Shown: piece after piece, positions 1 to 34,643 of the stretch
Position numbering within the stretch: position 1 is the first letter of the stretch
How the letters are laid out: the number at the start of each line of letters is the position of its first letter
Source of the DNA: Desulfobacterales bacterium
GTDB taxonomy: Bacteria; Desulfobacterota; Desulfobacteria; Desulfobacterales; JAIPEE01
Assembly (NCBI GenBank): GCA_021737275.1
Contig: JAIPEE010000039.1
Span: forward strand, 1-34,643
Direction: 5' to 3'
DNA length: 34,643 nucleotides
Program-made: the position numbers and the translations under genes
Notes under the pieces: model-generated
Seen by the model: only the letters and a program-made list of their open reading frames with translations
Told to the model about the DNA's origin: nothing
Database searches by the model: none

Positions 1-35
1 ACTCTTACCACAAGGAGGCCTTTTTTGTATGGTAA

Positions 36-383
36 AAAGTTCCCCCATTTTTTAGGTTTTCACTTGGCAAAACACTCAATCCACTAAACAATAAGGGTTT
101 AAACAGAATTACTGTTTGTTTTTGGGTGAACTCCAATGCGGTTACTCTTGGTAAATCTGAGACAATATTGTGCAGTGACCTACCGCCAAATATCTATACA
201 TTACATGAAACGGCAATCGATAGGGACTCCGGACTGCCTGAAGGCTCTATGGCTGCACACGAAAAATTTGCCATTCAGAAAGCTCTTAACCAAAGTAACG
301 GCAATCGTCAGAAAGCCTCAAGAATCCTTAAAATAAGTGAGCGCAGCCTGTACAGAAAAATCAAGTTATATAAACTGTCATAA
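36..383 (+). pseudogene. Decayed C-terminal remnant of a sigma-54 enhancer-binding regulator (Fis-type HTH)
   Basis: The reading frame is open from 36 and the only plausible start is a GTG at 126 without a convincing ribosome binding site. Residues reading NAVTLGKSETILCSDLPPNI match the stretch that follows the AAA+ domain in NtrC-type activators (usually 'NAIERAVVLS...I...DLP'). The end, ALNQSNGNRQKASRILKISERSLYRKIKLYKL, is a Fis-type helix-turn-helix. Just before NAV the frame reads 'FWVNS', which could be the collapsed remains of WPGNVREL. No AAA+ domain precedes it within the window and an in-frame TAA lies at 33-35. I read it as the tail of a degraded activator gene. A free-standing small Fis-like protein is the alternative. 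Confidence 0.45.
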
Positions 384-606
384 TACCTCATTTGCCGTGT
401 TGGATATTTTTTTATCAAAACGATTCCTGCCAAAATGTCAGTCCACATTTAAAAGCCCTGCCAACTTTACAGTCACATCTATTATATTTACTATTTTTAT
501 TCATATTTTCAAATGGTTATAGAATATTAACGCTTGGCATACTTCTTGTTATAAACAAAAAAGATTGGGGTTTTATTTTTCAACATCTTTAAATAAGGAG
601 CACAGT

Positions 607-810
607 ATGGCGGAAGGAATTGTAAAGTGGTTTGACAACAGGAAAGGCTTCGGGTTCATTACACCTGAAGAGGGAGGAAAAGATGTATTTGTTCATTTTT
701 CATCTATTAACGTGGAGGGTTACAAAACTATTGATGAAGGGGAAAGGGTTTCATATGAAAAAACAAATGGAGACCGAGGGCCTGCAGCACAGAATGTAAA
801 CAGGCTCTAA
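607..810 (+). CDS. cspA: Cold-shock protein, CspA family
   Basis: A 67-residue single cold-shock (OB-fold) domain, the usual length for the family. Both RNA-binding motifs are present: KGFGFI (RNP1) near residues 14-19 and DVFVHFS (RNP2) near 29-35. The start ATG at 607 is chosen because AAGGAG sits at 595-600 and MAEGIVKWF is the canonical N-terminus; the frame is open further upstream but that part has no family similarity. These proteins bind single-stranded RNA/DNA and act as RNA chaperones in the cytoplasm. The gene is monocistronic, with a perfect hairpin just downstream. The 220 nt before it are AT-rich and may hold a long 5' leader, but I see no specific cold-shock element. Confidence 0.96.
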
Positions 811-820
811 ATCTCTAAAT

Positions 821-856
821 AAGCGTGCTTTCTACCAGCCACATGAAAGCACGCTT
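821..856 (+). terminator. Perfect 12-bp hairpin between cspA and the convergent GAF gene
   Basis: AAGCGTGCTTTC (821-832) pairs exactly with GAAAGCACGCTT (845-856) around a 12-nt loop. It lies between convergent genes and is probably a shared terminator. There is no strong T-run on the plus strand, so the intrinsic-terminator call is moderate. Confidence 0.6.
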
Positions 857-896
857 AAAAATCATCACATACAGGCGTCCGGATTTGAATCGACAG

Positions 897-1520
897 CTAA
901 CCAATATTTTTCAACTCTGCAGACGGCACACTCTTCGGAACTCCTTCATAAGGTGTTCTTCTGGTTGTTCTTTGTGTCTGTACTTCTCTCATTGATTTAA
1001 GGACATCAATACTGCTCTTTAATCCCCTGACATATTTTGCCATCTTTATTGACATGCCCGCAATCTGGGCAAGAGCCTGAACAAAATTAACATCTTCAAG
1101 GGTAAAATCCCACCGTTCTGCTGTATAAACACGCATAGCGCCAATCAGGCCGCCACCAACAATGATCGGTACAGACAAAATAGATGAAATACCCTCTTTT
1201 ATTGCTGCCTCCGAATATTGAATTCTGGGGTCATCTGACACATCATAAATCGCTACAGGACCTTCTTTTAAGGACTCTCCTATTGATTTTAATGCATTTA
1301 CCGGACCCTTGTTGAGATACTCTTCACTTAATCCATATGAAGCTGCCAGTTCAAGTTCATGGGTTGTCCTGTTAAACAAAAACAGAGAGCAGCCTTTTGC
1401 TTCCAGCGACGTTTTAATACTCTCTACAGTCATCAGTGCCACTTCTTCCGGATCCATTGAATGAGAAATGGATTTCGTTACTGCGAGCAATGTTTCATAA
1501 TTAATAAGCTGTTTTTTCAT
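897..1520 (-). CDS. GAF-domain protein
   Basis: A 207-residue protein. One GAF domain fills about residues 15-165: a helix 'NYETLLAVTKSISHSMDPEEVALMTVES', then 'GCSLFLFNRTTHELELAASYGLSEEYL' and 'SILSVPIIVGGGLIGAMRVYTAERWDFTLEDVNFVQALAQIAG', the usual last strands and helix. There is no kinase, GGDEF or HTH output domain; the roughly 40 C-terminal residues are polar and basic. It is therefore a stand-alone small-molecule or redox sensor whose partner is unknown. Ribosome binding site GGGAGG precedes the ATG. The stop is TAG, one of only two genes in this window that I found ending in amber; reading through would add about 14 residues before TAA. It sits beside the universal stress gene, which suggests a stress-sensing role. 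Confidence 0.85.
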   Translation of the reverse strand: MKKQLINYETLLAVTKSISHSMDPEEVALMTVESIKTSLEAKGCSLFLFNRTTHELELAASYGLSEEYLNKGPVNALKSIGESLKEGPVAIYDVSDDPRIQYSEAAIKEGISSILSVPIIVGGGLIGAMRVYTAERWDFTLEDVNFVQALAQIAGMSIKMAKYVRGLKSSIDVLKSMREVQTQRTTRRTPYEGVPKSVPSAELKNIG

Positions 1521-1597
1521 TACGACCTCCCTTTTTGTTGGTTTAAGAAAGCATGACCAAAAATTTACACAGGCATTTTTTTACTTTCTTGATACAA

Positions 1598-2524
1598 TCA
1601 ACTCTCAAAACGCAAAACTGCCCTGGGGTCGGTAATAATAACTACCGGGCAAAAGGATCTTGAACTGACCTGCTCTACGGCACTGCCAATATACCATCGC
1701 GTTTCTTTTTCTTTTGTGTGTGAACCCATTGAAATAAGGTCGATATTTTTTTCACGGGCATATTTTAATATTTCAACATATGGGGAAGATCCTTCCCATA
1801 CCCCGTATTCAAATTCTACACTTTCAGGGATATCCCGGGTAAACACTTCAATTTTTTGTTTAAACACATCAATTTCAGCTTCAAGTTCCTCCTGTGGATA
1901 TCTCCGGGAAGATGGCATGGCTGCCATATGGAATACAAAAATCTTTGAACCGTATTTTCCGGCCATTTTAACAGCAAACTGAAGTGCCAGTTCACAAGAA
2001 GCTGAAAAATTTACACAAACCATTATTTTTTTAAATTTCAATATTCCTTCGGTCAGGGGCCGGCCGACAACCATAACCGGACATCGCTCATGTTTTATAA
2101 CACCTTCAACCGTACTGCCGAGGGTACCGCTGTGTCGTGTTAGCCCTCTTTCATCTGCACTGGTGGAATGGGGACCAAGAATTATCAGGTCAGATCGTAT
2201 TTTCCGCGACCACCTCAGGATCTCTTCCCATGGAAAACCGGTCGTTACCTTGATTTGATATCCAAGATCTTTTCGCAGGGTATGAGTGCAGGCATTCAGA
2301 ATTTTTTCCTTTACAGCCTTACAATAATCTTCACTACTGACAATCTCTTCCCCGGATTCAAAATGTTTGACAAATTGTCGGTAAAAACCCGAATAGGAAG
2401 ACTCCAGTACATGAAGGATATTCAATTCACAATTGTTTTGCGCCGCAATTTCAGCTGCAGCCAAAATTGCCGTATCACACTTTTCAACAGAATCGGTTGC
2501 TGCCAATATGGTCTTAAACATCAT
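1598..2524 (-). CDS. Tandem universal stress protein (two UspA domains)
   Basis: 308 residues with two UspA folds. Domain 1 (about 1-157) begins MFKTILAATDSVEKCDTAILAAAEIA and ends 'GPHSTSADERGLTRHSGTLGSTVEGVIKHERCPVMVVG', with a G-x-x-..-GS nucleotide-loop pattern. Domain 2 (about 163-300) begins 'KKIMVCVNFSASCELALQFAVKMAG' and ends 'MGSHTKEKETRWYIGSAVEQVSSRSFCPVVIIT'. Tandem Usps of this length are common in Desulfobacterota and act as cytoplasmic stress or energy-state responders that may bind ATP. A strong GGAGG precedes two adjacent ATG codons (2524 and 2521); either could be the start. No -24/-12 promoter or CGYTAC site was seen upstream, so it is not obviously in the sigma-54 regulon described below. 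Confidence 0.92.
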   Translation of the reverse strand: MMFKTILAATDSVEKCDTAILAAAEIAAQNNCELNILHVLESSYSGFYRQFVKHFESGEEIVSSEDYCKAVKEKILNACTHTLRKDLGYQIKVTTGFPWEEILRWSRKIRSDLIILGPHSTSADERGLTRHSGTLGSTVEGVIKHERCPVMVVGRPLTEGILKFKKIMVCVNFSASCELALQFAVKMAGKYGSKIFVFHMAAMPSSRRYPQEELEAEIDVFKQKIEVFTRDIPESVEFEYGVWEGSSPYVEILKYAREKNIDLISMGSHTKEKETRWYIGSAVEQVSSRSFCPVVIITDPRAVLRFES

Positions 2525-2900
2525 TTGCCTCCTTTCGTTTACCGGTTACTAAACCGTAAAACCCGGAAATGGCTCAAAACGTTTTAAAGGAACAAATCTC
2601 TGATTTGATAAACTAAGTTTAATACATAAAGAACTTCACCTGCTTTCTTTCATGTATTGAAGAAGGTTATTATATTTGCAATGATTGGGTGTGTAATATC
2701 AATCTGTAAGGATATGGATAATAGTTATTACTACTTTACTAATAAGTTTTGCCGGGAGTCAATAAAATAATCAAAAGATTTTTAAATTTTATTGTGCAAC
2801 AGGAAATTAATATGATTGTTCTGACGACACGCAGTGAAAAAATCATTTACACTTCATCAGTGTGACATAAAAAGGAAATTCGATTATATCAAAACATCGG
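2525..2900. other. Gene-free AT-rich spacer
   Basis: About 375 nt between the universal stress gene (reading left) and the terminator of the CoA-disulfide-reductase operon. It must hold the promoter of the stress gene on the minus strand. I see no sigma-54 promoter, palindromic operator or convincing small gene in it. Confidence 0.4.
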
Positions 2901-2908
2901 AAAATAAA

Positions 2909-2928
2909 GAGGCGCATCCGAACGCCCC
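2909..2928 (-). terminator. Rho-independent terminator of the trx-to-CoA-disulfide-reductase operon
   Basis: On the minus strand GGGGCG (2928-2923) pairs with CGCCTC (2914-2909, one G-U) around TTCGGATG and is followed by TTTATTTT. It lies about 20 nt after the stop of the reductase gene. Confidence 0.7.
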
Positions 2929-2949
2929 CTTATTTCCCAATTTTATTAG

Positions 2950-4641
2950 TTACTGTCCCATTTCCAATTCATAGGGCCAGCCTATAACCCCGCCTTCCAT
3001 AAACCAGACACGATCATAACCCTGAGCATTCAGGATGCGCTGCGCTTCATAACCCCGCATGCTCACTTTACACATGGCGATGATATCCCGATCCCGGGGC
3101 AGTTCGTTAATTCGTTCCCGTAAAGCGCCCAAGGGAATATGAAGCACGTCATAGGGCAGTCGGACTTCTTTGAATTCCTGGGGCGTACGGGTATCCAGTA
3201 TCACCACATCTCCGACTTCGAAACGCTTGTGGGCCTCGATGGAGGAAATGCCCTTTGCAAGCCCGTCCAGTTTATTGCTCAACACATGGGCGCAGGTGGC
3301 CAGGGGTTCAATGGGCGGACTGAAAGGCGGTGCATAGGCAAAGTCCACATCCGCCAATTGATCCAAAGTACCGCCAAACAGGATTACGGTGGCAGAAACA
3401 TCCAGAAAGCGTTTACCCGCATCTCCCAGACCCGCAACCTGGACCCCGATCAACTTTCGGTCCCGGCGATTGGCAATCATTTTAATGATACCGGGCTTAG
3501 CTCCCATGTAATGGGGTTTGTCCGGACCTGCCCAGGTAGTGACTTCCACGTCTAGGTTTAAAGCACGAGCCTGGTTTTCAGACATACCGGTGCGACCAAG
3601 CGTATAGTCGAAAATCTTGACGATTCCTGTACAGGCAATACCGCTAAAGGGCGTTGGCGCACCAGCTATGTGATTGGCAATAACCCGGCCGTGCTTATTG
3701 GCTGTGGAACCAAGGGGAACGAACAACTGGTTGCCGGCGTTTTGGCCCGCATACTTGTTTACGACGCAGTCGCCACCCGCATAAATGTCAGGATCACTGG
3801 TCTGACAATATTCGTTGACCACGATTCGATCCCGGCAAAGAAGGTCGGCATCCCGGGCCAGCTTATCATTGGGCCGTGTGCCCACCGCCACTACCACTAG
3901 GTCCGCCGGATAAGTTCCCTGGTCAGTTTTCACCGCACTGACCGCTTCCTCACCCTCCAGATTCGTTGCCCGCTCGCCCAGGACAACCTTGACACCCTTG
4001 CTTTTGACGTACTTGGTGGCAAAAAGGGCTATATCCTCATCCAGAATACCCGGCATAATCTGGGGAGCCATCTCGATCAGGGTTACCTCCATACCTTTGT
4101 GGGTCATGGCTTCAGCCATTTCCATACCGATAAAACCGGCCCCCACCATTACCGCCTTTTTAAACCCCTGGGCCTTGGCTTCCCGTACCAGGGATTCGGC
4201 ATGATCAGGATGGGTCATAAAGAAGACGTTCTTGAGATCAATCCCCGGAATGGGTGGTTTAAACCCCTTACCGCCGGTGGCCAGTACCAGTTTGTCATAG
4301 GCCATATCGCACTCTTCGCCGTTATCCAGATTCTTGACGTGTACGGTCTTGGCGGATCGATCGATTTTGGTCGCCTCGGTGCGAGTCAGAACCTTAAATC
4401 CTTTGGCTTTTTCAAAGAAAACAGCTGTCCGTGGAACCCCTGCAGGTGTGTGGGTCAGGGTTTCTATGTCGTCGAAATAGCCCTCCACATAATAAGGAAG
4501 GCCGCATGCCCCATAGGAAACGATGCTATCCCGGTCGATGAGTGTAATGTCCGCTTCGGGCATGAGGCGTTTCAGACGACAGGCAGCTTTAGGGCCACAG
4601 GCGACTCCGCCGACAATCAATACTTTTAATTTTTTTGACAT
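2950..4641 (-). CDS. CoA-disulfide reductase / persulfide reductase with C-terminal rhodanese domain
   Basis: 563 residues. A class-I-like FAD/NAD(P)H disulfide oxidoreductase core fills about 1-445: FAD loop GGVACGPKAACRL (11-23), single redox cysteine in SYGACGLPY (Cys46), second nucleotide loop VGAGFIGMEMAE, and 'DPDIYAGGDCV' for the FAD tail. The C-terminus (about 465-563) is a rhodanese domain with 'VVILDTRTPQEF' and active-site MCKVSMRG (Cys524). This architecture matches CoA-disulfide reductase-rhodanese fusions and the NADH-dependent persulfide reductase (Npsr), which reduce CoA-disulfide, CoA-persulfide or polysulfide. Last gene of the thioredoxin/transporter/flavodoxin run, 103 nt after the flavodoxin gene, with AAGGAA before the ATG. 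Its GC content is visibly higher than its neighbours', suggesting separate acquisition. Confidence 0.9.
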   Translation of the reverse strand: MSKKLKVLIVGGVACGPKAACRLKRLMPEADITLIDRDSIVSYGACGLPYYVEGYFDDIETLTHTPAGVPRTAVFFEKAKGFKVLTRTEATKIDRSAKTVHVKNLDNGEECDMAYDKLVLATGGKGFKPPIPGIDLKNVFFMTHPDHAESLVREAKAQGFKKAVMVGAGFIGMEMAEAMTHKGMEVTLIEMAPQIMPGILDEDIALFATKYVKSKGVKVVLGERATNLEGEEAVSAVKTDQGTYPADLVVVAVGTRPNDKLARDADLLCRDRIVVNEYCQTSDPDIYAGGDCVVNKYAGQNAGNQLFVPLGSTANKHGRVIANHIAGAPTPFSGIACTGIVKIFDYTLGRTGMSENQARALNLDVEVTTWAGPDKPHYMGAKPGIIKMIANRRDRKLIGVQVAGLGDAGKRFLDVSATVILFGGTLDQLADVDFAYAPPFSPPIEPLATCAHVLSNKLDGLAKGISSIEAHKRFEVGDVVILDTRTPQEFKEVRLPYDVLHIPLGALRERINELPRDRDIIAMCKVSMRGYEAQRILNAQGYDRVWFMEGGVIGWPYELEMGQ

Positions 4642-4744
4642 TAGTTAATTCCTTTCTTTCTGTTAAGTGGTTTGTTTTATATTGTAATATATATTTTTAA
4701 CTGAATCATTGCCTCAGCTTTAGTCCTTTTTTCTGTAAATAAAA

Positions 4745-5221
4745 TTATAGCGTTCCAATAATACGCTTTAACTTTTCAATATCCGCTGCATCCGGATGAC
4801 CAACAGCATTCGAAGCATCATGAAGCCACACCGGCGGTTGAGGTTTTGCCATTACTTTTTCAAGCACTTTGGGATCAACTTCACCCCGGCAGTTAAATTC
4901 ACCCGCATATTCGGCATTTGGCGCAAGGGTTTTCGCATAATTCATCGCATTTAAAACATGCGCTGATCCAATAGCAGCACCATGGGTGGCAAAAAGAAAC
5001 AAGCGCTTGCCGCTGCCAATTCCAGAAAGATATTCCATTGTTTTCGGATCCGGCTTACCAGCCATGAGCCAGAAACCCACGGCTATAAAATCATAGTCTT
5101 CAGGGTCAGGTGCTTCGGTTACAGGATAAATCGCTTTATCTCCTGACATAGATTCAAATACGGCTTCAGCAAGTTTTTTTGTGTTTCCGGTACGGCTTGA
5201 ATAGATAACAAGTGATTTCAT
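4745..5221 (-). CDS. Flavodoxin family protein
   Basis: 158 residues with a flavodoxin-like fold. The FMN phosphate loop SSRTGNTKKLAEAV is at residues 8-21, followed by 'DYDFIAVGFWLMAGKPD' and 'GKRLFLFATHGAAIGSAHV', the loops that flank the isoalloxazine ring. It probably carries electrons in the cytoplasm. Its position between a transporter and a flavin-dependent disulfide reductase, downstream of thioredoxin, suggests a thiol/redox pathway. AAGGGAGAT precedes the ATG. It is not a multi-domain flavoprotein; no rubredoxin or ferredoxin domain is attached. The substrate or partner cannot be read from sequence. Confidence 0.85.
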   Translation of the reverse strand: MKSLVIYSSRTGNTKKLAEAVFESMSGDKAIYPVTEAPDPEDYDFIAVGFWLMAGKPDPKTMEYLSGIGSGKRLFLFATHGAAIGSAHVLNAMNYAKTLAPNAEYAGEFNCRGEVDPKVLEKVMAKPQPPVWLHDASNAVGHPDAADIEKLKRIIGTL

Positions 5222-5273
5222 CAGATATCTCCCTTATTTTTTAACCATTTTTATCACTTTATTTCCTAAAGAT

Positions 5274-6821
5274 TTAGTCAGGCAATCGAACAACCAGCAC
5301 GGGTCGGGAACATTTCCTGATAACACCGCTGGAAATACTGCCGATCATAACACCCTCAAGCTTCCCATGCCCATGCGCCCCCATAACAACCAGATCATAA
5401 TCACCTTTTTCAGCAACAGATATAATCCGGTCAACGGGGTTACCTACCTCAACACAAATATCACTCTGTGAAAGGGGACAAGCCGGCAGATCTTTCAAAA
5501 TTGAAGCGGATGTCTCCTGGATACGTTTATGTATGGCTGTTTTTGCCGCCTGGATACTTTTTTCATTAAATGCTCTCCGTCTTTTTTCTTCAACATGACC
5601 AGCCAGATCGATGCCGGCTTCAGATGAAAACTCTTCAAGAATATCCGAAACAACATGAAGTACAGTCACTTTTGCATTATATTTATCTCCAATACTGCAG
5701 GCATAATTAACTGCAAAACGGGCGGTTTCAGATAAATCTGTTGCATAAAGAATCTTATTAATTTCCGGTGATGTTGTTTCTATTTTTGGCCCAGCTGCTT
5801 TAAGTGCTATACTTTTTTCCGGTTTCACAGCTTCTTCTTTGATCTTATCGGGCGATATTATTGCCGGACCAAATAATCTGTCCGTCAGTTTAACATACCA
5901 GGCCGCTGACTGCACCTGAATAATATAAGCAATGGCAACCACAAGCGCAGCACTTGATCCTTCGGGGCCGAAAGCATTAATCGCAATGGCAAGCGCAATG
6001 GACAGATTGCGCATGACTGATCCATAAACAAGCGCTATGGCATCACCCCGTGGAAGCAGACTCCTGCCGATGATTGTACTGAGAATAAAATTAAAAATAT
6101 AAATAATTGAAAGCGGAATCAGAATATAGACAAGCAATTCAGGTGCAGAGATAATACTCTTTGCTTTCAGTGCAATTGCAATAAAAACAATACCTATCAC
6201 ACCAATGGTTGACATAGATGGAAACCTTGGTGCAATACCTTGCTGAAAACCATTCACGCCAAATTTCTTAATGAGCCCCTGGCGGGTATAATAACCGGCA
6301 ATCATTGGAACAAAAACAATTACAGCAATTTGCTTCATGACCAGGAGAATATCGACATCAAGGTTGGCTCCCATCAGGTATTTTACATAAAAAGGTGTTG
6401 CCACAGAACCCAGGGTAAGCCCGATTACCGTCATTTTTACGGCGGCTTCAATATTGCCCTTTGCAAAACCGGTCCATGAAATTGTCATACCACTGGTAGG
6501 GACGAGGCCGGCCAGAAGCAGCCCCAGGGCCATATAGGGACTATCTTTGAAAAAAAGAAGCCCGAGACCAAAAGCAACAAAAGGAACAATTCCAAAATTA
6601 ATTAATTGGGTCAGAATCTGTGCTTTCAGATCCCCGCCTTCAAAAACCTTTTTTATTTTCAGTGTAACCATCATCGGATACACCATCAGAAATGTAAAAG
6701 GAATGATCAGGTTTTTTAAGAATGCTGCCGGAAAAAACATACCGTATATAAATCCGAATACCATTGTTACCGGTATGGCTATAATAAGGTTTTTATTTAT
6801 ACTTCCAAGAAATTTCCACAT
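5274..6821 (-). CDS. ACR3/bile-acid:Na+ symporter-family transporter fused to a universal stress domain
   Basis: 515 residues. Residues 1 to about 320 are hydrophobic with around ten membrane segments and the BASS/ACR3 fold (first segments NLIIAIPVTMVFGFIYGMFF and FLMVYPMMVTL). The conserved segment reads VPTSGMTISW (107-116), where arsenite carriers of the ACR3 group normally have a Pro-Cys-Thr; the cysteine is absent. Residues 355-515 form a UspA domain (INKILYATDLSETARFAV ... MGAHGHGKLEGVMIGS) with an intact G-x2-G-x9-G-S nucleotide motif. The substrate is therefore open: an organic anion or a metalloid. The cytosolic Usp domain may gate transport by nucleotide binding. It lies in the sigma-54 thioredoxin operon, 94 nt after the small Cys-rich gene. 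Confidence 0.85.
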   Translation of the reverse strand: MWKFLGSINKNLIIAIPVTMVFGFIYGMFFPAAFLKNLIIPFTFLMVYPMMVTLKIKKVFEGGDLKAQILTQLINFGIVPFVAFGLGLLFFKDSPYMALGLLLAGLVPTSGMTISWTGFAKGNIEAAVKMTVIGLTLGSVATPFYVKYLMGANLDVDILLVMKQIAVIVFVPMIAGYYTRQGLIKKFGVNGFQQGIAPRFPSMSTIGVIGIVFIAIALKAKSIISAPELLVYILIPLSIIYIFNFILSTIIGRSLLPRGDAIALVYGSVMRNLSIALAIAINAFGPEGSSAALVVAIAYIIQVQSAAWYVKLTDRLFGPAIISPDKIKEEAVKPEKSIALKAAGPKIETTSPEINKILYATDLSETARFAVNYACSIGDKYNAKVTVLHVVSDILEEFSSEAGIDLAGHVEEKRRRAFNEKSIQAAKTAIHKRIQETSASILKDLPACPLSQSDICVEVGNPVDRIISVAEKGDYDLVVMGAHGHGKLEGVMIGSISSGVIRKCSRPVLVVRLPD

Positions 6822-6915
6822 ATTTATTTTCTATCTCTATTATGATTCACGTTTGATGAAATCCGTTAAAAAGTTTATCGGTTATCAATTATAGGCCACC
6901 CCTGATCTAAACGGA

Positions 6916-7107
6916 TTAACCCGCCTGCGGGTTTTCATCAAGACCATGTCCATTTCTTTTATCCATGAACCATATCAGGCATGACGTACGGTATTTGCAG
7001 TAAAGTTCAGGATCATGACAATGGATATTATCATTGGGAATCCATATATGGTGCTTCATGCATAAATACCCGGTGTCACTGTCGGAATTCGTTTCACACG
7101 TTTCCAT
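6916..7107 (-). CDS. Small Cys/His-rich hypothetical protein
   Basis: 63 residues with no family I recognise. The core has the pattern C-x2-H-H-x-W-x-P ... H-C-H-x-P-x3-Y-C-x3-R-x-S-C-x2-W, with five cysteines (residues 4, 16, 30, 37, 43) and several histidines, suggesting a bound metal or Fe-S centre. It is credible as a gene because AAAGGA precedes the ATG at the proper distance and it begins only 12 nt after the thioredoxin stop. It should be co-transcribed with thioredoxin and the transporter-Usp fusion. Function unknown; a redox or metal-binding partner of the thioredoxin is an inference from position only. Confidence 0.65.
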   Translation of the reverse strand: METCETNSDSDTGYLCMKHHIWIPNDNIHCHDPELYCKYRTSCLIWFMDKRNGHGLDENPQAG

Positions 7108-7119
7108 ATCATATTCCTT

Positions 7120-7446
7120 TCACCCTTGCGCCATTACATTATTTAACGCATCGGCAAGCACTGATTCAGCCTGAAGCCCTACAAAACGCTGTAGCTCTTT
7201 GCTGTTTTTAAAAATAACCAGTGTTGGAATCCCCTGAATACCAAACCGTGCAGCCAGTTCCCGATGCTCATCAATATTGACTTCTGCAATTGATGCTCTG
7301 CCCCGATACTTTTCTTCAAGTTTTTTAATTATTGGCTCCTGGGACCGACAGGGTGCGCACCAGGGTGCATTGAAATCTATCAGTGTGATACCGTGTTTTA
7401 TGATATTTTCGAAATCTGTTTTAAGCTTTTTTTCTATATCTGCCAT
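7120..7446 (-). CDS. trxA: Thioredoxin
   Basis: 108 residues, the usual thioredoxin length. The active site is WCAPC (Cys30 and Cys33), with the upstream strand TLIDFNAP and the cis-proline loop GIPTL. It differs from the classical WCGPC by Ala for Gly, which should alter redox potential. Cytoplasmic thiol:disulfide oxidoreductase. It is the first gene of a run that includes a Cys-rich small protein, a transporter-Usp fusion, a flavodoxin and a CoA-disulfide-reductase/rhodanese. A GGGGG ribosome site precedes the ATG. A sigma-54-like promoter lies about 40 nt upstream and enhancer-like palindromes about 190 nt upstream. No thioredoxin reductase is present in the window. Confidence 0.93.
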   Translation of the reverse strand: MADIEKKLKTDFENIIKHGITLIDFNAPWCAPCRSQEPIIKKLEEKYRGRASIAEVNIDEHRELAARFGIQGIPTLVIFKNSKELQRFVGLQAESVLADALNNVMAQG

Positions 7447-7486
7447 TTTTATAACCCCCGGTATATTTTTTATCTTTCAAGGTTAT

Positions 7487-7502
7487 AACAAATACCATGC
7501 CA
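7487..7502 (-). promoter_or_regulatory. Sigma-54 (-24/-12) promoter of the thioredoxin operon
   Basis: The minus strand reads TGGCATGGTATTTGTT against the consensus TGGCACGNNNNTTGCW. GG-N10-GT keeps the required spacing, with one weak base in the -12 element. It lies 41 nt before the thioredoxin start and 138 bp from the nearest edge of the palindromic sites at 7639-7683. Confidence 0.6.
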
Positions 7503-7638
7503 ATAGAAAAAATAGTTAATAAAAGTTACATTTTTTTGATTTTATATATCTAAATTATTGTTTTAGTTATTTATTTTATTATGATCTACAAAAAACATAC
7601 TTCTTCCGAAAAAATAAGAAGTGTGATGGCAAAACAGT

Positions 7639-7683
7639 AGTAGCGCTACTTTTGCCCATAAGTAGCGCATTGGTAACGCTACC
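7639..7683. promoter_or_regulatory. Enhancer-like operator cluster (GTAGCGCTAC palindromes) upstream of trx
   Basis: AGTAGCGCTACT (7639-7650) is a perfect palindrome. GGTAACGCTACC (7672-7683) is a near-palindrome starting 33 bp later, and a further half-site GTAGCG is at 7662-7667, 11 bp before it. The half-site is CGYTAC. The cluster lies in the roughly 360-nt gene-free space between the regulator's 3' end and thioredoxin. The same palindrome pair with the same 33-bp spacing occurs at 9271-9313, so these are the probable binding sites of the regulator encoded at 7805-9208. Confidence 0.65.
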
Positions 7684-7804
7684 GTTTAAACCAGGTAAAA
7701 GGGGCCGTGGTGACAATGACAAAGCAATTGTCACTGCCACATTTGAGAAATATAAAAGCGATTTGACTTTCTCCGAATACATCAACCTTTAATTATAACA
7801 ATTT

Positions 7805-9208
7805 TCATTCACGCTGGAGTGGAATATCCCATTTTTTCATATATTTCCAAATTGAAGCCCTGCTAAGACCCACCCGACGGCCCACTTCAGCTTTATTCCA
7901 ATCGCTTGCTTCAAGGAGTTCAAGTAATATATCACGAGATAATTTTTCCCGTATAGGATTTTCGGCAAAGCGTTTTTTGTTATTTTCCTTAATAGAATGT
8001 TGATACCCCATCTGACGAACTTCAACAGGCAGATCAAAAACATCAATATAGTCACCCCGGCAAACGACAAACGCATATTCAATTGCATTTTCCAGCTCCC
8101 GGACATTTCCGGGCCAATTGTAATCAAGTAAAAATCTTGTGGCAGACCGGGCAATACCGCTGATATTTTTATTCGTCAGTTTATTCTTGATATTGATAAA
8201 ATGGCTGACCAAAAGAGGAATATCTTCTTTCCTGTTTTTTAAAGGAGGCATATTAATGGGAAAAACTTTAAGGCGATAATAAAGATCCTCCCGAAAAAGA
8301 CCTTCCTTCACAAGGTTATACAGATCCTTGTTTGATGCCGTGATGATTCTGATATCGATTTTGCGTTTTACGGATTCACCGACCCGTTCGATTTCCCTTT
8401 CCTGCAAAACCCGTAGCAGTTTTAACTGAATTAGCGGACTGATTTCACCAATTTCATCCAGAAACAATGTGCCGCCGTCAGCCTCTTCAAATCGTCCGAT
8501 TCGATCGTGTATGGCCCCTGTGTAGGCACCCTTTACATGTCCAAAAAGTTCACTTTCCAAAAGAGATTCGGAAAGTGCGCTGCAGTTTACAGATACAAAC
8601 GGCATTTCGGCGCGGTCGCTATTATAATGAATAGCACCGGCTACCAATTCCTTACCGGTTCCACTTTCGCCCTGAATCAAAATGGTAGCCTCACTATCAG
8701 CCGCTAGTTTAATGGAGGAAAACACCTGTTTCATTAAGTCACTTTTACCGATAATATTATGGAGCTTATGAATATTTCCCAACTGCAGAGACGCTTCTTC
8801 CGCTTTTTGCCGTGCCTTGTGCAGTTCAGTGAGATCCGTAATGGTTTCAACGACACCTCGAAGACGGCCGGATTTATCCCGGACAAGCCTTGCGCTTTTA
8901 ACGACATAAATATCATTTCCATTTTTATTTTGCAGGAAACACTCCTTGCCGTCAACGCTGCCATATTCAAAAATTCCACAGGTTTTAAATCCTGTTGGGC
9001 AGCTTTTACCAAAACAGCGACTGAATTTAAGCAAGGAGCATGATTTGCCGAGCGCTTCATCTGAAGTATAACCCGTTATCCGCTCCATTGCAGGATTCCA
9101 CGAAGTGATACACCCCTCTTCATCAAGCGTAAATACGCCGCCGGCCATTGATTCCAGTAATAAGCCTGCAAATTCAGAGGGGAAAATGTCATTTTTTATT
9201 TTTTTCAT
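7805..9208 (-). CDS. Sigma-54-dependent transcriptional activator (PAS-AAA+-HTH)
   Basis: 467 residues. A PAS domain (about 14-130) carries a cysteine cluster at 57, 65, 70, 77 and 90 (including CFGKSCPTGFKTC), suggesting redox, metal or Fe-S sensing. The AAA+ domain (about 150-395) has Walker A GESGTGKE (180-187), the sigma-54 contact loop GAYTGA (228-233, the accepted variant of GAFTGA), Walker B TLFLDE and the WPGNVRELENAIE end. The Fis-like HTH is at about 425-463 (NKAEVGRRVGLSRASIWKYMKKW). There is no receiver domain, so the signal is probably sensed directly. Palindromic GTAGCGCTAC sites lie on both sides of the gene at matching distances from -24/-12 promoters, which marks it as the probable local regulator of the flanking redox genes. 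Confidence 0.93.
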   Translation of the reverse strand: MKKIKNDIFPSEFAGLLLESMAGGVFTLDEEGCITSWNPAMERITGYTSDEALGKSCSLLKFSRCFGKSCPTGFKTCGIFEYGSVDGKECFLQNKNGNDIYVVKSARLVRDKSGRLRGVVETITDLTELHKARQKAEEASLQLGNIHKLHNIIGKSDLMKQVFSSIKLAADSEATILIQGESGTGKELVAGAIHYNSDRAEMPFVSVNCSALSESLLESELFGHVKGAYTGAIHDRIGRFEEADGGTLFLDEIGEISPLIQLKLLRVLQEREIERVGESVKRKIDIRIITASNKDLYNLVKEGLFREDLYYRLKVFPINMPPLKNRKEDIPLLVSHFINIKNKLTNKNISGIARSATRFLLDYNWPGNVRELENAIEYAFVVCRGDYIDVFDLPVEVRQMGYQHSIKENNKKRFAENPIREKLSRDILLELLEASDWNKAEVGRRVGLSRASIWKYMKKWDIPLQRE

Positions 9209-9270
9209 CCTATTTCCTTGCTTACCATATATTTCAATCTGTTCGCGTATGCGTCTATTTTTTACTTAAA

Positions 9271-9313
9271 GTAGCGCTACCAAGACAGTTTTTACTATCA
9301 TAGGTAGCGCCAC
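9271..9313. promoter_or_regulatory. Enhancer-like palindrome pair upstream of the redoxin lipoprotein
   Basis: GTAGCGCTAC (9271-9280, perfect palindrome) and GTAGCGCCAC (9304-9313, one half changed) start 33 bp apart, exactly as in the pair at 7640/7673. The nearest edge is 140 bp from the -24 element at 9453. It is also 62-105 bp upstream of the regulator's own start at 9208, so autoregulation is possible; I found no -24/-12 promoter facing the regulator. Confidence 0.65.
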
Positions 9314-9452
9314 ATTCATTTGTCAACTTTTTTCTTCTTTTTGCCGTCAGGATTTTATTTTATGACAGATTATAATTAAAACCGTAGTAAAACAGTAAGT
9401 TAAATATATCTAACGATAAAATATCAAAATTATTTTCAACCATCTCATCTGC

Positions 9453-9468
9453 CGGCACCCTATTTGTA
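9453..9468 (+). promoter_or_regulatory. Sigma-54-like promoter of the lipoprotein gene
   Basis: CGGCACCCTATTTGTA keeps GGCAC and GG-N10-GT spacing against TGGCACGNNNNTTGCW. The first base and one -12 base deviate. It lies about 210 nt before the lipoprotein start, so a long leader would result. Support comes mainly from its 140-bp distance to the palindrome pair, matching the thioredoxin promoter. Confidence 0.45.
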
Positions 9469-9678
9469 ATAGCTATTATTGAAAGATAAAAAATCTGCAA
9501 CATGATTATAAAATAACGACAGATGTACATGAAGTGCCAAATGAAAAGCTACGAAGAATTGGTGCTCAACAGTAACCATAAAACTTACAGTGATTTTATA
9601 AATACCAACTTTTTCCGGTTCATAGAAAAGTGAGACAAGTCAGATATTGATTAATAACTTAAAAAAAGGAGTAACATC

Positions 9679-10254
9679 ATGAAAAAAATTAACATTGTAC
9701 TTTTGGCTGCTATCCTAATGGCCGCATCTATCGGATGTGCTACACAGCAAGGGCCTCAAACAGGCATGATTATGCCCGAAACTAAAATGGCAACAGGCAT
9801 CAAAGCGCCCCAAATTAGTTACCAGGACACATCTGGAAAGGCTCATCAATTACCCGGCATTGGTGACGGGTATACTCTTTTGGTTTTTAACAGAGAGAAA
9901 ATTTGTGCTGATGAAAATTCTGTTCTCATTGAAACAGCAAAGTCTTTTTCCAGAAAAGATTTGCCGGTTATCGTTGTGGAAATTATCGGAGGCGAAAAAG
10001 GGTGTGAAAATGCCCAGAAAGATTGTGTTTTGAAAAGATCCATAGCAAACGGCAAATTCTTCACATTGTGTGATGATTCAGGGGAAGCTAATCGGCAGTT
10101 CGGTGTAAATGATGCATCCTCACTTTACCTTATCAATGAGTTTGGCACCATTGTTCAGATGGCACCTTATGCCAACCTTGATGGCTTACTTGATCGTACG
10201 GGCTCTTTGGCAAATAAGCTGAAAGAAGAACAACAGCGAGATGATGGGGCTTGA
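9679..10254 (+). CDS. Lipoprotein with thioredoxin/peroxiredoxin-like fold
   Basis: 191 residues. Residues 1-20 are a lipoprotein signal peptide (KK, hydrophobic core, lipobox ASIGC with the modified Cys at 20), so it is exported and lipid-anchored. The mature part has 'KAPQISYQDTSGKAHQLPGIGDGYTLLVFNREKICADE' and 'FFTLCDDSGEANRQFGVNDASSLYLINEFGTIVQM', the layout of the redoxin/AhpC-TSA fold, with Cys in the KICADE loop and further cysteines in GCENAQKDC. The usual CxxC or TxxC signature is not obvious, so catalytic activity is uncertain. AAAGGAG precedes the ATG. It reads away from the sigma-54 regulator and is probably in its regulon. Confidence 0.75.
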   Translation: MKKINIVLLAAILMAASIGCATQQGPQTGMIMPETKMATGIKAPQISYQDTSGKAHQLPGIGDGYTLLVFNREKICADENSVLIETAKSFSRKDLPVIVVEIIGGEKGCENAQKDCVLKRSIANGKFFTLCDDSGEANRQFGVNDASSLYLINEFGTIVQMAPYANLDGLLDRTGSLANKLKEEQQRDDGA

Positions 10255-10368
10255 AATTGGCCCACAATGAAAATATGTCAACGTAAGGGAAAAGAAAAAA
10301 TTTGTGACTACAGCCCCGCAACATCTTCCTCCTTGCGAATTTTAGAGCGTATCTCAAATGATACCAGA

Positions 10369-10416
10369 GGGGTAATGCCATCACCTCGGGGCGGCTTTAG
10401 TTAGCCGCCCCACCCC
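10369..10416 (+). repeat. Dispersed hairpin repeat, copy 1
   Basis: GGGGTAATGCCAT is followed by a perfect 8-bp stem GGGGCGGC (10388-10395) / GCCGCCCC (10404-10411) and C-rich DNA. A closely similar 49-nt element lies on the opposite strand at 22307-22355. It lies about 115 nt downstream of the lipoprotein stop in the sense direction and may act as a transcript-end or processing hairpin. Confidence 0.55.
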
Positions 10417-10502
10417 AATGACGCTTTTCTTGTGTGGCAAGAGCCCTAAGGCCCCCTCTAAGAGGCGTTTACTTAAAGAGTAAATCATTATTACGAAAAC
10501 TT

Positions 10503-11084
10503 TTATTCCTTTGATTTTGCCGTAACAATCCTCAAATCTGCCAGGGTTGTTTCCCGGTAAGGCTTTTTCAACTTGATACTTTCTTTGCTAAAGAGCCAGA
10601 TTTCAGGAATAATTTCAGTAATTAAATCCCCATCATCAAAAATACGAACGACTGAACTCTCAGAAACCACCACAGCAACAGAACGAGTATCGTGCGTAAT
10701 GGAAGCGGCTGCCACATGACGGCTCCCCAAACCTAAAGGGAGCTCAATATTATCTGTGGAAGCATTGATGTAGCGGGAAGCGGATATCACCACCCCATTG
10801 CCTCCGACTATAAAAGCACCATCCAACTGGGCCAGCTCCTTTATTGTCTCTCTAACATTTGGATCGCATATGTGTTTACTTTCATCCGGATGGCCGTAAA
10901 GAGGGTCAAGAATGAGATTTCGTGATCTTTTAAGAACCGATATTTCATCGGAAACAACAAAAAGCGTACCGATCTTGCGTCCTTCTCGTCCTTCCCGGGC
11001 GATTTCTACAGCCAGTTGAATGGTTTGTTCCAGGACCTTGGTTTCACAATGCGTTTTCTGTCCACAAAGATCTTCAAAGTTCAT
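10503..11084 (-). CDS. Diadenylate cyclase-domain (DisA_N/DAC) protein
   Basis: 193 residues. The DAC fold is recognised from LAQLDGAFIVGGNGVVISASRYI (DGA at 88-90), then GLGSRHVAAASITHDTRSVAVVVSESSVVRIFDDGDLI (GSRH at 120-123). DAC enzymes make c-di-AMP from two ATP. The canonical second motif is G(T/S)RHR; here the final Arg is Val, resembling archaeal-type forms, so activity is likely but not certain. There is no DisA DNA-binding domain, CdaA membrane segments or YbbR partner; the 80 N-terminal residues are a distinct extension. It lies 45 nt after the DUF1638 gene and is probably co-transcribed from the sigma-54 promoter at 11824-11839. AAAGGAAA precedes the ATG. Confidence 0.78.
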   Translation of the reverse strand: MNFEDLCGQKTHCETKVLEQTIQLAVEIAREGREGRKIGTLFVVSDEISVLKRSRNLILDPLYGHPDESKHICDPNVRETIKELAQLDGAFIVGGNGVVISASRYINASTDNIELPLGLGSRHVAAASITHDTRSVAVVVSESSVVRIFDDGDLITEIIPEIWLFSKESIKLKKPYRETTLADLRIVTAKSKE

Positions 11085-11129
11085 GCGCTATTTCCTTTCC
11101 AATAAGCGGCAGAGAGTATTTTCTCTCAA

Positions 11130-11786
11130 TTATTTATCATAAAACTGACTCGCCTGGTCCAAAAGCAAGGATTTAAAACGATCCATGGTAACCGAATATC
11201 CCTGGATCGGAATCCCCATCCAATCAGAGTATTCCAGAATTTCTTCGGGCTTTTCAGCCATGGTGCGATCAAGGTATCCGATGCTGTCCAAAATGACGGC
11301 TCCACCGGTGTGCCGGGGAAAGTTCTCATTGGCCAGCGCTTTATCCCAATCTTTAAAAACGTTGTGGCGAAATTTGACCCAGCCGGGAGTCATCCACCAA
11401 ACCGGTTCTCCGTCGGCGATCTCGTCCGCAATTTTTGTCCGCTCCGTTTCGCCGGCCAGCATGTCCATACAATGCGTGGCTTGGATTGTGGCTATACCCG
11501 GACCGAGTTCTTCAATGATAGTTTGGATGGTACGAGTAGGTTGATCGGCATTGACGTAACAAAACTTACCGCCGTAGATTACAATGATCTTATCTGTCTT
11601 TTCTTTGGCCCGATTGATACGATCAACAAGCTGGTTTTCCAACTCGCGGATATCCTCATGAAGCCCGGGAGTGGTGTAAAACAGAATCCCGGTATCTAAA
11701 AAGCCCTCTCTTTTGAGATAGTTCAACTCAAGACTCAAGGTCCCGCAGGAGACAATGGCGATGCCCCCAAAAGATACATTTTCCAT
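11130..11786 (-). CDS. DUF1638 family protein
   Basis: 218 residues that resemble DUF1638 proteins: N-terminal 'IAIVSCGTLSLELNYLKREGFLD', a central strand 'IIVIYGGKFCYVN', then 'ATIQATHCMDMLAGETERTKIAD' and 'VWWMTPGWVKFRHNVFKDWD'. Conserved Cys and His residues (SCG, GKFC, THC) could bind a metal. The family is often found near corrinoid methyltransferase genes but its biochemical role is not established. Strong AAGGAGG precedes the ATG. It is the first gene of a two-gene unit with the diadenylate-cyclase-like gene, facing away from a 105-aa gene across a shared enhancer-like region. GC content is somewhat higher than in neighbouring genes. Confidence 0.7.
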   Translation of the reverse strand: MENVSFGGIAIVSCGTLSLELNYLKREGFLDTGILFYTTPGLHEDIRELENQLVDRINRAKEKTDKIIVIYGGKFCYVNADQPTRTIQTIIEELGPGIATIQATHCMDMLAGETERTKIADEIADGEPVWWMTPGWVKFRHNVFKDWDKALANENFPRHTGGAVILDSIGYLDRTMAEKPEEILEYSDWMGIPIQGYSVTMDRFKSLLLDQASQFYDK

Positions 11787-11823
11787 GATTGCTTCCTCCT
11801 TTTCTATTACCCATTTATTTTAC

Positions 11824-11839
11824 AGCAAAATCCGGGCCA
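11824..11839 (-). promoter_or_regulatory. Sigma-54 (-24/-12) promoter of the DUF1638-DAC unit
   Basis: The minus strand reads TGGCCCGGATTTTGCT: GG-N10-GC exact, with a single deviation in the -24 box (A to C). It lies 38 nt before the DUF1638 start. The phased CGTTAC repeats are 120-157 bp upstream. Confidence 0.7.
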
Positions 11840-11958
11840 TTCAAAACCATTAAATACTTATTGATGGTGGCCTTTCAACTAAACGTTTAATAATACAAAT
11901 ATTAATTATTAAATTTTTAAAAGCGAATTATCGGATAAAAAATGGAAGCCATAAAATG

Positions 11959-11996
11959 CGTTACCTTATCGTTACCATAGCGTTACATTACGTTAC
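11959..11996. promoter_or_regulatory. Four helically phased CGTTAC repeats between divergent sigma-54 promoters
   Basis: CGTTAC occurs at 11959, 11970, 11981 and 11991, all in the same orientation at 11, 11 and 10 bp spacing, so all lie on one face of the helix. CGTTAC is the same half-site as in GTAACGCTAC near thioredoxin. One unit, ATAGCGTTAC (11977-11986), is nearly the full palindrome. The array sits 120 bp from the leftward -24 element and 148 bp from the rightward one, normal enhancer distances. The remainder of this roughly 470-nt gene-free region is AT-rich with no other feature. Confidence 0.65.
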
Positions 11997-12143
11997 GAAT
12001 TGCGAAAAAGTAATGCGGCCTATATATTATTTTGATTTACAATTCTTTTATTCAATGCCTTTCTTAAAGCGAATATTTAAAATTTAATCAAAATGATAGA
12101 TAGTTCTATACGTACCTGTTTTTTTAAAAATATTTTCCACTAT

Positions 12144-12159
12144 TGGCATCAATAATGCA
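12144..12159 (+). promoter_or_regulatory. Sigma-54 (-24/-12) promoter of the 105-aa gene
   Basis: TGGCATCAATAATGCA has GG-N10-GC spacing and a good TGCA -12 element. It lies 95 nt before the start codon at 12254 and 148-185 bp downstream of the phased CGTTAC array. Confidence 0.6.
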
Positions 12160-12253
12160 TAAATAATGACAGAGGTTTTAAAATGCCGGAAATGATACCG
12201 GTTAAAAAACTTAGTATATAATATTAAACATTTTTAACCAAAAGGAGAATGCA

Positions 12254-12571
12254 ATGAAAGCCAAAAATTGTTGTAAAACCATGGAAATGGAACTCACCGC
12301 CTGGAAAGCAATTATTTATGACATTGCCCGTAAAATGGAGAAATTACCCGGCGGTGAAAAACAGAAAATTCTTCCAAACATCGAGGATCTCCACATGCTC
12401 ATCGAAGAAATGGACGACAGAATCGAACAGATTAGAGAAAATTGTACCCCGGAAACCGGCATTGATGATATCAAAACAGACAAGGAAAAAATTGATCAGT
12501 TAATGGGCGGCCTTCGCGTAAAAACTGAAGAAGCCATGAAAGTTCTGGGAGCGGGAAACTTCGGTGGTTGA
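12254..12571 (+). CDS. Small helical hypothetical protein
   Basis: 105 residues, unrecognised family. It starts MKAKNCCKTMEMELTAWKAIIYDIARKME, with a vicinal Cys pair at 6-7, and is predicted largely alpha-helical with heptad-like spacing (IEDLHMLIEEMDDRIEQIREN), so it may form a coiled coil or helical bundle. It is soluble, acidic and without a signal peptide. AAAGGAG precedes the ATG. It is certainly expressed as a unit of its own: a -24/-12 promoter upstream and a strong terminator 22 nt downstream. Sharing an enhancer region with the DUF1638/diadenylate-cyclase genes suggests a role in the same response. No function can be assigned. Confidence 0.7.
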   Translation: MKAKNCCKTMEMELTAWKAIIYDIARKMEKLPGGEKQKILPNIEDLHMLIEEMDDRIEQIRENCTPETGIDDIKTDKEKIDQLMGGLRVKTEEAMKVLGAGNFGG

Positions 12572-12592
12572 CTTTGCGTTGTCTCGGCAAAT

Positions 12593-12627
12593 AAAAGAGG
12601 CAGCGGACAATATCTGCTGTCTCTTTT
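12593..12627 (+). terminator. Rho-independent terminator of the 105-aa gene
   Basis: AAAAGAGGCAGC (12593-12604) pairs with GCTGTCTCTTTT (12616-12627, one G-U) around an 11-nt loop, ending in TTTTATATATA. Confidence 0.8.
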
Positions 12628-12699
12628 ATATATAGCGCTCACCTGCAGAAAGATCAGAAATTATTCTTAATTTTGAGCCAAAACTGTCTGTTGCTGTTT

Positions 12700-13548
12700 T
12701 CAGCGGTGCCCCCCGGCAATACTTTTGATTTGTTCATAGATATCTGAAGGACTTATATTATTTTCTTCAGCAATTTTTTTTATGGTCATTTCTTCTTCAA
12801 AAATGATATTTGACACTTTAAGAGATCTGATAATTACTTTCATATTTAAATTATACTGTGTGCAAAAATCCGCCAGCGTTAATTTCCCGGTTCCTGGAGG
12901 TACCGTTTCAGGTAAATTCTTTTCTTTCTCTTGCTGAACAGATTCATATTTTAATGCAGTCGTCATAGCCACATAAAGTTTTTGCGGAGAAAGATCATTA
13001 TTTCCGGCAACCTCTTTTAAGGTCTGCGAGCTGTTATCAACTTTAATCCCGGCTTTTTTTAGCAGGTCGATGCCTGTGTTCAAATCGATACCCGTCTTTT
13101 TTGTAAACGTCTTAAGTGATGAGAGTTCTGCATGCCCGTATGGCGGCTCTCCATATTTTACGGCTGCAGAATCTTTCAATCCATCACTAAAACTTATAAT
13201 GGTCGAAAAAGGAGCTATTTCACTGTAGGAACCGATTATAAAAACCACCGTTACTATCAGTGCAGTATTAAACTCTTTCGTAAATATCTTTAATTCACTG
13301 GCCTTGTTTTTGAGATATAATATGAGCGGTTTCCAGTTATAATAAATGTGCAGTATGAGTGATAGCAGAAACAGCCATCCAAGATTAATATGAATGGCTC
13401 CCCATTGATCCTTTGTTAATCCCCACAATCGCCAGTCGGCCCAGTAGGCAATCCGGCCCTGTGGCGCAACATACAAAACAATAGCCGTTAATACGATAAT
13501 AAAAAATGATAAGAATGCTGTAAGAGAAGTAATTCTTCTTATACTCAT
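12700..13548 (-). CDS. DUF4405-like membrane protein with cytoplasmic or periplasmic tail
   Basis: About 282 residues. The start ATG at 13548 is chosen over an in-frame TTG at 13551 because AAGGAG lies seven bases before it. The N-terminal part has three or four membrane segments: FLSFFIIVLTAIVLYVAP, 'GAIHINLGWLFLLSLILHIYYNW' and 'TALIVTVVFIIGSYSEI'. The paired histidines in membrane helices (HINLGW, LILHIYYNW) are typical of DUF4405/cytochrome b561-like haem-binding proteins. The C-terminal 150 residues hold three repeats of about 45 residues, each with 'T(L/I)K(E/K)(V/I)AE/GNN(D/N)(L/I)SP(Q/S)(K/D)(L/I)Y', a small helical domain seen in DUF4405 proteins. Probably a membrane redox component; partner unknown. 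Confidence 0.7.
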   Translation of the reverse strand: MSIRRITSLTAFLSFFIIVLTAIVLYVAPQGRIAYWADWRLWGLTKDQWGAIHINLGWLFLLSLILHIYYNWKPLILYLKNKASELKIFTKEFNTALIVTVVFIIGSYSEIAPFSTIISFSDGLKDSAAVKYGEPPYGHAELSSLKTFTKKTGIDLNTGIDLLKKAGIKVDNSSQTLKEVAGNNDLSPQKLYVAMTTALKYESVQQEKEKNLPETVPPGTGKLTLADFCTQYNLNMKVIIRSLKVSNIIFEEEMTIKKIAEENNISPSDIYEQIKSIAGGHR

Positions 13549-13600
13549 CAATATACTCCTTGAAAAATAAAGTTAAATACTATTTTTGAGCGGATTTGAT

Positions 13601-13801
13601 TTAAAGATCTATCTTCAAATTCAAGACGGTTACACGGTTGATCCCGAGAATTCGGGCCGCCTGTGTCTGATTGCCATTACTCTGGCGATGTGCATTAAGC
13701 AGGGCCACCTTCTCTTCCGTTTCGTAATTGCCTACAGCAAAATAATTGTTCTGTTCAGGTATGTTGCCGGAAAAGTCATAATTTTCTATAGAAGCCGTCA
13801 T
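13601..13801 (-). pseudogene. Orphan Fis-type HTH fragment
   Basis: 66 codons. Only the last 40 or so are recognisable: EEKVALLNAHRQSNGNQTQAARILGINRVTVLNLKIDL is the Fis-like HTH of sigma-54 activators, but the recognition helix end is abnormal ('VTVLNLKID' where 'VTVWNRxKKxG' is expected). No AAA+ domain is present and no clear ribosome site precedes the ATG. I read it as a decayed regulator tail; a small Fis-like protein is possible. It lies between the selenoperoxiredoxin operon and the DUF4405 gene on the same strand. Confidence 0.4.
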
Positions 13802-13803
13802 CT

Positions 13804-13829
13804 GAGCCCAGCCTTTTCAGGCTGGGCTC
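13804..13829. terminator. Strong 10-bp hairpin
   Basis: GAGCCCAGCC (13804-13813) pairs perfectly with GGCTGGGCTC (13820-13829) around TTTTCA. On the plus strand it is followed by TTTCCTATTAT. On the minus strand, where the peroxiredoxin operon ends 50 nt upstream, no T-run follows, so the orientation of its action is unclear. Confidence 0.5.
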
Positions 13830-13877
13830 TTTCCTATTATAAGTATTTTAACAGGCCTTCTGCAAATTTTATACAAT

Positions 13878-14597
13878 TTAATCAAATGCCATCTCTGTTT
13901 TCCACTCTTTCCATACATTACCTACCAGCCCAGGAGAGGGCTTCAATATTTTCTTACCCGGTTTCCAGCCTGATGGTGTGGCTTCTGAGCCTTCTGATGC
14001 CCGCACATGCTGAAAAGCCTGAACCTGTCTAAATGTTTCATTAATATTTCTTCCAACGGGCGGTGTCAAAATTTCGAACCCCTGGACAATTCCATCAGGA
14101 TCAATAATAAACCGACCCCGTGTTTCAACTCCGGCATCCTCATCATAAACGCCATAAACCTTTCCTACCTGTCCGCCACCGTCAGACAGCATCGCAAAGG
14201 GTACGCCTCCATCAACCATCTTTGACAATTCATGGTCATTCCACATTTTATGAACAAACATGCTGTCGATACTCATGGAAAAAATTTCTACGCCCAGCTT
14301 CTGGAAATCTTTATATTTTTCAGCAACTGCTGAAATTTCTGTCGCTCAGACAAATGTAAAATCACCCGGATAAAAGCAAAGAAGAACCCATTTCCCGATA
14401 TGATCGGATAACTTCATATTAATAAACTTACCATTCTGATAACCCGGTGCACTAAAATCCGGTGCTTTTTTCCCCACCTGTATCATACGTTTAACCTCCC
14501 TTGTCAAATTTTCACGTTCAGGTAATTCCCCTTTTGGAGCATCTCCCACAGGTCCGCCTGTCGGGCGGGCACATCCAACTTTTTGTTCCTCGGCCAT
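13878..14597 (-). CDS. prxU: Selenocysteine-containing peroxiredoxin (AhpC/Prx1 family)
   Basis: 239 residues when the in-frame TGA at 14346-14348 is read as Sec84. The protein before it ends FYPGDFTFV and continues after it as [14 protein letters not shown], so the TGA replaces the peroxidatic cysteine of the family motif DFTFVCPTE. The frame stays open and family-like to the end ([13 protein letters not shown] ... [15 protein letters not shown] ... [15 protein letters not shown]). A hairpin ten bases after the TGA has bacterial SECIS geometry. The start at 14597 is chosen because AAAGGAGGGG immediately precedes it. There is no cysteine after Sec84, so the normal C-terminal resolving Cys is absent; Cys9 or an external thiol may resolve. 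It reduces hydroperoxides. Last gene of the NifX/MinD run. Confidence 0.9.
14318..14348 (-). promoter_or_regulatory. UGA Sec codon with bacterial SECIS-like hairpin
   Basis: On the minus strand TGA (14348-14346) is followed by ten bases and then TTTCAGC-AGTT-GCTGAAA (14335-14318), a perfect seven-base-pair stem with a G-containing tetraloop (A-T closing possible). This is the distance and shape expected of the SelB-binding apical stem. Confidence 0.8.
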
Positions 14598-14731
14598 TAC
14601 CCCTCCTTTCAAAAATCAAATTAATCAATTTACTAACCGCAACCACATCTAAAACCATTGAATGAAATCATCACTCCGGCAAATACATTAGGAAAATCAT
14701 TCAGAAATATTATCCGGTATGTTTAGAAACG

Positions 14732-15097
14732 TCACGCAAAAATATTATCCGGTTTATATGGGTGTGTGCCTTCAATAACTTCAACACCGGCTTTTGCTTT
14801 AATCTTGCTAATAATTGTCTCCTTATATGGGCAGTGATCGACAATACAAGGCGCTATATGAATTTTTGTAACTTTTTCATTCATGGGCTTGTTCCACAAA
14901 TTAACCTGTGCAAGCCGTGTTACAATTGCAGCCCCGGGACAATCTCCACAACCCAGAAGCCCGATTATTTCGGCATCCACATCTTTATATACTGCAAAAT
15001 CACCTTCTCTCCGGTTAAAACCAACCATGCAACGGGAACATCCGATACAGACGTCATCCATTGTTCTTTTACATCCGACAATCAGAACTTTTTCCAT
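14732..15097 (-). CDS. CGGC-domain (putative metal-binding) protein
   Basis: 121 residues, rich in cysteine: 'VGCKRTMDDVCIGCSRCMVGF', 'GLLGCGDCPGAAIVTRL' and 'IAPCIVDHCPYKETI'. The order and the central GCGDCPG match CGGC-domain proteins, in which the cysteines probably bind a metal or Fe-S centre. A strong AAAGGAGG precedes the ATG. It follows the MBL-fold gene by 12 nt and precedes the selenoperoxiredoxin by about 134 nt on the same strand. The biochemical function of the family is not established. Confidence 0.75.
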   Translation of the reverse strand: MEKVLIVGCKRTMDDVCIGCSRCMVGFNRREGDFAVYKDVDAEIIGLLGCGDCPGAAIVTRLAQVNLWNKPMNEKVTKIHIAPCIVDHCPYKETIISKIKAKAGVEVIEGTHPYKPDNIFA

Positions 15098-15109
15098 TAA
15101 AAACCTCCT

Positions 15110-15961
15110 TTATTGATCGAAAAATGTTTGAAAACCTGAATATAAAGGTTCCATGACACCTGGAAAGGCTTGCTGTAGTTTCTTCATTGCACTTTCGCCC
15201 GTACAGTGCCCGGAAGCCATATATTTTATATTAAACGACCGCAACCCTTCGATGACCTTCTCAATTCTGGATTCAGATGCATCCTTAAGATGGAACCCGC
15301 CCATTACCGCATGGATTTGTGTCTCTCCGGTAATTTTTTGAGCATGGGCCAGCGTATTTAAAACACCCCGGTGTGCACATCCCATTAAAATTAAGAGTCC
15401 TTTTCGGGTAGTAATAACAAGGGACTGATCATCCGACATTGTATCAGGGGTATAAAGCTCTTCATTTTTAATGCAAAATGAAGGTTCAACGATTTCAATA
15501 TCATTGCTGAAAGGAATTTCTCCGGTAGTCATCATGCCGGGTCTTATTTCTACAGGACCTTCTGAAAACTGAACCTTTACGCCTTTTTTTATAAGAAAAG
15601 ATTCATCAACAGGTATGCCTATATACTGAAACTTTTCAGACCTGAAGACATGTTTATCCATAAAAATATCAGGGTGAGCAATTAGTTTAAATCGTGAGTT
15701 TTGTTCTGTCAGATATTTCAAACCACCGGTATGGTCGTAGTGGCCATGGCTGAGCACAACGGTATCAATTGATTCCAGATCTGTGTTTAACACCTTTGTA
15801 TTATGCTTAAAGCTTTTTGCCTGACCGGTATCAAACAGAATTTTTTGTGTATCGATTTCAATAAGAAAAGAGAGGCCATGTTCACCTATCAGCTTACTAT
15901 CGCTGTCCTTTATTGAATTTTCAACTAAAACAGTAATTTTATAATTCATATTGCTATCCAT
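15110..15961 (-). CDS. MBL-fold metallo-hydrolase (dihydropterin synthase-like)
   Basis: About 283 residues from the ATG at 15961; longer starts would overlap the upstream gene. The metal site is SHGHYDHTGGL (HxHxDH), with later ligands in 'LILMGCAHRGVLNTL' and 'ASGHCTGESAMKKLQ'. This set (GCAHRG, GGFHL, GHCTG) is characteristic of the 7,8-dihydropterin-6-methyl-4-(beta-D-ribofuranosyl)-aminobenzene-5'-phosphate-synthase-like MBL group, first known from tetrahydromethanopterin synthesis but widespread in bacteria where the substrate is unknown. It starts 4 nt after the TrmO-like stop. Members of this group commonly sit beside NifX/MinD genes in sulfate reducers, as here. Confidence 0.82.
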   Translation of the reverse strand: MDSNMNYKITVLVENSIKDSDSKLIGEHGLSFLIEIDTQKILFDTGQAKSFKHNTKVLNTDLESIDTVVLSHGHYDHTGGLKYLTEQNSRFKLIAHPDIFMDKHVFRSEKFQYIGIPVDESFLIKKGVKVQFSEGPVEIRPGMMTTGEIPFSNDIEIVEPSFCIKNEELYTPDTMSDDQSLVITTRKGLLILMGCAHRGVLNTLAHAQKITGETQIHAVMGGFHLKDASESRIEKVIEGLRSFNIKYMASGHCTGESAMKKLQQAFPGVMEPLYSGFQTFFDQ

Positions 15962-15965
15962 TTTA

Positions 15966-16445
15966 TCACCTGAACCGATCATCTGATTTTTGTTTTTTGG
16001 CCCGCCCCCTGGCATTTTCAACCCAGCCGATTTTTATAGATTCATATCGCTCAAATTCCGGAACATATGGTTTGATATCAAGCAGGGGTGTACCGTCCAG
16101 CATATCCAGGTGTGAAACACATAAAATATTCTTTTCAATTTTTAACAGTTTTACAACAGACAGACCTATGGGATTAGGTCTTTTAGGTGCCCGCGTTGAA
16201 AACAGTCCACGAGGCTGTGTATCCAGAAAAGGTATTACGACAAGTTTATGCGATTTTACCTTATGCAGATGATAAAGCAAAATAATATGTGAAAATCCAT
16301 CGAGGTCCTGCAATCCCTCCATAAATTCCTGCCTGATCTCGATTTTCCCTTCTACATGTGATGCACCGGTCGGCTGAATCGGCATATTTTTAATATCATT
16401 GAAGGGCGTGTGAATTGTGCCAATGGGCGTATATATTATTTCCAT
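15966..16445 (-). CDS. trmO: TrmO/TsaA-like methyltransferase (UPF0066)
   Basis: 159 residues. The fold signature is clear: N-terminal 'IGTIHTPFNDIKNMPIQP', then 'LQDLDGFSHIILLYHLH', and the diagnostic 'PRGLFSTRAPKRPNPIGLSVVKLL' with 'LDMLDGTPLLDIKPYVPEFE'. E. coli TrmO methylates t6A37 of tRNA-Thr using SAM. Many short bacterial and archaeal copies lie in metal-cofactor clusters and may have another substrate, so the enzyme activity is inferred. No clear ribosome site precedes the ATG at 16445. It is followed after 4 nt by the MBL-fold gene, implying translational coupling. Confidence 0.82.
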   Translation of the reverse strand: MEIIYTPIGTIHTPFNDIKNMPIQPTGASHVEGKIEIRQEFMEGLQDLDGFSHIILLYHLHKVKSHKLVVIPFLDTQPRGLFSTRAPKRPNPIGLSVVKLLKIEKNILCVSHLDMLDGTPLLDIKPYVPEFERYESIKIGWVENARGRAKKQKSDDRFR

Positions 16446-16524
16446 AATGTGAACAACGTTTCTATATTTTTACAAATTGTGTTTGAAGTTTATAAACGCC
16501 GGATGAAAATTTTACTAAAATACG

Positions 16525-16914
16525 CTAATGATGTTTTATGATACATCCACCCTGGCAGGCCAGTAACTGTTCCAGTGGGGTAAGGTCTCCATTTGCTAAT
16601 GTGGAAACGGTGTCATGTATTGACCTATAAGCACTACCGTAGTAAACCTCGATGCCGCTGCTGATAAATTTAAGTAATAACTCCATCCTCATCACACCTG
16701 AAATCAATACGTTCACGCCGAATTCAACCAGCATTTGAATTATTTTATCGTACTTCCCATTTGGATCAGGAATATTCGGGATCACCTGAACATCTGCGAT
16801 CTGATCTTTTTTTAGCAGAACAAGGGTAAAGTATCCACATTTATCAAAACGCTCTTCACGAACCGACTTAAGACCGGCTGAATTTAATGAAGGAATTGCA
16901 ATCAGTGAATCCAT
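16525..16914 (-). CDS. NifX/NifB-like (dinitrogenase Fe-Mo cofactor-binding) protein, divergent copy
   Basis: 129 residues of the MTH1175/NifX fold: 'DSLIAIPSLNSAGLKSVREERFDKCGYFTLV', 'VNVLISGVMRMELLLKFISSGIEVYYGSA' and a C-terminal CQGGCIIKHH. Compared with the copy at 19163-19543 it has lost the HFGHCE motif (here RFDKCGYF) but keeps a CxxxC/His tail. The family includes Fe-Mo cofactor carriers and the Mo-Cu orange protein of Desulfovibrio, so binding of a metal-sulfur cluster is plausible. The gene ends in TAG, rare in this window. It follows the radical SAM gene by 34 nt. Confidence 0.78.
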   Translation of the reverse strand: MDSLIAIPSLNSAGLKSVREERFDKCGYFTLVLLKKDQIADVQVIPNIPDPNGKYDKIIQMLVEFGVNVLISGVMRMELLLKFISSGIEVYYGSAYRSIHDTVSTLANGDLTPLEQLLACQGGCIIKHH

Positions 16915-16948
16915 ACTAACTCTTTATTTTTAAAGGTAATCTTAATTT

Positions 16949-17941
16949 TTATTCGTAATAAGATGACGCCCCTTTTAAAATATCCCACTCGGTCTCTTTA
17001 AACAGGGCGCTACAGGCAGCAACCGTATCGCCCCGGCCATTTTCCGTGTTTTCTTCTATATCGCGGGGATTGGCTCCCGCCTCCGCCCAGAAAAGATTAG
17101 CACCCCCAAGTGCCCCCAATGTACAGGGCTCATGTGTACAATTACCTTTTACATCACGGGAAACGCCGAGGCGGGTAACCGCAACAATTTGCGCCATCCT
17201 GAGTTCTGAAATCATGCCGTATTGAGACAGTGCCGTACCGGGAATATTAATCCGCCGGGCAGCGCCGCTATAGGCCGGCTTGATTGAATTAGTATATAGA
17301 ATCATCTCTGCAATTTCTTCATTTGAGTGTTCAGGGCCGACAGGTTCCACGCATGTTCCTACTTTCAGCCCTGCTTCCCTGAAATGACAGATACTCTTCT
17401 TTCTAACTTTAGGATCCAGATCCGTATCTGTCCCCTCTCTCAATCTGAGGGCATGGTAAACACCTTGAAATCCGGCATCTTTTATTTTTTTTGACTCTTC
17501 TGCAGATTTATCACCGACATTGGCAATCAATACGGTTTCAGGATTCAGATTTCGCTTGATCTCCTGTGAAACCTCAAGAAACTTGCCAAATGGATAATGT
17601 GCGGTGGTCATAACAAATATGGCATTTGCACCATCTGTCTCAAACTGTTTTGCAGTGGTTACCGCCTGCTCCAAAGTAAGCCGTGTCTCTTTTTTAAAAA
17701 TTTTATTAACTTTTGCAAATGAACAAAATTTGCAATTTTTGGGACAGATTGAAAGGTTAAGTGAAAATTGGGCATGGATTTCAGCCTTGTTATCTGTAAG
17801 GCTTCTGGAAATACGGTTTGCCTCAGCCATAATCAGATATGTTTCTATAAATTCGGACGGGAGGCTGAGCATCGATATTAAATCACACCGGCTGAAAGAT
17901 TCACCGTTTTTAGATTTACTGATTACATCATGAATATTCAC
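16949..17941 (-). CDS. Radical SAM protein, biotin-synthase-like
   Basis: 330 residues from a GTG start preceded by AAAGGAT. The radical SAM cluster motif is CPKNCKFCSFA (Cx3Cx2C) near residue 66, preceded by 'AQFSLNLSI' and followed by a TIM-barrel-like series ('GANAIFVMTTAHYP', 'VLIANVGDKSAEESKKIKDAGFQGVYHALRLREGTDTDLDP', 'GLKVGTCVEPVGPEHSNEEI'). 'HALRLREGTDTDLDP' corresponds to the BioB/HydE 'ETG...' region. The C-terminal CTHEPCTLGALGGANLFWAEAGANPRD has two more cysteines, possibly for a second cluster. The product is unknown; the NifX/MinD surroundings suggest assembly or modification of a metal cofactor rather than biotin synthesis. Confidence 0.82.
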   Translation of the reverse strand: MNIHDVISKSKNGESFSRCDLISMLSLPSEFIETYLIMAEANRISRSLTDNKAEIHAQFSLNLSICPKNCKFCSFAKVNKIFKKETRLTLEQAVTTAKQFETDGANAIFVMTTAHYPFGKFLEVSQEIKRNLNPETVLIANVGDKSAEESKKIKDAGFQGVYHALRLREGTDTDLDPKVRKKSICHFREAGLKVGTCVEPVGPEHSNEEIAEMILYTNSIKPAYSGAARRINIPGTALSQYGMISELRMAQIVAVTRLGVSRDVKGNCTHEPCTLGALGGANLFWAEAGANPRDIEENTENGRGDTVAACSALFKETEWDILKGASSYYE

Positions 17942-18005
17942 AATATCCTTTCCAATTTGTCTGCAATCATTTTTTTTAATTTTAAAATCTAAAATGATTT
18001 TCAGG

Positions 18006-18371
18006 TCAACTTATTGATTCCAGTTTTTCTAAGAGTTCGGCCGCATCACTTTTAGCCGGTTTGGGTGACAACTTCATTAGCACACCCAAGCCTTCGCTTG
18101 CTTCATGAAAGTCTTCATCGGAAAGCGAACTGATAACAGCGGTATTAATAAAAGCATTAACCGAAATAAGGCGCTGAACCAGCTCCAGTCCGCTCATATC
18201 CTTAAGTTGTTCATCAATGATAACCAAATCGGGGGATAGTTTTACTGCAGCTTCAAGTGCCTGACGGCCTGATTCAACACAAACACTTTTAATGTCTGTC
18301 TTCAGCGTCAGGGCAGATATTAAATCATTTAATCCATTCTTTTCAGATGTAACAATAAAAATATGCGACAT
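18006..18371 (-). CDS. Stand-alone response-regulator receiver domain
   Basis: 121 residues, a CheY-like fold without output domain. The phosphoacceptor is Asp53 in 'PDLVIIDEQLKDMSGLELVQRL', and the late strand carries 'SPKPA' in place of KP. The usual N-terminal acidic pair is weak ('VTSEKNG'), so Mg2+ binding and phosphorylation may be reduced. No histidine kinase lies in the window. It sits inside the NifX/MinD run between the zinc-ribbon and radical SAM genes and is probably co-transcribed. Its partner is unknown. Confidence 0.8.
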   Translation of the reverse strand: MSHIFIVTSEKNGLNDLISALTLKTDIKSVCVESGRQALEAAVKLSPDLVIIDEQLKDMSGLELVQRLISVNAFINTAVISSLSDEDFHEASEGLGVLMKLSPKPAKSDAAELLEKLESIS

Positions 18372-18427
18372 TTTCGATCACCATTTTCTAATAATAAAAA
18401 TTGGGTATTTTATAAGTAATATATTTA

Positions 18428-18682
18428 TCATATATTCTTTCCACAACATGACCCGGGTCCGGCACAACCTGCCTGCGAGGGCGAACTACCGCAACAGGAT
18501 GTATCACCAGGCCCGGGAACTGACGGCACTGTTTTTCCTGTCAGCGAGCTCGTTGGTGACATCAACCTTGCAGTGTTCTTACTGTTGCATTGCGGGCAAA
18601 CAAGCGCATCGCCACTATTAACTATAATAATTTCGCCGCTAAAGCCACAATCATCACAACTAATTTCATAAATCGGCATCAT
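18428..18682 (-). CDS. FmdB-type zinc-ribbon protein
   Basis: 84 residues. The N-terminal half is a zinc ribbon: 'MPIYEISCDDCGFSGE' and 'ALVCPQCNSKNTARL' (two CxxC pairs), as in the FmdB/regulatory zinc-ribbon family. The C-terminal half is a low-complexity Gly/Ser/Pro stretch with TSCCGSS, GCAG and SCCGK motifs, giving five extra cysteines that may bind a metal. AAGAGG precedes two adjacent ATG codons. Located between the NifU-like scaffold and the receiver gene on the same strand. Role in regulation or cluster handling is inferred from context only. Confidence 0.75.
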   Translation of the reverse strand: MMPIYEISCDDCGFSGEIIIVNSGDALVCPQCNSKNTARLMSPTSSLTGKTVPSVPGPGDTSCCGSSPSQAGCAGPGSCCGKNI

Positions 18683-18717
18683 TTAACCTCTTGCAAATAT
18701 TACTTTATGGGCCGCCA

Positions 18718-19140
18718 TTATTTTTGGCGACCCATTTCCTTATGATAATAATCCGCAATCGCCTCTCCAAGGGTATTAACGGCAAGGCGCGCACAATGCT
18801 TATGGTCTTCGGGAAGCCCGCCTAATTCTCTTTCGATATCATCCGGATTCAGCTCCAGGGCGTCTTCAAGCTTAAGTCCTATGGCCATTGTACTCATTGC
18901 GCTGGCACTGACAATCGTATAAAGGCAGCCTTGGGGAATATACTTTAAATCAACAATCCTGTTTTTCGTTACAAGAAGGCCAACGATTAATGAGTCACCA
19001 CATGACCCGATTCCCTCTGCAAACCCATCCGGATTTTCCACTTCACCCACATTACACGGAGATTCGGCATGCTGTAGGAAACTGTATGTAACATATTGCA
19101 CCGAATCGGATTCACCTTCCGTTTTACTTTCTCTTATCAT
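18718..19140 (-). CDS. NifU/IscU-like iron-sulfur scaffold
   Basis: 140 residues of the NifU N-terminal/IscU fold: 'FLQHAESPCNVGEVENPDGFAEGIGSCGDSLIVGLLVTKNRIVDLKYIPQGCLYTIVSASAMSTMAIG' and 'HKHCARLAVNTLGEAIADYY'. The three scaffold cysteines correspond to GSCGD, QGCLYT and HKHCARLA, with the usual Asp after the first. An extra Cys lies in SPCNVGEV. It differs from housekeeping IscU by an N-terminal extension and no LPPVK motif, so it does not appear to be tuned to HscA. It starts 22 nt after the NifX-like gene, suggesting it supplies or holds clusters for those proteins. Confidence 0.85.
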   Translation of the reverse strand: MIRESKTEGESDSVQYVTYSFLQHAESPCNVGEVENPDGFAEGIGSCGDSLIVGLLVTKNRIVDLKYIPQGCLYTIVSASAMSTMAIGLKLEDALELNPDDIERELGGLPEDHKHCARLAVNTLGEAIADYYHKEMGRQK

Positions 19141-19162
19141 GTTAGACTATCCAAAATAATGA

Positions 19163-19543
19163 TTACATTCCGCCGCCGCCGCCACAGGTATGTGACTGGG
19201 TGAACTGAGACAGATTGCCGGCGACAAGAGCATTGGCTGCATCACCGACTGTCTGATAATCTCCGCCATAATAAACATCAATGCCAACCTGGTTAAAACC
19301 CATTAGCGGGCGAAGTCCCATACCGCCGGCAATTAACATCTTGGCACCCTGCTCAGCAAGATAATTTACCGGTGCCAGACAACCACCCTGCTCATGGGGC
19401 ATGTTCGGAATGGTTTTAACATCCCCTATTTTCCCATTTTCAACTTTAATAAGGGTATAACACTCACAATGTCCAAAATGAGCACCAAGTGGTGCCTCTA
19501 ATCCGCCTGGATTTGATGACGGTACTGCTATCAGTGTATCCAT
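19163..19543 (-). CDS. NifX/MTH1175-like metal-cluster-binding protein (ORP-like)
   Basis: 126 residues: 'DTLIAVPSSNPGGLEAPLGAHFGHCECYTLIKVENGKI', 'MLIAGGMGLRPLMGFNQVGIDVYYGGDYQTVGDAANAL' and a glycine-rich tail with TCGGGGGM. The HFGHCECY motif carries His and Cys residues fit for a metal site. The family covers NifX/NafY and the orange protein of Desulfovibrio, which holds a Mo-Cu-S cluster. AAGGAGGAG precedes the ATG. It lies next to two ferredoxin-MinD ATPases, the arrangement of the orp cluster of sulfate reducers. Which metal is bound cannot be told from sequence. Confidence 0.85.
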   Translation of the reverse strand: MDTLIAVPSSNPGGLEAPLGAHFGHCECYTLIKVENGKIGDVKTIPNMPHEQGGCLAPVNYLAEQGAKMLIAGGMGLRPLMGFNQVGIDVYYGGDYQTVGDAANALVAGNLSQFTQSHTCGGGGGM

Positions 19544-19630
19544 TAACTCCTCCTTAATATGGCCTTTGGGCCCTTTAATAATATATTTACATCAAACAGA
19601 GTTGATGTATTCTTTGTTTCATGAAGTTTT

Positions 19631-20506
19631 TCATGAAGTGCCAGCCATTTTTTCAATTTTCTGCCATGCTTTTTTTACCAGATCACTGAAACCATTTTCC
19701 TGAAACTCAGTAATGGTCATTCCTTTGACCATGGCATTTGTAACAGCAACGTCATGTGGCAGTTCGGCTATCAGCTCAATATCATTTTTACGGCAATACT
19801 GATTAATTTCATTTGTCTGATCCTGATTGATATCACATTTATTAATGATAATACCAACTGGAATCTTAAAAAAATGACATAAGTCCGTTACCCTGGCCAT
19901 ATCATGAAATCCTGACGGTGTCGCCTCAGTTACAATGACCGCAAGGTCGGTTCCCGTCAAGGCGCTGATCACCGGGCAACCTATACCCGGGGGGCCATCT
20001 GACAAAACCAGATCAAGTGCCTGCTCTTTTGCAAACGCCTTTGCATTTTGTCTTAACAGCGCAACCAGCCTGCCCGAATTTTCTTCACCCGGAATAAGCT
20101 GAGCATGAAGCATCGGCCCAAATCGAGTATCAGATTTATACCACTGACCGCAATGCTTTTCTGGAAAATTAATCGCATCAGACGGACAAAACTCAACACA
20201 GACTTTACACCCTTCACACTTCAGTGGACTGATGGTCGGTAAAACATTGGTATGGGTAATTGCATCAAACTCGCAAACATCTGAACAAACACCACAATTA
20301 TCACATTTTTCAATATCAATAATCGCCTCATGCCCGGAATAGAATTCTGTAACAACCGTATTTTCCGGATGAAGAAGCAGATGCAAATCGGGTGCGTCCA
20401 CATCCAGATCACAAAGTACATGTTTTCTTGCCAGATGCGAAAAAGCCGCCGTCAAAGACGTTTTACCCGTACCGCCTTTACCGCTGATTATAAGTATTTC
20501 AGACAT
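19631..20506 (-). CDS. MinD/Mrp-superfamily P-loop ATPase with 4Fe-4S insertion (second copy)
   Basis: About 291 residues from ATG 20506, chosen because AAGGAG lies directly upstream. It has the deviant Walker A SGKGGTGKTSL, 'VLCDLDVDAPDLH', an inserted two-cluster ferredoxin (CDNCGVCSDVC and CEGCKVCVEFC) at about residues 65-110, and 'DGPPGIGCPVISALTGTDLAVIVTEATPSG'. Family members couple ATP hydrolysis to Fe-S or metallocluster handling. The gene overlaps the end of the preceding paralogue by eight bases (translational coupling), so the two probably act as a heterodimer, as with the paired MinD proteins beside ORP in Desulfovibrio. Confidence 0.9.
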   Translation of the reverse strand: MSEILIISGKGGTGKTSLTAAFSHLARKHVLCDLDVDAPDLHLLLHPENTVVTEFYSGHEAIIDIEKCDNCGVCSDVCEFDAITHTNVLPTISPLKCEGCKVCVEFCPSDAINFPEKHCGQWYKSDTRFGPMLHAQLIPGEENSGRLVALLRQNAKAFAKEQALDLVLSDGPPGIGCPVISALTGTDLAVIVTEATPSGFHDMARVTDLCHFFKIPVGIIINKCDINQDQTNEINQYCRKNDIELIAELPHDVAVTNAMVKGMTITEFQENGFSDLVKKAWQKIEKMAGTS

Positions 20507-21374
20507 TACACGGCTCCTTTTCACAAAGACTGAGTTTCTTTATTTTTTCTGATAGTGTCAAAAAAATCTGCTTTATCTCCAGGTTGGATTCGGCTATAAT
20601 CCGGCCACGCGAATATGTTTCGGCAATGGCTCTATCAAATGGAATTTCCGCCAAAATCGGCAATTCCGTTTCACGGCAGTATTCATAAACTTTCCGGTCT
20701 CCAACCCCTGCCCGGTTAATAATTACCCCCATGGGCGTGCCCATCTGAACAAAAGCATCCCGCGCCAGTTTTAAATCATACAAACCAAATGGTGTGGGCT
20801 CCGTCACGAGCAAGATAATATCCGTATTCATAACCGCATTTACAGCCGGACAGCTGACACCGGGTGGTGCATCAATAATGATGTCTTTTGATCCACATTC
20901 CGGCATCTTGTCAAGTTGCTTTTTTACCTCACGCATTAATGGCGGGCTCATTGCCTCACCAACTTTTAGCTGCCCCATCAGAAATCCGACCTCGCCTGCA
21001 TGACCCCATTTTACGTCACCCAGTACCCTTGTTCCCTTTTGAATCGCACCCTTCGGACAGACCCGAAAACATCCGCCGCAACCATGACACATTTCAGGAA
21101 ATGTCATAATAACCGGCTCAAAAACACTGATGGCTTTAAACTGACACAACTCCGTACATGCACGACAGTAATTGCATAGCGATTCATCTATAATCGGTAT
21201 TTCAAGACTGGCCGGTTTAATGTCGGTTATTTCAGGTTTCAGAAACAGATGTAAATTGGGTTCCTCTACATCCAGATCCACGGCAATGACCGGTGTTTTC
21301 CAGACCGAAACAAGGGATGCCGAGACAGTTGTCTTGCCGGTACCGCCTTTTCCGCTTGCTACTACAATTTTCAT
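20499..21374 (-). CDS. MinD/Mrp-superfamily P-loop ATPase with 4Fe-4S insertion (first copy)
   Basis: About 291 residues from ATG 21374, which overlaps the stop of the upstream gene as ATGA. Walker A is SGKGGTGKTTV, followed by 'VIAVDLDVEEPNLHLFLKPE', a ferredoxin insertion (CNYCRACTELC and CHGCGGCFRVC) at about residues 66-108, and 'DAPPGVSCPAVNAVMNTDIILLVTEPTPFG'. Paralogue of the next gene, with which it overlaps, so a heterodimer is likely. It is coupled to the DUF134-NifX fusion upstream. Together these suggest an ATP-driven system for loading or moving a metal-sulfur cluster on NifX-like proteins; the cargo is inferred, not seen. Confidence 0.9.
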   Translation of the reverse strand: MKIVVASGKGGTGKTTVSASLVSVWKTPVIAVDLDVEEPNLHLFLKPEITDIKPASLEIPIIDESLCNYCRACTELCQFKAISVFEPVIMTFPEMCHGCGGCFRVCPKGAIQKGTRVLGDVKWGHAGEVGFLMGQLKVGEAMSPPLMREVKKQLDKMPECGSKDIIIDAPPGVSCPAVNAVMNTDIILLVTEPTPFGLYDLKLARDAFVQMGTPMGVIINRAGVGDRKVYEYCRETELPILAEIPFDRAIAETYSRGRIIAESNLEIKQIFLTLSEKIKKLSLCEKEPCNV

Positions 21375-22129
21375 TTCCAATGTCCTGTTTTATTGGGTTG
21401 AGATGCGATACCAACCTTACCTTCAAGATAAAGCGCCACTGCTTCACGGACAGACATATTATGCAGATCTTGTCCCATCTCAATTTTTGCTGCATTTAAT
21501 GCCTGAAAAGCCTTTGGTCCGACATAGCCGGTCAAAACAATTTTAGCACCGGATCTTGCAACAACTTCAGCAGCATTTATACCGGCCCCCTGCGACATGA
21601 CCTGAGTTTCACCATTATCAATATATTCAAAATCCATTGTCTCAGGATCTACAATGATAAAACCTGCTGCCCTGCCAAAACGTTCATCAATCTGACTATC
21701 AAGAGTTGGGCCTGTTGAGCTAACAGCAATTTTTTCCATTTTATAATCTCCTTCTGATTTTATTTTGTTATGCTGATGCGGTTTTTCTGATTCGCCATGA
21801 TTGACAGAATCTTCACTTAATGCATCATCATTTGATTCTTTAACAATATAGTTACCGCCCTCAATCCTTAAGGCCTGCCCACTGGTTACTGCAGTTGCTA
21901 CAGCCTGTCGTGCCTGTGATAAAACACGTCCGAATGTCTGCCGGGAAACATGCATCCGTTCTGCAGCCTCCTCATGCTTCAATCCTTCAACATCCGCAAG
22001 CCGCAAGGCTTCGTAACCTTCAAAAGAGAGGTAGACTTCCGTCAGTTCCAGAAGAGGAAGCCCTCTCGGCTTAAAATAAGTGATGCCCGGCACGGCATCT
22101 ACTTTACAACATATACGAGGTCTTGACAC
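21371..22129 (-). CDS. DUF134 HTH regulator fused to NifX-like domain
   Basis: 252 residues from a GTG start with AAGGAGG five bases before it. The N-terminus (about 1-95) is DUF134: 'SRPRICCKVDAVPGITYFKPRGLPL', 'YEALRLADVEGLKHEEAAERMHVSRQTFGRVLSQARQAVA', a sigma-70-region-4-like HTH. A charged linker (about 98-130) leads to a NifX/MTH1175 domain (about 131-240: 'KIAVSSTGPTLDSQIDERFGRAAGFIIVDPETMDFEYIDNG' and 'IVLTGYVGPKAFQALNAAKIEMGQ'). Usually these are separate genes. The fusion would let metal-cluster or ligand binding control DNA binding. It is the first gene of the long minus-strand run and may autoregulate it. Confidence 0.85.
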   Translation of the reverse strand: MSRPRICCKVDAVPGITYFKPRGLPLLELTEVYLSFEGYEALRLADVEGLKHEEAAERMHVSRQTFGRVLSQARQAVATAVTSGQALRIEGGNYIVKESNDDALSEDSVNHGESEKPHQHNKIKSEGDYKMEKIAVSSTGPTLDSQIDERFGRAAGFIIVDPETMDFEYIDNGETQVMSQGAGINAAEVVARSGAKIVLTGYVGPKAFQALNAAKIEMGQDLHNMSVREAVALYLEGKVGIASQPNKTGHWK

Positions 22130-22277
22130 ATTAGCCTCCTTTTATTTTGAGCATTTGCTCTTTTGTGTTTAAATAGAATAAATACGTCTGTCAAGCTTTT
22201 TATTGGTCATGTGCTCATAATTATTTTTAACAAACCTTAACACTTTAAAATTATAAATAAATCAATTCAATATATCA

Positions 22278-22293
22278 GGCTCCATTGGTGCCA
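22278..22293 (-). promoter_or_regulatory. Possible sigma-54 promoter of the NifX/MinD run
   Basis: The minus strand reads TGGCACCAATGGAGCC: a perfect -24 hexamer and GG-N10-GC spacing, but a poor -12 box (GAGCC for TTGCW). It lies about 150 nt before the GTG of the DUF134-NifX gene. Sigma-54 control of the related orp genes in Desulfovibrio makes it worth testing. No CGYTAC site is nearby. Confidence 0.3.
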
Positions 22294-22306
22294 AATGGAA
22301 TTTTAT

Positions 22307-22355
22307 GGAGATGGGGCGGCCTCGATAGCCGCCCCGGGATAATGGCATTTACCCC
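22307..22355 (-). repeat. Dispersed hairpin repeat, copy 2
   Basis: On the minus strand GGGGTAAATGCCAT is followed by GGGGCGGC (22335-22328) / GCCGCCCC (22320-22313), matching the element at 10369-10416 over nearly its whole length. It lies about 45 nt after the stop of the small Cys-rich gene, so again 3' of a gene in the sense direction. Confidence 0.55.
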
Positions 22356-22398
22356 ATTTTTTATGTTAAAATGGAATTTTTTTGGGTTACTGTCTGTT

Positions 22399-22581
22399 TT
22401 ACCGGCCACTGCCTTTTCCCTGACCCCGAGTCTTACATGACCCCTTGCCGCCCTGACAATTTTTACCGCTATTCATATACCTGCATCCCAAGCGCTCTTG
22501 ACGCTTATCACCGGCACTATAACGATTGCACGTGCCATTGCGTCGATTCTGTTTAGAATTTTGTTGCTTAACATTCTGCAT
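22399..22581 (-). CDS. Small basic Cys-rich protein
   Basis: 60 residues, very rich in Lys, Arg, Asn, Gln and Gly, with cysteines in NGTCNRY, LGCRYM, GKNCQGG and GSCKTRG. I do not recognise a named family; small Gly/Cys-rich proteins are often encoded next to NifX/MTH1175 genes. It is believable because a perfect AAAGGAG lies seven bases before the ATG and a hairpin follows the stop. It sits between the stand-alone DUF134 gene and the DUF134-NifX fusion on the same strand. Metal or nucleic-acid binding is a guess from composition. Confidence 0.55.
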   Translation of the reverse strand: MQNVKQQNSKQNRRNGTCNRYSAGDKRQERLGCRYMNSGKNCQGGKGSCKTRGQGKGSGR

Positions 22582-22699
22582 TTTATTCTCCTTTCCTGAT
22601 AAAATAAAAAAACTACTTATTGTATTCTACCTTATTTTTTTATTATAATTTTATTCATCACAATACTGTATCAAATCATCTTTAGAGGTATCATTTATA

Positions 22700-22996
22700 T
22701 TATTCTGCAATTTTATAGGACCCGCCTTCAATTCTTATCGCCCAACCACTTGAAAGCCCCTTTGCGACAACTTTTCTGGCATCTGCCAGAATTCGTGAAA
22801 ATGTCGGTCTGGAAACATTCATCATCTCTGCAGCCTTATCCTGATCAAGCCCCTCAGCATCTGCCAGCCGTATTGCCTCGAGGCCCTCAACAGGTAAAAT
22901 AACCCCTTTCAAACTGTGCATGGGAATGCCCTGAGGCTTAAAAAAAATAACTGACGGCTCTTGCCCGATACGTCTGAATTTTCTTGGTCTTGGCAT
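22700..22996 (-). CDS. DUF134 family DNA-binding protein
   Basis: 98 residues, a complete stand-alone DUF134 protein: 'MPRPRKFRRIGQEPSVIFFKPQGIPM', 'GLEAIRLADAEGLDQDKAAEMMNVSRPTFSRILADARKVVAKGLSSGWAIRIEGG'. The HTH at about residues 50-85 resembles sigma-70 region 4. It is a paralogue of the N-terminal domain of the fusion at 21371-22129 and likely binds DNA to control the same cluster. AAGGAA precedes the ATG. Role inferred from family and position. Confidence 0.85.
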   Translation of the reverse strand: MPRPRKFRRIGQEPSVIFFKPQGIPMHSLKGVILPVEGLEAIRLADAEGLDQDKAAEMMNVSRPTFSRILADARKVVAKGLSSGWAIRIEGGSYKIAE

Positions 22997-23298
22997 TTTT
23001 TTCCTTTTTGTTATGAACCTACGTTCATAATAAACATAATTTTCCCTCTGTCAACTCCATTAAAAAATATTTCTCCAACGTTATCTCTGAAAACCACGGT
23101 AACGCTTTCTGAAATTTCATTTATCAATCTATCCGGTGCTTATTTTGTACTTGTTATAGTGCATATAATTATTTATAATAAAAGTTATTCAAATTTTAGC
23201 CGCAACATAATTAACCGTTTCCTTGATCTATAAATCTTATATTCATCTTCAAAAATTTAAATAACGACCTGTAAAGCTGATACAACCTGAGGCATATC
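22997..23298. other. Gene-free spacer between divergent genes
   Basis: About 300 AT-rich nt between the stand-alone DUF134 gene and the DUF748 gene, which point away from each other. It must hold both promoters. One isolated GGTAACGC (23099-23106) resembles the CGYTAC half-site but has no partner and no -24/-12 promoter, so I give it no weight. Confidence 0.4.
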
Positions 23299-26200
23299 AT
23301 GAAAATAAAACAATTCCGGCAAAACTTTAATCGCCTTCAAAAAACGGCAGTTATTCTGTCCATACTCTTTATCTTCTACATATTATTTGGATTTTTTATA
23401 TTACCGCCCATTATAAAAATACAGATGGTTAAAAATATCCATAAAGCTACCAACCGTAACGTCACACTGGAAAAAGTCAGGTTCAACCCGCTTGTACTCT
23501 CCCTGACGCTGCAGAATTTTAATATAGAAGGAAAAGGAGGGGAAGCGTTTGTCGGATGGCAGGAATTTTATATCAATTTTCAGCTATCCACTATTTTCAG
23601 ATTTGCCTGGACATTTGACGAAATCAGACTCATAAAGCCCGGCATTTTCATAGAAAAAGTAACTGCGGATACATTTAACTTCTCTGATCTGATTCCGGAA
23701 TCATCAACTGAGACAAAAGAAAACGAAACGAAAGAAAATGCTGAAGAAGATAATAAAATACCACCGGTCCGAATAAATAAACTAATCTTTGACGGTGGAA
23801 GATTCCATCTTCGCGACAGCTCCCGTGGAGGAAATGCGGATTTTTCTCTTGATTCCGTCTCTTTTGAGCTGGATAACTTCAAGACCCGTTTAAAACCGGA
23901 TCAGAACAATACCTACGATTTTAAGGCTGTTGGGCCTAAAGGTGGTTTTTTACACTGGAACGGCACATTCCGTCTGACCCCGCTTGAGTCAAAAGGACTT
24001 ATTGAGCTTTCAGGGATTCATTTAACATCCTTTATCAATTTTTTTAAAGATGAGCTCCAGTTTACCATGCCAAGAGGTCTTTTGGGTTTCAGTACACAAT
24101 ATCATGTTTTTGGAAACCCTGAATGGGGTGTTGAATTATCACAGGGAGACTACACCTTTACCGATCTTCTGATTACTGAAAAAGAGACGGAAGACACACT
24201 TTTTGAGTTACCGTTTTTCGATATCAACAATGTCGGACTCTCTTTAAATGATCAGAAAATTACTGTCGGGGACATAACTGTAAAAGATGCCAGGCTGAAT
24301 CCTTCTATAAATAAGTCCGGGGAAATGAATCTTTTAAAAGCGTTTGATATGTCGGCATTTAAAAATTCCCCTGAAAATGACGTACCTGCCGAATCGAAAA
24401 AAACAGATATTGAAGAGACTGAAAAAACTTATCCGGGATGGTACTGGGAAGTTGGATCTTTTAATATTGATAGCTTTGGGGTTAATTTTTCAGACAACAT
24501 GCCTCAAACACCTTTTAATTATTCGGTATATCCCGTTCATCTTCAGGTTAAGGACATTGTCAGTGACGGTCACAAACCATTCAACCTTACATTTTCCAGC
24601 ATCCTGAATGAAACAGGCAGTATTTCGGCTTCAGGCTCCGGAACTGTTAAGCCGGTATCACTGTCAGTTGATATTAATAAAAAGAATCATGTGCTTAAAG
24701 ACTTCCAACCCTATATTGACCGGTTTGCCCATATTACAATACTTGACGGTACGAATGATGGTACGATGCATGTTGAAGTTAATATGGATGAAAATGGAGA
24801 ATTTACCAAACTCCATGCCGAAGGAGACGATTACATCAACAATTTGAACCTGCATGATAATGTAACAAATAAGGATTTGGTAAAGTGGAAAAAATATGCA
24901 GCCGAAGGTATAAAAGTAGATATTCTTTCTAACCACGCAACGATCAATAAGATAACCTTAACTGAACCTGATCTGAATTTTCAGATCAATGAAAATTTTA
25001 CGACCAATATCCAGCAACTCATTGTCTCTTCTGAAAAAAAAGAGCACGGGGAGGCAGCTGAGCCCGATTCCGAAGATGAGGCAAGTGATCCTGAAACAGA
25101 AACCGAACCGATTGAGGAAACAAAAAAGACTTCTGAAAATCCGTTCCAGGTTTCGATCAATGAAATTGTTATTGAAAACGGCACTGCCGGATTTGCAGAT
25201 CTGTCACTTAAACCGGACTTTATTACTGAAATCGGTCAGCTTAACGGCCTTATTACCGGTTCATCTAATATACCCGGTAAAACAGCAACCGTCGATATCA
25301 AGGGCAAGGTGGACCATCATGCCCCGGTTTTCATAAAAGGCAAATCCAATCTGCTGGCGGAAAAGCAAACGGCTGACATTACTGTTTCATTTAAAAATAT
25401 TGAAATGTCCTCGTTTACCCCCTATTCCGGGACCTATGCCGGATACAAAATTGATAAGGGGCAGCTTTCCGTTGATCTTCAGTATCTTTTAAATGCCAAT
25501 GAACTCCATGGTAATAACAAGATCGTTATTAACAAACTCGAATTCGGAGACAAAGTCGAAAGTGAAAAAGCAATCAACCTGCCATTGAAACTGGCGGTTG
25601 CACTATTAAGTGATGCCAATGGCGTTATTGACCTTGGCCTTGTTGTTGAAGGTGACCTCAATGATCCGGAATTCAATATTGGCGGTATTATATGGAAAGT
25701 ATTGAAAAATTTAATTGTAAAAGCGGTCAGCTCTCCGTTTACGCTCCTGGCAGGACTGGTTGATGGTGGTGAAGACCTTAATATTGTAACATTTTCACCA
25801 GGCAAAGATCTACCTGAAGGAGATGAATATGAAAAAGTAGTTCAACTTGCCGGCGCCCTTGCAGAACGCCCGAAACTGAGTCTGAACATACGTGGACAGG
25901 TTGCATACAAATCCGATCTTCACAGTTTGAAGCAAATGTATCTGGATAATATGTTGACCGCCACTTCAGAAATTAATGCAGCAGAGATCGGCGGCGTTCT
26001 TTCGGCAGCCCGGGAACGAAAATGGCGCAATACGCTTTTTGATTTATACAAGGACTCTTTTGACGAAAGCTGGCGCGATGTTCGGGACAGGCTTACAGAA
26101 GAAGCCGGAGTCAATGGGGAAGAGATCGATAAAGAGCTGCTGTTTAACAGAACAGTTGAAGTAGTCTATAATGCACTAATAGATAAACAGCCCATAACCG

Positions 26201-26361
26201 AAGAAAATCTTCATATTCTTGCCGACAACCGGTCCCGGAATATCAAGGTTGAACTTGTTGAAAACCATGCAATCGATCCGGGGCGGATTTTTATATTGGA
26301 ATCTGAGATTTCACCCGGTACAGAAAGCAGTGCTGTTGAAATGACACTTGATGCATTGTAA
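23299..26361 (+). CDS. DUF748/AsmA-like envelope protein
   Basis: 1020 residues. A single N-terminal membrane segment (about 16-38, AVILSILFIFYILFGFFILPP) is followed by a long periplasmic part. 'NIHKATNRNVTLEKVRFNPLVLSLTLQNFNIEGKGGEAFVGWQEFYINFQLSTIFRFAWTFDEIRLIKPG' is the DUF748 opening, related to AsmA/TamB beta-rich lipid-transfer proteins. Two acidic low-complexity linkers (around 135-152 and 580-620) break the repeats. The C-terminal part has 'LSLNIRGQVAYKSDLHSLKQMYLDNML', typical of DUF748 ends. It probably acts at the cell envelope, perhaps in lipid transport between membranes. It is monocistronic with a terminator downstream; the start is weakly supported by CTGAGG. Confidence 0.85.
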   Translation: MKIKQFRQNFNRLQKTAVILSILFIFYILFGFFILPPIIKIQMVKNIHKATNRNVTLEKVRFNPLVLSLTLQNFNIEGKGGEAFVGWQEFYINFQLSTIFRFAWTFDEIRLIKPGIFIEKVTADTFNFSDLIPESSTETKENETKENAEEDNKIPPVRINKLIFDGGRFHLRDSSRGGNADFSLDSVSFELDNFKTRLKPDQNNTYDFKAVGPKGGFLHWNGTFRLTPLESKGLIELSGIHLTSFINFFKDELQFTMPRGLLGFSTQYHVFGNPEWGVELSQGDYTFTDLLITEKETEDTLFELPFFDINNVGLSLNDQKITVGDITVKDARLNPSINKSGEMNLLKAFDMSAFKNSPENDVPAESKKTDIEETEKTYPGWYWEVGSFNIDSFGVNFSDNMPQTPFNYSVYPVHLQVKDIVSDGHKPFNLTFSSILNETGSISASGSGTVKPVSLSVDINKKNHVLKDFQPYIDRFAHITILDGTNDGTMHVEVNMDENGEFTKLHAEGDDYINNLNLHDNVTNKDLVKWKKYAAEGIKVDILSNHATINKITLTEPDLNFQINENFTTNIQQLIVSSEKKEHGEAAEPDSEDEASDPETETEPIEETKKTSENPFQVSINEIVIENGTAGFADLSLKPDFITEIGQLNGLITGSSNIPGKTATVDIKGKVDHHAPVFIKGKSNLLAEKQTADITVSFKNIEMSSFTPYSGTYAGYKIDKGQLSVDLQYLLNANELHGNNKIVINKLEFGDKVESEKAINLPLKLAVALLSDANGVIDLGLVVEGDLNDPEFNIGGIIWKVLKNLIVKAVSSPFTLLAGLVDGGEDLNIVTFSPGKDLPEGDEYEKVVQLAGALAERPKLSLNIRGQVAYKSDLHSLKQMYLDNMLTATSEINAAEIGGVLSAARERKWRNTLFDLYKDSFDESWRDVRDRLTEEAGVNGEEIDKELLFNRTVEVVYNALIDKQPITEENLHILADNRSRNIKVELVENHAIDPGRIFILESEISPGTESSAVEMTLDAL

Positions 26362-26402
26362 GTGTTACCTCAATCAGCTTACAAAAGTTACTTAAAACTA
26401 TG

Positions 26403-26440
26403 AATCCGGTTCAATGTTTACGACAATGCTGAGCCGGATT
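26403..26440 (+). terminator. Terminator between DUF748 gene and acs (convergent)
   Basis: AATCCGGTTCA (26403-26413) pairs with TGAGCCGGATT (26430-26440, one G-U) and is followed by TGTTCTTATTT. Probably serves both convergent genes. Confidence 0.7.
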
Positions 26441-26488
26441 TGTTCTTATTTGGTGATAAGAAAAGAGATTAATCTGTTTCTTTAAATA

Positions 26489-28423
26489 TTACTTTTTATC
26501 CAACGGCCTATTATCATCAGAAACCAGCTCTCTTTCATCTATAATCTCCTGAACCACTTCCGGGTTAAGCAGTGTTGAAATATCACCCAGGTCATCCGTA
26601 TCATCTACGGCAATCTTTTTAAGAATTCTTCTCATAATTTTACCTGACCGGGTTTTAGGCAACCCCGGAACAATCTGGACAATGTCAGGCTTGGCAATGG
26701 GTCCGATAATTTTACCGACCGTTGCCTTTATTTCATTTGTCAGATTTCGCCTTGTGCGGCCATCCATATCACATATCGTAAAGGCATAAATCGCCTCCCC
26801 CTTGATATCGTGAGGAAAACCGATAACAGCCGATTCAACAACCCGCGGATGTTCATTGATGGCATTTTCAATTTCTGCTGTTCCCATACGATGGCCGGAG
26901 ACATTGATAACATCATCGACACGGCCCATAATTCGGTAATAACCGTCCTCGTCACGTCTGGCGCTGTCGCCGGTGAAATAGATCCCGTATTTACTGAAAT
27001 ATGTTTCCCTGCACCGATCATGATCACCATACGTTGTCCTGATCATAGCAGGCCATGGATACTTGATACAGAGGTTGCCTTCCACACTATTCCCTTTAAG
27101 CTCGTTACCATCTTTATCTACTATAACAGGTTGAATACCGGGAAGCGGCAATGTTGCATAAGATGGTTTTGTCGGGGTGATACCGGCGATTGGAGAGATC
27201 AAAATCCCGCCGGTTTCAGTTTGCCACCAGGTATCCACAATGGGACATTTTCCCTTACCGACATGAGCATGATACCAGTGCCAGGCCTCTTCATTTATTG
27301 GCTCCCCAACAGTTCCAATAACCTTGAGGCTTTCCATTACAAATGACTTGATCGGCTCCTGTCCATATGCCTGAAGGGCACGAATCGCCGTCGGTGCGGT
27401 ATAAAACTGGTTTACATTATACTTATCTACAATTTCCCAAAATCTTCCGGGATGCGGATAAGTCGGAATACCTTCAAACATAACAGTCGTTGCGCCCACC
27501 AGCAGCGGCCCGTAAATGATATATGAGTGGCCTGTAATCCACCCGATATCTGCCGTACACCAGTAAATATCATCAGCGCTATACTGGAACACATTACAAA
27601 AGCTATAGGCCGTATACACCATATAACCACCGCAGGAATGGACAACCCCTTTAGGTTTACCCGTTGATCCGGAAGTATAAAGGATAAACAGCATATCTTC
27701 GGAGTCCATCTCGGCAGCCTCATGCTTACTACCGGCGGGATCGACAATATCGTTCCACCAGATATCCCGGCCGGAGACCATATTAACATTATCACCGGTT
27801 CTTTTACACACAATAACGGTTTCCACACTTTCAGTGAAATCCAATGCCTCATCAACAACAAATTTCACCGGTATCGATTTGGAACCCCTGAAGTTCCCAT
27901 CAGATGTTATGACCACCTTAGCTTTACAATCATTGATACGATCTGCGAGTGATGCAGCTGAAAACCCTGCGAATACAACTGAATGAACAGCACCGACCCT
28001 TGCACATGCCAGCATAGCGACGGCAGCCTCAGGAATCATTGGCATATAAATAATGATCCGGTCACCCTTTTTCACACCCTGCTGTTCAAGCGCATTTGAA
28101 AACTTGCATACCATCTCATAAAGCTCTTTGTAGGAAATTCTGCGACCTTTTTCATTTGGGTCATTCGGTTCCCAGATTATTGCAGTCTTATTGCCATGTG
28201 TATAAAGATTGCGTTCAAAAATATTTTCCGTAATATTCAATTTTCCATTCACAAACCATTTAACATCCGGGCCATCAAAATCCCATTCAACAACCTTGTT
28301 TTTGTCCCATTTTTTTCGCCAGAAAAACTGTTCTGCAATTCCCGCCCAAAAATCTTCCGGATGCTGAATGCTATTGTGGTATTTCTGGATGTAGTCATAC
28401 AAGTTTGTAATTTTTGCCAACAT
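26489..28423 (-). CDS. acs: Acetyl-CoA synthetase (AMP-forming)
   Basis: 644 residues from ATG 28423, chosen because AAGGAG precedes it; an upstream in-frame start lacks a site and family similarity. Adenylate-forming motifs are intact: YTSGSTGKPKGVVHS (P-loop), 'WWQTETGG', 'YFTGDSARRDEDGYYRIMGRVDDVINVSGHRMGTAEIE' (hinge) and the C-terminal catalytic/acetylated lysine in 'LPKTRSGKIMRRIL'. It converts acetate, ATP and CoA to acetyl-CoA, AMP and PPi in the cytoplasm, feeding acetate assimilation or oxidation (in many Desulfobacterales through the reverse Wood-Ljungdahl pathway). The conserved SGK lysine suggests control by acetylation; no Pat/CobB gene lies in the window. Length and ends are normal. 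Confidence 0.96.
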   Translation of the reverse strand: MLAKITNLYDYIQKYHNSIQHPEDFWAGIAEQFFWRKKWDKNKVVEWDFDGPDVKWFVNGKLNITENIFERNLYTHGNKTAIIWEPNDPNEKGRRISYKELYEMVCKFSNALEQQGVKKGDRIIIYMPMIPEAAVAMLACARVGAVHSVVFAGFSAASLADRINDCKAKVVITSDGNFRGSKSIPVKFVVDEALDFTESVETVIVCKRTGDNVNMVSGRDIWWNDIVDPAGSKHEAAEMDSEDMLFILYTSGSTGKPKGVVHSCGGYMVYTAYSFCNVFQYSADDIYWCTADIGWITGHSYIIYGPLLVGATTVMFEGIPTYPHPGRFWEIVDKYNVNQFYTAPTAIRALQAYGQEPIKSFVMESLKVIGTVGEPINEEAWHWYHAHVGKGKCPIVDTWWQTETGGILISPIAGITPTKPSYATLPLPGIQPVIVDKDGNELKGNSVEGNLCIKYPWPAMIRTTYGDHDRCRETYFSKYGIYFTGDSARRDEDGYYRIMGRVDDVINVSGHRMGTAEIENAINEHPRVVESAVIGFPHDIKGEAIYAFTICDMDGRTRRNLTNEIKATVGKIIGPIAKPDIVQIVPGLPKTRSGKIMRRILKKIAVDDTDDLGDISTLLNPEVVQEIIDERELVSDDNRPLDKK

Positions 28424-28799
28424 ATTTGACTCCTTAATAATATTACTGAAAATTGACGATGGTGCCAAATGATTCTGAGTATTAGCTTAAAAACCTAATG
28501 GAAAACCAAAGAAATTGATGCGGTTATCAAATTTTTTATCACAGTGTCGGATTTGTGTCAATTTTGAAAAGGATCTGAACCGGATCAAAATCATTTATTT
28601 TATGATAATGATTTTCAATAAATCATACCGATTTTCAATTCTAATACATATAAAGAATATTGATGTTAACATTCATCTACTTATCTTGCATTTAGATTTA
28701 AGTTTTTCTATGATACGCTGATAATATCAGGATCGGCTTATTAAAATTTATCCGATTACATAATGACGGATATGCTTATATAAAAAAACAGGTACGGAT
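28424..28799. other. Gene-free AT-rich spacer between acs and crcB
   Basis: About 375 nt between divergent genes, holding both promoters. I looked for a fluoride riboswitch before crcB and did not find the conserved pseudoknot sequence. GATAATGATTTTCAATAAA (28604-28622) loosely resembles a Fur box but is too weak to call. Confidence 0.4.
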
Positions 28800-29183
28800 A
28801 TGAATAAAATTTTATTGGTTGGTGCAGGTGGTTTTGTTGGTGCGACTTTTCGTTATCTTTTAAGTGGATTTGTCCAGAGATTGTCCGGAAGTATAGATTT
28901 CCCTTACGGGACCCTGGCCGTAAACATCCTTGGCTGTTTCCTGATCGGTATATTCTCTCAGCTGGATGAAGTCCGAAACGTCTTTTCCGCTGAAGTTCGA
29001 TTCTTTTTGTTTATTGGTATTCTGGGTGCATTTACCACCTTCTCTACTTTTGGAAATGAAACCATGAACCTGATTGTAGATAAAAGAATGAATTTTGCTT
29101 TTTTAAATGTCAGCATCCATATCATTCTTGGACTTGGTACCGTGTGGGCCGGCAGATTAATTGCTTATTTTATATGGAGATAA
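28800..29183 (+). CDS. crcB: Fluoride channel CrcB/Fluc
   Basis: 127 residues with four membrane segments. Family motifs are intact: 'GAGGFVGATFRYLLSGF' (helix 1, with the conserved GG and R), 'YGTLAVNILGCFLIGIF' (pore Asn), and 'GILGAFTTFSTFGNET' (the TM3 break with the phenylalanine box and the GxxTTFSTF signature). It forms a dual-topology dimer that exports fluoride from the cytoplasm. It is followed after 3 nt by a DUF190 gene, a common partner. No fluoride riboswitch was recognised upstream. Confidence 0.95.
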   Translation: MNKILLVGAGGFVGATFRYLLSGFVQRLSGSIDFPYGTLAVNILGCFLIGIFSQLDEVRNVFSAEVRFFLFIGILGAFTTFSTFGNETMNLIVDKRMNFAFLNVSIHIILGLGTVWAGRLIAYFIWR

Positions 29184-29186
29184 AAA

Positions 29187-29525
29187 ATGAAAATACCAGA
29201 AGAAGGCCAGCTGCTTCGCATTTTTACCGGTGAAAGTGAGAGGTTTGAAGGCAAGCCTCTATATGAATGGATCGTGATCAAAGCCAAAGAAAAGGGTCTT
29301 GCCGGCGCAACCGTTATTCGCGGCATTATGGGATTCGGTGCCAACAGTCGCATTCATACTACAAAAATACTCCGACTCTCTGAAGATCTGCCGATTATTA
29401 TTGAGCTTGTAGATACACATGAAAAGCTAAAAACGTTTCTTGATTCAATCGACAACGTGATTAGTGAAGGTCTTGCGACACTTGAAAAAGCGCATATCCA
29501 ATTCTATCGCTACAATAAAAAATAA
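29187..29525 (+). CDS. DUF190 family protein
   Basis: 112 residues with a PII-like ferredoxin fold: 'QLLRIFTGESERFEGKPLYEWIVIKAKEKGLAGATVIRGIMGFGANSRIHTTKILRLSEDLPIIIELVDTHEKLKTFLD'. 'ATVxRGxxGFG' and 'LPxxIxxVD' are the DUF190 signatures. It starts 3 nt after crcB with GGAGATAA before the ATG, so the pair is one unit. DUF190 proteins are regularly encoded with CrcB and may act as a small-ligand sensor or regulator of the channel; the precise role is not established. Confidence 0.92.
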   Translation: MKIPEEGQLLRIFTGESERFEGKPLYEWIVIKAKEKGLAGATVIRGIMGFGANSRIHTTKILRLSEDLPIIIELVDTHEKLKTFLDSIDNVISEGLATLEKAHIQFYRYNKK

Positions 29526-29667
29526 AGTCCACCGGCCCAAAGGATCTGGCATTTTTTAACACTTAAAAGGACCGCGTTAGGCTTCAGTTTATCAAATGTA
29601 AAGTCCTGAGAAAAAAGTTAAGGTCCGGGTCTTATTACACACCGTCTATGAATTGCAGCGTCAAAGC

Positions 29668-29711
29668 GGCCGGGGAATAGAGGAGACCCGTTTTCCTGTT
29701 CATCCCCGGCC
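29668..29711. terminator. GC-rich hairpin in the spacer between crcB-DUF190 and the AOR ferredoxin gene
   Basis: GGCCGGGGA (29668-29676) pairs perfectly with TCCCCGGCC (29703-29711) around a 26-nt loop that itself contains AGGAGAC/GTTTTCCT pairing potential. It lies between convergent genes in a 290-nt spacer; probably a transcript end, although no T-run follows directly. Confidence 0.45.
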
Positions 29712-29815
29712 TGTTCTGACATGATTAGGAGGCATGTCCTATTCATGAGGAGTGATTATTATGTATTAAAATTATTTGAGATAGTTCAAATACATCTTCT
29801 CACCTGAAAATCGAA

Positions 29816-30343
29816 TTACAATTTACGGTTGTTCTCCAAAATTGTTTGAGAACGCTGATGGCGTTTATTTTCAGCACTTTTCCCTTCGATTCTAATCCGA
29901 CGGTGGGCGTTTATCTCCTTTTTCATCTCTCTGTCCGGCTCTTCAAAAATTATTGCACCGAAATTACATTCCTTAACACATGCCGGATCGCCATCACATA
30001 AATTGCATTTTTTTGCTATTTTTTCAGAATTTAACTCTATCATCCCATAAGGACATTTAGCAACACACTCTCCACATCCCGTACAAAGCTCTTCATCAAC
30101 TGTAACAATACCTGTCGTCTCATCTTTTATAATTGCCTCTTCCGGGCAAGCCTTGAGACAATCCGGGCTTTCGCAATGATAACAAACATTAGGCACAGAA
30201 AACCCATTTAGTGAAAAGTTATGGGTTTTTATTAACGCATTATATGGTGAAAATTTATTGGTTTTTAATGCAGAACACATGTAAGCACACCGATTACATC
30301 CGGTACATAATTCAGGTATAGCAATTAAACATTTCCCATCCAT
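29816..30343 (-). CDS. Four-cluster 4Fe-4S ferredoxin (AOR electron-transfer subunit)
   Basis: 175 residues with sixteen cysteines in four cluster motifs: CTGCNRCAYMC (13-23), CYHCESPDCLKAC, CTGCGECVAKC and CNLCDGDPACVKEC. This is the HycB/DmsB-like layout found in the AorB/ferredoxin partners of aldehyde oxidoreductases. It should carry electrons between the tungsten enzyme encoded just upstream (22-nt gap, same strand) and a quinone, NAD or ferredoxin partner. There is no Tat signal or membrane anchor, so it is cytoplasmic. The C-terminal 30 residues are basic and variable. AGGAGA lies before the ATG. Confidence 0.9.
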   Translation of the reverse strand: MDGKCLIAIPELCTGCNRCAYMCSALKTNKFSPYNALIKTHNFSLNGFSVPNVCYHCESPDCLKACPEEAIIKDETTGIVTVDEELCTGCGECVAKCPYGMIELNSEKIAKKCNLCDGDPACVKECNFGAIIFEEPDREMKKEINAHRRIRIEGKSAENKRHQRSQTILENNRKL

Positions 30344-30364
30344 TATAAATCTCCTCTTTTTACT

Positions 30365-32125
30365 TTAGATTTGATCCAGGCCCAATTCTGCCAGTTTTTC
30401 TTTTGAAGGAATGCCGTTTTCATCCCATCCGCGCATCTCATAAAACATGGCCTTAGCTTTATTAAAGTCTTCATCGCTAAATACATTCCCATCATATGGG
30501 CCCTTCTGGATTGCCTGAGTCATTTTCCTTGGAAGACTATCATCATCTGCAGTCAAACCGGCCTTAAGATTAAACAGGCGTGTAAGATTCCATATCCTTT
30601 CCCCTGCAATTTCCAAATCTTCGGTTTTAATTTCCTCTCCAAGGCCGTTTGACATAATATCCGCTAATATTTCAAGTGTTGAATTTGCCCAAACATCACA
30701 AAGACCGGTTGACCATTTGGCTGTATTAAAATTTTGACCGCCAACAACAGCTTGTGCCATCTTTTCAATATCAAACACCTCTTCTTCAAATGCTGTAAAT
30801 GCACGCATATGGCAAGCACCCCGCTCACTCATGGCATAATTAATACCCATTCCATAGCTGCCACGCGGATCATATGCAGGAAATTCCATACCTTTTACTT
30901 CTGTAGTTAAATCATGAGAGTTGTACTTTTCGGCCATTTGTCTTGAACCTTCAGATAGTATTTTACCTCTCTCAGTTGATAATTGAGCGATTTCAGTAAT
31001 AACTTTTAAATATTCACTAACTTCTCCGAATTTTAAATTAAAATCTTTACGGCCCTTTTCTGCTAAATCCATTGCCAAACCAATAACATTACCGCAAGAA
31101 ATTGTATCAAGGCCGAGGTCATCACATAATCGATTAAAGATAATAATTGTTTCTAGGTCATTTATACCGCAATTTGAGCCACCCAGAACCAGTGTTTCAT
31201 ATTCGGGACCTTCCATTTCAGAACCATTGACATGGGTATATTTTCCACAGGCAAACAGGCAGGTGGCGCAAGCCCTGTCACCTATTTTGAATTTTTTCAT
31301 GGTTTCTGAGTTAATTTTTTCAACATCTTCATTAATGCCATAAGTGAAATTTCTGGTAGGATGGATACCCATTTCACATGTAACATCCATCAACATGGGC
31401 GTACCATCAGTTTTTGCCCAGAGGTTATCTTCGTGCAATACACTTGTATTTTTATAGTTTTCGATCAGGCTCAGGAATGATTTCATATCAGAAACCTTGA
31501 TACTACCTGTGCCTCTGCAAACTATTCCCTTCAAATTCTTACTTCCAAATAATGCACCGCCGCCGCCCCTGCCCATTTGTCGATAGGTTTCTGTTCCGAT
31601 ACAAGCATAAGGAACGCAATTTTCTCCAGCAGGCCCGATTGAAAGTGTTTTTGCTTCATGCGATTCGATTGCTTCTTTAAGTTTGATTTCAGTATTAAAG
31701 ATCCCATCTCCTGCCATATCGGAAGCATCTTCAATAGAGACCTTATTATCATCAATTTTAATGTAAGACAGTTTGGACGCCTTCCCTGTTATGATAATTC
31801 CATCATATCCGGCAAACTTAAGCTCGGGGGCAAACGCACCACCGGTATTAGACTCAAAAACAGTACCTGTCTGTGGAGATTTGGAAATTAAAGCAAATCT
31901 TGCCGACAAGGGCGTGTTTGTACCACCTAAAGGTCCGGTCATAACAACAACTGCATTTTCCGGAGAAAGGGGGTCTACTTCCGGATCCACAAGATCATAA
32001 AAATACCTTAGCCCTAGCCCCCAGCAACCTATATAATCCTTTAGCCATTCCTCTTTAATTGGCTCTGAAGTAATTGTGTTTTTTGTCAGATCAACAAATA
32101 ATATTTTTCCAGCATATAAATTCAT
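30365..32125 (-). CDS. aor: Aldehyde:ferredoxin oxidoreductase (tungsten)
   Basis: 586 residues, normal for the family. The N-terminal domain has 'GKILFVDLTKNTITSEPI', 'GCWGLGLRYFYD' and 'TGPLGGTNTPLSARFALISKSPQTG'; 'GPAGENCVPYACIGTETYRQMGRGGGGALFGSKNLKGIV' lines the tungstopterin site. The cluster motif is CATCLFAC (Cx2Cx3C), with the fourth ligand expected in 'STGLCDVW'. It oxidises aldehydes to carboxylic acids, or the reverse, with ferredoxin. It is followed by its ferredoxin gene and preceded by a small hypothetical gene and the mtt locus. AGGAGGAGAAAA precedes the ATG. The aldehyde substrate cannot be read from sequence. Confidence 0.94.
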   Translation of the reverse strand: MNLYAGKILFVDLTKNTITSEPIKEEWLKDYIGCWGLGLRYFYDLVDPEVDPLSPENAVVVMTGPLGGTNTPLSARFALISKSPQTGTVFESNTGGAFAPELKFAGYDGIIITGKASKLSYIKIDDNKVSIEDASDMAGDGIFNTEIKLKEAIESHEAKTLSIGPAGENCVPYACIGTETYRQMGRGGGGALFGSKNLKGIVCRGTGSIKVSDMKSFLSLIENYKNTSVLHEDNLWAKTDGTPMLMDVTCEMGIHPTRNFTYGINEDVEKINSETMKKFKIGDRACATCLFACGKYTHVNGSEMEGPEYETLVLGGSNCGINDLETIIIFNRLCDDLGLDTISCGNVIGLAMDLAEKGRKDFNLKFGEVSEYLKVITEIAQLSTERGKILSEGSRQMAEKYNSHDLTTEVKGMEFPAYDPRGSYGMGINYAMSERGACHMRAFTAFEEEVFDIEKMAQAVVGGQNFNTAKWSTGLCDVWANSTLEILADIMSNGLGEEIKTEDLEIAGERIWNLTRLFNLKAGLTADDDSLPRKMTQAIQKGPYDGNVFSDEDFNKAKAMFYEMRGWDENGIPSKEKLAELGLDQI

Positions 32126-32198
32126 TTTTCTCCTCCTTCTCCTTTTTTACTCATATAAATTAACTGAGTATGTTAAAATTATTAGATAAAAAAGCTGC

Positions 32199-32399
32199 TT
32201 AATATGCCACCAAACTACTGCTGCTTCTTTTGCCCCCGAAAAGATGAATATCTTCAATATCATATTCTTCTATTCCCAATGCGCCAACATTTGCCGAATA
32301 AGCTTCTGCCCTGTCTCTTGATAAAAAAGCTGCATCAACATAATCATTGTTAATAACCGGGTCATAAATAACAACTAAGTAAACTTTTGAACTTTTCAT
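32199..32399 (-). CDS. Small hypothetical protein upstream of aor
   Basis: 66 residues, no family recognised. It begins MKSSKVYLVVIYDPVINNDYVDAAFLSRDRAEAYSANVGALGIEEYDIEDIHLFGG, a pattern of beta strand, helix, strand with 'DAAFLSRDRAEAYSA' resembling small cytosolic alpha/beta proteins of phage or DUF type. AAGGGGGTT precedes the ATG. It is on the same strand as aor, 73 nt ahead of it, and partly overlaps the 3' end of the frame that carries the mttC remnant. Function unknown. Confidence 0.5.
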   Translation of the reverse strand: MKSSKVYLVVIYDPVINNDYVDAAFLSRDRAEAYSANVGALGIEEYDIEDIHLFGGKRSSSSLVAY

Positions 32400-32460
32400 T
32401 GCAACCCCCTTGCAAATAAGTTAATTGTACTTGTTTATATTTACTTTTTACATTTATTCT

Positions 32461-32670
32461 AATAATTTTTTTTGCAATTTGAACTGCAGCATGAGCATTG
32501 TTTCCATAACCATCAGCGTTAATTTTATCAGCACTCGCCTGAGTGACCGGAGCACATCCAATTAACACTTATGAGCAATATCGGCTTTAATTATATCCGG
32601 TATTTAATTAACCTGATACTCTATCAGGGCCTTACGTATACTTTCTATTAATATCTTTCTGTTTCTCCTG
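32461..32670 (-). pseudogene. mttC: Degenerate mttC (corrinoid protein) remnant
   Basis: On the minus strand 32568-32461 encodes LIGCAPVTQASADKINADG followed by YGNNAHAAVQIAKKI, which matches the C-terminus of MttC/MtbC corrinoid proteins (typically 'GGAPVTQ-FAD-IGADGYAPDA--AV-LAKKL'). About 36 nt upstream a second stretch, KILIESIRKALIEYQVN (32657-32607), resembles the N-terminal helix of such proteins, behind a CAGGAG site at 32665-32670. In between the cobalamin-binding domain with DxHxxG is missing, and in-frame stops occur (TAA at 32604-32606 and just before 32568). I read it as an mttC gene that lost its middle. It lies right after mttB, the normal mttB-mttC order. Confidence 0.6.
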
Positions 32671-32730
32671 AATATTTTTTTAAAAAATCAATATTAAAAT
32701 TCCATTAAATCAGAAACAAAACATTTAGTT

Positions 32731-34215
32731 TTAAGCATGAAATTTTGATTTTACACCTAATTCGTCTTCTGCACTGTCAATTATTTCCCTTATTGATTGA
32801 CTTATATTTTCTTCTAAAGGAAGGGGCTTATGCGTCTCCAATAAATTACGGGCTTCTTCAACGGATCGCTGATATATGTCAGTACTACCGGCCTCTTCCC
32901 ATGTCGTTCGTGTTTTACGATCAATCAAATTGGCCTGGGAATTTTGTCTCATATTTTGAAATGTGCTCTTATGGCACAGGAAATCGCTGAATATTCCGAC
33001 TTCATGTATTACATCTACAGATAACGTTTCATCATTTATCGGAATTCCTTGAACTGCATGTTTAATCATGCCGGCGAATTCATTATCCATAACCAATTGA
33101 CCGAAATCGAATGTAATACCCATTTCAAGCATGCCCAAACCATATATTACATTAGCACCTGCTAATGCAGCGAGAAGAGCGGTTAAGGTTTTTTCATGCC
33201 CTGCCTGAGCATCAGATATTTTACCATCGCCCTATCCACCGGCTACAAAACTGGGTAATGCATAAAATTGAGCCAATCGGGCAACAGCGGCGCTTATCTT
33301 GGCACATTCAGGTGAACCAACAGACGCAGCGGCCAATTTCATATCCATTGCCGTAGTTGAGCTGCCGTAAACAACGGGTGTTCCTTTATTGGTTAGTTGC
33401 GCCAGGGTTAATCCTGCCAAAACTTCTGCATTATGTATAACGAGTGTGCCTGCAAGATGAATGGGCGCTGATCCACCGGCCATGGCCATAGACAAAACAT
33501 TAACACCTATTCCTGATTTGGCCGCTTCCATAATTATCTGACAGCATTCAGGTACTAATTTAAGAGGACTGACCGGGCAGGTGAGAAATGTTAACAAAGG
33601 CCTTTCAATTAATTTTTCTTTACTGCCGCAAATTACGGTTAACATTTCAACAATTTTTCTTGCCTGAAATTGATCCAGGGGACCTAAAAAATTATGTTTT
33701 GTTGTATTTATTAATGAAGCTTCTGCATTATGAAGAGCTGAGACTTCGTGAGGTACATCGCTTGACAGCATTGCTCTTTCATATACATCTATATGTTCCA
33801 ATTTATCTACAAGAAGGGCCGCATTCGCGACATCTGACTTATATGTCGGTCTGAGCTCTCCCGTATACGGATCGGTTATAGATATTCCCTCACCAAAATT
33901 TGTAAAACAAACACGGTTTGCTTCCAGAATAACATCTTGTTCCGGTATTCTGCCACAAGCAACAAACTTTGACGGAGTTGATCGTACTGCATCTTCAACT
34001 ACATGTGGCGGTATTTTGACAATTTTTTTATTCTTATCAACATTTGCACCGCCGGCATGGTAAATTTCCAAAGCTTCATCATCTCCGACATAAACACCGG
34101 TTTTAGAAAGTACTTCCAGTGTTGCAAGATGAATATCATTTAAACCATCATCAGATATGGTGTTTAGTCCAAATCCCATATTTTGAACTCTACAGGATTG
34201 TAAATTACGGTTCAT
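32731..34215 (-). CDS. mttB: Trimethylamine:corrinoid methyltransferase MttB with in-frame amber (pyrrolysine) codon
   Basis: 494 residues when TAG at 33232-33234 is read as pyrrolysine (residue 328); archaeal MttB is about 495 with Pyl near 334. Before it the protein reads 'FGLNTISDDGLNDIHLATLEVLSKTGVYV' through 'VARLAQFYALPSFVAGG', after it GDGKISDAQAGHEKTLTALLAALAGANVIYGLGMLEMGITFDF, all one frame and all MttB-like, down to 'EEAGSTDIYQRSVEEARNLLETHKPLPLEENI'. It transfers a methyl group from trimethylamine (or a related quaternary amine) to a corrinoid protein. ATG 34215 is chosen over 34221 because AAAGGA is at proper distance. No pylS, pylT or pylBCD lies in the window, and the neighbouring mttC appears broken. 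Confidence 0.9.
33232..33234 (-). other. In-frame UAG codon, predicted pyrrolysine
   Basis: CTA on the plus strand is TAG in the mttB frame. Flanking residues FVAGG and GDGKISDAQAGHE are contiguous family sequence, so the codon interrupts, rather than ends, the gene. Of the stop codons I checked in the window only two genes end in TAG, consistent with restrained amber use. Confidence 0.85.
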
Positions 34216-34314
34216 ATTCATTTCCTTTCTTTATAAGATCATTTCTGAGTGAAAAATAATAAGAACTTTTTTCATTTTTATACAAAGGTCATACTATTTA
34301 AACACTTTACAAAT

Positions 34315-34643
34315 TTACCCGCCAAGATAGACCTTTTTAATATGATCATCGTTAACCAGGTCTGAACATTTCCCTTCCAGTGCTATCTTGCCGGTTTCAA
34401 AAAGATATCCATAATCAGAGTTTTTCAATGCAATGGACGCATTCTGTTCAACAAGAAGGACGGAGAGTCCCTCATTTTTTAATTCATTTATAATATTGAC
34501 GATCTCATTTACCATCATGGGGGCAAGACCGAGTGACGGTTCATCTAACAGCAGTACTTTGGGGCTCGCCATTAACGCTCTCCCCATTGCAAGCATCTGT
34601 TGCTCACCACCGCTCATGGTACTGGCAATCTGACTTGTTCTTT
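34315..34643 (-). CDS. livF: Branched-chain amino-acid-type ABC transporter ATPase LivF (partial, 5' end beyond window)
   Basis: The C-terminal 108 residues of an ABC ATPase, running off the right end of the window. Visible: RTSQIASTMSGGEQQMLAMGRAL (signature motif), 'PKVLLLDEPSLGLAPMMVNEI' (Walker B and D-loop) and 'GLSVLLVEQNASIAL' (switch region; Gln as in LivF), ending 'GKCSDLVNDDHIKKVYLGG'. 'LAP..V..I...I..L' and the 'YLGG' tail are typical of LivF rather than LivG. It powers uptake of branched-chain amino acids or, in methylamine loci, possibly amines or betaines. It is on the same strand as mttB, about 100 nt ahead of it. The Walker A part is outside the window. Confidence 0.93.
   Translation of the reverse strand, partial: RTSQIASTMSGGEQQMLAMGRALMASPKVLLLDEPSLGLAPMMVNEIVNIINELKNEGLSVLLVEQNASIALKNSDYGYLFETGKIALEGKCSDLVNDDHIKKVYLGG

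Follow-up and report, generated by a model that had tools for sequence, protein, structure and literature searches.

A one-turn lattice of CGTTAC units between divergent -24/-12 promoters as a probable sigma-54 enhancer of a PAS-AAA+-Fis activator family in Desulfobacterales

RESULTS

A phased CGTTAC array is very probably a sigma-54 enhancer

Four CGTTAC units on the plus strand (starting at 11959, 11970, 11981, and 11991) form an array, 11959 to 11996. Its sequence and that of its counterparts in related bacteria make it very probable that the array serves as a sigma-54 enhancer (UAS). Positions are those of the window, the whole 34,643-nt stretch of Desulfobacterales DNA that was analyzed. 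We consider it highly likely that the array is the UAS of a Desulfobacterales-type family of PAS-AAA+-Fis activators, that it carries the spelling used by family members with threonine at residue 451, and that it is read either at reduced affinity by a neighboring Ala451 activator or by a Thr451 sister absent from the assembly.

The units are spaced by 11, 11, and 10 bp. They lie 120 bp from a minus-strand -24/-12 promoter (TGGCCCGGATTTTGCT, 11824 to 11839) and 148 bp from a plus-strand one (TGGCATCAATAATGCA, 12144 to 12159); repeats, spacings, promoters, and distances were all as described in an earlier note made from the sequence. Four copies of CGTTAC at 10- to 12-bp spacing, or of any other 6-mer with all four bases, were found in none of 300 dinucleotide-preserving shuffles of the window, and three copies at such spacing were reached in 5 of 300. 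Across the 4.26-Mb genome, GTARCG pairs with 10- or 11-bp spacing occurred only in the window (at 7662, 11959, 11970, and 11981).

Each CGTTAC of the array belongs to an imperfect GTAACGTTAC palindrome, of which it forms the better arm. The earlier note had regarded a direct array as unusual for dimeric activators. That puzzle is gone: the units are nearly palindromic in themselves, which makes the "direct" array an inverted one as well. The array shares with known UASs multiple activator-family sites on one helix face, a -24/-12 promoter at about 80 to 200 bp, and rpoN in the genome. A classical NtrC-type UAS is a discrete dyad of two half-sites with a fixed spacer; in the array, by contrast, quasi-palindromic units follow one another in a continuous lattice.

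Genes on both sides of the array

The minus-strand promoter is a perfect TGGCN7TTGCT, matching TGGCN7TTGCW throughout, and lies 38 bp before the ATG (11786) of a gene encoding a DUF1638 protein (11130 to 11786, minus strand), a probable target. The second gene of this minus-strand operon encodes a DAC-domain (diadenylate cyclase) protein (10503 to 11084, minus strand). The latter is a stand-alone DAC protein beside DUF1638 in a probable sigma-54 regulon, and universal stress proteins are encoded near it (1598 to 2524 and 5274 to 6821). The plus-strand promoter precedes the target gene 12254 (12254 to 12571, plus strand), which encodes a 105-aa protein with weak likeness to the sll1863 stress-response family. 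Elsewhere in the window, positions 23299 to 26361 hold an open reading frame of 1020 aa.

In one relative (genome G015, locus L041), the orthologs of 12254, thioredoxin, flavin oxidoreductase, DUF1638, and DAC form a single gene run downstream of an array, with 12254, DUF1638, and DAC in a shared operon. The two sides of the window array thus carry genes that belong elsewhere to one operon, and it is plausible that both divergent promoters share the array. The 12254 ortholog at that locus is a tandem duplicate in one 200-aa frame (3752 to 4354). A divergent gene order like that of the window was not seen among the relatives, so conservation backs the plus-strand side only; support for the array acting on the minus-strand promoter comes from a single promoter match in one genome.

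Conservation was followed at 12254 orthologs (at least 62% identity; 23 upstream regions), and the array proved to be conserved there. A -24/-12 site was found in 18 of the 23 regions, and in nearly all 18 the half-sites lay 115 to 161 bp farther upstream of it. Locus L235 is an exception in that its nearest half-site is closer, with its others about 146 bp away, and the exact half-site is missing in two of the 18. Copies of 12254 inside operons had neither promoter nor array. Arrays also occurred at 12254 loci with no activator gene in view (L225, L226, L238, L239, L241, and L244). The 12254 orthologs L241 (G222:C254) and L231 (G061:C114) have GTAACG arrays in genomes where no family activator was detected, and we regard these as further orphan arrays.

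A recognition unit on a helical lattice tracks one activator family

The gene at 7805 to 9208 (minus strand) encodes a PAS-AAA+(sigma-54)-Fis HTH activator of the Ala451 class. It carries PF00158 and PF02954 and has the features of the NtrC family: an AAA+ sigma-54 interaction domain, a GAFTGA loop (here GAYTGA), and a Fis-type HTH. Its orthologs, at 56 to 71% identity, separated cleanly from other NtrC-family proteins (at most 48%) and were found in relatives that include Desulfobacula, Desulfotignum, and Desulfococcus genomes. Five cysteines of the PAS region (57, 65, 70, 77, and 90) are invariant or nearly so among 87 orthologs and possibly form a metal, Fe-S, or disulfide switch.

The pattern CGTTACN5CGTTAC was searched in 96 order-level relatives, and intergenic matches repeatedly adjoined orthologs of 7805-9208 and the thioredoxin gene. 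Per-genome presence or absence of the exact pattern discriminated weakly, since many matches were single chance ones inside genes; position beside the activator was the useful signal. Eighty-eight upstream regions were then selected by the Desulfobacterales-type activator protein rather than by the motif. They contained 228 GTARCG half-sites versus 17.8 (sd 4.3) in shuffles, a comparison among phylogenetically non-independent orthologs. Same-strand half-sites were spaced by 10 to 11, 20 to 22, or 31 to 33 bp, convergent pairs by 4 bp (the palindrome GTAACGTTAC), and divergent pairs by about 7, 18, 28 to 29, or 39 bp, all of which fit a single lattice of about 10.5 bp. The recognition unit upstream of most of the 88 orthologs is a quasi-palindromic GTARCGYTAC repeated on a helical lattice. 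In the profile around the half-site the opposite arm was present at lower information, so that CGTTAC forms an imperfect palindrome together with this weaker arm.

Activator coding sequence, a 104-kb control, contained 39 half-sites and one spaced pair. The 70 regions upstream of other NtrC-family genes held 17 half-sites, none of them in a phased or palindromic pair. In 63 regions, 53 sigma-54-like sites were directed away from the activator and 3 were on the control strand; these 53 -24/-12 matches lay mostly 80 to 160 bp from the array. The lattice, together with the promoter spacing in orthologs, backs the proposal of the earlier note that the window array works as a sigma-54 enhancer with its units on one face of the helix.

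The activator gene of the window is flanked by sites of its own. Those at 7640 to 7682 are GTAGCGCTAC (7640), GTAGCG (7662), and GTAACGCTAC (7673), at 22 and 11 bp, and lie 138 bp from a sigma-54-like promoter (TGGCATGGTATTTGTT, 7487 to 7502, minus strand) of a thioredoxin gene (7120 to 7446, minus strand), a probable target. Those at 9271 to 9313 are GTAGCGCTAC (9271) and GTAGCGCCAC (9304), with 33 bp between them. Here a site falls between the -35 and -10 elements of the activator gene's own sigma-70-like promoter (TTGACA-N18-TATGAT, 9297 to 9326, minus strand), an arrangement shared by 27 of 50 orthologs, and this suggests autorepression. A candidate sigma-54 promoter (CGGCACCCTATTTGTA, 9453 to 9468, plus strand) precedes gene 9679 (9679 to 10254, plus strand), encoding an AhpC/TSA-like protein and a possible target. 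The half-site of the 7640 and 9271 palindromes had been taken as identical to that of the array. It differs by one base (GTAGCG versus GTAACG), and the only exact GTAACG at these sites is at 7673 to 7678. At this base the sites of the two specificity classes in the activator family differ.

Residue 451 of the recognition helix co-varies with site spelling

The recognition helix is nearly invariant in the activator family except at residue 451. Threonine was found there in 49 of 50 members with mainly GTAACG sites upstream (the remaining one is gapped at this position), and alanine or serine in 22 of 22 members with mainly GTAGCG/GTGGCG sites (p = 1.3e-17). Counted per site, GTAACG made up 161 of 177 at Thr members and GTRGCG 79 of 87 (91%) at Ala/Ser members. 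A tree built without the HTH required two independent switches at residue 451. The association therefore did not arise once and pass down by inheritance, though it represents only two events.

The four array units had class scores of +3.0, +6.7, +2.2, and +8.3, summing to +20.3 bits in favor of the Thr class, and the window activator's own sites scored as Ala class (7644, -4.5; 9275, -4.2; 9308, -7.4 bits) except for a mixed unit at 7677 (+1.1 bits); the locus of the window (L054) is absent from the class-label alignment, and its sites did not enter score training. The spelling of the array, four times GTAACG, is therefore mismatched to the recognition-helix class of 7805-9208, which has Ala451.

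Eight genomes (G013, G018, G045, G050, G104, G128, G191, and G227) encode Thr451 and Ala451 activators together. In such genomes each activator mostly has sites of its own class upstream, as if the paralogs were insulated. On balance, we think it probable that Thr versus Ala/Ser at residue 451 switched the specificity of the family at least twice with enhancer lattices changing to match, that insulated activator-enhancer pairs coexist in single genomes, and that the window array is a member of one class beside an activator of the other.

Which protein reads the array

The comparisons support recognition of the array by the family of 7805-9208. To this extent the activator pairing made in the earlier note holds, but 7805-9208 itself is a doubtful reader, given its Ala451 and the GTAACG units. 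Cross-reading by this protein and a missing Thr451 sister are about equally likely explanations.

In the first, Ala451 would tolerate GTAACG, aided by the cooperativity of four phased units. This tentative explanation draws on the fact that the assembly holds no other HTH of this family besides that of 7805-9208 and that, in relatives, the genes flanking the array are part of the family's regulon. Mixed spellings also exist, as in GTAACGCTAC at 7673, in unit 3 of the array (ATAGCGTTAC, with one G-class arm), and in the 7 GTAACG among 87 half-sites at Ala451 members. Its difficulty is the prevalence of GTRGCG near Ala/Ser451 genes, set against an array that is GTAACG in four of four units and scores as Thr class.

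The second explanation, held with equal reserve, places a Thr451 sister in the ~4% of the genome missing from the assembly, or assumes its recent loss, which would have orphaned the enhancer. The class score of the array is as expected for such a reader, both classes often occur in one relative (e.g., G013 and G018), most 12254 orthologs are in genomes that encode Thr451 activators, and an array without a detected reader is likewise present in G222 and G061. However, no Thr451 HTH of this family was found in the assembly, which is 96.4% complete, and four intact units speak against a reader lost long ago. A paralog in the same genome (C5:5753) was rejected as reader; its helix (SRVTIWKWIKK) is of another type and its upstream region is without phased sites.

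OmpR/PhoB-type (winged-helix) response regulators use direct repeats of about 11 bp, much like the spacing seen here, and a regulator of this kind could act with no tie to sigma-54. We consider this very improbable and rejected it, since the motif tracks one gene family of bEBPs across the order, has a defined spacing to sigma-54 promoters, and co-varies with the activator's recognition helix. Chance origin was ruled out by the 300 shuffles, and a functionless neutral tandem array has a negligible probability in view of the restriction of the motif to one window of the genome and its conservation across genera.

DISCUSSION

The system described here is very probably a sigma-54 enhancer of a known kind, set apart by a lattice that runs on without a break at one-turn steps and by a specificity split at a single residue. 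A literature search turned up no paper describing this motif for a bEBP, or describing the activator family, and the main text of a sigma-54 study of Desulfovibrio vulgaris contains no GTAAC/GTTAC string (PMC4641369).

The nearest parallels differ in architecture. CbrB of Pseudomonas putida binds 6-bp subsites (TGTTAC/GTAACA) in either orientation on one helix face (PMC6296734). Its TGTTAC is one base from CGTTAC and is also distant from the sigma-54 promoter, but subsite centers are 20 to 25 bp apart and are called non-palindromic, whereas the array units are quasi-palindromic at 10 to 11 bp; CbrB is moreover a two-component response regulator (PMC6296734), and the window activator is PAS-type. 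Nla28 of Myxococcus xanthus uses an 8-bp half-site, CT(C/G)CG(C/G)AG, itself palindromic and in clusters of three to five (PMC9765219). As in the array, palindromic half-sites were described as a direct repeat, although they are loosely spaced and GC-rich with no helical lattice reported, and the regulator is again a two-component one (PMC9765219). GcsR of Pseudomonas aeruginosa, a TyrR-like regulator of glycine cleavage, has three tandem TGTAACG-N4-CGTTCCG sites upstream of a sigma-54 promoter, with arms that are nearly GTAACG but in fixed 18-bp inverted sites (PMC4894688). NmpR represents the typical NtrC-like UAS, GCGCA-N5-TGCGC, with half-sites one helical turn apart and several sites per promoter (PMC11841059); these are discrete inverted repeats, unlike the continuous 10- to 11-bp lattice of the array.

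Across orthologs, a 10-bp unit (GTAACGTTAC or GTAGCGCTAC) recurs every 10 to 11 bp on one side of the helix, with sigma-54 promoters about 80 to 160 bp away. We infer that every unit accommodates a single helix-turn-helix of the dimeric activator, because NtrC-type dimers such as NmpR and GcsR have half-sites separated by one helical turn. Direct repeats at this spacing would then work as inverted repeats, each unit reading nearly alike both ways, and four units would hold two dimers. The signal may be redox, metal, or stress related and sensed by the Cys-rich PAS region, given the five near-invariant cysteines and the thioredoxin and flavin target genes. The dimers would form an AAA+ ring, with the DNA looping out to the -24/-12 complex, and would open the 12254 promoter and probably the DUF1638-DAC promoter as well.

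These results define, by sequence comparison, a predicted binding code for a widespread and apparently uncharacterized family of sigma-54 activators in sulfate-reducer-type bacteria, with a probable regulon of thioredoxin, DUF1638, c-di-AMP cyclase, flavin oxidoreductase, and stress-like proteins. A phased lattice of self-palindromic units is a way for a dimeric activator to use direct repeats, and the residue-451 switch offers a natural, directly testable case of paralogous activators becoming insulated from each other.

Follow-up and report, generated by a model that had tools for sequence, protein, structure and literature searches.

Does a TAG codon in the middle of a methyltransferase gene of an anaerobic bacterium end the protein, or is it read as pyrrolysine (Pyl)? 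The question is raised by a gene, mttB, near one end of the stretch of DNA analyzed here (the window), which is an entire contig (C17, 34643 bases) of a Desulfobacterota assembly of 4.26 Mb and 104 contigs. An earlier note, made from the letters of the window, had proposed that this gene encodes a Pyl-containing MttB. In this study, the proposal was assessed from the gene itself, its paralogues, the rest of the genome and other genomes of the phylum.

Results

The reading frame of mttB

The following window features lie on the minus strand.

29816..30343, minus strand: 4Fe-4S ferredoxin-like subunit adjoining the oxidoreductase (PF13247 and others)
30365..32125, minus strand: aldehyde ferredoxin oxidoreductase (PF01314 and PF02730)
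32731..34221, minus strand: mttB, predicted trimethylamine:corrinoid methyltransferase with one in-frame TAG (TAG=O translation, TIGR02369, PF06253, PDB 7xcl/7xcm)
33135..33234, minus strand: match to Rfam RF02510 PYLIS_3 (85.8 bits, cut-off 38)
33232..33234, minus strand: TAG codon very probably read as pyrrolysine (aligned to X, Pyl334, of 7xcl; column common to 10 Pyl-type MttB)
34315..34643, minus strand: C-terminal portion of an ABC-transporter ATPase, truncated at the contig end (PF00005)

From the ATG at 34221, mttB runs for 329 codons to the TAG at 33234-33232 and then for 166 codons to a TAA; read through to 32731 with TAG as pyrrolysine, it would give a product of 496 residues. The in-frame TAG, the 166 MttB codons behind it and the TAA end were as described in the earlier note, which had left the strand unstated and had numbered the Pyl residue 328. 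This number holds for a start at ATG 34215, and it becomes 330 from ATG 34221. In our reading, a Shine-Dalgarno-like stretch, GAAAGG, suits ATG 34215 at least as well. The whole read-through protein matched PF06253 and scored 724.3 bits against TIGR02369 over profile positions 1-469 of 469; this NCBIfam equivalog model is named for trimethylamine and has a cut-off of 525 bits. A full-length match of this kind puts the read-through frame far above chance. The closest solved structure is a trimethylamine methyltransferase (PDB 7xcl and 7xcm), which we take to be the Pyl-MttB of Methanosarcina barkeri. It aligned with residues 16-486, and the TAG fell on Pyl334 of 7xcl, so the claim that Pyl occupies the same place as in methanogen MttB also held.

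Upstream of mttB, at a distance of 93 bases and in the same orientation, lies the ATPase, presumably LivF-like. Downstream, likewise in the same orientation, a gap of 605 bases separates mttB from the aldehyde ferredoxin oxidoreductase; a functional link between the two would be hypothetical. Neither MtbB nor a corrinoid gene adjoins mttB, whose neighbors are instead an ABC transporter and an aldehyde oxidoreductase. A scan of 19 other window proteins, which represent part of the window ORFs, detected no corrinoid protein. Elsewhere in the window, adjacent CrcB and DUF190 genes (28800-29525) resemble a fluoride-exporter pair, with no fluoride riboswitch in the window at the Rfam threshold, and positions 21371-22996 encode two DUF134 proteins, one of them fused to a dinitrogenase iron-molybdenum cofactor domain.

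Paralogues within the genome

The genome contains 36 matches to PF06253: 10 with one TAG, one with a TAA and 25 without a stop. The single TAA belongs to an upstream tandem gene, which it terminates. Three matches are short pieces, and the remaining 33, near full length, were compared. TAG occupied one alignment column in 10 of them, and it was the interrupting codon in all 10, of which two are cut by contig ends (C84 and C86). The other 23 carry a sense codon at the Pyl column, as do MtgB-type members of the same family (MtgB acts on glycine betaine). All 10 Pyl-type MttB exceeded the TIGR02369 cut-off, and some share no more than about 45% identity with the window protein. PF09505 (MtbB) gave 12 matches, 11 long genes and a short mtbB-like piece (C55:11430-11657), each with one TAG, while the single PF05369 match has no stop. 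TAG-bearing MttB and MtbB matches therefore number 22 in the genome, and the TAG pattern spans 13 contigs. A sequencing error at 33232-33234, which the earlier note had considered, is implausible because TAG recurs at the same column in nine other MttB and also interrupts each of the 12 MtbB matches.

Pyrrolysine genes and the meaning of TAG

The earlier note had tied its reading to the presence of pylS, tRNA-Pyl and pylBCD in the genome, outside the window. A genome search recovered the complete set on another contig, C63. In the stretch of C63 designated L011, the genes lie on one strand in the order tRNA-Pyl(CUA), corrinoid protein, pylSc, pylB, pylC, pylD, pylSn, with a methyl-THF:corrinoid methyltransferase and a second corrinoid protein on the upstream side. 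The synthetase gene pylS is split into pylSc and pylSn, and all five pyl proteins scored above their NCBIfam equivalog cut-offs.

L011 8833-8759: tRNA-Pyl, anticodon CUA (ARAGORN drawing with a 6-pair anticodon stem)

The pyl cluster and mttB are on different contigs of an assembly with 4.02% estimated contamination. The tetranucleotide agreement of the window with seven stretches of the same assembly was high (r 0.88-0.95); this is no bar to mis-binning, because two loci from other genomes scored 0.92 and 0.86.

The genome also encodes RF1. In 296 kb of the genome, 146 long ORFs with normal ends terminated in TAA (86), TGA (40) or TAG (20), and 22 ORFs stayed open for at least 60 codons past a TAG (10 MttB, 11 MtbB and one corrinoid gene); this sample was picked mostly for methyltransferases and says nothing on Pyl genes elsewhere in the genome. 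Since RF1 is present and ordinary ORFs end in TAG, this organism also uses the codon as a stop. Most likely, TAG has two meanings in this genome, stop and Pyl.

Three genes of the cluster itself, pylSc, pylB and pylSn, terminate in TAG (L011:3601-7964). Autoregulation through these terminal codons was considered. In the clusters of five relatives, TAG ended one of five pylSc, one of the three pylSn found and none of the four pylB found. The stops were taken as chance because they are not conserved in these relatives.

Association of TAG with PylS across the phylum

A survey of 395 genomes of the same phylum (Desulfobacterota) found PylS in six, in keeping with the earlier remark that the use of Pyl by bacteria, though known, has a patchy distribution. 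MtbB occurred in exactly these six, and with up to four candidates scored per genome, all 15 MtbB matches listed carried TAG. TIGR02369 gave 86 matches from 49 genomes on the same basis of up to four candidates each; 15 carried TAG, all from five of the six PylS genomes, and none of the 67 from the 44 genomes without PylS did. G299, the remaining PylS genome, gave no MttB match. When genome_contigs was scanned with an alignment of PylSc, 308 stretches encoding a relative were identified, and the titles of the best 80 were mostly of Deltaproteobacteria/Desulfobacterota, Bacillota or Aminicenantes.

These results bear on the alternative that mttB is a pseudogene or a split gene, its TAG being either a genuine stop or an error of sequencing. 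The presence of RF1 and the 20 ordinary ORFs ending in TAG would fit a true stop. However, the 166 codons past the TAG are open and conserved, the pattern is common to the other MttB and the MtbB matches, a complete pyl cluster is present, and no TAG-bearing MttB was found in the 44 genomes without PylS. We consider this alternative very improbable.

Probable absence of a local insertion signal

In another reading, a structured PYLIS element 3' of the TAG directs pyrrolysine insertion. The PYLIS_3 match begins exactly at the TAG and lies well above the gathering score, which speaks for such an element. However, the match was not specific for UAG-bearing genes: two sense-codon paralogues, with Ala or Val at the site, also matched (56.6 and 40.5 bits), and for this reason the match does not count as evidence for an insertion signal. 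The 100 bases that follow the TAG folded no more strongly than shuffled sequences (mean z -0.26, 21 genes), against a mean z of -0.15 in 23 sense-codon control genes in which the site was placed approximately. The part of PMC3639795 available to us likewise describes the mttB region as without common structure. The match most likely reflects protein-coding conservation, not a decoding signal. A local PYLIS signal was accordingly rejected as highly unlikely, and no local mRNA signal is apparent in the sequence at the TAG.

A sense-codon clade within Pyl-MttB

The Pyl-MttB rows of a 62-row tree were not monophyletic: inside them lay a group (99/99) of six sense-codon proteins, in which Pyl is replaced by Ala, Val or Met. 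For this tree, 14 of 63 candidate proteins were dropped for a score below 400 and five as duplicates, and eight of the 23 sense-codon MttB of the genome were included. The nested six comprise two proteins from this genome, one each from G279 and G340, and two from named Desulfobacterales/Desulfobacteraceae records. In this genome they are a tandem pair with Ala and Val at the Pyl column (L023:3042-5996; C68:27053 and C68:28553). A 46-row tree omitted 16 rows (three long-branch rows, including one of the six, ten near-copies and three outgroup rows), and in it the grouping of all Pyl rows was rejected (p-AU 0.0084), by a test run after the first tree had been seen. All six nested proteins come from PylS genomes; this link is partly biased, because two of them were fetched as lying near pylS.

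The topology suggests a secondary loss of Pyl. Two gains of Pyl could also explain it, and one loss would be the simplest reading. We regard as evenly balanced the further proposal that one Pyl-MttB branch lost Pyl within Pyl-decoding bacteria and that former trimethylamine enzymes came to act on a substrate for which Pyl is not required. No report of Pyl loss inside the Pyl-MttB clade was found in the titles and abstract openings of the open-access papers that our searches retrieved; the accessible text of PMC13044021 raises pyrrolysine loss by duplication as a possibility.

An MtmB homologue beside pyrimidine-type genes

Contig C8 (L048:3602-9875 and L051:66-4399) encodes an MtmB homologue in which Tyr occupies the Pyl202 position. 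Together with a corrinoid gene, it heads a same-strand run that continues with cytosine deaminase, a PreT-like protein, PreA, an NCS1 permease, a carbamoylase and dihydropyrimidinase. The run suggests demethylation of an N-methylated pyrimidine or a creatinine-derived ring. In 16 stretches from 11 other genomes, no deaminase, PreT, PreA, permease or dihydropyrimidinase was found near MtmB matches, and one stretch (L198) had a carbamoylase-like match. A literature search on a link between MtmB and a pyrimidine operon found nothing. The corrinoid gene before the mtmB-like gene ends in a TAG that lies five codons before the next ATG and in its frame (L048:4247-4264), so suppression of this UAG would yield a corrinoid-methyltransferase fusion; the arrangement may also be due to chance.

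Discussion

The sequences establish the reading frame, the TAG site, a full set of pyl genes, the paralogues and the link between TAG and pylS. From these, we conclude with high confidence that the window gene encodes a Pyl-containing trimethylamine:corrinoid methyltransferase (MttB) of an anaerobic Desulfobacterota bacterium, with UAG decoded by the Pyl system of contig C63. In the mechanism that we propose, PylB, PylC and PylD, encoded in one cluster, would make pyrrolysine, the split synthetase PylSc/PylSn would charge tRNA-Pyl with it, and ribosomes would insert Pyl from Pyl-tRNA(CUA) at the UAG, codon 330 (or 328). Competition by RF1 should give some truncated protein. The substrate would be trimethylamine, and its methyl group would pass through a corrinoid protein and a methyl-THF methyltransferase to one-carbon oxidation.

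It is also conceivable, though unlikely, that the enzyme contains Pyl and acts on another methylated amine. So many Pyl-MttB copies, some of them distant from the window protein, suggest divergence in substrate, and mttB stands beside an ABC transporter and an aldehyde oxidoreductase without MtbB or a corrinoid gene. On the other hand, the protein scored far above the cut-off of an equivalog model named for trimethylamine, and its best solved relative is a trimethylamine methyltransferase. The TIGR02369 score is no proof of substrate, since the two nested sense-codon MttB of this genome also pass the cut-off (577.4 and 584.5 bits). Trimethylamine is retained as the probable substrate.

The M. 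barkeri enzyme differs from the system described here, which has a bacterial host, a split PylS and RF1, and in which the methyl group presumably passes to tetrahydrofolate rather than coenzyme M. Pyl-MttB in Deltaproteobacteria and other bacteria has already been published, and the window gene adds a member. The portions of PMC8318568 and PMC7593587 available to us describe, in marine Deltaproteobacteria and in Bilophila, respectively, a Pyl synthetase, pylBCD, tRNA-Pyl and MttB with in-frame TAG, in broadly the same bacterial group as here. The marine Deltaproteobacteria are described there as having up to five MttB copies per genome, whereas this genome has 10 TAG-bearing MttB and 12 MtbB matches with TAG. 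Like this genome, Bilophila, as presented in that text, combines Pyl-MttB with a synthetase in split form and an MtmB-like gene that lacks TAG; it is described as having no MtbB, in contrast to the 12 matches found here. Candidatus Formimonas warabiya DCMF, in the accessible text of PMC6778437, has 23 Pyl genes among 96 methylamine methyltransferase genes and a similarly large MttB expansion that mixes Pyl and non-Pyl copies. That organism belongs to the Bacillota, while the 22 TAG-bearing matches reported here are from Desulfobacterota.

Standard gene callers end these proteins at the TAG, and trimethylamine use is thereby easily overlooked in annotation. The genome combines in one organism a large Pyl repertoire with TAG as an ordinary stop. 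The nested clade places closely related Pyl and non-Pyl enzymes side by side, which may allow a direct test of why methylamines need pyrrolysine and other substrates do not. If the proposed retargeting is true, the sense-codon branch would amount to a natural experiment on the role of pyrrolysine.
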